Shown: piece after piece, positions 1 through 64,000 of the stretch
Position numbering within the stretch: position 1 is the stretch's first letter
Layout of the letters: the number at the start of each line of letters is the position of its first letter
From: Daucus carota subsp. sativus
Lineage: Eukaryota > Streptophyta > Magnoliopsida > Apiales > Apiaceae
DNA length: 64,000 bases
NCBI RefSeq assembly: GCF_001625215.2
Contig: NC_030385.2
Location: 1,977,135-2,041,134, forward strand
Reading direction: 5' to 3'
Made by a program: the position numbers and the translations under genes
The notes under the pieces: model-generated
What the model was told of the DNA's origin: nothing
Database searches by the model: none
The model's input: the letters and a program-made list of their open reading frames with translations, nothing else

Positions 1-1529
1 AATTTTTCACACCTTCTAAGAAGTTCCTCTACCTGTTCTGTTGTTGCTGCAACACAACCCTCCATGTCCAACTTTAAAAGTCCCGGGCATCTCTTTGAAA
101 TTGTTTCCAACCCTTCATCACCGAACCCTGACCTAGCAACATTTAAAACCTCCAATGTGGGAAGCTTGGAGCCTGCTCCTAGACTACTAATACCAGCACA
201 ATCAGCGATTTGAAAATTCCTCATTCCATGACAGATCTTCAGTATATCGGCAATTCCCATCTCTGTGGTGTAATGTGTAGAGGAAATGTTGAGCAGCTCC
301 ATGTTGGGGCAAGTTGAAGCTATATATTTGAGTAGTTTATCACTTACATGTAAGCTCCCTGACAAATTGAGATACTTAATCCTTTTGTTTTTCACGACTA
401 GAAAATGGTCTACTTGCCCAACAGAGGTTCTACCCATTTCGATGTGTTCCAGTAAAGGGCACTCAGCAACAAGCATAACAAATGTTATGGTGGTCAAAGG
501 GAAACATGAATTGAGGTTTATAGAAACTAGATTTACAAGATACCGAGCTAATTTACTCACACATTGATCAGTGAGAAAATGTGCTTTTACAAGAGCCAAG
601 TGCTTGAGAGACGGGTAAGCACTTAAAAGCTGTGAGATTCCAAACAATGTAAAACCCCTGCAACGACGAAGAGATAGACTTTCTAATGGCCAGCATGCTT
701 TTGCAATCGATAGAAGAAACTCATCAGAAATAGTATCACAATCAGACAAATCAACTGAACACAAACCTCTAACATATGTGGATGAAACACGTGGAGGAAT
801 CTGAATCCTATTCGCCGAAATAACACTCAAGTGATGACAATTGCATAAAATAAAATGAAAGCTATTGTGTGTAATAAAGGAACAATCAAACATCACAATC
901 TCACTCAACTGCAAACAATTCATAGACAAGCCGACCACAGAACGATCGGTAATGAAATGATTACCAGAAATATTGACTCGCTGCAATTTCCTTAAACTAG
1001 ACCACAACGTCTCGATTCCAGCATCCGTAACAATAAACTTATTCAAGTTTAGATTTGAATCAAATTTACTATTATTCGGATAACTAATATCTAGCTCTTC
1101 CAGAAACGGCAACACAACAGATATCGACAATATATCAGCATCACTCAAACAACCTAAATTCGTGCACTTAAAAACCTTCAAACTCCTTATATTCCCTGTC
1201 AAAACCGGAAGTCTCTCCTGATTCGAAACATCTAGAAACTCGATACTCAGTCCACAACTAAACACACTATCGAGAATTTCATCAACATTTCCTTTAAATT
1301 TGCTAAAATCTAGGGCTTTGAGGTGGTTAAATCTGTTGAGAAACTTCGACATGGTTCCGTGGAGGAAAATAGTTTGATTAGTTAGAGTGAAATTGAGACG
1401 GAAGCGATTAGTGAGGCCGAGAAATGATTTCGATACTAGAGATAGAGATTGAAAATGTGAGTGATGATCAAGTTTTTTTAGGATTATTTCCCAGCATTCT
1501 TCTGGTAAGTCTTCGCATAATCTCGCCAT
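1..1529 (-). CDS. F-box/LRR protein, copy A (3' end beyond window)
   Basis: Intronless frame opening at the ATG at 1529 and still open at the window edge, so about 509 codons are visible. Residues about 5-45 are an F-box (CEDLPEECWEIILKKLDHHS) and the rest is a series of leucine/cysteine-rich repeats like those in the complete neighbour at 3891-5585, where the corresponding gene has 564 residues; about 55 codons should lie outside. F-box/LRR proteins are the substrate-binding subunits of SCF ubiquitin ligases; the target is not predictable here. Samples of the translation line up with the neighbour, and frame is the same at both ends. The N-terminal part resembles the broken copy at 6464-7512 more than the complete copy. 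A GA/GT microsatellite lies just upstream. Confidence 0.85.
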   Translation of the reverse strand, partial: MARLCEDLPEECWEIILKKLDHHSHFQSLSLVSKSFLGLTNRFRLNFTLTNQTIFLHGTMSKFLNRFNHLKALDFSKFKGNVDEILDSVFSCGLSIEFLDVSNQERLPVLTGNIRSLKVFKCTNLGCLSDADILSISVVLPFLEELDISYPNNSKFDSNLNLNKFIVTDAGIETLWSSLRKLQRVNISGNHFITDRSVVGLSMNCLQLSEIVMFDCSFITHNSFHFILCNCHHLSVISANRIQIPPRVSSTYVRGLCSVDLSDCDTISDEFLLSIAKACWPLESLSLRRCRGFTLFGISQLLSAYPSLKHLALVKAHFLTDQCVSKLARYLVNLVSINLNSCFPLTTITFVMLVAECPLLEHIEMGRTSVGQVDHFLVVKNKRIKYLNLSGSLHVSDKLLKYIASTCPNMELLNISSTHYTTEMGIADILKICHGMRNFQIADCAGISSLGAGSKLPTLEVLNVARSGFGDEGLETISKRCPGLLKLDMEGCVAATTEQVEELLRRCEK

Positions 1530-1620
1530 TAGTGTAAGTGCCTACAGCATATATGTATAGGTGCAAGTCAGGAAGAGTACAGATATATGTGTGTGTATAA
1601 TTGAAGTACAGATATATTAT

Positions 1621-1653
1621 ATACGAAGTTGTGTACAATGTTAACAGAGAATT

Positions 1654-1705
<52 letters not shown>

Positions 1706-1862
1706 TGTGTGTGTGTGTACGAAGTTGTGTACAATGTTAACAGAGAATTGTGTGTGTGAGAGAGAGAGAGAGGGAGAGAGGGAGAGAGGGAGGGAGGGAG
1801 AGAGAGAGAGAGAGAGAGAGAGCAAGAGAGAGAGAGAGAGAGAGAGGGAGGGAGGGAGAGAG
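1621..1862. repeat. compound GA/GT microsatellite with 33-bp direct repeat
   Basis: A (GA)n run (about 1655-1695), a (GT)n run (1696-1717) and a long GA/GGGA purine tract (about 1757-1862) lie in the leader of F-box copy A. A 33-bp unit beginning TACGAAGTTGTGTACAATG occurs at about 1622-1654 and again at 1718-1750, so leader plus microsatellite was duplicated in tandem. Apparent reading frames here are low-complexity Ser/Leu or Arg/Glu artefacts. Confidence 0.85.
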
Positions 1863-2988
1863 ATGATACCTCTGAGGCAGGGGTTTGAAAAGAGAAGTTC
1901 AGTTGAATCAGATCGGATTTTGATCTCACTGCAGCTTCAAATGGCAGTTTGATTTCAAAATTTCTGTTAAGCTTCCATGATGAGATGAGATGATCTAGTG
2001 GGCGATAAGAGTCATCGGAGCGTATGACACTTTTTAAAAAGTCATTTAATGCAGGCCCTTGATAATTTTAAATTTAAAATTGGTAAAGTTATCCAATTTA
2101 AATAATTTAACTTAATTTTATGGGTGTTTCTAATTATAAATATATACTAAGAATTATTTTTAATTTTTTTAATATACATAGGATCATTATTATCAATGAA
2201 ATCATAGGCAATCTAGATCTATCACCTACTCAAAAATGGTTGTTAGTATACCTTAAATGTGAATATTAGTCACGCTACATAATTCTAATTTAAAATGATA
2301 AAATGTGAATATTAGTCAATAGTCACGACTCACATTACAAGATTACGAATTTTATTTTACAATATTGACACAACAATGATTGTATAACGTTTAAAAATTA
2401 CCGCCTTTATCAATGGGATTTTAATCTCCATAAAAATAATATGCTAACATAAAACAACATTAATATATCTTTTTTTTTGTTAATTAACTAGTTTATAAAT
2501 CATGTTTTGCAGCGATATCGTGATATTTTTCTAAATAAATCCGTAAATAAATAAAGAAAATCTAATTATATTATATATAGTATATTATTCAAAATGAAAT
2601 ATTACAAATTTTGATCATCACATGAATAAATCACATAATTTAATGTATTCATATATTTTTAGTTGATAATTGTAGCATTGTGTGATATATACGAAATTTG
2701 AAAACAAAATTAAATTTGAATAAACTAAATTCGTACCCTATATTCTACATCTGCAATTTAAAATAAAATATCTAATATTTTCAGGTGCCACATCAACACC
2801 CCTTGATTCTCCGTATATAAATATATTGATGATTGATTGTATTACAGTTGTATGATTCTTATCAATCTAAAAAATACTAAAATCTTTTTATTCAAAATTT
2901 ATTTCATATTAATATTTTAATAAATAATGAAAGCAACTGTTTAATGAATAATCTACCTGCTAAATAATTTTTTTTGACAAGTTAGATA
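1863..2988. other. gene-free, AT-rich stretch
   Basis: Sequence upstream of F-box copy A. It is strongly AT-rich with no credible coding frame or RNA gene. No structured element was recognised before the MITE that starts at 2989. Confidence 0.6.
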
Positions 2989-3298
2989 CTCCCTCCGTTC
3001 CTCTCAATTGTTTACACTTTATGTTGGAGGGGGACACGAATACCAAGACAATGTATAAAAAATGAGTAAAGTTAGATGAAAAGTGGGTAAAGTGGTGGGA
3101 CCTATCAATATTTAATAATAGATTTGAGATAGTGGAGGAAAGTAGTGGGTGTAATAGTAGTTTTTATTGTTAAATATGAGATAGTAGGGGAAGATAGTGG
3201 GTGTAATGATGGGAAAAACTTACTATTTATAGCAACGTAAAGAAATGAGAGGGACATCGCAAAAAGTAACGGTAAATAGATGAGAGGGAAAGAGGGAG
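2989..3298. mobile_element. Stowaway-like MITE
   Basis: Begins CTCCCTCCGTTCC and ends in the inverted form (GAGGGAAAGAGGGAG), flanked by TA at 2987-2988 and 3299-3300. These are the termini and TA target duplication of Stowaway (Tc1/mariner-type) MITEs. It encodes nothing. The interior (GTGGGACC, TTTAATAATAGATTTGA, GGAGGAAAGTAGT) is shared with the copy at 40671-40982. Confidence 0.85.
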
Positions 3299-3890
3299 TA
3301 TTTCTTTAGTATCGAATATGCGATAGCCGAATCAAGATCCTCCTGACAATAGAGAACAAATCCGGGCTATCCAGTTGCGTTCAAATGCTCGATATTTGCA
3401 GATGAATAATCTCTGCATTTTTAGACTGCTGTTCAGGGTTGCCCAATTGCCTATGGAACCAGAAGAAGATTTGGATGTCAAGTTTAAGTGCTGAAGAAAA
3501 GCGGGTTACCTTTTTACCCTCTGCTATTCATGCTACTCATTGGCAAAACTCTCATTACTCCCATATGATCTAGGAAAGTTTAGCAGAATCTCAAAATCTA
3601 GCAGATTCTTCAGCCAAACATACAATGACATCGTATTCGAGCATCACAAGAAACTGCTGCAGAGAAGTTCGTTCACCTTTTTAATCCAAATATTGATTTA
3701 AAGAAGAATAGCTAGTTTGTAATTTGACATCACTGATCGTACAAACTTTTAATCTATAGCTGACATTGAAAGGAAAATCTTCACATCAAAATATTATATA
3801 TAAATATCATCATATTAATCATATGTTCTATATCCAGTAAATACTATCTCTATTACAAGTGGAGGTGCAGGAGTACATCTTCATCACAAG
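3299..3890. other. downstream flank of F-box copy B
   Basis: No credible gene. It probably includes the 3' untranslated region of the minus-strand gene ending at 3891. Short coding-like words are present but there is no sustained frame or recognisable family. Confidence 0.5.
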
Positions 3891-5585
3891 CTATTCAAGC
3901 AGACAGCCATGACTCCATAGATGTTTGCGACAGTTACTGAAAGACGACTTAGATGGGGGAATCACTTTCAGATACGATCTCCTTAAAGATACGATCCAGG
4001 TGGCAACGGACAAAATTTCTACCGAATGACACCCTTTTAAATTTATCTCCCTCAATCTTTCACACATTTTAATAAGTTCCTCTACCTGCAGTGTTGTTGC
4101 TGCAACACAACCCTGCATGTCCAACCTTAGAAGCCCCGGACATCTCTGCGAAATTGTTTTCAACCCTTCATCACCAAACCCTGAAGTAGCAACGTCTAAA
4201 ACCTCCAATTTGGGAAGCTTCAAGCCTCTTCCCAGACTACTAATTGCTCTGCAGTGAGTAATTTGCAAACTCTCAAGTCCACGACAGATATTCAGTACAT
4301 CAGCGATTCCTACCTCTGTGGTGCGATATGTAGAGGAAATGTTGAGCAGCTCCATGTTAGGGCAAGCTAAAGCTATATATAAAAGTAGTTTATCACCTAA
4401 ACCAAAGTTCTTTGACAAGTCAAGAGACTTGATTCTTTTGTTTCTCACTATCCCTTGGTCTCTCAAGAAGTTGCCTACTTCCCCAACAGAGGTTTTCCTC
4501 ATCTTAATGTGTTCCAGTAAAGGGCACTTGGTGACAAGTGTGACAAATGTTGCGGTGGTCAAACGTGCAGAGTCACTAAGGTTTATAGAAACTATATTTA
4601 CAAGATACTGAGCTAATTTGCTAACAAATTGATCAGTAAGGAAAAATACGTCTACAAGAGCCAAGTTCTTGAGAGATCGGTAAGCACACAAAAGCTGTGA
4701 AATACCAAAGAATGTGAAACCCATACAATGACAAAGAGATAGACTTTTTAAAGGCCAACGAGCTTTTGCTATTGATACGAGAAACTCATCAGAAATACTA
4801 CCAGTGTCAGATAAATCAAGTGAACACAAAGTTGTTGATGAAATACGTGGAGAAACCTGCATCCTGTTTGCCGAAATAACATTCAAGTGATGACAATTGC
4901 ACAAAATAGAATAAAAGCCTTTGTGTGATATTAAGGAACAATCAAGCATGACAATCTCACTCAACAGCAAACAATTCATCGACAAACCAACCACAGAACA
5001 ATCCGTGATATGATCATTCCCCGAAATATTAACTTTCCGCAATTTCCTTATGCTAGACCACAACGCTTCAATTCCAGCATCCGTGACCGCAACCTCATTC
5101 AATTTCAAATCCGAATCAAATTCATTATCTGTCGGATAACTAATATCCAGCTCTTCCAAAAAGGGTAACATAACAGATATCGCCACTAAATCAGCATCAC
5201 ACAACCAACATAAATACGAGCACTTGAAAACCTTCAAAGTCCTCATATTCTTTGTCAAAACCGGAAGTTTCTCCTGATTCGAAACATCTAGATATTCGAT
5301 TTTCAGACCACAACTAAACACAGTATCGAGAATCGTATCAAGATTTCCTGTGAATTGGCTAAAATCTAGGGTTTTGAGGTGGCTGAATCGGTTAAGAAAC
5401 TTGGAGATAGTTCCGTGGAGGGCAATAGTTTGGTTAGTGAGTGTGAAATTGAGCCGGAAGCGATTAGTGAGGGCGAGAAATGATTTCGATACTAACGAGA
5501 GAGATTGAAAGTGCGAGTGATGATCGAGTTTTTGGAGTATTATTCCCCAGCATTCTTCTGGTAAGTCTTCGCATTTGTTTGCCAT
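3891..5585 (-). CDS. F-box/LRR protein, copy B (complete)
   Basis: A single-exon frame of 564 residues starting MANKCEDLPEECW. The F-box spans about residues 5-45. From about residue 70 to 540 there are degenerate 24-27-residue leucine-rich repeats with the cysteine-containing pattern of plant F-box/LRR proteins (for example SLDLSKNFGLGDKLLLYIAL and EVLDVATSGFGDEGLKTISQ). Such proteins bind SKP1 through the F-box and recruit substrates to an SCF E3 ligase through the repeats; the substrate is unknown. It is the only apparently complete member of this three-gene cluster. The leader carries a GA tract. A shadow frame on the other strand (4318-4611) was dismissed. Confidence 0.9.
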   Translation of the reverse strand: MANKCEDLPEECWGIILQKLDHHSHFQSLSLVSKSFLALTNRFRLNFTLTNQTIALHGTISKFLNRFSHLKTLDFSQFTGNLDTILDTVFSCGLKIEYLDVSNQEKLPVLTKNMRTLKVFKCSYLCWLCDADLVAISVMLPFLEELDISYPTDNEFDSDLKLNEVAVTDAGIEALWSSIRKLRKVNISGNDHITDCSVVGLSMNCLLLSEIVMLDCSLISHKGFYSILCNCHHLNVISANRMQVSPRISSTTLCSLDLSDTGSISDEFLVSIAKARWPLKSLSLCHCMGFTFFGISQLLCAYRSLKNLALVDVFFLTDQFVSKLAQYLVNIVSINLSDSARLTTATFVTLVTKCPLLEHIKMRKTSVGEVGNFLRDQGIVRNKRIKSLDLSKNFGLGDKLLLYIALACPNMELLNISSTYRTTEVGIADVLNICRGLESLQITHCRAISSLGRGLKLPKLEVLDVATSGFGDEGLKTISQRCPGLLRLDMQGCVAATTLQVEELIKMCERLREINLKGCHSVEILSVATWIVSLRRSYLKVIPPSKSSFSNCRKHLWSHGCLLE

Positions 5586-5701
5586 TAATTGATATAGCTA
5601 CTATATGGATATACAAGTCAGGAAGAGTACAGAGATATGCGTGTGTACAATTGGATTTATAGATATCTGTGAGTGTGTCTTTATAATTGAAGTTGTGAAC
5701 A

Positions 5702-5704
5702 AAG

Positions 5705-5742
<38 letters not shown>

Positions 5743-5800
5743 GATAATACCGCTGAGGGAGAGGGAGAGGGAGAGGGAGAGGATAATACCGCTGAGTTTG
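5702..5800. repeat. GA-rich microsatellite in leader of F-box copy B
   Basis: A (GA)n run followed by GGGAGA repeats, with the phrase GATAATACCGCTGAG present twice. It sits at the same place relative to the start codon as the tracts of the other two copies, so it was inherited through the duplication. Confidence 0.8.
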
Positions 5801-5959
5801 AAGAGAGAATTATAGGAGAGAGATCGGATGAAGAGAGAAGCAGATCGGGTCGTGATCTCAGCTCACCGCTTCAGACACAAGTCTTCAAGTCTTCAACAGA
5901 TAGTGTCCGTGACAAATTCTTTCACAGTACAGTATCTGAGTATCACATAAAAAAATCGT

Positions 5960-6463
5960 AAAAAGGGAATTTTAAATTTGATTAAATAACGTGCTGATAA
6001 AAAAATTAAACTTTAATTAGAATTCAGAACATAATAATAAATAATCAAATTAATATTATCATTTGTCTATCATGTCGTTTTGGGAAAAAAAATAATTTAA
6101 GATATGATTTGAGATACTTAACACTAATCATGACAGTACAAACTGCTGCTGAGAATTTCATAACCTTTTTAATCCAAAAATTGATTCTTCGAATCAATCA
6201 TCATATCCAATGTTTAACTCACTGATCTTAAGAACTTTATCTATATAACTCACATTCGAAGTAAAATCATCATACTAAAAAAGAAGCAAAATCATCAGAT
6301 TTACAAAAAAGAAAGAAAAGGAAAATCATTAGAACAGGTATGACACTGTCAAGATCAACATCAGATCCTACATAACATCATTGTCTTAAATATACATTTT
6401 GTATCCAATAAATGCTATCTCTGTTTACAAGTGGAGGTGCAGAACTACAATCCTTATCAGAAG
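5960..6463. other. spacer between F-box copies B and C
   Basis: AT-rich spacer with no credible frame. The part nearest 6463 (CAAGTGGAGGTGCAG at about 6429) matches the 3' flank of copy B at about 3859, so the duplication unit includes 3' flanking DNA. Confidence 0.6.
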
Positions 6464-7512
6464 CTATTCAAGCAGACAGCCATGACTGCATAAATGTTTG
6501 CGACAGTCACTGAAAGGCAACGTAGATGGAGGAATCACTTTCAGATACGATCTCCTTAAAGATACTATCCGGTTGGCAACGGTGAAAACTTCTACAGAAT
6601 GACACCCCCTTAAATTTATCTCCCTCAATCTGCCACACATTGTAACAAGTTCCTCTACCTGCTGTGTTGTTGCTGCAACACAACCCTCCAGGTCCAACCT
6701 TAATATCCCTGAACATCTCTGTGAAATTGTTTTCAGCCCTTTACCACTGAAGCCTGAACCAGCAACGCTTAGAACCTCCAATTCAGGAAGCTTCGGGCCT
6801 GTTCCCAGACTACTAATTGCAGAACAACCAGCGATTTGCAAACTCCTAAGTCCGCGACAGATATTTAGTACATCAGCAATTCCTGTCTCTGTGGTGAGAT
6901 GAGTGGAGGAAATGTTGAGCGTCTCCATGTTAGGGCAAGTTAGAGCTATATATATAAGTAGTTTATCACTTAAACCTAAGTTCCTTGACAAGTCGAGAGA
7001 CTTGATTCTTTTGTTTCAACCTTATTCAACTTCGGATACGAATCAGATCTCCTATAAGTCGGATAACTAATATCCAGCTCTTCCAAAGACGGTAACATAA
7101 CAGATACGGATACTAAATCAGCATCACACAACCAACATAATTTCGCGCACTTGAAAACCTTCAAATTGCTCATATTCTCTGTTAAAACCGGAAGTCTGTG
7201 CTGATTCGAAACATCTAGAGACTCGATACGCAGTCCACAACTAAACACACTATTGAGAATTTCATCGACATTTCCTTTGAATTTGCTAAAATCTAGGGCT
7301 TTGAGGTGGTTAAATCTGTTAAGAAACTTGGAGATTGTTCGGTGGAGGAGAATAGTTTGATTAGTGAGAGTGAAATTGAGACGGAAGCGATTGGTGAGGG
7401 CGAGAAATGATTTTGATACTAGTGAGAGAGATTGAAATTGCGAGTGATGGTCGAGTTTTTTGAGGGTTATACCCCAGCACTCTTCTGGTAGGTCTTCGCA
7501 TTTCGTTGCCAT
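6464..7512 (-). pseudogene. F-box/LRR protein, copy C, internally deleted
   Basis: The first part (7512 down to about 7020) encodes MATKCEDLPEECWGITLKKL with a full F-box and the first repeats, closely matching copies A and B. After SYPKLNKV the frame meets sequence that in copy B lies about 215 residues later. The later part (6464-6991) encodes the last repeats and the family C-terminus, but in a different frame from the first part. Translation of the 5' part therefore ends at 6976 after 178 residues. The join occurs in GTTGAAACAAAAG, which shares a few bases with both parental positions. It could still give a short F-box-only protein. Its 5' half is closer to copy A than to copy B. Confidence 0.85.
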
Positions 7513-7528
7513 TAACTGATGTAGGGGT

Positions 7529-7612
7529 TGGGAGAGGGAGAGAGGGAGGGAGGGAGGGAGGGAGAGAGAGAGAGAGGGAGGGAGGGAGGGAGGGGGAGAG
7601 GGAGAAAGAGAT
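7529..7612. repeat. GGGA/GA purine microsatellite in leader of copy C
   Basis: Runs of GAGGGAGGGAGG and GAGAGA just upstream of the copy C start codon, matching in position the tracts of copies A and B. Confidence 0.8.
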
Positions 7613-7719
7613 AGAGACCGTTGAGTTTGAAGAGAGGAGTACAGATCTGATCTTGATCTTACTGCTACAAGTCCAGAACTGTATTGCTAGCTTTTTATTC
7701 TCCAAAGAAAACAAATGAA

Positions 7720-8481
7720 CATCTGATTGTTAAAACTTGTACCTAGCAAACACAGGTAAGTTACAAAAGATTATCACAATCTTAGAAGTAACACTGATAT
7801 TTTAAGGTAAAGGAGGTACTTTAAACATGCCATTGTTTTTACAAAACAAAGAGATTCTCTGACCACTTTTAGCAAGAGTTAATCCTAAGAGCTGATCAGT
7901 AAGACCAAATTCCATATTTCATCTGGTATATCTTCTGATATACACCATTCAAATCTAGCACCTTAAGATAATTAAATCTGGTGTTCATCACTTCTAATTC
8001 AAGGCTACCACTTAAATTAATTAGTGTTAATGAGTGCAACTTTAAATTATTAGAAGAACTATTCATTTTTGTACAAAATCAAAATGGTATGTTATTTATA
8101 AACTAGCACACTGATGAACTTAATCCACACCTGCAGGCCAAATCCCCGGCAAAAAATGCAGAGCACAACCAACTTCAACATGGTGCACCCTTAGTCCCTT
8201 ACAGTGCGCCAATTAATACAAAAACAAATATAAAATAGCTGAGATCAATAACTCAGAGGAAAAGAATAAGAACTCAACAAAGTAAAGTGCAGAATCAGAG
8301 AATAGAAAAAATAAAAAAGGAGAGAAAAAGTTCAAGACCGATGGTTAAGTACAATAAAAGTGTAACTGATTACTAATTAAGCCCAAAACATTGATATCGA
8401 TAGTTCAAATGTAATTAAGAGTACAAGCATATTCATCGACCCACTCTCGAGTCTCGATCAGATGCATGCAGCAATCTGTAG
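7720..8481. other. gene-free spacer
   Basis: Contains upstream DNA of F-box copy C and the probable 3' untranslated region of the proline-rich protein gene. No further gene, repeat or mobile element was recognised. Confidence 0.5.
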
Positions 8482-9258
8482 TTAAGTTGGTGGTGCATTA
8501 GTGATCAGATTCCGCATCGGAACCAGAGGCGGCGCGGGAGCGGAGAAGTCTGGAACATCCGGCGGGGTAGAGAACGCGGGGAAGTTATCATCATGGTCAT
8601 ATGGTGGGGATGACCACGGAAACGCTAGTGGCGGAGGTGGAAATACGAATGGAGAGGCATCATCGAAGTTATGAGTCGGCGGAGGTGGAGACGGGAAGAG
8701 TGGAGAGAACCATGGCAATGGTCTAGGCATAGGCGGAGACGGGACCAGTGGTGACCATGGGAATGGATATGGCGTAGGTCTGGGCCTAGGCCTTGGGCGA
8801 GGTCTAGGTGGTGGTGGAGACGGAACCAAGGGTGACCATGGTCTAGGTTTGGGCTTATGTGGAGGAGGCGGAGAAGGAACCAAGGGTGACCATGGTCCGG
8901 GCCTAGGCTTAGGCTTATGTGGAGGAGGTGGAGATGGGACCAAAGGTGACCATGGTCCCGGCCTAGGCCTAGGCTTATGTGGTGGTGGTGGAGATGGAAC
9001 CAAGGGCGACCATGGTCTTGGTTTAGGTGGTGGTGGAGATGGAACCAAAGGTGACCATGGTGTCGGCCTAGGCCTAGGCCTCGGTCCGGGTGGTGGTGGA
9101 GACGGAACCAAGGGTGACCACGATTGTGCTGATGATAAACTTGGAACCTGCACTACTCTCTTGTGATGGCTAGCTTTGGCATCTGATACAGGACTACAAA
9201 TCAGCAGCCATGTTGCTAAAACAGCAATAACAGAGCTTAATAATACCCTTCTTTTCAT
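8482..9258 (-). CDS. secreted proline-rich/extensin-like cell-wall protein
   Basis: Encodes 258 residues from the ATG at 9258: a basic start (MKRR), a hydrophobic core and a probable signal-peptide end near SDAKA (about residue 27), then seven close repeats of WSPLVPSPPPP plus an eighth changed one (WFSPLFPSPPPP). The spacers are rich in Lys/Arg-Pro (KPRPRP). Ser-Pro-Pro-Pro-Pro is the hydroxylated and arabinosylated motif of extensins, so a wall structural role is likely; Tyr-based cross-linking motifs are scarce. A longer frame from 9411 is open, but a TATA element at 9326-9333 places transcription start near 9300, which favours the ATG at 9258. The C-terminal third is Pro/Phe/Asp-rich without the repeat. 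Confidence 0.85.
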   Translation of the reverse strand: MKRRVLLSSVIAVLATWLLICSPVSDAKASHHKRVVQVPSLSSAQSWSPLVPSPPPPGPRPRPRPTPWSPLVPSPPPPKPRPWSPLVPSPPPPHKPRPRPGPWSPLVPSPPPPHKPKPRPGPWSPLVPSPPPPHKPKPRPWSPLVPSPPPPRPRPRPRPRPTPYPFPWSPLVPSPPMPRPLPWFSPLFPSPPPPTHNFDDASPFVFPPPPLAFPWSSPPYDHDDNFPAFSTPPDVPDFSAPAPPLVPMRNLITNAPPT

Positions 9259-9325
9259 CTTTAAAACTTGACTAATGCTTTGCTTAAGCACTCTTAATCC
9301 AAGTATACAAGAGCCTTCACTCAGG

Positions 9326-9333
9326 TATTTATA
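9326..9333 (-). promoter_or_regulatory. TATA box of the proline-rich protein gene
   Basis: TATAAATA on the minus strand, about 70 nt before the ATG at 9258. This implies a leader of about 40 nt and excludes the upstream in-frame ATG at 9411. Confidence 0.65.
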
Positions 9334-9819
9334 GAATGAGAGACAGAGACAGAGTACTGAGTGATAAGTACTGAAAAACGGTGCATGTTTAGGAGTATTA
9401 TTAAATGCCATCGCCGCGTTTTGTTCATCTCTATACTAGTGGGAGGACTTGATCAAGAAAGTCGTAGGGGAATTCATTGACAGAGTTGACATGCAGTGTA
9501 AATTAAATGAACATGCAGTAACTATTTCTTGGTTTGTGTGCCAGGGTTTTATTAGTCCTGCTTAATTCTTATGGTTCCAACATGAAGCATGTTGATCGAT
9601 GAGAGAACCTTGTAGTGGTGCTTTGCCAGGTCCAGAACAAGCACCATGCTGCTGCAATGATTTATTTCGGTTTGAATTTTGGGTCTGGATGCTGTTTTTT
9701 AATCTATAAACCATACTAACTCTTTCTTTGATGGAGTATTTTTATTTTCATACCATACTAGTCAACTTAGTTACTCTCTTTTGTGATGCTGCCGGGATGT
9801 GCGTACAAAAATACTACTA

Positions 9820-10053
9820 CATCCATCCCAAATTAGATGTCCCCGTTGACTTTGAGCACGTAACTTTAGGTGTATTGACCTTCTACTTCCGAAATTTATT
9901 TTTTTATTTTTTCTTTTATAAATGAAAATTTCATATTTTAATTTTTATTTGCAAAAATAAAATTTTAAAAATAAGCCACGTATCTATGCGGTCAATGAAC
10001 CTTAAATTGTGTGCCCAAAGTCAACGGGGCCATCTAATTTGGGATGGAGGGAG
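9820..10053. mobile_element. Stowaway-like MITE
   Basis: Arms of over 30 bp: the left begins CATCCATCCCAAATTAGATG and the right is its complement ending GGGATGGAGGGAG. TA flanks lie at 9818-9819 and 10054-10055. The inner phrase CCCGTTGACTTT pairs with AAAGTCAACGGG. Confidence 0.85.
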
Positions 10054-10921
10054 TACTACTACCAACTTGAGAGGATTTTGCCTGTGAGTAGGAGAATAAT
10101 GGAGGATTTGTTTCGTGATTGATGTACTCTAAAATTCAAATGAATTAAATCTCAAATTCATTTGTTACTATGTGAATATCAAGAAGGAATTGTGTTATAA
10201 AATAATGAGATTTCATTCTTAATCAAACACGGTTTTGGTCTTTGGCATTCAAATTAGTATGAAATGTTTTGGCGAGTAAATCATTTCTTCGACATCTCAT
10301 TACACATGACTCATTTCCGTCATCAATTTTTAACATATTTAGGTTAGATATCCTATACAGTACTTGGGTAGAAATATGTTGGTAAAAATTGAGAATATGA
10401 ACTAATTGGTTAACGTACCGATTTACGTTTTCGGAAATTTATCAGATAATTTTTTGATTTATTTTTAGTCAAATTAGAATTTAATTCCTATTTTACTAGA
10501 AAATTTCTATGAATTCCTAATTACTGTTTAGAAAAACCATCAAATTGGGAATTAGTTTAGGCCAGTTATTGGGGTAATTATATTCTAAATCATTGATTTG
10601 AAATTTGTGATATATATTTTATCGATAGATTAGTTAATTAGTTCCAATTTTAGATTTATCACGCTCCGTTTTTGCGAAGTTAATCGAAAGTCCTAAATGC
10701 AGAAAGAACAATAAAGAAACACTTTTCAGAAATATCATTTGGTTCAGTACTTCAGTTAGTCCAACCTCCAACGTTCTCCACACATGCAAATACTAATAGG
10801 CTGATTGGTTAAAGCCCAATGGTCTTTTTGCGTTCAGCCCGCCCGTTAAAGGTTTTCCTGAAGAAGAGCACCCATGTCAATTGAGCACTTGTTTTGAGAA
10901 AACACTTATCCCTAAACAGTA

Positions 10922-11195
10922 CTCCATCCGTCCCATTTTAACTGCTTTTTTAGAATTTGATTGTTGTCCCAAAATATGTGACTTTCTCTTGTTTTCATAC
11001 ACTATTTGGTAGGTGAATTTCAATTTTGCCCCTCATTAAATGCAGCTTATATTTTCAATGCAATACAAATGGTATTTTAGTTTGACTTTTATTAGGGGTA
11101 GCTAGGTAAAAGTATTCAAATAAACACCACAATAAATGTAAAAATTGATTTGTGTGCATCTATCTAAAAAAGCAGTTAAAATGAGATAGAGGGAG
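10922..11195. mobile_element. Stowaway-like MITE
   Basis: Begins CTCCATCCGTCCCATTTTAA and ends TTAAAATGAGATAGAGGGAG, between TA dinucleotides at 10920-10921 and 11196-11197. Non-coding. Confidence 0.85.
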
Positions 11196-11737
11196 TAAAC
11201 ACCGTCCAGGTATTACGCTGATTTCCTCTTAATTTTGGACTTTCACATAGCTATATTTTTGTTTGCTTGTCATGCTATTTTTTTATTTTAGTGTGGGCAT
11301 CTATAATTTGATTCACTTAAATGAAATTATTAATTTTGTTTTTGATTTTTTTTTAATTAATTTTGTTAAAATTAAAAGAAAGATTATCTAAAATACATTA
11401 CAGAAATTTTTTCGTACCATTGAAATATCAAAATATAAATAGAATACGTGATTTTGAGATATACTAATATAAAGTTTTGGTATTACATCCTTCAAAAACT
11501 TTTAGTGAATATTATCACTCGCATGTAAAAATACATTCATAACATTATATAATATGTTAAATTCCTCTAAATTTAGGTAGTTTTGATTATGTATCACTCC
11601 AAATTATTTTTTTTTTGAAATAAAAGTAAATTTCATTAAACAAAGCATCCAACAAAATGATTTCCATCAAACAGATAGGAGGAAACGTAAAATTATTATG
11701 ACACTTAATTAGACAGGATAATCTCGCAATCTCATCT

Positions 11738-11808
11738 CATGTGCTATCCTGTTAGCTTGATACAAAGTGAACGCATGTGCTATCCTGTTAGCTTGATACA
11801 AAGTGAAC
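11738..11808. repeat. 36-bp tandem duplication
   Basis: The phrase ATGTGCTATCCTGTTAGCTT with its continuation through AAGTGAACGC occurs twice back to back. No coding content. Confidence 0.8.
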
Positions 11809-14420
11809 GCAAGTATCTGTTAGATTCTTCGAGGAGTATCTTGCATTGTTCCAAATTATTTGTTAATTAATATTATCACTCGCAACTAAAAATATATTTA
11901 TGACATTTTATATATGCTAAATTACTCTAAATTTAGATAATTTTCGATTATGTACCCTTTTGTTTGTTTTTAGATCGTCTCTTAAATTTTTAGAATTTTC
12001 TCGGATCAAAACAAAACCGGTCATTTCGTTTAAATTACACTATATCGAACAATTCAACGATCAGCTCTACTAAATATTTATGTGCAAATCTTTTCTTTAA
12101 CATTGTATTGGATGTAAGAGCCTAAATTATTTGAGAAAGAGTTAGAAGTCATGAAACAAAAATTAACATTCACAATTTTTCTTTTAAATATTTCCTAGTT
12201 TTTTACATAAAGTATGAAATGATTTTGACTTATAAATCCATATACTAGCCTTTTAAACCCGGCCAAATATCATCATAATTTGATTGACACCTTATCAAAT
12301 TGATAATTTTTGAAATTAATAAATTTCAGAACGTGTGATAATTAACCGGAGATCTGAAACGACAAGAGCTAACTTCTTGTATTATTATAAGATCGAATGG
12401 TCAAAATTTTAGGTAGGCAGTTCTTGTTTTATTCTTTCCGTTACAAATTTTTCCAGTTTTTGTCCCGCGTAGGACAAGTGGTAGGGAATCGGTGACGATA
12501 AAGCATGTATATAATTGAACGTTACTTGCACAAAACCCAAACCCTGATTACAGTTTTCTCATCTCCTAAATATGGAAATTATCTTGCGTAAATTTGCAGC
12601 TTTGTTATATAATTATTTTGCAGGAGATTCACACATTTATCAACCACCATTTTCGCTTTAGTTCGTATGGTCGAGCCACGAAACATGTGAGCTGAGTAAA
12701 TTAGTGCCGCATGATTATTGTGCTTTGTTTTACTGTCTTTTCTGTACTCACCACTGCTTGTACTTATATTCCATCACTAGACTACTCGTGATTTGATCCC
12801 ACATCGAAGATTTTGGATTTTTAACAAACGAGTTTTAGTTTTGTTGAGAATTTGATGGCAAAAAATCACCGATATAATTTAACATAAATTATAGTTATAG
12901 TTATTTTGTAAATGCATGAGAATATATTCTATTATTATGAAAATGTTTTCAAATTTTCGGATAATCCGATTTTAGATATTTTTTTCTAAAATCGATTTAA
13001 ATTTCCTTTTGTGTTATTAACATTTATGTTTAAAATTTCATAATTGCTTATTGCTTTCGAAAAGAATGAGAATGTATTGATAATATCTTACACCAGAGGG
13101 GGTTAAGAGATGTTAGAGCCGTCCATGAACTCGAAAAATTAGTGTATATTTTTTTTTAGCTTCGTTGAATTATTGATGTCAATATAACTTTTTTTAGGCC
13201 TACTGAATTATAAGTGTCATAGAGAGAGACTTGCTTTTCAAATGTCAAGATATGATATTTTGATTAATTCTTAGATAAATTGTTATTCTTTAATTGTTTT
13301 ATATTTGTTGTGATTTTGAATAAAGAGATTGTTAATTGAGGGTTCCAGATTTCTCAAAAATTAGAGTTTGAATTTTGAACAATTGAGTGGTACATAATTT
13401 GATGAACCGTTGTTTGATGAACATAATTTGGGGATTCCGCTGTTTGATGAATATAATTTGATGTTAGGATTTGTGATGGTTAAGTGCAGCACGTTGATTC
13501 ATCATTTTAAAAAAAAACGAATGATGTATTGCTCTTTAATATTTTACATTTGTTTTTGTGAATTGTGATCGTCACTCACTTGTTTTCAAAAACTTTACAC
13601 ATAATTACATTACCTTTCGGATATATTAAAATGTGCATGTATCCTCTTCTAGCAACTTGTATAATCTTAAGAGATGCTCCTGCATTTTTGTGCATCAATT
13701 TAAATTTGAAATGTCGGATAACAAATACATGTCACTGGCAATTTGACAATTTTATCTTACCAACATAACAGAAGGGGAGATGTCTGGTTGAATGATAGTT
13801 TGATGATATGTATTGAGAAAGTTATTTATACAAGTGGAGATAACGAATCTGTTCTACAACACTATCGAAATATGCAAAATCGTAAGATTCGCCTATCATC
13901 TGCCGTTTGTTCATAAAAAAATGGTATAAATATTGAAAATTAGGGGTTAGTTGCATTTTGTTTCCAATATTGTATTTTTTTCCATATTATGGATATTCTA
14001 TAACTATATATCTAAAACCAGGGAATCTTAGTCGCACAAATATTTAAAAATATGCAACGTGTATAATATTTGATTAATGATACATATCTTAAATCTTGTC
14101 TTAATTTTGTTTCAAATCATTATCTTCCGATTGAAACCAAACATATGATCATTAGGGTTTGTGAAAAAAACTTAAATAATTTTTGATATCTAATATTTTA
14201 GTTAACTAATGCAATTGATTAATTCTTTACACTAAATCATCTCAAAAAACAACAAGAAAGTAATGGAGCACTGAGCAACAAAGATTTAAATCTACAAAAT
14301 TCAAAAAAAGCCCAAAGACAAAGATTTAAAAATAAAATTTATATTTCAAAATCCCAATGCAACTTGCCACTAGTTCAGTCTATTACAGTATCTCACTCTC
14401 CCTGTCTGTTTTCTAGTGTT

Positions 14421-14441
14421 ATGTTTGAAACACAGCTGTGA
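14421..14441 (+). promoter_or_regulatory. short upstream ORF before the kinase start
   Basis: ATG TTT GAA ACA CAG CTG TGA, six codons plus stop, ending 11 nt before the kinase ATG at 14453. If it lies within the transcript it could reduce translation of the main frame. The transcription start is not known. Confidence 0.4.
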
Positions 14442-14452
14442 GAACTACCAAG

Positions 14453-17400
14453 ATGAATCTTTCAACTCAGTTTAAGCTCATTTGTTTACTTAGCTTCATG
14501 GGTTGGTCTGCTTCTGCAGCTCCCATTGACCCAACTCGTTTATCTCCACCTTGGCCACTCACTACTGACCCGGTGCTTCCTACTCAGACCCAGCCCTTTT
14601 CTTCTCAGGCTAAGCCTCAGTCTTCAGGTATAATTACTCAAATGCCACTCGTTTCTTGCCTTGTTCACTGATTTATGTGTGTGCTTTAGCCTGCTTTGAT
14701 GGGGTTTTGCTATTTTTTGTTTATTTTGATGGGTTTTTCTATATTCTTAGTTTAGTTCTTTAATCTTCAGTTATAGTGATAATGATGTGGTATGGTATAC
14801 TACTTTTGTTCTTTTTGTGTAATATTATTAATTAAGCTTTTGCATTGTTTGTGAGTTGCCCCTTTTTGGAAAAATGAATTTTGAGCTGGAAAGGGGGTAT
14901 CTTTAGTTTGGTTATGTGCTGATTCTTGTCATGTTTGAAAAGTTATGCTACAAAAAGCTGATTGAGTTTTGTGGAAATTAGGGGCTGCAAATGCAAGCGG
15001 GAAACACAGCGAGGACATTAGCAATAAAATACTTGTAGCTCTGATTGTTACTTCCACTTTGCTTGCGGCAATTGTGTTGTTTCTATCTTGTTTCTGGTTC
15101 TATAGGCGGAAAAACTTCGACAAGTCAAACACAGATGATCAAGAAAACTTGGGTATGTTCTTGATTATTATAAATGGCAATGCAACAGAAATTTTGTGAC
15201 ACTATCTGTTTCTCTTTGTGTGACTTTCTTCTTTTGTGTTATACTTTGGCTCCCTTTTCTTTTAAATTAAAGAAGCTGCAAAGGGTATTTCTTTAGGTCC
15301 AATTTTGGGTAAAGTTGGTTCTTTGAGAATTGGTGGTAAAAAGGGTTCTAACACCGTGATTGAGTATAAGTTGTTGGTTGCTGCAACAAATAATTTTGAG
15401 GAAGACAATGTTTTGGGTGGAGGTGGAGGTGGACGAGTGTACAAAGCTCGCTTAGGTGATCAGCATCTTGCTGCTGTGAAGAAACTTCAGGGTGGTGGCC
15501 CAGAAGCTGCAAGAGAATTTGAGGTATTAATTATTAGGTGTAGAAGGAAAATTAAGATTGTTGCTGTTTATAAATATGGTAGAATATGCTTCTTTTACTC
15601 GTAGTTTTGCTTAATTGTTATTGACTGAATATGCAGAATGAGTTGGCATGTTTAAGCAAAATTAATCATCAGAATGTGATTGCTCTTTTGGGTTACTGTA
15701 TTCATGGGGATACGAGGTTGCTGGTCTATGAGATGATGCACAATGGATCTTTGGAATCCCAGCTGCATGGTAAGGGTATCCCTTATAATCCTCATATGGA
15801 CTAAGAACAAGAATGATAAAATTCACTATATCTTTTTTGCCAAGTAGAACTTCACTAATTTGTTATAACTATATAAAAAAATTAAAAATAATATAGGACC
15901 ATCCCGAGGATCAGCTTTGACTTGGCCTCTTCGAATGAGAGTTGCTCTGGATGTTGCAAGGTAGAATTATATGTTGCTTATGTATTTCTTGTTTTCGGAT
16001 AATATATATGGGGGCAGATTAATATGTTGACATCACCTTTGTTCTTTGTTTCATCTGATCAGAGGGCTAGAATATCTCCATGAACGCTGCAATCCTCCTG
16101 TGATTCACAGAGATATCAAATCATCTAATATTCTTCTTGACTCTAACTTCAATGCTAAGGTAAAGTTCAACGTCAAGTGAAAGTCATGGAGTTCTGCAAG
16201 TGTTGCCCTGAAATAAGTTTGTTAAATTTCTCATTTACATGTTCAAATTTTTGTTAATTCAGCTTTCTGATTTTGGACTTGCGGTGGCCAATGGAATTCA
16301 AAACAACAAAAGCATAAAGCTTTCAGGAACATTAGGTTACGTAGCCCCAGAATATCTTGTGGACGGTATGTCAATCTCTGACTATCATTTATTGTGAAGT
16401 GTGTTATGTTTCTGAATCATTTAATGACATTATCTTTAAATGAACAAAATTACTGGTGCTCTATTATTAGTCAGCATTTAGTCTATGTTAAGATAAATCT
16501 CGGGTATCCGGACTCTGCAATTTTGTCGTCGTACATGTGTCGACCTGACATGATATGAGTGTGTATGGGATCTGAGATGGATCTTTCATATCCAAATCAG
16601 ACATTTCATTTTACAGAAATCTAAGTTCAAATTGATATGTCATAGAGAGTGAGGTCCACTGTCCATGGTTGACTTTTACAGTGTTATCTTTCTCTTTCTG
16701 ACATTATCTTATTCATTTGACATATGTGATTGGGTGTACGAGCTTTAATGGCGGGAGACACTCTTTTGAAAAATGTGAAAAAAATTAAGATGATAAATTT
16801 TCACTTAACATATATGCGAGTCCCCGCACCTCGGTCCAATTTCGGATCCATAAGCAAAAATCCTATTTTATTTCAACTAAGAACCTGACACTCTGCACTC
16901 ATGTTGCACACCCGTACCCGAGTCCGGGTGATATTAAATATAAATTAGTCTATTCTGAAACAATTATTTTGTAATTTTTCTAACCTTGTCGTCATATGGA
17001 ACATTAACTGTTCACATCACAAGGATTCTTAGCTATGATTTCAAAGAGACCCTTCCGCTCAAATCAAAGTAGCAGGAAAACAGGCCCTGGCCCCTGGAGT
17101 AATGTTATTGCTCTAGGATGATATTTAATTCAAGTCCCTCACCATGACCCCTTTCTAATAGAACATATCTATTTGTGTATTATGGATAGCCAGATTGGCT
17201 GTCCTTTACTCTACAGGAAGAACTTGTCTGAATGAAATATCAGATATTTAGGATCTTATTCCTTGTATGTTCCTCCTAAACATATATTGAATCAGCTAGG
17301 AAACCAGGAAGCATTCTCTTAAGTTAATTTAAATTTCTCTACAAGTTTCCTCCGTTTTCTTTATCAGCACACCTGTTATATAGCAAGTCTTGACTATGCT

Positions 17401-18019
17401 TACCTTCAGCAAAATGAACCTGTATATCTGGAAAGTACAATAATTATTCATGATAACTTTTTAGGTAAACTTACCGACAAAAGTGATGTCTATGCATTTG
17501 GCGTTGTTCTTCTTGAACTTCTGACGGGGAAAAAGGCTGTGGAGAATGTGGCACCATCTCAATGCCAATCTATAGTCTCATGGGTCAGTTTTTTTATCAT
17601 CTCTCTTACCCTCAACCATAAAGTGTGTATGGCCTTTCATTTGTTGTAATGCTGCTGATCCCTGACATTCAACCTCCTTTTGTGACAATCAGGCTATGCC
17701 TCAACTTGCTAACAGGTCGAAACTTCCAAGCATTGTGGATCCAGTAATCAGAAATACAATGGATTTAAAGCATCTATACCAAGTTCGTTAAATATATATA
17801 CTATCGGTATCAATGTTCCAATGTTTTTTTTCTTCCGAGTTCTTAATTGATTCCATATGCACCAATTCTGTATAGGTTGCTGCTGTAGCTGCTTTGTGTG
17901 TACAACCCGAACCAAGTTACAGACCACTGATAACTGATGTCCTACATTCATTCATCCCATTAGTTCCTGTTGAGCTTGGAGGATCACTAAGGCTTGCAGA
18001 TCCTGCGCAGTCCATTTAG
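14453..18019 (+). CDS. receptor-like protein kinase (At1g80640/At5g11020-like), 10 exons
   Basis: Model: join(14453..14627, 14982..15152, 15273..15523, 15637..15769, 15897..15960, 16063..16159, 16263..16365, 17465..17583, 17693..17782, 17876..18019); every junction is GT-AG and keeps phase, giving 448 residues. Signal peptide about 1-23, short Pro/Ser-rich outer segment, membrane span about 75-99, kinase domain about 160-430. Visible motifs: glycine loop 163-171, catalytic Lys185 (AAVKK), HRD Asp282 ([10 protein letters not shown]), DFG Asp300, APE 325-327, so it should be active. The C-terminus ([12 protein letters not shown]) recalls the Arabidopsis family named, whose ligand is not established. 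A longer frame starting with GTG at 14438 was not used. Intron 7 is 1.1 kb and may hold repeat sequence. Confidence 0.88.
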
Positions 18020-18545
18020 CTCAAAAGGTTATATGCCTTCTCAAGCATCTATCATCCATCGTGGTAACTTTTACTGGGAAGAAATTTTGGTTCCAATCAT
18101 ACAGCTGTAAATTAAAAGAGAAGTGTTTTCCTATGTTTTTCCGCGCTTTACAAAGTCTCAGGTAGTTCTGTTCAAAACTTCTGCTGCATCGAACTGATGA
18201 TGGAAGCTGCAACTAGTCGCACAAAGGATTGCTATAAAATTTTGTTATAAAATTGTTCATATGCTGAGGATTTCAGGTTCCCAGTTTATGGAAGGTTTAA
18301 TGTATTAAAGTTATGATTCTTTAGCTTGAGCTTTTTCTTTCAAGTAAGATGATTCAAATTGTTTGTCAAAATTAGTTTAAACGGAAAAAATTGTAAACAA
18401 AATTAAAGGTGAAGCACTTGGCCGGAAAATCAGTCTAACGGAAAAAATTGTAAAATAAAATTAAATGTGGGAGTCCAGAAGTGAAGAATAATTTTTTGAT
18501 AGCGAGATGGTGAGATATGTCTAAAATTGTCAAAGTCACCTTCTC

Positions 18546-18719
18546 TACGTATGTTTTTACCAAATTTCGAATCAACAACATTAATTAACGAGATTGGCAA
18601 AGCAACATTGTGTACTAATTAGAAAAAGATGCGATACGTATGTTTTTACCAAATTTCGAATCAACAACATTAATTAACGAAATTAGCAAAGCAACATTGT
18701 GTACTAATCAGAAAAAGAT
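18546..18719. repeat. 89-bp tandem duplication
   Basis: Copy 1 (18546-18634) and copy 2 (18635-18719) both begin TACGTATGTTTTTACCAAAT and differ at only a few positions. Copy 2 ends exactly at the TA target of the MITE at 18721. Confidence 0.85.
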
Positions 18720-18720
18720 A

Positions 18721-19189
18721 CTCTCTCCGTTTCAAATTTGATGTCCATTTTCAAAAAATCACACAATTTAAGAAATACTCCCTCCGTCCCACCCATTTCT
18801 TATCAAATGGGTTGGGCACGGAGGTTAAGGAATATGTATAAAGTAGTGGAAAAGAGGAAGAAAAGTGGGTAAAGTGGTGGGACCCACTGATTTTTAATGT
18901 ATAAAAAGAAGATAGTGGAGTAAAAGTAGTGTGAAAAGGAAAGAAAAGTGGAGAAGTGGTGGGACCCACTGACTATTTTTGGTAAGTTTTGAAATGTAAA
19001 GAATTGGATGCCTGGATGGGACACCCCAAAAAGGAAAGTGTAAAGAAATGGGTGGGACGGAAGGAGTAAGAGATATATGGAGTAGAATTGACTTTAGAAA
19101 TATGAATTTGCATTGAAAGTTAAAGTGGACAACTAATTTGAAACAAATTATTTTTTTGAAAATGAACATATAAATTGAAACGGAGGGAG
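18721..19189. mobile_element. Stowaway-like MITE interrupted by another MITE
   Basis: Begins CTCTCTCCGTTTCAAATTTG and ends AATTGAAACGGAGGGAG with TA at 18719-18720 and 19190-19191. Its interior is interrupted by a second element at 18778-19066, so the original insertion was about 180 bp. Confidence 0.85.
18778..19066. mobile_element. Stowaway-like MITE nested in an older one
   Basis: Begins CTCCCTCCGTCCCACCCATT and ends AATGGGTGGGACGGAAGGAG, flanked by TA at 18776-18777 and 19067-19068. It is nearly identical to the inverted copy at 51882-52162, so this subfamily moved recently. The small frames here (Phe/Ser/His-rich) are artefacts seen again in the other copy. Confidence 0.9.
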
Positions 19190-19325
19190 TAACTTTTTTA
19201 GCCCGGTCCAGATTATATTATGTAAAGACTGTATAGGCCAAACGCGTTAAAATATAAAATGGATGGAGTACTCTATTTGGATAACAGCATTAATAAGATG
19301 ATAAATTCTAGGAAACAAACATCAA

Positions 19326-19398
19326 GGGGGTGTAGCTCATATGGTAGAGCGCTCGCTTCGCATGCGAGAGGCACGGGGTTCGATTCCCCGCACCTCCA
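19326..19398 (+). tRNA. tRNA-Ala (anticodon CGC)
   Basis: A 73-nt cloverleaf without intron or encoded CCA. The acceptor arm GGGGGTG pairs with CACCTCC (one G-T pair), and the discriminator base is A. The D-arm region TAGCTCATATGG also serves as the A box. Anticodon stem CTCGC/GCGAG closes loop TTCGCAT, giving anticodon CGC, which reads GCG alanine codons. The T arm CGGGGTTCGATTCCCCG carries the B box GGTTCGATTCC. A T-run follows at once. All arms pair, so it looks functional. Confidence 0.96.
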
Positions 19399-19400
19399 AC

Positions 19401-19406
19401 TTTTTT
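19401..19406 (+). terminator. RNA polymerase III terminator
   Basis: A run of six T residues two bases after the tRNA discriminator base, the standard Pol III stop. Confidence 0.8.
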
Positions 19407-20539
19407 AGCCTTTTAGGTTAGCTCCCTGTTCCAGACTTCCAGTGTCTCTGTTTATTATCAGCATCAACCTCATCAAAAATTTGATATTTTTCTCTACCAT
19501 ATTAATAATCTAATTCAAAAGAGAAGAACAAATAAATTTTATTTTAATCATTGTCTTGGAGTAGGGCTCGCGAGATCTTCTTCTACATAGAGTCCGAGAC
19601 CCACTGACAATCAAATGAATCAGTATATGATAACAAACACATACACGAGTAGGATAATACTCTCATTAAGTAGGTTCACAATTTGTGCAAAATAGTATGG
19701 TAATTAGTACAAAATAAAATCCCCCTGCCCATGACCCATGTGCTATGCAAATTACATTTGGAATGATATTCATGAACATGGTTGCACATGTGAGGAATGG
19801 GAAATGTGATGGAGACTTTGATTGAAAATGGATTACGGGTCCCTAATTCGTTTATATCTGAGATTGGGTTACGGAGTTTTAATTCATTTATTAATTTTAG
19901 AAAAATATCTTGTTCGTAAATAATTGGTGTCATCCTTAGTTCGTTTATTCTTGCCAACGAGTAGTTTATATCTGAAATTGGGTTACGGATCTCTAATTCA
20001 TTCATAGTGACATTTTAGAAAAAGATCTTGTTTGTAAGTAGTCGGTCAACGAGTAGTTTATATCTGAAATTGAGTTATTGATCTCTAATTCATTCATAAT
20101 GACATTTTAGAAAAAAAATCTTATTTGTAAGTAGTCGGTAATTCGATATCATTCTTACCTCGCTTAATCGGGAATCGTGGAATTATGAGGAAAAATCTTG
20201 TCTGCCAGAAGTCGATAAAATAAACGTATATTTGTCAGTATGCAAGTGCATTATGTTATTCATCTATTTCACTGTTGTATCAGTGCAACACTTTCATCAT
20301 ATAGTCACTGGTTAACCTAGCACAATTATTTTTTGCTTTACTTTTGAAAATAAAGAAGAGAAGAAAATCATTTAGAACTTGTTATCATAAACAGAGCACA
20401 GATTTGACCTTTCGCTTTAGTACAAGTTTAGATGGTTGCGGGGGACAAACTCAATTTGCCGGTTCCTGCTCGATTTACTTGTAGTCTTCCATTCGAACTA
20501 TTAAAGTGAGTCCAGCCAAGAAAAAAGAATTTTTAAATG

Positions 20540-20649
20540 AAAGAGAGATAGGAGAGGGAGAGACAGAGTGAGAGAGAGAGGGAGAGAGAGAGAGATGGGA
20601 GAGGGAGAGAGATGGGAGAGGGAGAGAGAGGGAGAGATGGGAGAGAGAT
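20540..20649. repeat. GA-rich purine minisatellite
   Basis: Irregular repeats of GAGAGGGAGAGAGATGG over about 110 bases. Confidence 0.8.
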
Positions 20650-21323
20650 TCTTCTTCAACGAACAAAAGAGTGATATCTATGTCGCTGAGTCACCAAATA
20701 CTTTTCTTCAGATGCATGCAGTTTACATTGCATGCCAATCCATATAGAAAAGACAAGAAGGATTGGAAGGGAAATGAGTATGTGGGTCAAAAAGTTAACC
20801 ATCCCGAAGGAATGAAAAGACCTAAAGGAAAGCTGTGGTCTATTAGCATGCACACAAAAGGGAAAGCTTTTGAAAAAACCATGAGCGTGTTTTTTGCCAG
20901 TAGTATATTCAAATCATTAGCTCAACATTTTCCAAACCTTCTTCATATTCACAAACCGCTAGCTGCCTCTACCAACTTGTCAGCATTGTTATCAACAAAT
21001 TCCTTTATTCTAACATATCATATACTACCATATCATTCAGCGGGAGGTCGAGAGTTCAAGTTTCAGTAGAGACGTGTGTGTTTTATCATGAGTAAAAAGT
21101 TTACTAATTAATTCCGAAATATTTTGATGTGATTCGATGCCTACTATCATACTTGATTCGACCTCTGAAGTGATATTAGAGTAATAGTAGTCACAAAATT
21201 AAGAACATGGCTCCAGAAGCAGTTTAGTGTCAGTAGTTGCTGATAAAAATGTGAAAAATATCACTGTAAAAGCAAGGGAATATTTTCTTGATATTATGTC
21301 TCATAAGTCATGTTATCATGTAT

Positions 21324-21529
21324 GTGCGGTGGCAGAAGCAGAATTTCGAAACAACCGGATCTAAAACAATACAATATAAAATTTTGTAGATTACTCGGCG
21401 CTCAAAATCAAATTTTGTACTAATTTTTAACTAAATGTCATAATTTATAAAATATATGATCTGTTGATTTTCGAAGTTCAGTCATGACTTTAGCCTAGAC
21501 CGACCTTCCCGGTTCCACCCTGTCTGTGC
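21324..21529. mobile_element. short non-autonomous element, copy 1 of a dispersed repeat
   Basis: Begins near GGTGGCAGAAGCAGAATTTCG and ends near CCCGGTTCCACCC. Similar sequence recurs on the other side of the ERF gene at about 23412-23600. Possible 8-bp flanks TGTATGTG and TGTCTGTG (one mismatch) would fit a hAT-type insertion, but the ends are uncertain. Confidence 0.5.
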
Positions 21530-21903
21530 TTTCAGCTGATTGTTTCTGGGACCATTTCACATGGCTGTGGCTATATGGAGTCCACTTTACCTAGCTTGTT
21601 GCAAAACCCCTATACTTGCTACCACATTTTATGTTACATTCATTTCTGGTATGTATACTTCTACAGAAACAAGCACATTTGTGATATGAAGTCTCAAAAG
21701 TGTAATGGCTTAATCTTGCTAAAAGTTCAACCACAGAGATAAAGTTTGATGGATTCACAAACTAAAGATTAAGTAATTATAATTAACTTGCCTTCATGAA
21801 TCTTCAACATTACACTACTAAGTAAGAGTCCATGAGCTACTGATTACTCGAATTGCAAAGTTATATATCATAAGAAAGAAGGCCAGGGCATTGATAAAAA
21901 GGG

Positions 21904-22542
21904 CTAGCAATCCATAACAGAACAAAGTTCAACAGAACCATAATGAAGCAACTCTTGGATCATTTGCTCTATGTGATCATCATCTTCAAGTGAAGTGAAC
22001 TGCTGTACATTTTCCCCTTTATCACCATTGCTGCAGCCAACAGTATTGTCCCGGTCCCTCGGGACAATGATGCCTTCTCCTCCGGCATCAGAAACAGGAG
22101 ACTGAGCTTCTTGGTTCGTGTCTCGGCCTGCAGACTTTCTGGTCATTTGAAGAGAGGCCATGTGACATTTTTGCAGTTTTGCTCTTAGAGTTGCTGACAA
22201 AAGCTTGCTTGTTGATGACTGAGACTCACTTGCATTGTACGCGAAATTGGTTCTGGCTCTTGCCCCGCACATAAGCCTAGCTGCTTCGTCGTAGGCTCGT
22301 GCTGCATCCTCTGCTGTCTCGAATGTTCCCAGCCAAATTCTAGTCTTCCTGTCCACATAAACACAAACATTAGTCATTTACATACTTCTCTAGTGTAATT
22401 TAGTACTACACTACTAATAAATCAATATATTTTTTTTTAGTTTGTGATCGCGGATTTACAGCAAAGGGTGGCGAATTTCTGAGACCCAAGAGCCCCAATG
22501 CCTCTGCCGAACTCCCCTGTATCTTTGCTGAGGCCTGGTCAT
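21904..22542 (-). CDS. ERF003-like: AP2/ERF transcription factor, ERF003-like
   Basis: Two exons, complement(join(21904..22348, 22460..22542)), GT-AG, 175 residues. Starts [19 protein letters not shown]. The AP2/ERF domain spans about 8-63 and includes [16 protein letters not shown] and the RARTNF end. The C-terminal acidic helix [20 protein letters not shown] matches Arabidopsis ERF003 (At5g25190) and is a likely activation region. ERF proteins bind GCC-box or related DNA in the nucleus. The intron falls inside the domain after HPL, as remembered for this clade. Exon 1 was recovered by reading the minus strand upstream: its donor gives CT|G in phase with exon 2. Dispersed repeat copies lie on both sides. 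Confidence 0.93.
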
Positions 22543-23411
22543 ACTGGTGGAGCTAGCACAAATATAAGTTGTTGATGAAACTTTGTGAGACTGTATTATG
22601 ACACTGAGATTCTAACATGGAGGGAGATCAATGTTCTACTTGAGGGCCTTTTGTAAGCGATATTTTCGGCCTTCAGCTGGCCATCACTACGGCCCCCACG
22701 GCCCCACGGTCCCACTCCAAATTTCACTTAAAAATGTTCTTAAAGTTAACTGTTGGTCCTTTAATATTAATCTTCACTTAACATTAAACATATTCATAGT
22801 CTTCTATTACCACTTATATTAATCTGCATAGTCCTTAAAACGACCGCTTATTTTGCTTTACTGTTGAGCCGACCCCGAGGGTGTACTCAGGACCGTTATT
22901 CTTTTACTTATAATAGTCGATCTGCACATCATTACCTTAACCTTTGATTGGGTAACTAAAGATTAAGGTGAAACATATGAGAAGGCCTTTTGATCAACTG
23001 GGGTATATACAATCCCTATAAATATTGAATAATATGGATCCATCATATACTATAAAAGTAATAATTGTATAGAGTCATTCATGATATTGTTTGTTAATGT
23101 ATAGGTGGGAATGTGCCTTGCTTAAGCTTAAAGTTTCCACAGAGAATATTTTCTTAGCTCTGCAGTGTGTAATTAGTCTAAGTATGTGAACATGAGTACA
23201 TGGCTCACATCACACTCTTGCTAAACATAGTGAACCTGCCCATATGCCGCTTTCTAAGGCCAAGACAGGGACATTGTATATGTGTGTAGATCACCAAGGC
23301 CCATTCTGTATTTCTGTAGCCTACTATTTTTGACCATTATACAATCTCCTGCTAGATTATGCAATCTAAATGGGAGCTAGGACAGATATTTCAGGACGTT
23401 GACATCATTTA

Positions 23412-23712
23412 CCCGAGCGGAATCAGAATTTCGAAACAAACGGGCTTAATAGCGTTAAACTTTGATATTCGGGCTCAAAATTAAATTTATAGTTGTTTTT
23501 ACTAAAAGTCATGGTTCATATTAATATATCTTATTAATTTTCGAAGATTAGTCGGGACTGTAGTCTAGGCTAACCCCTGGTTCCGTCTCTTTCAGTTAGT
23601 AAGAAATACTCACAAACTGAGACAACTTCTCGTTAAAGATCAGTCGGGACACTAGTCTAGGCTGACCTCCTGGTTCTGTCCTGTCAGTTACTAAGAAATA
23701 CTCACCGAGACC
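23412..23712. repeat. dispersed repeat copy 2 with duplicated right end
   Basis: The first 190 bp resemble the element at 21324-21529 (GAATTTCGAAACAA; TTTCGAAGATTAGTCGGGAC; CTGGTTCCGTC). The right part (GTCTAGGCT through AAGAAATACTCAC) is then present again about 90 bp later, so this end was duplicated in tandem. Confidence 0.6.
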
Positions 23713-24414
23713 GAAACTTAAGATTTTATTTTTATTTTGCTAGTTAACTTAAGATTTTATGTTTGTCTGAATAGAGGGGTATCCACTAGACTATATAACG
23801 CGATCTCGGGGTATTACATAACAACGTTACTCTGTTCCCGACAATCAAATACGATAAACCTGGAAACTTCTTCTGTCCGTCCATTAATTATAATTAGAAC
23901 ACACATTCAGATAATATCTGAGTTTGGAGAGTAACATGGGGAGTAAAGGGAGGAAAGTTAGTTGCACATGTGTGTGAGAGTTATAATGCATGTTGAGAAG
24001 ATCAGTAAGAAAGAGACAGACATTTGAGGTAACAACCAGCAACATGGCTTGTCTAAATATAGTCAGTTCTGATCACTTAATGTGCAAGTTTTAGATGTGT
24101 ATTGTTCTGAACCATTTAGTCAGTCAGACAATTAGTTTTAGATGGGCATGGGTATATATAATAAGATGAATGAATTCAAGATTCTGAACTGAGGCTCAGA
24201 CCAGGCCTCAAAAGTTTTGATCATATGATACTACTTGCAGGATCCTTATCTTCTTTCACCTTTGACTGACCAATCAAGTAAGCATGCATATGCATTGTTT
24301 TTAGCATTTTGTTTGAATCTGTAGCGGCCACTGCGCCTATAGTAGGTCATTTCGGGCCGAACCATGTCCGTTAGTCCTCGGAAATCAATATAGAATCACT
24401 TCTGTACACTTACA

Positions 24415-24723
24415 GAGCAAGTCCAATGCAAGACGCAAAATAACTATAACTATTGTTATAATTTAGTATTAAAAAGTGTTTTTTATTGTTAAAATAAAAC
24501 TTCAACTTCAATGCTATATGCATTTTGCATCCAAACTTTATTTAAAGTTCACCACTGTACATACCAATTATAGTTAGTTGATGGATCCTTGGTTTCAAAT
24601 TTAAAACCAAATATGCATATATGCATATTTGCATCCAAATATAGAACTCCATTGGAGTTGAGATTTTTAGCATTTGATTTCAAATTATAGAATTGGCACC
24701 ACTTATAACATTGCATTGCTCTC
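24415..24723. mobile_element. possible MITE
   Basis: Left end AGAGCAAGTCCAATGCAAG and right end, reversed, GAGAGCAATGCAATG. Plants have many MITEs with such ends, but the match is weak and no target duplication is clear. Confidence 0.3.
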
Positions 24724-25037
24724 CGAAAATCAATATAGAACTTGGATCCTTCATAAGTCCAAGTGGTTTTTTGATGTTAAAATAGAATTTATAATCCAAT
24801 GATAAATGCAAAATATACAACTTGTTATAATAAAACTTTTTTTTATTATCAATTAGATCAAAACATTTAAAAATTCGGTCGATATGATGAGTTTGTATTT
24901 CAATTAAATTTAAAATATAGACGATGAAATTAAAGAGCCTTACATGACAAAGGTTATAAGCTTGTATATTAATAATCTATAAAAGTGGATAAAAATGAGA
25001 TTTATTTTGCTTAAGGCTAGACAAGTCTCTCCTAATA

Positions 25038-25269
25038 CTCCCTCTGTTTTTTTTATATGACGCTTGACTTTTTGCACACATCTCAATGTGCTTTGACTGA
25101 GCCCTTAAAAATATTGTTTTTTAAATTTTCTTTTTTTGAATAAAAGTAGGTAAAAGATAGTTTAATTCCAAAAAAGAAAATTTAAAAAATAATATATTTA
25201 AGTGCCCAGTCAAAGCACATTGAGATGTGTGCAAAAAGTCAAGCGTCATATAAAAAAAAACAGAGGGAG
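25038..25269. mobile_element. Stowaway-like MITE with nearly perfect long arms
   Basis: Arms of roughly 65 bp at each end are almost exact complements: the left includes GACGCTTGACTTTTTGCACA and the right TGTGCAAAAAGTCAAGCGTC. The middle also pairs partly. TA flanks lie at 25036-25037 and 25270-25271. Transcribed, it would fold into a long hairpin. Confidence 0.88.
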
Positions 25270-25479
25270 TAGCTTTTTTTTGTTTCAATTTGTAATTATA
25301 TTAGCATATCGGATTTTGTGAAAATTGAATCATCAAATACTAAATTTTGAATATTCATTTAAAATATCTCATAGTGTATACTCGTTTATTTCTCTCTCTA
25401 TGAGTATTTTAAAAATTGAATCCATACAATAGAGACTTTGAATATTAGCCTAGAAGGCTAAATCTGGAGACTGCTTGGT

Positions 25480-25660
25480 TGGGGCTGGGGCGAAGAGGCA
25501 CGCGGGGACACGTGTCCTCTCAAAAATATTCTTTTACAGTTTTTCACTACTTGAATTTTACAAAATTATAAAAATGTCTTCACAAAATTTAAAAATATAT
25601 AGATATATCCGAAAATTTGCTTCGTGCCCCCCTAACGTTTGAATCTTAGATCCGCCCATG
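25480..25660. mobile_element. degenerate repeat related to the hAT-type element at 42197
   Basis: Contains GGGGACACGTGTCCTCTC and, near its end, GTGCCCCCCTAACG and GATCCGCC. The same core (GGGGGACACGTGCCCCC) and a similar GGCTCCGCC end occur in the element at 42197-42576. Boundaries and target duplication were not resolved. Confidence 0.4.
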
Positions 25661-25874
25661 GCCTGGGATAATGGAAAAGGTAATAGTTAGATTCATTCAT
25701 TTTTTTGTAATTTTGTTGAAGATTAATTAGATTGATTTCTTTGATGGTTTTTGTTTTATAAAATTATCATTCTCGTAAAGTTTTATAATTTTAGATTTAT
25801 CGGAGATCCATTATAAGATATTTGTTTTTCATTTCTTATCTTTTATTTCCTACATAATTTATGTTTGTTCCGGG

Positions 25875-26704
25875 TAGGGGTGTGCACGAGTCGGTTCGGC
25901 TCGGTTTTTAGCTAAAACCGTTACCGAACCGTACATGTCGGTTCGGTTCGGTTTCTACTTTAAAACCGTTACCGAACCGTTTCAAACGGTTTTTTCCGGT
26001 TCGGTTAACCGTCGGTTTGGTTACGGTTTTTTTCGATTTCTTATAATAAAAAATATTATACAAATTTAATAATCAACTCAAAAATTTTTTTAATAAAAAA
26101 TAAGGTATAATCACTAATTAAATATTATTCATTAGTACGTATTTTACCAAAATAAATAAGAAAGAAAATATTTAAAATATAAATACTTATTAATATGATC
26201 GAAATGAAGTAGATGAGCACTATTACGGTATGTAAAGATGATCCAGAAATGTAAAGTATGAATCAGCCCAGTGTTTTTTTTTTTAAGGAAACGAACTTGC
26301 ATTACTTAGAAATTATCAGAATTCAGTATAAGGCTTAGTTACACACTATCTCTTTACGGAAATGATGTTAATTACTAACTACTCTAGTACTCTCTCTACT
26401 TAAATATAACAAACTAGTGTAACTTGCTGACTTGTAACTATAGTTGAGGTGGATAGTTTCTTGCTTAGCAGATAATATACCAATAATACCAATGTAATAA
26501 TTTATTTTATATAAAATATAAAATATATAATAAATTATATAATATTATATAAGCGGTTCGGTTTTTCGGTTCGGTTTTAGGTGTAAAACCGTAACCGTCG
26601 GTTCAGTTGAGCTACGGTTTTTTTCGGTTTTTGTCGGTTACGGTTTTTTTCGGTGTGGTTTTTCGGCTCGGTTTCGGTTTTTCAGTTTTTTTTGCTCACC
26701 CTTA
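25875..26704. mobile_element. hAT-type non-autonomous element, 830 bp
   Basis: Exact 8-bp target duplications GTTCCGGG lie at 25867-25874 and 26705-26712. Ends TAGGGGTGTGCA and TGCTCACCCTTA are inverted repeats of the hAT-like type. Subterminal zones are packed with GGTTCGGTTCGG, AAACCGTTACCGAACCG and TTTTTCGGTTT words. The AT-rich centre encodes no transposase, so it depends on a source element elsewhere. Confidence 0.9.
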
Positions 26705-27698
26705 GTTCCGGGTATTTGTTTTTCATTCATAATATATGTAAAAACCCTACCAAAACCAAACGTGACGAGTATATCTCATTTAGAGTATGATCTGCGAAAG
26801 ATAAAATATACGCAGATCATAACTATATTATTAAATAGTAGAAATGTTATTTTAGTAATTCAAAGTATTGTATGACATGTATATGGATAATATCTTCGCC
26901 ATGATTTTCTTTACATCGAATTCACTTTTATCGTGAAAGGATCGCATTCACTTTTATCGTGAATCATTTGTCATTGAATGGATTGAATTCATCTTTATCG
27001 TAAATCATCTGTCATTGAATGATTCGAGCCCTTCTCCAACAAATTCCGATCTAATTTATTCTTTTAATATGATGACTGCATAAGTAGGAACCATACTACT
27101 TTGTTCTTGGTGTCTCTCTACTTCCAATCTCTTTCATCTAAAATTATGACAATATAATACTTAAAATATAGGAATTTAATAATTATACTAAATATTAGAT
27201 TACACATGAAAAGGTGAAAATAATAGTTATGATGATGTAAAGATTGAGGAATTACACAACATATATACACAAATGCGTGTCGTGTTTGTATGAATCTTGG
27301 GTGTGTTGTTTGTGAAGAAAATGTGAGTTTGAAAAGGTCAGGATTACAACATAGGGCCATAATTTATGTATGCAACCATTAATAAAAATAATATTAAATA
27401 TCTAGAATTAAAAATATTTTTTAATTTAATTTAATAAATTAAATTAATTTTGATATTATTTTATATGTTAATTTATTAAAAGGTTAATGATATTTTTAAA
27501 TGATTAGCTATTTTAACTTATAAAACATAAAGAAATTATATTATTATAAGTATAGATATACTAAAGTCTTTTTAAATTTTATGATATCAAAAAAGTTAAA
27601 AATAAAGATAATTATATAAAATTTTATTTTATTTTTGAAATAAATACAAACATGTAAGTAATTCAAGATAATTTCTTTTCTTACACTTTGTTTGTTTT

Positions 27699-27770
27699 CT
27701 GAATTCTATTCTGCTTCCGATCAAATATATATAAGAATTCTATTCTGCTTCCGATCAAATATATATATTC
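27699..27770. repeat. 36-bp tandem duplication
   Basis: GAATTCTATTCTGCTTCCGA with its continuation ATCAAATATATATA occurs twice in succession, upstream of the DCN1-like gene. Confidence 0.8.
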
Positions 27771-28054
27771 ATAATGATTATTCTAATCAACAATTAAATA
27801 ATAATAATAATTTATCACACAAGAAACCTTAATTTTTCAATATCTTTAATATTCTCAAACAAAGAATCACACTAAAATCCAATCAATCCCCAAACCTCCT
27901 CTTCTACCACCATCACCCTCCGATAAAATTCTAAGTCCGTCCCAAACACGCCTTTAGAGCGACGGAGATTGCTCTTCGCTCAAGGCTTCTATCTTACATA
28001 ATTATTATTACTCAGATTTTGTGATTTCAGAATTTTTTATTTTAATTATTGAAG

Positions 28055-31000
28055 ATGCCTCGAGCTTCCTCCAGAAAAGCACCCACTAGCAGCTCCTCCA
28101 CCGCTCCCGATCTTTACCGATCTGGTAATTCTTGATTTTTGTCCTCTTGGGTTGGTCAAAAATCCAATCTTTATGTGTTCTGGAATTAAAAATTTAATCT
28201 TTTTAGTTTTTACTGTTAAAAATTAAATTTTTATGTGTTCTTGAAATAAAATTGTAATCTTTGATGTTAAAGATTCATGTGGGTTGTTATGAAAAACCCA
28301 TTTTTGTTGAATTTATGATTTTGCAACACTGGGTTTGCTTTAGTCACTGCTTTAATTAATTGATTTGTGTGTATGTGATTGCTTTAGTTATAATGTGAAA
28401 TTGGGTTATTAGCTTACTTTTATGGGTTTTATATAGTGTGTGTGAGGTGCCCTTAATTTTCTTTGATTATCACTTTATTCAGCTACTGGGAAAGCCGCGA
28501 ACAAAGAACTGGAGCGGGTTGATCAGCTCTTTTATTCTTATGCTAATGGTTCGTCCGGTGTGATCGAGTAAGTGGCATTATGAAAACCCTAGTCAATTTA
28601 TGGAATTTGCAGTTGTTTGTTAATAACATGTTTGTTTAGTGTAATATCAAATGCTGAGTACAGTTGATTTGTTGTTTCAAATTGTTGCTATAATAGAGGT
28701 ATTGGGTAGGGTAAGGACTGTACGGGGACGTACTAATCTGACAGGTTCCAGAGAGGTCATTACCATGGAACCGCTCCCTTCTTTGATTGTGCTTTCATAA
28801 TATTCTTTGTTCTATAACCCTAGCCCAGGGGAAGAGTCTAGTTCTTCTAAACTTTGTAGGTTTGCACTTTGCATAGTTTGTGTACTGTTATTAGAATGTT
28901 TTAAGATTTGTATTGTGGTACTGATTGCCAAAAAATTACTGCACTGTGGACCATAAGTCCACTTGTTAAGGTCAACGTCTAGGAAGCACAGAGTCTTCAA
29001 TATGGGTGATGTATGCGTGTCCGACTTAGTGACAACTCGGCTGAGTACGTGCTGACTCACCATGTGGCATGACGTCACACATACGATAATGGACATCCCT
29101 TCGACATGGGAATGACATGGCCATGGACTCGGCCCGCCCTAGAAGGCCCAATAACCTCATTTTAACCTATTTCACAACCTCTATTTTCTCGTCAGTCGTC
29201 ACGCCCATACATGGGTGTGTGTATGAAACCCACTTGTACTTTTCCAGTTTTCCATTCTCACTGTGCTTCCGTATATTTTATTATAATAATTATTATTGTT
29301 ATTATTATTATTGTTGTTGTTGTTATTATTATTGTTGTTGTTGTTGTTGTTATTGTTGTTATTATTATTAGTTTATTACTAACTTTTGCGGAATCTTCGT
29401 GTCCCGTGTCACCGTATACCAGTCCGTGCTTTCCTAGGTCACTGTAATCAGGAAATCTTCTAGTCTGATTTAAGGTTTCAACTGATCAAGCTGTTGATAT
29501 TACAATGTTAAGTTTCACATGTAGGGATAATATTGCTGTAATAAATTCACTAATATTATGATATTCAATTTTGCTGTATATTTTATATTTGTTTACTTAT
29601 TTGCAACTTAAACCTCATGCAGCATGAATCTAATTTATTTATACAACTGTAGGGAATCTTTATCTTTCCTGAAATGTTCATTTTCATGTCTTCTAAGTTC
29701 TAATGTTATTATTGCGCCTTGCTGAACAGCCCCGAAGGGATAGAGGGCCTCTGTTCGGATTTGGAAGTAGATCACACAGATGTTCGGGTGTTAATGCTTG
29801 CTTGGTAAATCCCTTTGTGGTACCTTTTAATTAATGTTGAGTGCTTCAAAATCTGATACTAATGGACATTGAATTTCAGGAAAATGCAAGCCGAAAGACA
29901 AGGCTACTTTACGTTGGTAAGCTTATAAAAGAATCCTATCTGTGCTTATTTCTTAGGGGAAGATAACAATATTAAATATAAATTTTAGTTTATATTGGTG
30001 CTCTGCTGTGATTCCTAATTTTAATCTTAAGTTCTGTGCACTAAAGATGACTCCAACAATTATGTTTTTATAGGAAGAATGGAGAAAAGGCCTTAAAGCG
30101 TTGCATGCTGATACACTTGTCAAATTGAAGAAGGCACTTGTGGAACTTGAGAGAGAGGTAGATATTCAAGTTCAATATTTTGAAGGGCTGTTGCATAGTC
30201 TTAATATGATTTATGTATCTTAATAGTTAATACTGTAAATCATGAAGTACAGATGCTATTATTCATCCCAACCCTTCCCTTGTTTTTTTATTTCCTTTAT
30301 AGGTGAGAAGGCAATCAAGCTTTTTGGAATTCTACACTTTCGCTTTTCAGTATTGCTTAACAGGTACACGGATATATTTTATTGTTCTTTATGCCTTTTT
30401 GAAGACCTTAGAAATCCTTACGCTGCTACATATGCATACTGATTCTCAAAGCTCTAATTTGTTGTTGTAGAAGAGAATCAAAAAAGCATAGACATAGAGA
30501 GCATCTGTGAATTGCTGAATCTTGTTCTAGGTTCAGAGTTTCGAGCCCAGGTTGACTTTTTTGTTCAGTATCTTAAGGTGAGCCTCAAGTATATTCATGT
30601 TTTGCAATCTTGTTTATCGGAGATCAAGATATTATTTTAATTAATCTTTAACTCTTTTCAATGTCGTTTTACTCTCTATTTCCTTTTTTTTTGTATGTGT
30701 GTGTGTGTGTGTGATTTTCTCATGTCGTTTTGTGTTGGGAAGGACTCCTGCTCTTTTAATTTATATTACAAGTTTTACATCAGCATGCCAACACATTATG
30801 GCCCTGTTTGTTTACCAGAAGCAGGAGCTGCTTCTAGCTTCTGCTTTTCTTGACCCGTTTGTGTAAAGAAGCAGAAGCACTTTTAAGAAGCTGAGAATCC
30901 TAGCTTCTCTCTCACAGCTTCTGCTTCTTTTCCAAACACTTTATTCACTTATTTACTTCTCACTTCTGCTACACTTCTCTGGTTTAAGCAAGAAGTCACT

Positions 31001-32396
31001 TCTTTTAAGCTTGCCCAAACAGGCCCTATATATGTACATGTCATTAGAATCTGATGGTGTATCATTATTAGTTGCACACACACACACACACATTAAATTC
31101 TCTAATGTTGCGTCCTTAGAAGTTGGTAAATAAATTTGAATGAAATTGACTGGTTTAAGCAAATAAATTTGAAGATCCTCTATTAGAAGCACCCATGTAT
31201 TAGGCTTGGAGTTGAAGTAATTGACAACAATCAAGAGCCATTAATTATTAAGTTTTAGTTCTGGCAAAAAAAATAAATTATTAAGTTTTAGTAGTGACTA
31301 GTGACTATCTGTACTTATTTTTTGTTGAGTACACGTATGTGCTAGATCTATCTGAATAAACAAGGAGAACTTCCCAAGTGATTATTGTGGCACCCCGAAT
31401 CTATAAGTATGCTTAAAACTTGCAATTGACGTAATTGAGGCGACAATTGAAAACCATTTGTCATCAAATTTTAGTAGGATTTTATCGGTGTCCATCATCA
31501 GTCTGATTACATAGGCGAGATTTAGTTAAGGACTACTACTAAGTGAATCTTTTATTGGGGCACACTGAGAATGTATGTGGCACCGCGAGTCTGCAAATTT
31601 GCTACACAATAACATGTGGATGACACTTGTATAGTATTGTAAAGCGTCTGTGACCAGTTATCTAATAGATTTTCATCTTAAAATCATAAAAATCAAAATG
31701 TTGCACATTCCATCACAACTCGACATGCCAGAATATGCATACAATCATAGTTTTTCTTTTTTCCCAACGTAGTTGTTAGCTAATAAACAATGTGGTCTTG
31801 TGTTTAAGGCTAGATTTCGCATGACAAAGTCTCTTTGCCTGTTCTCAGCAATTTATAGTGTGTAGCCTTTCTCTGTCAGTCTGTCTTTTTCTTTTCACCC
31901 TTCATGATCTACTTGTAATACATAACAGACACGAATTTAGGTGTCAGGTCTAACAAAAGTAACTTATTATGTGATTGGTTTTGGTGTTGGTGCAGACACA
32001 AACTGATTACAAGGTCTTAAACAAGGATCAGTGGATTGGGTTCTATCGATTTTGCAATGAGGTAAGAGTCTGGAATTCAGATCATTTAAGTTTTTGACAT
32101 AACAAACAAGTCTGCTTGCCACTGTTAATATTTACCACCATAAACAATAAGTTCTGATTGTCTCACTTGAGATGAGATTATCACACTTCAGAGTTCAGTC
32201 CATAGTCGAAATTGGTGTTTTACATACTTTGGTAAAAGTTCTGATTCTGTTGAAACATTATTAGCATGTGTGAATAATAATGTCCTCTCTGTTTCTATAG
32301 ATAAGTTTTCCGGACATGAGTAATTATGACGAAGAGCTTGCTTGGCCATTCATTCTGGACAATTTTGTGGAATGGGTAAAAGCAAAACGGAGCTAA
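28055..32396 (+). CDS. DCN1-like protein (cullin neddylation co-E3), 9 exons
   Basis: Model: join(28055..28124, 28483..28567, 29730..29804, 29880..29916, 30074..30157, 30303..30363, 30471..30577, 31996..32061, 32301..32396), all GT-AG and in phase, 226 residues. After a Ser-rich start ([15 protein letters not shown]) the potentiating-neddylation (PONY/DUF298) domain covers most of the protein: [58 protein letters not shown]1 proteins bind cullins and the NEDD8 E2 and promote cullin modification, which activates SCF-type ligases. There is no N-terminal UBA domain, as in the short plant member (At1g15860-like). Intron 2 carries a TTG/TTA microsatellite and intron 7 a MITE. Confidence 0.9.
29290..29371. 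repeat. TTG/TTA trinucleotide microsatellite
   Basis: About 80 bases of alternating TTA and TTG units inside intron 2 of the DCN1-like gene. The Ile/Val and Tyr/Cys runs read from it are artefacts. Confidence 0.85.
30800..31026. mobile_element. MITE with GGCCCTGTTTG ends in DCN1-like intron 7
   Basis: Left end GGCCCTGTTTG; right end, reversed, GGGCCTGTTTGGG. The interior AAGCAGAAGCACTTTTAAGA and CAGCTTCTGCTTCTTTTCC is shared, in the same orientation, with the copy at 62792-63012. Such ends occur in Tourist- and hAT-type MITEs; no clear target duplication, so the superfamily is open. Confidence 0.7.
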
Positions 32397-32953
32397 TTTG
32401 CTGTCAAGGTTAAAATTCGGTCTCAGTATGCAAAGTTTACGGGCTATCTGCCTCCGAAGAGAAGAAGACTGTGATATTCAGCCATAATGTCTCTTGTTTT
32501 TCTGTTTGGTCAGTGTTTGTAAAGTCACTTGTCAATACTTTCCATCGCGGCAGGACCCGTCACAAATTTTAGGTTATTCTCATAGATAAAACATTGTTCA
32601 GTATTTAATACATTTCAGTAAACTGTAATACATGGTACAATAGATACATGAAACGTGCAGATGTTGATTTTAGTTTATAGAGATTAAGATTGTGGATATA
32701 CCATAGAAAATTGTTTTGGTTTTTTCATATTACAGGAATCACATTCATTTTAATGTGATGTGTTTGTGCGTGCTTTTTGTCAAGATTTAGTATTCGGAAC
32801 CGAGTCAGGAAAGATCTATTCAGATTATTGTTGTAGGTACTAAAGCAGACACAGGCATCTTAAAAAGTTGGAGGTATTGTACGATCACAAGAAAAGAATC
32901 AACGAAGAAAAAGAGTGAAACTATACGTAAGGGGAGTCCATTTTAAACTTGTA

Positions 32954-33769
32954 CTACGGAGAAGGAAGAAACAGCGGAGGTGGTGGCAGTGCCAGCAAAG
33001 ACATTCTGGTACTCTCATTTCTTGTCGCAGGGGAGCTGGAAGGCGAAGAAGATGACGAATCTGAAGTAGTAGTCGACGTCTCATTTGATGGATTCGCGAG
33101 TTTAGTTTCCTCTTCTTCACAAACTGCTTCTGATCTGTCGTTTCCAAATTTGGCGGTTTTCAAACGTGCTGGAATGATACAATTGCAGTAGAACCCTACA
33201 AGCCATACATCAACAACTAATCAAGGGAAAAAAACACAGTCGTCGTATTTAAGCAGGCGAAATTTACCAATTTTGGCCAGTCGATTCACCCAGCTCGGTA
33301 TAGGATTCCCAGTGAGCTTAACACAAGCATCATTGCAAAAATGGTTACAGTTCTTGGTGATGAGATTATACGCTGTTCCTGTATAGATATAAGCAAGTTC
33401 CTCTTCCATCACTCTTCTCACCTCTTCCACATTCATCTCCGTCCATCCGATCAAGACTGATTTCCTAAACGTAAATTCCTGGCATTTCCTCGGCTCACCT
33501 TCAAAAATCCCTGATGTAGAATACTCATGCGCTCCAAATGCATACTCAATCCCGTGAACTGATACAACCACAACAAAGAAAATCAGTTCAGAAAAACAAC
33601 AAAGAACGAAAAACATGCAGATTATTTCTTATGGACCTTGAACGGCAGAGTGATAGGCTCCAAGGCCAAGCCAGTAAGCATAGCCATTAACCGATGTCAG
33701 ATCATAAACATTAAGGTACACAGGGAACGATCCGTCCTGGCTTCTTTTCCGATCCCTGGTACACAGCAT
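32954..33769 (-). CDS. DeSI-like PPPDE thiol peptidase
   Basis: Three exons, complement(join(32954..33195, 33268..33558, 33637..33769)), GT-AG and in phase, 221 residues. The PPPDE fold spans about 16-150: PVYLNVYDLTSVNGYAYWLG, then YHSAVQV with probable catalytic His40, EYAFGAHEY, and KNCNHFCN with probable nucleophile Cys115. Family members remove SUMO or ubiquitin; plant members of this branch resemble At4g17486/At5g47310. The region after GFYCNCIIP is low-complexity: Ser/Thr runs and a Pro/Leu tail. Exon 1 uses a weak donor (AAG|GTCCAT). The start is the only ATG in frame before the conserved domain. Confidence 0.9.
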
Positions 33770-34863
33770 TCTTGTTTCCGAGATTCAGATGAACAAGAAA
33801 CCTGGTTTACAAGTTGAGATGAATGAAAGAAAGAAGCAGAGTGTAAAACACACTCCTAAATCTAACAAGTAGAATGTTGAGCATTTTGAAATAGTAGCAG
33901 CAAAAAAGTAACGTACTGGGCTAATTATGATATGTAGTGGTGGTGTTTGTTGGCTTTATTCTTGTTTTATGATTCTATTGATGGAGTACTTGTCTGTTTG
34001 TTTATTTAAATTTTTGAATCTGACACTAATATTACAAAGTAATTTGAAAAGTGAATTAAATAAAATTAATTATGTCCTAATTAATGGCCACATGAGTAGT
34101 TATTGGTTTTGCACCACTTACTCAAGATCAAAAATTCGAAAAAGAGTTTGTTTTATTGTAATAAATTCATTTACGCAGAGTGAAATAACAAGAATAAAAC
34201 ACAACTACAATAATAACGTTTGCAATATAATCATGTCCATGCATTAAGTTTAAATTTATATAGTTCTTTATAAACTACAATTTTGTAAATATTTGAAATT
34301 TTATTAAACTAACTAATATCTCCGCGGGTAATTTACGGATAATTTTTTGATATTTAATATTTTTACAAGATTAAATATCAAAAAATTATCCGTAATTTCA
34401 ACTAAAATAAGAATGTTTAACAATGTTTTAAATAAAATAGTCACATATTAAAATATGGTTTTGTAAATACTAATCAACCGATAATTTTTCTAACACAAAC
34501 ATTAAAAATATAATATAGAAATGCATAACTAATATTATTAACATCATTTCATGAGTTCGAAAATATAACTCAACCTAAATCAAACGAACGGGTCCTATAT
34601 GAAAAACTAAAAAGAACACAGCCCAATACAGAGAGGATATTAAGCCCATAAAATTCAAAAACCACTTCTTGTTTTAAATCCAGATAGTGTTCTCGGGTCG
34701 GATCATAGCTTGATGACTCACACACAGTCAAAGCCTAGCTTGATCTCAATTCTCCAGCGTGGCAGCTCTAACTGTAATAACAAACATCCTTAACTAGATT
34801 CTACCAATGTCATTGCTTCTTCTCAACTGAGATCATAACCTTGGATGCTATTCTAAGTTAGAC
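33770..34863. other. shared promoter region, no gene
   Basis: Lies between the divergent DeSI-like and membrane-protein genes. AT-rich; it contains a perfect 25-bp inverted repeat at 34334-34394. A 106-codon frame at 33927-34247 has no recognisable content and is not called. Confidence 0.5.
34334..34394. repeat. perfect 25-bp inverted repeat
   Basis: The left arm starts TACGGATAATTTTTTGATAT and the right arm ends ATATCAAAAAATTATCCGTA, separated by about 11 bases. No terminal motif or target duplication identifies it as a transposon. Confidence 0.85.
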
Positions 34864-37800
34864 ATGCGAAGAGTATTTGTCGGAAGAGATGTTCTTTGGG
34901 GCATTTTATCAAACAGGTTGAGAGCGTCATCTCAATGTAGCACAGCAAGAGCATTTTGCAATAATATTAAACCAAGTAGCAATAATAAAAATGGGGTTCA
35001 ACCTAAGATTAATGATGGTGGGGCAATGAGTCATTATGAGGCATACAAGCAGCTTGACAATCTCGATTTCATGACTGCTGCTAAGATTGCGTTTTCTGCC
35101 CCGAAAAAGAAATTCGGGTATTTCCTTTGCTCCATTTTTGTTTATCTGCCTTTCTTTACGCAATGTACATAGAATTTTGGTTGCAATATGTGGTTCTGTT
35201 TGGTTTAGGGAAGCATGAGCAGATAGCTGCTAGAGTATTAGAGATAACATAATGGTGTATTATTTCTTGCGCATTTATAATATTTTTTAAATGCTGAAGA
35301 GAAAGAGAAGATCAAAGAGGCAGAATAGCAACCTTCGTAATGAAAAAAGGTGTGATGAGACATATACATGGAATGTTAAGGATCTCTTGAAGCAAAAACA
35401 ATGCTTTCAAGTCCATAAAAATATTAATGCATTTTAAGGTACACCACAGTCAATCAACTTTGTTGACCACACCATCTAGTGGTACTATAGTAGGCTCACT
35501 TTGCTCTCAAGTATAACCGTGCAGAATCACCAACTTTGAGAAACCTTCAAGTCTTAATAACTTCAATGATTGTGGATTGTATATGATATGTAAGAAGTTA
35601 GAACGGTTAGTTGAGTTCCTTATTTCGTAACTTATTAATATCGGAATGAGTTACAATAACTCTATACCCACTGATTTTTTTGCAAAGCTGAGGTCCGGAG
35701 TGCAGTTCGATATTTTAAATAGCATAGGAAATGTTGTCCGAGTTGATTTTTATATATATAATGTGCGAACATATAATTGATACCCACTTCTTCACTATTT
35801 GAGTTTGTATCAACTATCAACATGCCATATGTATGTTTCTTCAAAAAAACATGCCATATATGCTTGTAGCATGTTTGCTAAAAATTGGGTACTTTTTATG
35901 TCTTCATACTTGAATACTTCATGCTTCATGTGTACAGCAGCCATCTTCATATTGTTAGAAGACATGGGTAATCTAGCAATATTCACTATTTTATTAGTTT
36001 ATTTAATTAAATTCTTGAAAAGAGATGCAATTGTATGACTGATTCGATTCAATATAGGATATTCTTTTATCTTATGTTATGCTGTCTAATTAATTAATTG
36101 TTTAAATACCAAATAATCCTTAATTCAATGGGGGTGTGATACGATGATGTCCTTTAAGCAATCTCTTTTCCTTTTTCTCTTTAATGCTTAAGGTCAAAAT
36201 GTTTATTTGTTCTTAATAAAATACAGAGTTTTTTTGTCCAGCAGCTATATAATTAAATTTTATAAAATCTTACCCCTTCCAAGGTTGCGTAGTATTTTAT
36301 CTTGTTTTATTGCAAATTGTCATGTATGCAGTACGCCTATTTGCTAGTCGCGAGGCCAAATATCAGAGGCGTTGCTACTTAACAAAATCTACTGCTCTAT
36401 TTTGTTAAGGAATTAGAGAGTCTTGGACTGATATACTAGATTCGTGCTGATGTAGGACTGACTTCAGTAAAGCTAGATTACAGAAAGATGGAGTCAGGGT
36501 CTTAAAGATTTGAAGATGATTATAAAGAAAAAGCCTTTAAAATGGCTGTTGAATCATGATTCAATAATTCATATTAATCATCATTGAATAAAAATGAAGA
36601 TTATGTCATGATGAACCAATACTACTGCTAACTCATATGCTAAAAGTTGTCCACTCCTGGTAAAAGTTAACATAATTCCCCCGTATTCTAGAATATTCAT
36701 GAGTAAAATAGTTATAGTTTAATCTGTTGATAATAACGTCTTCCCCATCACATGCTTGATTATTTGTTGACCTGTAATCTTTATGTAACCAAATGTGGTT
36801 ATGTTTCAGTTTCACCATCCCTCTTACTGATTGCTGCAGCATTTCTTACAAGAACCTTCCTTAGAATTCTGTTCTAATCTAATCTTAGATTTCTAGATTT
36901 AGTGAAATCTCACCCCGATTTATTATGCAATCCTTTATTAATAGCTAATTCTATTGCGGACTGTCTCTGGAAGAAGACAGTGCAACTGGTTTGTGCCTCA
37001 TCTTTACTTTTAAGATCTGACGAATCATGATGGGATTATTTCTAATGAAGAGAGAGTCTTATGACTTATGAGGGTTTTTTTGTTTTGTGTTTGAGGGATT
37101 GTTTAGTTTGAAAGCATTAAGAAGGTAGATTTGCCATCTGCGACTCCTAGCAGGATCTATTAGTGGAAGTATAGAGAGCAAGGCATTAGAAAGATATAGC
37201 AAATCTGGTTAGACTCTCTTGTGTGAGTCAATTGATAGAAGGGTTCCTTCACAAATCTGGCCACTCTGCTTGTTGAGTTGACAAAACTAGCCACTCTTAT
37301 TCAACTTCCATTTTCTTGGCCACCTTAAATGTATATCATGGCGAACACACCTAGCTGGACACGGGGAAGTATTTTTCCTGTGTTCGCCCCTAGAAGGGTC
37401 GAACAAAGCACACACACTAGTGTCTGCGCTTTTTTCACTAGTGTGTGTGCTTTGTTTGACCCTTTTAGGGGCGAACACATCAAAAAATACTCCCCAGTGT
37501 CCAGCTAGGTGTGTTCGCCGTGTTGTACATTTAATGTGGCCAAAAAAAAATGAAAGTTGAATAAGGGTGGCTAGGTTTGTCAACTCAACAAGCAGCGTGG
37601 CCAGATTTGTGAAAGAGCCTGATAGAAGGCCAGTGAGATCAAGCGTCCTCCTACAGTAGTACTACTATGTTCCAGTGCACTTGTGGCCCAGTGTTATTCC
37701 TGAGGTTGCTTTCAATCCCCTGATATGTCTAATGTAAAATACTGATGTGTTCATTTATATATTAACTATCAATCTACTATTACTTGTCGATTTAGTGTCT

Positions 37801-39099
37801 TCTGTTAATTACTGAATATGCCATAGCATACGAAGTACATGAGAGCCAAACTGTACGTTCATAAATCCATAATGTCCCAATTCATAGAGCAGATAATCGA
37901 ATTATGGTTATTCTGGTTGAAGCATGAGCCTCTCTTTTATGTTACTTTAATTGGATGCGTATCATGATTTCTCGTCTTATTCTTTTGCTTTCCCCTTGAC
38001 ATTCAAGCTGTTTCTACAACTTAGTCTATCTCACATTAATTTCAGGCTTGATTTTCATCTGGTCCAGCTCTTCTTTGTCTGCTTACCTTCACTTGGTATT
38101 TCTCAAACGATATCCCATATTTCATACTAATTGTTGTATATTGTGGTTGTTGACTTGGCTGTTATTTCCTGTGACAGCTGTATATCTTACGGCTCAATAT
38201 GCTCGCTATGAAATAAGAAGGATGGAGGGGGTACGTACAGAAGCTTTTCATTTCTAAATACGTATGCAAATTTTCAATGTGATACTCTGTAATTTACTGA
38301 TTGGTCGATATTGATATACCAGGTGCTTTGAAATTGTAATCCTCCAGTTTAAATTTCCCTTTCATGTCTGACAAGTGCACCAAATTACAAAGCTTTAATT
38401 TATTTATTCTCCCTTACCTTAGAATTGAAGTTTCTACTCATATGCTCCAGAGGATACGTAATACTAGAACATAATATCTTATTTTCCATCACTTTCTAGA
38501 GACATTCATCGCATAATATTGGACTTTCTTCTTCTGGTTCTGTGACAGTGGAGTAGATACATATTTGGTATATTATGGCAATACTTGAATTTTTGTAAAT
38601 AATTAATTAACTTTTTTTATGTTGACTTCATAATTGTCGTTTACGCATGAATCTTCTGCCTTTTCAGACTTTTGTCTATCGCCGAAACAGCTAATTTATA
38701 CTTCTATCTCAGGAGTTGGAGGTAAAGAAAAAGGCTGAAGAGGAAGCAAAGGCAAAAGAACTGTTATTGAAGGCTTCTGAAGAACAAGAAGCAGGATCTG
38801 ACCCGGAGCTGCAGGAGGTAAAAGCAAGACTGGGTAAACTGGAAGAAGCTGTAAAGGAAATTGCGGTAAGAGGGTCGCAAAAACAATCAGGCAGCAGCAC
38901 AGATAAGAAACAAGATGGAGAGAGAACAAAGCAAGCTGCTGCTGCTGCACCAGAAGCAAGTAACTCTGCACTGGAAGATCAGACGAAGAAGGAAACACAA
39001 AAGGGTTTAGGTCAACAGGAGGGACGTGGCTCAGTGGCAATCGCCGATGCATCCCTACGGAATCAGAAAGCAACTCCAGATAAAGATCCTAAAAAATAG
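34864..39099 (+). CDS. probable mitochondrial single-pass membrane protein of unknown function
   Basis: Model: join(34864..35117, 38046..38095, 38178..38230, 38713..39099), GT-AG and in phase, 247 residues. The N-terminus is basic and Ser/Arg-rich without acidic residues (MRRVFVGRDVLWGILSNRLR), like a mitochondrial presequence. A hydrophobic segment lies at about 88-106 (FHLVQLFFVCLPSLAVYLTA), followed by AQYARYEIRRME. The C-terminal half is highly charged: Lys/Glu/Ala-rich, likely helical or coiled-coil (to about 180), then disordered. I recall similar unnamed plant proteins around the FGLDFHLVQLFF segment but know no function. Intron 1 is 2.9 kb and contains a 378-bp foldback transposon. 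The organelle is inferred from the N-terminus only. Confidence 0.8.
37242..37619. mobile_element. MULE-type foldback element in intron 1
   Basis: Exact 9-bp flanks TGATAGAAG at 37233-37241 and 37620-37628. Arms of about 170 bp are near-complementary almost to the centre: the left starts GGTTCCTTCACAAATCTGGC, the right reversed starts GGCTCTTTCACAAATCTGGC. A 9-bp duplication with long arms fits Mutator-like elements. The small frame inside is an artefact. Confidence 0.88.
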
Positions 39100-40251
39100 A
39101 TAAGGTAATCAAGGGTAGACTTCACTTAGATAAAGTTCAATTTTTGGAAGCTTCTTTTGCTAATATGGATTTATACCGCATGCAAATGGATCAATTCAGC
39201 TCTATTAGAAGAACAAACTCTCAATATAATCATCAGGTGTTTTGGATCGTAGATTATTTTGCTGCTATGTAACAGAAGCTTAAATGGTAAAGCATCTGTT
39301 CAAGTGTTTCCGGAGATCATACATACATTTAAGCACATCTTCTTGTGAAGATTTGACAAGTGCCAGTACTTGTACAGGTCTCATTACAAAGTCGGTGAGC
39401 GATCATTGCTGTACAGAAGAATCTAATTTCAGCATAAAGTTATTATGTGCTTGTGCTGCTTCAAATTCATGTACTCTATATATCGACATCAAGTCTCTTT
39501 TCTGGTTGTAATGTTTGATTTTATTTTTGGGTAATTTTGAACATTATTCCCTTGCTGCAAGTTATACTCTCACATTCTCCTCAAATCACAGCTTGAAGTA
39601 TTTGAGAGGTATTCATTTCTTGATATCGAACTTATATTCAAAAGCCCATCTTAAAACCCACAAGGGCCCAAACTTCACAAACTTGGTTACTTCTCTGGTC
39701 ACTTCCCTATGCATATTAGCATGTGCATCATTTCTGCCAGTTTTTTTTCCCCCCCTATTTTCCCCATTCAAAACCAATCCCTAAAAAGCTAAGTTAGGTG
39801 AAAAAATCATTGAAAATATATTTTCAATACCATTACAATATAGGACTGATGATGTGATAGCCTAGCACCTAGCTGCACTACGTATGTACTAAATTTGTTT
39901 TTATCATCACATTTTTTGTTTCCTAGTACCTACTTTAACCTTAACTTCCTGCTAAACAATCATTCCAGATGGTTAATGGGTTCTTTCTTACTCTATTACA
40001 ACTGTCCGGTTTATTTTCATAGTATAATTTATTTCCGTTACCTGACACATAAAATTTTTAGTGACCCAGTCTTCTCTTTTTGTTAAAAATTGTCGTTATT
40101 TATATATGTTTGTCTTATTTTTTTAAATTTAAGTTATTTATTTTTATCAGAACAATTAACAAATGGAGGGTGCAGGATGGTTTTCTCAGTACAAACCTAG
40201 ACATACAGGTGGGTCAAACATGATTTTCCTAGCACAAGACCTAATTTTGTA

Positions 40252-40502
40252 CTCCCTCTGTCCCGGTCAATTGTATACGTTTCTTTTTCACTGCTCGACA
40301 CGCTTTTTAAGGCTCTTATAAAATATAGTTCTACAACTTATTTTTAAGATTTTCTTTTTTTGTATAAAAGTATAAATGTTATATTTTTATACAAAAAAAG
40401 AAAATCTTAAAAATAATTTACATAACTATATTATATTGAAGCATTAAAGTCCGTGCCGCGCCCCCGTCCCCCAATGTATACTATTGACCGGGACGGAGGG
40501 AG
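40252..40502. mobile_element. Stowaway-like MITE
   Basis: Begins CTCCCTCTGTCCCGGTCAAT and ends TTGACCGGGACGGAGGGAG, with TA at 40250-40251 and 40503-40504. The AT-rich interior is itself partly self-complementary. Confidence 0.88.
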
Positions 40503-40670
40503 TACTAATCTGCTAAAGTAATGCGTACAGAATCACATAAACTGATAGACAGATAAGATTAGAAGATTCAAATTCGATACTCATTTTAAATTTGATCAAA
40601 AATTTTAAGACCTGTATATAATTTTATATTATTCAGCATTTTTAACCAACTAACGTATAGCAATATTATA

Positions 40671-40982
40671 CTCCCTCCGTTCCAAAAAGATTGAACTGCT
40701 TTGACTTTCACGGAGATTAAGAAAAAGGTAGTAAAAAAAATTAACTTAGTTGAAAAGTTGGTAAAATGATGGGACAATCAAAATTTTAATAATAGATTTG
40801 ATATAATGGAGGAAAGTAGTAGGTGTAATAGTGTTTATATTATTATAGAATAGAGATAATGGAAGAAGCAGTGTGTGTAATAGTGAAAAAGTAGTGTTCA
40901 AAAATAGTAAGTGTAATAAGTTTATTTTTTTTTGAGACGTCTCAAAAAAAAATAAGTGTCAATTAAAATGAGACAGAGGGAG
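40671..40982. mobile_element. Stowaway-like MITE
   Basis: Begins CTCCCTCCGTTCC and ends AAAATGAGACAGAGGGAG, with TA at 40669-40670 and 40983-40984. Its interior shares TTTAATAATAGATTTGA and GGAGGAAAGTAGT with the element at 2989-3298, so both belong to one subfamily. Confidence 0.85.
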
Positions 40983-41357
40983 TATTATGCTAGCTACATC
41001 CAAATATAATTTATCGAACAATTATTTAAAACTTAAAAATGTCATACTATGAGACGTGCTCAAGCTCCACAAATTAAATTATCGGATTCATGCACTGTCC
41101 ACATTATCGTGTAGCTAAACATCATTAATGATTAATCATTTCTCCGTATAGACACGTAAATTTTGTGATCCGATCTTGCATGCTATCACTGTCACTTAAA
41201 TCCCTTGCTAGATTCGCAGCTACAAGACAAAATGCTGGACATTAAATAGTTATAGGGACCTCGCCGACTCTATAAAACTAATGTTTCGAATTCATTCATC
41301 TGTAGGAAAGATCTAACTAAATCTACGAAATTAATTTAATAGAAGATGGAACTGTAA

Positions 41358-41752
41358 GAGCATCTCCAACGGTGTTGGCTATAATCGTTGGCTAAATTGA
41401 ACCTGTAAGACTTTATGTAAAATTTGCTGAACCTGTAGGACATTTTTTTCCAATGGTACTGGCTATATTGGTTGGCTATAATTTAAAAATAGTATGTTAT
41501 TAATATTTTAAATTGTTAAAATAGAATATATCAGTTCGATATGGTAATAAATGATGTACAATCTTCCTACAGATTTTCTTACAGACCTGTAGAAGTTCGA
41601 CAAATTTAGCCATCCACAGGAGGTTGGCTAAATTTATAGACAACAGCTGATCATGGTTGGAGTTCAGTTTTTGGAGCTGTTGGCTATATCTTTTTATTTT
41701 TAGTATGTCAACTCACCTTTTAGCCAAGGGGTTTAGATGGTTGGAGATGCTC
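41358..41752. mobile_element. TAA-flanked MITE with GAGCATCTCCAAC ends (PIF/Harbinger-like)
   Basis: The left end GAGCATCTCCAAC and right end GTTGGAGATGCTC are exact inverted repeats, flanked by TAA at 41355-41357 and 41753-41755. A 3-bp TAA duplication suggests the PIF/Harbinger superfamily. The interior repeats GTTGGCTATA and TTAGCC phrases and is non-coding. Confidence 0.85.
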
Positions 41753-42196
41753 TAAGTCTGTAACAACATAGTTTCTTTCATCATCTGACCACTTACTTTC
41801 AAACTCAACTTTTGTTATAAAATTTAATTTGGGCTTCGAAATTTAAAATGTCAAACATGTGTTAATCCGATCAAATATTTATAACCGACTAATTTTACAC
41901 ATGTTGCTTGTTTTCGTTGGTTATGAAGTATATGTCAAAGTGCTATATAATTAATCATTCATTTCCGGTTAGAAATATCCACCTAATTGTAAAAAATCGC
42001 TAAAACTGAAAGTGATTCGTATTGAAAGTGATTCATATTATCATTTAAAAGAATTATCACAAAAAGGAGTTTACATATTAAGACTTGTTGAGAACAGATC
42101 CATTCAAATCTTAAAGTGTTAGAAGAAGGTCTCAAGTAAATATTATGTTATATTTCAACACTTCCTCAATCGAAATTTCATTTTTGGGTTGAGGAG

Positions 42197-42576
42197 CAGT
42201 GGCGGTGCCACACTGGGGCCTGGGGGACACGTGCCCCCACAGGTTTTCCTTTGTGGGCCCCACATAATATTTGTGGGCCCCAAATATTATGTTATATTAA
42301 ATTTCTTCATAAAATCTTTACAGCTTCGGTCTATTTCAGTCCTAGCAGTAGTTTCAGCATAGTCATGCTTCTCTAGGATTTGTATGTCTAAATCAGTTGT
42401 GGTAGCAGGTTGGTTTTCAAATAAGATTTGAAGGGTAGGATGTTTAGCCAGGTCTGTTTGTTCCGGTTTGTAGTAGTTGCTGTTCGAATTTGTAAAACTA
42501 TTCAAGTAACATATTTTAAGAATAATCGAAAAATTAAAAGTGCCCCCCTTGAATATTTTGTCTGGCTCCGCCACTG
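42197..42576. mobile_element. hAT-type non-autonomous element
   Basis: Exact 8-bp flanks TTGAGGAG at 42189-42196 and 42577-42584. Ends CAGTGGCGGTGCCA and TGGCTCCGCCACTG are inverted repeats. A 95-codon minus frame inside (42287-42574) is not recognisable as a transposase. Related sequence occurs at about 25480-25660. Confidence 0.88.
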
Positions 42577-42965
42577 TTGAGGAGTGGACAGCGGACTGTC
42601 ACGTCCCGACAACTCTAAACCCGTGACAGGATGCTCAATTCTTAAAGCCTCCGTCAAACCGAAACTCTGATACCGTATTAAGAACCGGTCCATATAAAAT
42701 TTTAAAATGTTAAAAAAAATCCTAAACAGATCTTATGTTATATTTCAATATTTTAACGGGACCGATTAGTACTTGAAATCCATTTTTTCATTAATTATAA
42801 GAGGTGATTATCTATTATTGTAGAGAAGTTCAACTGTATATAATAATACACAAAAAAAATCTGCTAAGAATTAATTCATCGGAAAAGAACTCTCATATTT
42901 ATACATGAAGCAATTACACAAAGAGGAAAATTATTGTAGCAAATGATAGTCTAGAAACTAATAAT

Positions 42966-43751
42966 TCAAAGTTTAAGGGACAAGTCTAGCTTTTGAAAAT
43001 CCTCTTGATGATTTGTCTTTTTCAAAAGGCTCCCACTCTCACACCTATTATATCCTCTACCACCGTCCCCTCCCGGAGAAAACTTCCACACACTATCAAA
43101 CCTAGCAGCACCGCCGCCAGACGGCGGTGCTACAAGGTGGTAACTATTCTCCGGTGGTTGCGCCAGCCGGCCTATAACAGGAGGCCTGTAGACGGTCGGT
43201 TTTGTCCTGTTTTGTTGTAGTGACGGTACTAAATGACCAAAACCATTTGAGGAGAAATTATAAGTAACTTGACTAGGCTTATGGATCATGGAATGGACCT
43301 TGATTCCAAGAGACCTATTGTATGAGCCATGCAAAGGAAGAGAAGCCATGCTAGGGTTTTGGTCCATGAAGGAGGATGAGGATGAGTCCATGAATCCGAT
43401 CCTTTGTCGTCGTTTCGCGATGGTTCTCTCTCGTTTGTGAGCGTTTTGGTGGCCTCCGAGAGCTTGTGAGCTGTAGAATTTTCTTTGGCAATAGTTGCAT
43501 GAGAAGACTCGAGGCTCGGATGAGTTGTTAGCTCTTGGTGAATATGTATGATCATTCTCATCATCTAAGTAGTTGATCATGAGATTGAGATTATGATCTG
43601 CAGGTTCTTGATGTTTAATCACCGACTCGTCTGGATCAAGATCTTGAACTTGGCTGCAGCTGGAGAGGCTTAGATCTAGCAAGAGATTAGGGGTTTTGAG
43701 TTCTTGATCATCATGGCCATCCACTTGTTTTCCTTCTCTTTGACTCTCCAT
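42966..43751 (-). CDS. single C2H2 zinc-finger repressor with EAR motifs (ZFP1/3/4-like)
   Basis: Intronless, 261 residues from the ATG at 43751; the longer frame upstream has no ATG. The finger uses Cys85, Cys88, His101 and His105 and carries the plant motif QALGGH (96-101) in [20 protein letters not shown]. Two EAR-type repressor motifs are visible: LDLSLSS at about 25-31 and LDLSLKL as the last seven residues. Basic KRER/AKRRQR after the finger may be the nuclear signal. Plant single-finger proteins of this kind recruit TOPLESS-type co-repressors and act in organ and trichome development. A TATATA sequence lies at 43797-43802, close to the start. Confidence 0.93.
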
Positions 43752-43796
43752 TTTGATAAAAATAAGATGGCAAGACTCGAGTAACAAGTTTTTATG

Positions 43797-43802
43797 TATA
43801 TA
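43797..43802 (-). promoter_or_regulatory. possible TATA box of the zinc-finger gene
   Basis: TATATA on the minus strand about 45 nt before the ATG. It would give a very short leader, so the true start may be elsewhere. Confidence 0.35.
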
Positions 43803-44310
43803 GGGCGAGACTCAAAGGAGAACTAGTTTTTCCGAGAACAAACAGTTCGCGGAAATACTTTTAATGATTGATTTGAAGAAATTGAGGATGAAAATTGAAC
43901 TTTCCAGCTTGATTGTGGGAACTGAATGATATATACTAATTTGATCAACAAAAACTCAAAGCTCAAAAAAAAAATGAAAAAATGTAAAGGGCAAGGCAGG
44001 CTGGCAAATATATATGATGATTTGCATATAAGGAGGAGAGAGTTTACAGTTACAGGGTCTTATTTAAGTAACAACTCAAGTAAAGAAAGGGAGACAGTCA
44101 TCATCTGCTTCTGTCCTGCCTTGACATATATACCCCATCTATTTCTTCCAAGTTGATGAATATTATTTATTTTATTTAACGGTAGAGTACTCCAACATAT
44201 TTACACATGAAGTACACATTTTTCTTCTCTTGTAACCTAATTTTATTTACTTTTCAATATGCTGTCGGATATCAAAATAACAAATTCAGCTACTTATAAG
44301 TAATTAATTA

Positions 44311-44569
44311 CTCCCTCCGTTTCTTTTTTCTTTTCCTGTTTGTGATGTCGGTACTGTTCATAACATGAGACAAATTACTAATTTACATCTAATCTATGAA
44401 ATTAAATATAGTCATGAGTGATCTTGTTAGATTCGTATTCACAAGTACTTTAATACGGTGAAGTTTTTATATTTAATGCTACTACGAAATGAAATATATT
44501 AACGATCAAAAATGTGTGTTGACAAACGTGAAAAGTACAAACAGGAAAAATATTTAGAGACGGAGGGAG
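44311..44569. mobile_element. Stowaway-like MITE
   Basis: Begins CTCCCTCCGTTTC and ends GAGACGGAGGGAG, with TA at 44309-44310 and 44570-44571. The interior (CATAACATGAGACAAATTAC; ATCTTGTTAGATTCGTATTC) appears in reverse in the element at 56463-56721. Confidence 0.88.
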
Positions 44570-45117
44570 TACTATATAAATAATTAATAATAAAAGAATA
44601 TTAATACACATGAAATATAATTTCTTGCCCAGTTAAAAGAAATTAGTATGTTTTTTAATCAAAATATATTTTAGAATGATAAGAATGTATATTTTTCTTT
44701 ATCTTCAGGAAAAAAAATCTTAATTACAAGAATAACATCTATTTTATACTTTTTTACTTACAATGAACCTGTTCTTAAATATATTAGAAATCTTAATTTT
44801 CACATGTTTCTAAAATCTCCCTACTCAGATCACGTTCTTATCCTTTGCAAGCATCAAATCTTATGGTGCCATCAGTTCCCTGAAATTCTTCAAAGGAATA
44901 AGAAAAAAACACTACTCTGACATGTATTCTCCTCCTTAGTCAACAGGCTTTTTATTGTTCATGCAGTTGAGAGTTACTAGATTTTGTATTTTTGTGAGCC
45001 ATCAACCATATCATAACTCTGCCTTCCGTTTTCCTTATACTTTAACTAATTTATATTTTTACTATATAATGATAAAAAATACACATTTTATCAATGACAT
45101 ATATACGATCTCAGTCC

Positions 45118-45354
45118 CCTCTCTCTCTCTCCGTCCCTTTTTAATTGGTCACATTTGATTTTTTATCGGTTAAATTGACCAAAGTTTGACTGAAATTTAT
45201 TAATATTATATCAATTAATAAAATAGAAAAAATATATCACCGGAAATAATTTTTAATCTACTTTGAAATGTAATTTTTTGTTTTTTAAAATAATAAAAGA
45301 GTCAACTTGACCGATAAAAATAGAAATATGACAACTAAAAAGGGACGAAGGGAG
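45118..45354. mobile_element. degenerate Stowaway-like MITE
   Basis: The left end CTCTCTCCGTCCC pairs with the right end GGGACGAAGGGAG; AATTGGTCACATTTG and GTCAACTTGACCGATAAAAA lie in the arms. The left terminus is blurred by a CT run. Confidence 0.65.
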
Positions 45355-45885
45355 TATGTGTTAGTTGACGGAGATGTGATACGTATATTTTTAATTTTAT
45401 TTCTGAATAAAAATTCAATATTTAAATTCTTATTCAGAAAAAATTTAAAAATTAAATTTTATAAAAATATTAAAATGTGTGTCGAGTAGTGGACAAAAAT
45501 GTAAAAAATGAATGGGACGGACAGAGGGATTATTTCAAAAATTATCGAATTTGATATATAATTTGATATAAATAATTTTCTTTTGAGAAGAAAACGACGA
45601 TATATATGAGAGGGAGAGCGTTGAAATCAACTCGTTGTTAGGTCATGTTACATACTCCAGAGATAGCTATCACAGCTATAACGTAATCGAGTAATGAAGT
45701 TTCCTCTTCAATTGTCTTTGACAGAGAAGTTTCATTTCCTCTTCAATCACTTCTGCAGCTTCCTAGAGCTATAGATAGGAATCACATCATCAGATATGAT
45801 GGTTTCATATCAGTTACGGTACAATTTTATTTTCTACATTCATCACATTATCCACATCTATACTTTAATGATATACTAGCCTATA

Positions 45886-45904
45886 ACCCGTGCAAAGCAC
45901 GGGT
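45886..45904 (-). repeat. Helitron 3' terminal hairpin
   Basis: An 8-bp stem ACCCGTGC/GCACGGGT around a 3-base loop, six bases before the terminal CTAG. In Helitrons this hairpin marks the end of transfer. Confidence 0.85.
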
Positions 45905-47258
45905 GACCATATAATTTTAATTTTATTAATTTTCAAGCTTAATATCATTTTATTATGTTTTTTTATTATTTTCTTTTTTGAAATATTAGTGTTTTATTTT
46001 ATTAGTGTTTTATTATAATTAAATAAAATGATATTAAATTTTATTAATCGATTGGTTATATTCCCTTTTGAAAGTTTGTCTTGTACAATATTTTTATATA
46101 TTATAAAATAATAGTATGTACATTTAATATTTTTATTTTTCAGCATGCGCTAAACTCTAAAGTGTGGTTGTGTCGAGAAATGAATAAGTGTAGTTGTGTT
46201 GAGAATTGAATTTTGCATTAGACAATAACTCTTAATGATTGATCACAATTAATCAAAGCCTGATATACTTACTTGTCCATAGCTACTAAATAAAGCACCA
46301 ACCCGCTTCGGTCACCTGAAATTAAGAGGTTATTACTGCATTTTCTGAAGTTGAAATAACATTTACAAACCATTCAAATGTAAATATATTTACTAATTCG
46401 TACTCACATTATGGTCAATATCAGATACATAACGGTGCAACGAATATGTTGGTCTGTTTGAGCCTTAAAAGATTTTCAAACTTATCCGCTTCCTTTCCCG
46501 GTTCAAGTTAGTTCTTCTCTGTTAAAACAAAATTCCAAAATTAAGATATAAATCATATTGACATTGTAAGAATATACCTTATGAATGTATAATTTGTTAT
46601 TCAATATATTTGTTTCGACATCAGAAACAGGAAACCGGGGGCATTGACCAAGAAGAGAAAGTACAAACTCACAAAATGACAGTCTCTACAAGAGGAACAT
46701 TACAATTTTTTGCAGGAATGTGTTGAAAAAGAAAAAATTCAGTTGGTCAAAAGAAAAGAAAATAAAATGTGGTTTTCGATTTAAAATGAGAAAACTAAAA
46801 ACTTAATTCAAAAAATAAAAAAAAACATGAATTTCATTGATATTTTAAAGTTATAAATTGCTTGATTTGAAAATATATATTGAGATATATATTACTTTTG
46901 AGTAATATTATTTTATTTTATATTCAATTCTAATATACATTTTCATTGCACTATTTAATATAAAAATTCTAAAATTTAATTATGCTTGAACTTTTCTCTA
47001 ATATAAAAATGAATATCAAGTTAATTTATCAATATTTCAAGTGATACAATTAAGAAGACTGAGAACTATCTAAAAAAATAAAGTACCGTAATTCCGTAAA
47101 TCTCATATAATCTTGCAAAGGTCACAACGAAAAGAACCCCAACCAATTGGGAAGACCAAGCAAACAAAATACCATACAAACTACTGAGAAAGAGAAACTG
47201 AGACCTCAAATACTACCCCTTAACCATACATATATATAATAGCATGCAGGACTACCAC
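45905..47258 (-). other. 3' part of the Helitron, unassigned
   Basis: AT-rich. Two short stretches look exon-like on the minus strand (about 46275-46325, which reads KRVGALFSSYGQ in one frame before a GTAAGT donor, and about 46450-46540, which reads DKFENLLRLKQTNIFVA). Neither was assigned to a gene; both may be further captured pieces. Confidence 0.35.
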
Positions 47259-47419
47259 TAAACATCAGCCTTAGCAATTTTTGAGATACCAGGCCCAACA
47301 AAAGCCATAAACTCGAGCACTTGATCAACTTTCATGAGTTCATTCACCTCCTCCAGAGGGCACTGCACCCTTGACTTAAAGACACCCAGCTTTGGAATGA
47401 ACTTATCCATACAAATTGA
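47259..47419 (-). pseudogene. captured terminal exon of an unidentified gene
   Basis: After an acceptor (TATATGCAG) the minus strand reads CMDKFIPKLGVFKSRVQCPL, then EEVNELMKVDQVLEFMAFVG, and reaches a stop at 47259 after KIAKADV. Codon use looks normal, so it is probably the last exon of a host gene. I do not recognise the family. It may belong with the coiled-coil-like end of the previous exon (EANKKLKE). Confidence 0.5.
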
Positions 47420-47541
47420 CTGCATATAGAAATTGGTTGGCCAGTATGAATAGGCACATGTATTTGTGCTCGCTAATATTCATTTATTATTCTAACAAAA
47501 TCCTACTGCAATGTGAATATGATTTAGGTAGTTAAGCTTAC

Positions 47542-48025
47542 CTCTTTCAGTTTTTTATTCGCCTCTTTGTTTGTATTTTGCGTTCAGCTACTAAGCTCTC
47601 GGCGATCTGCAACATCTCCAGCACATTTCCAACAACATCTGCAGTAGTTTTGTAGTTCACTATTTCTTGCCTATTGGAATACTGTAGGTAGAAAGTTTTC
47701 CCTCGGACCTGAGCCGCTTCAGCCTATTAAACCAAAACAAAAAGAAACATGTACACAGATTAGTTAACAACAAATATTATCAAGCATTAATACAATTAAA
47801 AGGGGCTAGGTGACTAAGCCAAACGGAAGAGAATGAGAAAACTGATGCACGCTTACAAATTCAATAAAAGCTTGGTTTCGGTTGGCTCCAATATTACACT
47901 TGGTGTTGACAACTTTACCAAATGGTTTACCAAGTTCAATCAGTTCCTCCTCAGTGCACTCTCATGGAAAATTCCTCAGATGCAGGACCTTGGACGGAGG
48001 TTGTGTGTTTGAGCAGTTTTAAGGC
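47542..48025 (-). pseudogene. captured polypyrimidine-tract-binding protein fragment (RRM1)
   Basis: Exon 48025-47857 reads TQPPSKVLHLRNFP and then, after an in-frame TGA where PTB proteins have Trp, ECTEEELIELGKPFGKVVNT and NRNQAFIEF up to a GTAAGC donor. Exon 47723-47542 reads AQVRGKTFYLQYSNRQEIVN, then TTADVVGNVL. This is RRM1 of plant PTB splicing regulators. The peptide between FIEF and AQVRG is shorter than in PTB. After GNVL the sequence departs from PTB and continues as EMLQIAESLVAERK, apparently from another gene. It cannot encode a working PTB protein. Confidence 0.85.
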
Positions 48026-48867
48026 CTATAAGAATTAAACAAAAAACATATAGAGGTTGCCAGTGTGATGTAGTTTTATTGCTAAAAAACACAGGAGTGG
48101 TAAATAACAGCACTGAGACCATCACAATCGTCAGTGAAACAAGGATAAGCAACAACTCTAGACTGATATCTATCATCGTATTTTAAAAGAAGGCGATTTC
48201 AAGATACCATGCATTCAGTGAATAATAAAATGGTATTAGAGTTACCTTCATTGGTTTAACGCAGACACGAATTTAAACTACTCGAAACAGATGACATAAC
48301 ACTGCAACAAAAAACAAATTAGTTAATACACTTTGTCCCCTTTATCAAAAACTATTATAAATATAACATCCTCTTCTACTCTATAAAACCAAACTATCAT
48401 ATTAAAACGTATAAAAAAGAAAAAAGACAAATCCGCTTATCAATATACTGTAAAATTATGTACCGAAATTATCGATAAACAAACCTGTCTTACAGCCAAA
48501 TAAATTGTAATCGTCCGCCGTCCAAGTAAAGTGACTAAGAATTTGTGAATTAGAAGCATCAAATAGTGACAAGATACCTAATAATAAGATCTCTAACAAC
48601 GCGCAAGCATATACATATAAGATCTGTATGAATTTCAATTTCACAAATACGTGGATAGATACAATAAGAGATACAAAGAATCGGGGAAACAGAAGGAGCA
48701 ATAAGCACTATTACCTTTGTAGACTGACGATGAAGCTAATTTTGCCCCTATATTCGAATATCTAGGGTTTGGATACCTCAATATAGTGGATGCACATTTC
48801 GTGTTCATGGTCAAGGCTGATTTTCGTTAATAGAAAATAAAAGGAAAAAATGTGATATTAAAATACT

Positions 48868-49578
48868 CTTGAAACCGTCCATGTCAGGCATATGGACATC
48901 ACTGATAACTAAGTCAAACTTGTCCTTGTTTTCCCTTAACATCTGCAATGCCACTACTGCTTGACTCGTGGTCGTTACTGCCAACAAAACAAATGCCATA
49001 AATATACCTAAAGCGATAAACTTTACTAAAGCCACGAAAGGGAAACCAGAACATAAAAACAAACAAATCCACATTGTGACAAACATAAAGTAACTAAATC
49101 AATACCGGTCTACAACATATAAACATCTGAAGCATGCATTTGTGATGAACTCAAGTTGCATATTAGTAGAACAGCAAACAGAAAGCTCACAAAAAAGCAC
49201 AATTTATTTTGAAGTTGTACAGATTATCATAACTCACTGAACTGAAAACAATCATAGTATCATCCAAATCAAATTCTCTTGGTGGAATCCTAGAAGTAAA
49301 TTCTCAAACAGATTGGCAGGAAAAAAGAAGAAGCAAGAGCAATTAAATATCCAGGAAGAACAAGTAAAATCTGGAAAAAAATAATAAATAAAGTTGAAAG
49401 CAGAAAGCTTTGAGCTTTAATTTGAAAGATGAAAACCCAGAAAGAAACCATTGTACTGGCAGCGCCTGAGCAAAGTATCCAAGAGTCTAAGACAAGTGGG
49501 GTCATCATCAACAGCAAGAACTCTCATGCCCACAGGGAACTGCTCTTTTTCACCATCAATTTTGTCATCTACTGTCAT
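48868..49578 (-). pseudogene. captured 5' end of a type-B response regulator (ARR1/ARR2-like)
   Basis: Exon 1 (49578-49449) encodes [20 protein letters not shown], then [20 protein letters not shown] and QYN. Exon 2 (48977-48868) encodes [14 protein letters not shown], then [16 protein letters not shown]. These are the first two exons of the receiver domain of cytokinin type-B response regulators, including the DDD pocket and the phospho-acceptor Asp in [11 protein letters not shown]. The remaining receiver segments, the GARP DNA-binding domain and the activation region are absent. After DGFK an extra A precedes GTATTT, where the parental donor would be expected. Sequence upstream of the ATG is also captured. 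Confidence 0.88.
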
Positions 49579-49994
49579 TCTTGCAGAGGCAGAGGATGAA
49601 GATTATCAAGACAAAGATTTGGTATTTATCAAGAAAAGAATGGAGATAAAAAGAGAATGTTGTAATAAAGGAGAGAGTCAGAGGGGTAATTAGATAGTTG
49701 TGATTGGCTACATAAAAGGAGAGACATTTGCTTTTATAGCAAGAGAATGGAATCATAACACCTTTTGTCCGGAGTGGATACTGCAACTTCCCACCCCACT
49801 CTGTCTTTTACTTTTTTATTCCATACATTTATCACCTAATTATGTTCATTATTCTATGCTGCTAATTTTGTTAACATTTGCTTTACCTTTTTCAAGTCCT
49901 TACCAATTTCTTATTTAGAAAATGTCAGTTATTTCAAAAATTGTTTCCAAAATTTCACACAAATTTTAGTGATAATGAGTGTTTGGCTCCTCAC

Positions 49995-50060
<66 letters not shown>
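49995..50060. repeat. (AAT)22 microsatellite
   Basis: Twenty-two uninterrupted AAT units inside the Helitron, between the response-regulator and alanyl-tRNA synthetase fragments. The poly-Asn frame across it is an artefact. Confidence 0.95.
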
Positions 50061-50061
<1 letters not shown>

Positions 50062-50481
50062 TGATCCTTCTTATACACATAATCATCCAATTAAAATTAA
50101 TTATATATTTACCCCGTTATCTGGAGTTGGTGCCACTGCTTTACCCCTAAGATTACATAGAACACATACAAATAGTACACTACTAAACTCCAACCGAATT
50201 GACAAAAAAGTAAGCCCGTGAGGATTTTAAAAACCTCATCAACATATCAATATCAGAACACAGATCTCTACTTCAGGTTAGAAACACTTTCACATGTTTC
50301 AATGACTATTTAAACACTTATAGTTTCAAAAGTGATATACCTAAATTGGACACAACACTATTAATGATTCTTCAGAAACCCGACAAATCATTTATTTTGT
50401 CATGTAAACAATACAAAGACACGAGATGCTTTAATCACGAAAAAGAAACAAAGGGTAGAAAACCTAATATGAAGCTCTTAC

Positions 50482-51514
50482 CTTACAACCAAATGGCAAT
50501 ACGCGTTTCTTTGGAAGATATTTGAGCCACAAAGCCTTAGCTTCAGTATCAGGGTCAAGGCCAGACTTTTCATCACCACCAAAATAGGTAGCATAAATTC
50601 GATCTTCAGGTAATTTGTACACCTGATATCAGTAACCGTTAAGAAACTAATGTCTCGATTTTTGCTCATATATTATATATTGTAGCTCAATTTGTTAACC
50701 AAAAAACATTAGAACATGCCTTGGTGAGAAGCTCCCATGCCCACGAGAGGAGCAATTACCAAGCATCTCAAAGAAAGTGTGGTGATAAGTATCTTTACGA
50801 ACATCATCCAAATCATTATGTTTCCCACCCGCTCTTATACACTTCTGTGTATTGCAAGCACGTGTTAGCTTACTCAGCTGAGTGTTGGGATCAGCAGTTC
50901 CTAAAAAGATAGGCTTGTATTGATTCATCCCTGCAACAGAACACCCAATATAAACCATCAAATAACAATTCAACACTCTAATCACCTAAAAACCTGTCAA
51001 AATAATCCAAACACTTCACCGCATAATCTTCAAAATACTATAACAGAAAAATAGACATCAATAAAACACTAAACTATAGATTTAAAATATATAAATAAAC
51101 TTCGAATATATATATAACTCTCACCATTCCTATATAGTAAAAATCCATCAATTCAACCTCAATTTAAATGGCGAATAACAATTCACAACTGTCGATAAAA
51201 ACATCACTGAATACTTTTCAACATGCTGAAACAGTAAACAGCTGGCTATGAACCTTAAAACTTTACTACAAAGATCACAAACACCACAAATTGCAACACT
51301 ATCAAACAGTAAAAACCAATAAATTACCACAGTAAAACCAGAATCACTTGAAAAACATCACGCACAACAGACCTGCGTTAGCGAAGAGCAGAGTAGGATC
51401 ATTGTGAGGAACAACAGGGCTGGATTTCCAATTAACATGCTGCTTATCTTCGAAAAACTTGATAAAAGTGTCGCGAACTCGATTCGCGGGCCACTCGATT
51501 TCTTCGGAGCCCAT
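50482..51514 (-). pseudogene. captured first three exons of alanyl-tRNA synthetase
   Basis: Exon 1 (51514-51373) starts [20 protein letters not shown] and reaches [11 protein letters not shown]. Exon 2 (50930-50720) reads [20 protein letters not shown] and [13 protein letters not shown], then loses about 11 codons with a frame change before WAWELLTK. Exon 3 (50622-50482) reads [20 protein letters not shown] and RVLPFGCK. This is the start of the class II catalytic core of AlaRS; full proteins are over 900 residues. Its leader and probably promoter (51515-51840) are included. Exon 2 ends AAG|GCATGT, so the intron would be GC-AG. Confidence 0.9.
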
Positions 51515-51881
51515 GGAATCGGTGATTGGAGATTGCGAAGCGCGGCGGAGAAAAGCCCTAATCGGGAAGCAAAACTACGTCGGAGAGAGGGGAAGTGATA
51601 TGAGAGAATGAGGTGGAGGCGCTGAAGTGAAACTACAGGGTCTGCTTAAAAGATGAGTGTATCTTATGAAATTTGTAGTATTTGTTTTTGTTTATAAAAC
51701 TAATACTATTAAGAGATAGAATGTTAGCAGGACAGAGAGTTTTAGTATTAGCTTCTGGACGATAAACAAAACGACCAAACCAAAAAATACAAACAAAAAA
51801 TGGGACTACAAAATATACCTATGTTGGCTTATTATAGTATAGTATAGATTAATGTAACCGATGAATACTCGTATTTTAGTA

Positions 51882-52162
51882 CTCCTTCCGTCCCATCCAT
51901 TTCTTTACACTTTCTTTTTTGGGATGTCCCACCCAATTCTTTACATTTCAAAACTTACCAAAAATAGTTAATGGGTCCCACCACTTCTCTACTTTTCTTT
52001 CCTTTTCACACTACTTTTACTCCACTATCCTCTTTTTATACATTAAAAATCAATGGGTCCCACCACTTTCTCCACTTTTCTTCCTCTTTTCCACTACTTT
52101 ATACATATTTCTTAACCTCCGTGCCCAACCCATTCGATAAGAAATGGGTGGGACGGAGGGAG
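51882..52162. mobile_element. Stowaway-like MITE, near-identical to the one at 18778
   Basis: Begins CTCCTTCCGTCCCATCCATT and ends AATGGGTGGGACGGAGGGAG, with TA at 51880-51881 and 52163-52164. It is the reverse orientation of 18778-19066. It lies 33 bp from the Helitron 5' end. Confidence 0.9.
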
Positions 52163-53309
52163 TATATAAGATACTTTTTTCTATTTTTGACAAATGGAAA
52201 AAGATTTCACTACTTGGATATAAAACAGCCGGGACAAACTCCCAACTGTTGATACAACCAGGTGGTAAACCAAATAATATACTAAAAATAATTAGATGAT
52301 TTGTTTCCGGATCGTTTAAAACATAAAATTTAAAAATTCTTAAAGCTAAAAACGAAATTAAAGACATCTCAAGCGATCCAAATTGCACAAACATCTCTGG
52401 AAATAGTAACATCGCAATTGACTATATCACATAAAAACCATTGATAGACCAATGTTCAGAAACACCAATCACATAAATTGAGATTAGAGAAACGGCACCA
52501 CAGCTATCTATATGTCGAACACCAGCTATAAACCTGCTGAAGGCACCCGAGCCAACTACATGTCGAATAGTATTTATAGAAATGCCGAAACTGAAACCCG
52601 TGAAGGATAAACAATCTTTGGTTGTGAAAAGTGAGCTCTTGCAATAATCACCCCCATCCCAGATTCGATACAGTCAATCATAACTAAACAAAAACATAAC
52701 AAAACAATCCAAAATGAGAGATGAAACAAACACTCCAAGAGAAGAGACACACAAACACCCAAAAGATTTGGTTTTATTGAGAGAAAATTAATGAGAGTAA
52801 AAGATAATGAAAGGGTTAGGGCTTTCCACCGGAAAAAACCCGTGGAAGCCCTTCGATTTACTTGAAAATGGACAAAAGTATACTGGATACTTGAATTCAT
52901 GTATCACCGCACAACATAGCAACTGTATCTCTGAACCTGCCTGTTCCTTTCATTTCACTCGTTTCCATATAATTTATTATATTGTTGAGCTAGTATTTCA
53001 GTAATCCTATACTATATAATTGTATTTTCCATTTTAAATATTTAAATAATTTCTGGAGCTATATTTTATAAAACCCCTTAAAATGCATATGTCCAACCCT
53101 CTGTCCCAAACATATACATAAGGGAGTAGAATAATAACTCAGTTCAGCTCATTGCATATGGGTGTAAATTTTAACTGAACCAAATCCGTATCATAAAAGA
53201 GTTGAGTTGAATTAAGCAAGTCTAATAGTTGAAATTAAAATAGAAATTATAACTATAATCAATTTTCAAACATATATAATATAAATAAAATTTAATAAGA
53301 AATTATGAA

Positions 53310-54610
53310 CTTGTTTGAGCTCGATCTATCTCGAATCCGAACAGAGTTTTTCAGTTCGAGACGAGTTATAGGAGAGTTTGACACATACTGAAATCGCTAA
53401 TTAATCGAGTAAAAACAATTCAAATCTAACTTATATATGAGTTCACTTTGAATCAAGTGTCCGAACCGGGAGTGACTTCAAAGTGTTAAACACAAGTTAC
53501 AACCCTCGAAATCGAGCTTGAGATTGAGTTTTGAGTTCGAGCGAAATTTAACACATACTCAACTTTTTAACTAATCGAGTTTAATAAATATCCAAATTTA
53601 ACTTAGATATGAATTTGATTCGAATCAAGTGCCAAGTGTGTGAACTGAGATGCTACAACCCCTAATATTCGAGACGAGTTCTAGGCAAGTTTCACACATA
53701 CTCGATTCTTTAACTAATCATATTTAAAAAATATATTTAAATTTAACCGAGTTCTGGTCAAGTTCGACACATACTCGACTCGTGGATAGATCGAGAGTTT
53801 AAAAAAATATATTCAAATAAATTGAATACGAGTTCGATTTGAGTCAAGTGTACGAACCGAGAATGAGTGCAAGACGCTCGACTCAAAAACAAACCTTTTA
53901 GTTTGAACTTCAACTCCAATCAAATTTTTGAGTTTGAACCGTGTTCTAGTTCGAGTTGAATACATACTCAAATCGTTAACTAATCGAGTTTAATATATAT
54001 TTTTTTAACTTATATGAGTTCAGCTCCAATCAAGTGTCCGAACCGAGAGTGAGTTCAAGGTGCTTAATTTTGGTTACAACCCCTCAAATTCGAGTTCGAG
54101 CTCGGGTCCAACCAAGTTTTTGAGTTCGAATTCGAACGTGCTCTACTCATTAACCAACCGAGTTTAAAAATATAATCAAAATTTAACTTTTATATAAAGT
54201 TCGATTCAATTAAGTTTCCAAAGAGAGTGAGTTTAAGGTGCTCGACTCAAATTACAACCTTTAAGTTCGAGTATTGAGTTTTGGTCGTGTTCAATACATG
54301 CTCAACTGGTTAACTAATCAAGTTTTAAGAATATTCAAATTTAACTTATACACAAATTCAATACGAGTCAAGTGTTCAAAGCGAAAGAAATTTTAAGGTG
54401 CTTGATTCAAATTATAACCTCTCGAATTCGAGCTCGAGTCTAAATCGAATTTTTCAGTTCGAGCCAAGTTTTGCTTAAATTCAATATATACCAACTCTTT
54501 AAGTAATCGAATTTAAAAAGTATTTAAACTAAATTATATAAAATTTAATTCCAGTCACATGCCCGAACCTAAAATAAGTTCAAGATGTTCTACTCAAATT
54601 ACAACCCTTT
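53310..54610. repeat. degenerate satellite-like array, about 150-230-bp units
   Basis: About seven to eight diverged direct units. Each contains, in order, a TCGAGTTCGAG-type block, ACACATACTCGACT, TTAACTAATCGAGTTTAA, TTCAAATTTAACTTATATA, GAGTTCGATTCGAATCAAGT, GTCCGAACCGAGAGTGAGTT and CAAATTACAACCC. Unit ends fall near 53510, 53668, 53900, 54088, 54263, 54424 and 54610. Each unit is rich in TCGA. No coding frame. Confidence 0.8.
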
Positions 54611-55148
54611 TCACTCTGCTTCGTTTCTTACCGGGTTAATAGATATATGAATATTGAAACTAACATAACTGACTGAAAATAGTGCATAAATATTCTTTCG
54701 GACCTTTTTCTAGTTGCGGAATATATTCAACTTGTACATTTGTTTCTCGTAATCCATATGTTATGCATGATCGTCAGTTTCTATCGAAGTGTATAAAATT
54801 ATTCGCGGCCGAGCACGCATGTGTTGACAAAATTAGATCGACGAGATCTTTACTAAACCTTTTCTGAAGTAATTAATTCAGTCAGATTAACTTAACCTGC
54901 GATCTCATGTTTTTCATATGTCAAACATTTTAATCTTCTTTTGACAAAAGGAATACTAAGAGTACCATTATTAAACATTAGTAGTACAAGATTAGTCATA
55001 TTTCCTATTAATTGTTCTTCCAAAACGTGCGAAAAAATCCTAAGCTAAAATATAATCAAAATTTACTCGAGATTTACGGTTCAATCAGTTTATATCTAAG
55101 AACTAATTTAATTTTGACGAACGTTTAAAGTCCGGTCGGTTTTAATTG

Positions 55149-55365
55149 AACAGGTCATTTACGTTCCAGACAGTTTTCAATTCAATTCAGTTAATTGAAC
55201 CGAAAATTTACATTACAGACAGGTTTCCCTTCTAATTGAACCGGAGATTTACGTTCTAGACAATATTCAGTTGTTAATTGAACCGAAGATTTACGTTCCG
55301 GATAGCTTTCACTTCCAATTAAATCAGAGATTTACGTTCCAGACAGTTTTCAGATAAAACGGGAA
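55149..55365. repeat. minisatellite, about five 42-49-bp units
   Basis: Repeated AATTGAACCGGAGATTTACG followed by TTCCAGACAGTTTTCA, with substitutions in each copy. Confidence 0.8.
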
Positions 55366-56462
55366 TCAGTTTTCAGATAAGACGGGTGTGTGAGTACGTT
55401 TGATTATCGGAAAAGAGGGAGTTAAAGTTTGGGGAAGAAGCACTTGAAGTAGATACATGCAGGTTGTTCAAACACTGAGCTGGTCTGTGTTTTGTTGGCA
55501 CATGGGAGGAAAGTATGTTGAAAATGAATGTACAAACGCGCAAGAACGAAACAGTTGCAAAGTCCAGTCACAAACTTCTAATTCTTGTTCAGTGGCCGAC
55601 AAGAAGATGGTGAAGTGAAGCTTATGAAAACTGGCCCTCAATCCACAAGCTCTCACACAGGCAAAGAAAAGCATCTTGGGCATTCAAAGATGTTTTTTTC
55701 TATCTACAGTCATTCAACTTTCAGTCATTATTCCATTTTGTCATCTTGACAAGATACAGGATCTTTAATTCTTTCCACATTCTTGTTTCTTTATCGACTA
55801 GGTCACGGATTCAAACCCGAAAACAAGTTCTTTACGGAAGCAGGAATCTTGTTCACTGGATACGAATTTTGACACGAGATATGAATATGATTCCCGGGAC
55901 TTATAAGACTACTGATAATCATGCAATGGATGAAAAAGAAAGCAGTAGAGATAAGCATCAATACTTAAGCAAGCACTAATGAAAAGAAGAGAGAAAATGA
56001 CAGACTGAGGTTTTGTGTTGGGTCCAGCATAGGCAGTGGGAAGGAAAAGGCAAGACTCTGAATGATGATTCTCCAGTGTGGGCTTTGGCTGGCTTTGTCT
56101 AATCAGAATTACATTGGCCCCAAAAATCTCTTCTCAGATCTTCTGTCTATAGCCTGTGCCAATCAAAATGCTCATTAACTAGTTTATATAAAAAGGACAA
56201 AGTGATATTTAGGTATTTCTGTCACTTTCTATGCTTTCATCTACTCAAAAGAATTAGGAATATATAAATTCAGCACTCACATGTGTAATAAACCTATATC
56301 CAATTCCATACTCTACCAATAAGATCAGCCTTAAGTTTCTCTTTATGTCAACTTAACTATTTGGAAAGCTAAATTGTAGTCTTAATCATAATCTGTCAGC
56401 TAACAAAGAGAGTTTAATACTTGTTTATGCACAAAGTATGATGTTGACTAGTTAGTTTTGTA

Positions 56463-56721
56463 CTCCCTCCGTCTCTTAATACTTTTCCCATTTGTACTTT
56501 TCACGTTTGCCAACACACACTTTTAATCATTAATATTTTTAGTTTTGTATTAGTATTAAATATAAAAATTTCACTGTATTAAAGTACTTATAAATACGAA
56601 TCTAACAAGATCACTCATGACTATATTTGGTCATATGAATTATGCGTAAATTAGTAATTTGTCTCATGTCGTGAACAGTTCCAACATCCCAAATGGGAAA
56701 AGTAAAAAGAATCAGAGGGAG
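56463..56721. mobile_element. Stowaway-like MITE, same subfamily as 44311
   Basis: Begins CTCCCTCCGTCTC and ends AAAGAATCAGAGGGAG, with TA at 56461-56462 and 56722-56723. The interior (AAATACGAATCTAACAAGAT; GTCTCATGTCGTGAACAG) is the inverse of the element at 44311-44569. Confidence 0.88.
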
Positions 56722-57133
56722 TATTTATGTAATAATAAAGTATACTCACCACTATCTTTTGTATTCATTAGATTTAAGTAGGTGATTGTTAATAGTACTA
56801 AACAAAAAGCTGGCTGTATGAGTGTATTACTGCAGGTCTGTATCTATGAATACTGTAATACCACTAAGAAAGTAGAATTCTGATGCATCAGAAGATTTCA
56901 AGAATATATTGAATATATATAGATCATATTAAAATGTCATGTATATCGTAGCATAAAAGCGGGCCAAAATCAAGAAAACGGAACAGAGGTATACTAGTTG
57001 ATACAAGGCTACACATCTTTGAGCGTTTTTGCTCACCTAATAATTTGACTATAGCGTGATAAAACTTCATCTTCAACGATAAGAAAACGATGTGGGGAAA
57101 AGTACCAAGACTGCATAAGCTTGAGAACTGATT

Positions 57134-60100
57134 TCATTCCCAGCCAAGTTGACGAGCTCGTTTTTCCCACATAGAAGTCACTTTCTTCTCTTTTGTTAGC
57201 AGTGCCTGTGACCGCTCCCGGGCCTGCTCGCAGGTTTCTGTGGCAGTGTTGCACTTCTCAGCTTCCTTTTGATACTGTGAAGCGAGCCTTCGTGCCTCTC
57301 CAAATGTAATATTCATATGGTGCATGTTCTCCTCACCAACAAGTTCTTGTAGCTTCAACTCCTCAGTTAGAAGGTCAACAAATTGTTTCTGCATCTCTTC
57401 ATTTAGTTCAGGATCATTCTTCCCACAATCTGAAGAGTCGAGCCGCAAGGACATAACCATTACATAATATATTAGAAACAGAAAGTTTCCAAAGTTCATT
57501 TGTACAAGGAATGCGGACTATACTCAAGAAAAGTTGCAGGATCTCTTCTACAAGTAAAAAACTGACACTAGTAAAAGGCCATCATATAGACCATAACTCC
57601 TGCTTATACATGCATATCAAGACACTGAAGTTGAAAAGGCACTAATAAAATTAAAACTGACTGTTCCAACATTCAAAATTAGAGGCAGTAATCAGCTTCC
57701 TTGAAGCTAAACTTTTTCCCACAAGTATTCACTTGCAGTATAATATTCTAGTAACATTGGGGGCCAAACGCATAACGATCACACAAATAATAAATTTGTA
57801 GCAAAAAAGAAGATATTCCCAAAAAACTGGAGTATTCATTCAATTTATCTCTCACACAAACTTTCTAGATCACTGTAGGCACAGAACCATAGGTAACTTT
57901 AACTATAGAGATTTACAATAAAAAGAAAACATTAATAACCAAATGTTCAGCTCGAATCAACAACCATAAACCTTAAGTCATGGATTTGAATTGTCATCAA
58001 ATATACTCCCTAGTATTCAAGAAATGGGGACTATACTCAAGAAAAGTAAAAAAAGATCTTGTGGAAGTGGAAAATTGATACTTTAAAAGGGGTTGCTTAG
58101 ACATGCCTATAGAGACAGTGAGGTTGGAAGAATACTAATAAAATTAAATTGGCTGTTCCAACAATCAAGTCAGAGGCATTAATTAGCTCCCTGTGCACCA
58201 AAACTCCAATCCAAGAATGGTTTCTACAATCCACGAGTCTTCAATCGCAGTTTAATATGCTAGTGCTATTGGGGGGCCAAATACATAACAATCTTATAAA
58301 TACTGCAAATGAAGCAAAAAGATGACACTTCCGAAAACTGGAGTATTTATTCAATTTATCTCACACAGACTTTTCCGGATCGCTCTAGGCACAAAAGCAT
58401 AGGTAGATCAACAATAGCAATTTACAAAAAAAAAAGAAGAAGAAGAAGAAGAAGAAGAAAAGAGAAGAACATCAATAACCAAATGTTCGGACTTCGGCTC
58501 AAGTAACAATAACGACAAAATTAGTCATGGATTCAAATTTCATAAGATACACTTTCTTCGTCCCACTCAAACTGGCTTATTTGGATTTCTTGGTCGAATT
58601 GACTGTTTTTGTTATTCAAATCATGTGATATATACATTTTACAAAAACAATGGTTTAAAATATTTAATTTGAAATTAAAAAAAAAGGAAGCTAGTTTGAG
58701 TTGGACAAAGGGAGTAATTGGCATACTCTAATTTTAAATGCCTTTCCTAATAAATTTGAACAGGTTTTACCAGTTGATAGGGTGGATGGATTATATTAAA
58801 TACCAAGTCCAAAAGTATTACAACACCCAAGCATCTGACCGACTAAATATTAGCTCCCGTCCACACACTTTTCACTTCTTTTCATCTAAAGCTGAACTGC
58901 CACATTTACATGTATGCATTCTTCTACACAGGATACTTCGACAAAAAGAAATTAACATATATAAGGTCGGGTTTCGCGTGATGGTTGGGTGTTTCTTGAT
59001 ATCCGCTAGATCAGGGGTTTAAAACCCCTGAAGCGACCTGCTGCTTAATTAGGGATCCTTTCCTAGGTCATATTGATGTAGCAGTCTTGTGTATGGGCAC
59101 GACCTTTGATATAGCAAGGGACAAAATATAGATTGGTTGTCACAGATGGCTAGAGCCTAGAAGATTGGTGAAATAAATAAAAAATCTACAAACTCCAGTA
59201 GGTGAGACCTTAGGCAAAATCGATACTCTCAGCTACAATTTACATGCAATCCAGACCAAAGAGTCAGAGAAGTCGGAATTTGGAAGAGAGTTGACAGAGA
59301 CAGTTCGATCCCAAAAATACAGGAAGCTGCAATTTGAATGTAATGTTTTAAAAACAGAGTAAAAGGCACGAGACTTTAATTAAATGTTTTTGACTTGCAA
59401 CAAGGAGCCAAGACCGGGACTCCATAATCAAACAATTCATCTTGGACTCCTCAAGTCTCAACCCAAGCCAATCAAAAAATAAGTGTGTCCTCACACGATT
59501 GCACTATCCCTAGTTTCACACGAACCACGGGGCTAATACAATCTAAGGCATTTAATCCATTTAGATGTTTTATAAACCACGAAAGCATTTAGATTTGGTA
59601 AGATATCCCATTCAGGATATGAGTACATGACTTCCTAAAGAATGAGGTCAAGTCATGGCGAAACTGCAATTAACTAGTTCTCAACGAAGCTAAAAGTCAA
59701 GAGATAAGCTCAATACTTATTACTTATCCTTTAAAATATGGATGCTTGCTTCAAACTGAGCTTGTAAAGATAATCTCAACTTTATGTGGAATGTTACCTG
59801 GAACAGATAGATTAACCAGACCTGAAAAGAGATGAGGAAAACAAAAGATTAGTTATATTAATATTTTATTAATGTGGAAATCTTATTTGGTTCAATTTCC
59901 AAAATATCAATAACAAGAAGAAAAAAAATTACAAACACCAAATACAAGATAGTTTAGTTGCTGTAATCTTTATATCTAGAATGTGTCCTCAGTCCTCACT
60001 GACTAATTAACATAGCTAAATCTTGTTCACTGATGAACGATGATAATGAGATTAGTAAATAATATAGATAACATGAGCAGAGAGAAGTAGCAGCATCTAG

Positions 60101-61750
60101 ATTTTAAAGGTGTTCCTCTGTCCCTATATACCGAGTAATCCTCCTAAATGCATCAATTTTCTCTTTTACTAGACTCTAAGTTGTTTATATAGTAACATTA
60201 AGAACCACGCACTGGTCAAGACAAGTCTATATATCATGTGCTAGTCCTAATGATAATAGCTAGAGTAGATAATAAGTTAAAACAACTTCTACAAATGAAA
60301 AAACCAAGATTAGTCATCAGTATATATATACGAAGCATATAGAAGAAAATATGAATGTTACCCACACTCAGTTGGGGCTGTGGGTGTCGAACATTGGTAA
60401 AAATCAACTCGACATATACTTAAATTTCAAAAAATATTAGAATCTAGAACTGGACAAGAATGCCGGAACTCAGGATGCAAGGGTAACCCATAAAATTTTA
60501 TATATTCTTAATTTTTGGACCATTGGAAATATAATCTATTACCCCCAAATAAGATGGACTTGCATCTATATAAAAATATATGACACATATTTTCAAAAAA
60601 ATAATTCAAAAACGAGTTGCCTAGGGGCCTTCAGTTACTATATATGATTGCCTAGGGGCCTTCAGTTACTATATATAATTGCCTAGGGGCATCTAAATCT
60701 TTATAGAAATTCCCAGATATACTTGTCAAAATTGAACATTCTACACGATCAGGCAGATTATCATCCAGAATTGAACTATCAGTTGATAATATTTTTCCAA
60801 ATAAATGACTTCTTAGTCAATTCCCTCAACTTGTACCGGCTAGTAAGAAGTATACAAATTATCTATGGGTATGCTGGGATATAAAGATTTTATTTCAAAT
60901 GATGTTTTTCTTCCAAACGATTTTGGATTTAGATTAGATAAAGAGCACCTAAATATCAATTTAAAATGACAACACAATTCACGAACAACTCCACATTTAA
61001 CACAATTATATGATATTTCACAATGACATAGGTAATTGTCACAAAATTCACAAATTAGGCCCTAAATGTTGATAACTATCACTATAATACATAAAATTTA
61101 ACAAAAATCTAAACTTAAAAGATGAGCACCATAACATTATTAAGTCAATATATAAAGGGTCTTTCTAGTGTGTGCCCATGGGCACACATTAAGCACTAAA
61201 TTTGATAAATTTGGTGGATTTTGATTGGTGGACTTGATGCATATGCAGGGGGGTCATCCTTATTTATGATTAGATGACCAATAAAAATGCACCAAACTTA
61301 TAGGAGTTGGTGCTTAATGTGTGCCCATGGGCACACCATAGAAAAACCGATATATAAATTATGCTCCAAAAGTATGTTAATCGCCAACTCATAGATACAA
61401 GTTGAGTCAACAACCAAACCTATCCCAAATCCCCAAATCAACACAACCAAAGCTAAGCAAGTTCAACACATTCATAAAGCGTAACAAACATAAACTAAAG
61501 CACGCATGTTTGCCAAAGATTATCAAATATCAATTATAGGAGTACTAGACAAAACTACAAAATCACATATAAATCAGCAATGATATCACATTTACACCAA
61601 TCCAAGTAAACACAATACAAATGCAGAGAGAGAGAGAGAGACAGGGAGAACACATTTTGCCCCAAGATAATCAATTACACCAAACAAAAGCACAACATTG
61701 CACATAAAAAGTCAAAGGGTCATCCAAGATATCACATTTACAGCAATCCT

Positions 61751-61784
<34 letters not shown>

Positions 61785-61992
61785 TACCAGGAGCAATCTT
61801 GAGGAGAGAGAGAGGAGGAGGGCAATGACAATCACAAACAGGACAAGCAGAAGCAGGTCCTCTAAAAGAGAGACTATCTTTCTTGAACTTGGAATAAAGA
61901 GCAGGCCCACAAACACAGAGAGCAGAAACAGTGGCAAACACAACCAAACAGCTCCTCACCCATGTACCACTCGAACCACTTCGCCGAGACAT
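57134..61992 (-). CDS. DUF1068 protein, ELMO/NKS1 family
   Basis: Three exons, complement(join(57134..57429, 59798..59821, 61788..61992)), GT-AG and in phase, 174 residues. The start MSRRSGSSG is followed by a membrane anchor (SCLVVFATVSALCVCGPALY, about 13-33), then CPVCDCHCPPPLSLLKIAPG, then a helical, charged C-terminus (QKQFVDLLTEELKLQE; EAEKCNTATETCEQARERSQ; WEKRARQLGWE). DUF1068 proteins (Arabidopsis ELMO1-5, including NKS1) are Golgi membrane proteins proposed to scaffold pectin homogalacturonan synthesis and affect cell adhesion. Exon 2 is only 24 nt (LVNLSVP). Introns are 2.4 and 2.0 kb and contain MITEs. The frame before 61992 lacks an ATG. Confidence 0.92.
58550..58714. mobile_element. 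short Stowaway-like MITE in ELMO-like intron 2
   Basis: Begins CACTTTCTTCGTCCCACTCA and ends GAGTTGGACAAAGGGAG, with TA at 58548-58549 and 58715-58716. AAACTGGCTTATTTGG and AAGCTAGTTTGAG lie in the arms. Confidence 0.75.
58965..59120 (+). repeat. possible tRNA-derived SINE
   Basis: Contains an A-box-like GTGATGGTTGGGTG and, 30-odd bases later, a B-box-like GGGGTTTAAAACCCC after TCCGCTAGATCA, the layout of a SINE head. No clear tail or target duplication was found. Confidence 0.3.
60617..60700. repeat. 31-bp tandem repeat, 2.7 copies
   Basis: TTGCCTAGGGGCCTTCAGTT followed by ACTATATATGA starts at 60617, 60648 and 60679. It lies within the ELMO-like gene's intron between exons 1 and 2. Confidence 0.85.
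61157..61349. mobile_element. MULE-type MITE, 193 bp
   Basis: Exact 9-bp flanks ATATATAAA at 61148-61156 and 61350-61358. Arms of about 40 bp: GGGTCTTTCTAGTGTGTGCC on the left; reversed right end CGGTTTTTCTATGGTGTGCC. Each arm contains the palindrome TGTGCCCATGGGCACA. It sits in the ELMO-like gene's intron between exons 1 and 2. Confidence 0.9.
61625..61782. repeat. two GA microsatellites near the exon 1 donor
   Basis: (GA)n runs at 61625-61640 and about 61752-61781. The second begins within a few bases of the exon 1 donor, so on the transcript it gives a UC-rich run just after GTACATC. Confidence 0.8.
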
Positions 61993-62145
61993 TTTGATCA
62001 AAACACCCTTGTAATACCCAGATCAGATCTACTGGTTTGTGTTGAGCTTTGCACAACTAGGAGTCAAATGTGTCGGTGACTATGTGTTGATAAAACTACA
62101 ACTGAATCAACACGGAGAGAAGTGAAATGTTTTATTTTATTTAAT

Positions 62146-62337
62146 CGAATTTTCTATGGTGTGCCCATGGGCACACAATAGTTACTAACTCCCATGAGAA
62201 TAGTAGTTTTTAATTGGTGGATAGATAATAAATATTAATGGCCTGCCTGCATTTACACCAGTCCACCAATCAAATGAAGCCATTTCTATGAGAGTTTGTG
62301 CTTATTGTGTGCCCTTGGGCACACATTAGAAAGACCG
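62146..62337. mobile_element. MULE-type MITE, second copy, 192 bp
   Basis: Exact 9-bp flanks TTATTTAAT at 62137-62145 and 62338-62346. Left arm CGAATTTTCTATGGTGTGCC; reversed right arm CGGTCTTTCTAATGTGTGCC. Same family as 61157-61349. It lies about 150 bp before the ELMO-like ATG, probably in its promoter. Confidence 0.9.
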
Positions 62338-62791
62338 TTATTTAATTTCTTAGTACAGAGTGTGTGAGTATTTCTTTTGTGAGTTAGGCCTCGGTGATTT
62401 GACGCGTTAGTCCAAGTAGGAGTAACAATGACAAATGTTAGTGGTGTATTTCTTTGATTCTCGAAATTCTTGTATTCGGTCCTAAAATTCAGATTTCAAT
62501 ATGCAAACTGTACTTTTTTATTTAATTTTCAAAATCAGATTAATCATTATTAAATTTATTGAATGATAGTTATATTTTAAATTAAATTAATATGTCTAAT
62601 ATTATGATAATATTATAAAATATTTTATTTTTAATTTTATTAATCATTCCGATTAATTCTCGATCATTCAATTAATCTTCTATCAGTGTTTTCACCTATC
62701 ATTACAATCATGTTGTATATGAATTTTAAAAATTTTATCAGGGATATTTGTTCAAAATTTTAAATTAGATCTAAAATATTTATGATATTTA

Positions 62792-63012
62792 GGGCCTGTT
62801 CTGCTTTTTTTTAATTTGTTTGTGTGAAAAATTAGAAGCATCGTTTGTGTAAAAAAAATAGAAACACTTTTAAGAAGCTGAGAATGCTAGCTTATGTCTC
62901 ACAGCTTCTGCTTCTTTTCCAAACACGTTATTAACTTATTTACTTCTCACTTCTACTCTAATTCTTTAATTTAAACGATAATTCACTTCTTTTAAATTAA
63001 TCTAAACGGCCC
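62792..63012. mobile_element. MITE with GGGCCTGTT ends, second copy
   Basis: Left end GGGCCTGTTCTGC; reversed right end GGGCCGTTTAG. The interior ACTTTTAAGAAGCTGAGAAT and CACAGCTTCTGCTTCTTTTC matches the element at 30800-31026 in the same orientation. It ends about 200 bp before a promoter. Confidence 0.65.
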
Positions 63013-63207
63013 ATTAATCCAACCCAATTATCATTTATTATTTTAAAATAAAAGGAGGCGGCCAACCCAATTCTCCAAATCAAGGCCTATCCATTATAAA
63101 ATACATTTCAGCTTCTCCATCAAACAACAAGCCCATTGGACCATCAAAGCCTGCAGAAATACAAGCCCAAACAAAAGGAGGAGAAAATAGTAAATCCAAA
63201 AAGGGTT

Positions 63208-63226
63208 TTAGGGTTTGTGTTATATA
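63208..63226 (+). promoter_or_regulatory. telo-box and TATA box of the last gene
   Basis: TTAGGGTTT (63208-63216), the reverse of the telo-box AAACCCTAA, precedes TATATA (63221-63226). Further upstream are GGCCCATTAA (63009), AGGCCTATCC (63083) and AGCCCATTGG (63130), which resemble site II (GCCCA) elements. This combination is usual for genes of the translation machinery and other growth-linked genes. Confidence 0.6.
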
Positions 63227-63239
63227 GCTCGCTTCTCTC

Positions 63240-63880
63240 ACTTCTTCCGCCCCGTTTACAGCATCTTCTTCTTCTTCTTCCGAGTTTCAACATCGTCTTC
63301 CGACCAGGTACAACCTTAACTCTAGTACTTGTAATCAAGCTTCTTGACTGTCCTATAAACTTCATCAAGTTACTTATGTTTACTTTAATTCTAGTCGTTT
63401 TCTTGCATTTGTGGGAATTTATATAATGCTTGATTATGCGCGCGTGTGTGTGAGAGAGAGATTGGGGGAGAGAGATTGAGAGAGGGAGAGAGATTGAGGG
63501 GTTTGTAATTGAGTAAACATGTTTGATGTTAGATAATAAAGTTTCAGTCTTTATGTGAATCTGAAAATGTTGGTTTTGCTATGTAATAATGTGTGATTAA
63601 GTGATGGGTATGAGCTTATTGCATATTTTTTGGGGGCCCGTTATGTGGGTTCATTTTGAGGGCGTTGTGTTGTAAATTGTAATGGATTGAGTGTTCTTTA
63701 TTGTTGGCTGTTGTAAAGTTGTAACCTTTTGGGTTTGAATTTAGGTTAATGTGGGTGTTTTTACTCGTTTGTGTGCGTGTCTCAAGTAAGTTTAGTGTTT
63801 GATATCTGATTTGTGTGTTTACATTGTTGTTTTAGGAACAGCTTTGAGTTACGTACTTGAACAAGCAGAAAAATGTCTGG
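63240..63880 (+). CDS. 5' end of an unidentified gene (leader exon and first codons)
   Basis: A leader exon (start about 63240-63260, with TCTTCTTCTTCTTC) ends at the donor GACCAG|GTACAA at 63307. A second exon runs from the acceptor TTTTAG at 63835 to the donor at 63880 and contains ATG TCT GG at 63873-63880, so the protein begins M-S-G (if the last codon is GGN). The rest lies beyond the window. Leader intron, telo-box and site II elements suggest a highly expressed housekeeping gene, possibly a ribosomal or translation protein, but the identity cannot be read here. The longer frame at 63136-63426 crosses the TATA box and donor and is not coding. Confidence 0.6.
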
Positions 63881-64000
63881 GTAAGTTACTGTTACTCTTT
63901 GTAGCAATTACTGAGAATTTTGTTTCTTATATACAGTCTTTATCAACTTGTGGCTGCACAATTAAGTTGATGCATGTAAATGTGGTGGTTAATGAATGTT

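Follow-up and report, generated by a model that had tools for sequence, protein, structure and literature searches.

A non-autonomous Helitron of carrot, recently mobile and probably enlarged stepwise by copies of unlinked host DNA

How did parts of several unrelated genes come to lie side by side within 6 kb of the carrot genome? The segment lies in the window, the stretch of 64,000 nucleotides analysed here (C5:1977135-2041134), where an initial annotation had read it as a Helitron carrying parts of three or more unrelated genes of the host. How Helitrons capture genes is debated, the two models being end bypass and filler DNA. The genome searches covered an assembly of 11 contigs that totals 441,086,747 bases. 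Among named proteins, the closest to a zinc-finger protein of the window is one from Apium (75%). The element and its termini are as follows.

45876..51848, minus strand: complete Helitron without a recognised Rep/helicase gene, 5,973 bp, TC...CTAG between A and T
51651..51848, minus strand: 5' terminal region (element positions 1-198), which stops where six other loci continue differently
45876..45904, minus strand: 3' terminal hairpin ACCCGTGC TTT GCACGGGT and CTAG end

On the minus strand, the 5' TC occupies 51848-51847 and the 3' CTAG occupies 45879-45876, with A and T at the flanks. The element thus reads TCTATACTATACTATAATAAGCC ... ACCCGTGCTTTGCACGGGTTATAGGCTAG, preceded by A and followed by T. 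The TC start, the CTAG end, the insertion between A and T and the terminal hairpin had all been read correctly from the window, the orientation being that of the minus strand. The terminal 30-mer and 21-mer occur once each in the window at up to 3 mismatches, and were matched in 0/100 and 1/100 shuffles, respectively. A hairpin of the kind that Helitrons have ~10 bp before the 3' end is formed by an 8-bp stem (z -3.67), and none of 200 shuffles folded equally well. Inspection of the ends and flanks revealed neither terminal inverted repeats nor a target-site duplication. The element's own reading frames are short. No Rep/helicase domain was found by Pfam in the seven element fragments scanned, and Helitron_like_N has no match inside the element among the matches listed (best 150 of 344 candidates). 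Since it contains no RepHel match, the element is classified as non-autonomous.

Four complete copies are present in the genome: the window copy on C5 and copies on C6, C3 and C2. All four have the 5' TC and the 3' CTRR (here CTAG) typical of Helitron ends, and all four are inserted between A and T with no visible target-site duplication; apart from these two nucleotides, their surroundings differ. One substitution and one 6-bp gap, the latter in an AAT repeat, separate the C6 copy (5,967 bp) from the window copy, and the alignment of the two covers the element with the flanking A and T and stops there. The C3 and C2 copies are longer, 6,768 and 6,769 bp; a single 1-bp gap distinguishes the two, and neither has a response-regulator block. 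Such near-identity suggests recent movement, which could be revealed as presence or absence in carrot resequencing panels. Thus other elements sharing both ends do exist, the four copies lying at unrelated sites, and the absence of such copies, which would have spoken against the Helitron reading, was not observed. Genome searches for paralogous empty sites of the C2 and window insertions returned only the two flanks themselves.

The ends define a larger family. The 5' 149 bp gave 1,340 first-look candidates in the genome and the 3' 335 bp gave 564, the best 40 being scored in each case. Sixteen of the 40 scored 5'-end matches pair with a scored 3'-end match on the correct strand within 20 kb, with spans of 4.7-11.8 kb, and wrong-strand pairs number zero. 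Some of these paired matches stop short of the terminal base; the base-level comparison covered four elements. No autonomous partner was found among the RepHel and end matches listed. One candidate, the RepHel match at C8:1613264, was rejected, as the neighbouring element C8:1605997-1610665 has its 3' end before it.

Several other family members also contain host fragments. They were picked by rank among the scored 5'-end matches, not at random, with L018 left out, and four of them (L010, L014, L016 and L017) were scanned in part. L014 contains Piwi and ubiquitin-conjugating pieces, L017 a cyclin piece with VHS and PHS1 under the Pfam cut-off, and L016 an isocitrate/isopropylmalate dehydrogenase piece and a Pif1 2B domain. 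A CH piece in L013 and a MATH match in L015 are under the Pfam cut-off. The scanned part of L010 gave no Pfam match at E 0.1; this element has a 30-aa piece resembling SnRK2 kinases. With host fragments in several scanned elements, carrot could become a eudicot counterpart to maize.

A link to a known carrot Helitron, the insertion in the Y2 candidate gene, was considered and rejected. The best match of the Cyclin_D1_bind family, which we take to be a marker of EXECUTER1-like genes, is at C7:38992106, a candidate for the Y2 gene at most. The nearest end match among those listed, C7:38857042, is ~135 kb off. The insertion itself is reported in the accessible part of PMC10581907.

From the 5' to the 3' side of the element, its content is as follows.

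50138..51650, minus strand: alanyl-tRNA synthetase (AlaRS) block, 1,513 bp, with Pfam and PDB matches
50127..50137, minus strand: 11-bp remnant of a first-exon fragment (MAPKLGA), longer in the C3 and C2 copies and in relatives
48868..50126, minus strand: type-B response-regulator block, 1,259 bp, with a PDB match to ARR1
48800..48867, minus strand: older element sequence that separates the response-regulator block from the PTB block, common to the C3 and C2 copies and found in whole or in part in L044, L047, L048 and L049
48280..48799, minus strand: PTB fragment, part a, from the upstream/5'UTR region to just past the start codon, 93% to the C4 donor
48009..48279, minus strand: 271-bp filler replacing 17 bp of PTB, 91% to C3:51986121-51986389, donor gene unnamed
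47619..48008, minus strand: PTB fragment, part b, RRM1 exons, with TGA before ECTEEE
47491..47618, minus strand: unnamed fragment (EMLQIAESL...), adjoining PTB at the point of divergence from the PTB donor, with related pieces at several other loci
47481..47490, minus strand: 10-bp stretch in place of ~1,970 bp with fimbrin exons in the C3 and C2 copies
47261..47419, minus strand: unnamed 53-aa exon (SICMDKF...KADV), with 5 genome matches at E <= 0.001, all in family elements

The three donors named initially, AlaRS, a type-B response regulator and PTB, are confirmed, and alignment of each fragment to the genome yielded its source locus. The AlaRS block comprises the 5'UTR, a start codon near 51514 and exons 1-3 with introns. 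Its source is C6:35669245-35670867, where later exons continue past the captured part, and the block differs from it by 25/545 and 42/977 mismatches. The response-regulator block comprises an upstream region, a start codon near 49578 and exons 1-2, with the AAT repeat at 49995-50060. It differs from its source, C1:40304718-40305983, by 24 mismatches in 1,256; downstream of it are a 356-aa frame and what we take to be a MYB-like domain. The PTB fragment derives from C4:36756617-36757589, followed at the donor by what we take to be the later RRM exons of PTB. The introns within captured blocks indicate that the captures were made from DNA.

Two pieces come in addition to those listed in the initial annotation: the 271-bp filler, which apart from the four complete copies matches the genome solely at C3:51986121-51986389, and the MAPKLGA remnant beside the response-regulator block. 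The gene left nameless at the outset is represented by a real exon, the 53-aa one, and is still without a name, as this exon has no match in Pfam, in PDB or in a collection of proteins of ~220-700 aa. The source loci are on four chromosomes (C6, C1, C4 and C3), one on each, with further gene exons downstream in three. Donor genes lying intact in the order of the element, which would have contradicted capture, are thus not what is observed, and the copies together with the unlinked donors support the reading of a Helitron that contains parts of three or more unrelated genes of the host.

The order of events can be read from incomplete relatives. Six PTB-carrying relatives were compared (L043, L044/L013, L047, L048, L049 and L054; two further PTB matches, C6:35576163 and C3:41057061, lay outside the comparison). 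In all six, the 5' region ending ...CTCATCTT runs into CGCCCTCTG... and the MAPKLGA fragment (shortened in L054) at the position where the complete copies have AlaRS. The start of PTB is unbroken in all six and in the PTB donor, at the point where the complete copies carry the filler, and the genome searches list no match to the AlaRS or response-regulator blocks at any of these loci. As the six relatives have none of the three, AlaRS, the response regulator and the filler are derived gains. The C3 and C2 copies retain 91 bp that the response-regulator block replaced in the window and C6 copies. The fimbrin stretch of the C3 and C2 copies is missing from the window and C6 copies and is mostly present in L013; hence it was lost by the window/C6 subtype. 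Of the differences between AlaRS and its donor, 62 are common to the window and C3 copies and 8 occur in one of them alone, so the capture of AlaRS predates the split of the two subtypes. Judged from these alignments, the filler and AlaRS were gained before this split and the response regulator probably after it.

The dating, however, contains a conflict. The two subtypes differ at 33/4,678 aligned sites (0.7%; a sum over five alignment blocks, two of which overlap by 11 bp), whereas the divergence of the response-regulator block from its donor is 1.9%. Entry of this block after the split therefore requires a donor allele unlike the assembled one, or passage through another element. The latter would mean that the response-regulator block, and perhaps others, was captured first by a different Helitron and then copied in by recombination or template switching, which we consider unlikely. 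The excess of donor divergence over subtype divergence fits it, and so does the C9 element L010, which has its first 351 bp in common with the window element, including the AlaRS join, followed by a different body. To the extent that sequence comparison can tell, L010 suggests that exchange between elements occurs. On the other hand, long genome matches to the response-regulator block are confined to its donor and to the window and C6 copies, with no third element carrying it, and a diverged donor allele would give the same figures.

One could also ask, with the initial annotation, whether the element makes chimeric transcripts or small RNAs. The fragments of AlaRS, the response regulator and PTB share one reading direction and contain the starts of their genes, and siRNA effects on donors have been reported in maize (cited in the accessible part of PMC13317346); a putative chimeric gene transcribed across the joins, or a source of small RNAs directed at these three kinds of gene, could arise in this way. 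We regard this as improbable, since the captured coding frames are broken, by a deletion in AlaRS exon 2 and by the TGA before ECTEEE in PTB. A 57-aa frame at the PTB junction has 21 matches in the protein collection, each covering only 61% of it and none extending across the junction.

The joins bear on the mode of capture. On inspection, the AlaRS block has homology of 1 bp (T) at its left join and 4 bp (AAGC) at its right one, with ~45 bp of the element lost; the response-regulator block has 0 and 0, with 91 bp lost; the filler has 0 and 1 bp, with 17 bp lost. All three resolvable gains are internal, and the element ends are unchanged before and after. An internal gain accompanied by loss of a short stretch fits filler-DNA repair better than end bypass, which adds at the 3' end. 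Under end bypass, a published model of Helitron capture (PMC6544945, accessible part), transposition would fail to stop at the 3' end and continue through an adjacent gene as far as a chance terminator, the gene becoming the new 3' part. It could account for the oldest fragments. For the three resolved gains it would need a 3' end that changes with each, but copies that have a gained piece and copies that lack it share one 3' end, situated beyond the site of the gain. Moreover, the donors are on chromosomes other than that of the window copy, in unrelated surroundings, and a non-systematic look noticed no donor-side Helitron. Overall, end bypass is a very poor candidate here. Finally, an ordinary pseudogene mosaic formed by rearrangement with no mobile element, for which the mixed content alone could speak, is refuted by both ends being shared exactly by copies at four unrelated sites.

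We thus favour, with a probability of about 0.8, a recently mobile non-autonomous Helitron that grew stepwise as break repair copied unlinked donor DNA into it. Its insertion between A and T presumably depends on a RepHel protein supplied from another locus. PTB and other fragments would already have been present in an ancestor, which then gained the 271-bp filler and the 1.5-kb AlaRS block; later, the 1.26-kb response-regulator block would have been gained and ~2 kb with fimbrin exons lost. The likeliest route of capture is a break inside the element whose repair took unlinked donor DNA as its template (filler DNA, template switching), with amplification through transposition probably following capture. 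The points that go against this explanation are the dating conflict, the join homology of 0-4 bp and the failure to find empty sites for the two insertions searched and to find an autonomous partner.

The captured pieces have a further feature in common. By a raw tally, with no random expectation to set it against, the start codon with some preceding sequence is part of each of four fragments, those of AlaRS, the response regulator, PTB and MAPKLGA; the fimbrin piece does not fit this pattern and neither, as far as could be seen, does the 271-bp filler. It is conceivable, though doubtful, that captures in this family favour transcribed gene-start regions in the sense direction, such regions possibly being preferred templates for break repair. 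If so, the elements would spread promoters and first exons.

Host gene fragments are also carried by elements of other classes. Pack-MULE and CACTA elements have terminal inverted repeats and target-site duplications, whereas inspection of the carrot element revealed neither. That they carry host fragments is reported in the accessible part of PMC13317346 and in PMC1947982. Among Helitrons, the Hel1A elements of Spodoptera, as far as the accessible part of PMC6544945 describes them, resemble the carrot element in stepwise internal gains from known source loci, which were read as support for filler DNA. However, those gains are of ~70-100 bp with junctions of 2-13 bp, whereas two of the carrot gains are kilobase-sized gene starts with junctions of 0-4 bp. 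The initial annotation had named maize as the best-known source of well-delimited multi-gene capture Helitrons and had thought a eudicot case worth describing. Multi-fragment elements in a eudicot are not new: Brassica napus also has Helitrons with at least two host fragments, which make up 35.25% of its gene-capturing Helitrons according to the accessible part of PMC11986588. The survey matched exons genome-wide, with captured sequences of 92-1,270 bp, and stepwise joins do not appear in that part. What stands is that the carrot case is unusually well resolved. A search of the literature on Helitrons in carrot and Apiaceae, with subscription papers mostly outside its coverage, showed no report of capture in this carrot family among the papers listed. 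The gene-capturing Helitrons of maize, in the accessible part of PMC3288121, share with the carrot element the CTAG 3' end, the presence of several host fragments in one element, and stepwise addition, also in mid-element, together with internal loss. The difference is that carrot is a eudicot, and that one plant genome offers here the relative without the piece, the copy with it and the source locus for three gains, all at base resolution. Stepwise capture and multi-fragment eudicot Helitrons are already published, and the carrot element is a further example of both.

An intron of the AlaRS donor gene on contig C6 contains an extra stretch of approximately 400 bp (L033, reverse complement 2168-2589), flanked by AT-rich 11-bp repeats, whereas the copies captured by the Helitron lack it. 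Either the donor gained this stretch after the capture, or the element lost it.

Several other elements of the family carry pieces of other genes. The element L010 (G000:C9:8282999-8293091) has 351 bp in common with the window element, including the AlaRS join, and then continues into a different body. This body contains an SnRK2-like piece and a VHS-like piece, the latter recognized by eye only. In the family element L016 (G000:C6:11541263-11551533), a piece of isocitrate/isopropylmalate dehydrogenase was found together with a Pif1 2B helicase piece that may be a relic of the gene for RepHel, the protein of autonomous Helitrons. Pieces of an Argonaute-type Piwi and a ubiquitin-conjugating enzyme are present in the family element L014 (G000:C2:53888405-53898380).

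The top Cyclin_D1_bind match, G000:C7:38992106, may be the carrot Y2 candidate gene, which reportedly holds a Helitron insertion (PMC10581907).

The complete copy on C6 (in L009) has a second Helitron-like 3' end, with a hairpin and CTAG, approximately 40 bp before its own 5' end. In the window, the neighbors of the Helitron are as follows:

42966-43751, minus strand, C2H2 zinc-finger gene
51880-52164, MITE-like sequence whose inverted ends read TACTCC...GGAGTA

The zinc-finger gene starts approximately 2.1 kb from the Helitron, which therefore lies upstream of it. The MITE-like sequence is presumably Stowaway-like, and a gap of about 30 bp separates it from the Helitron's 5' end.
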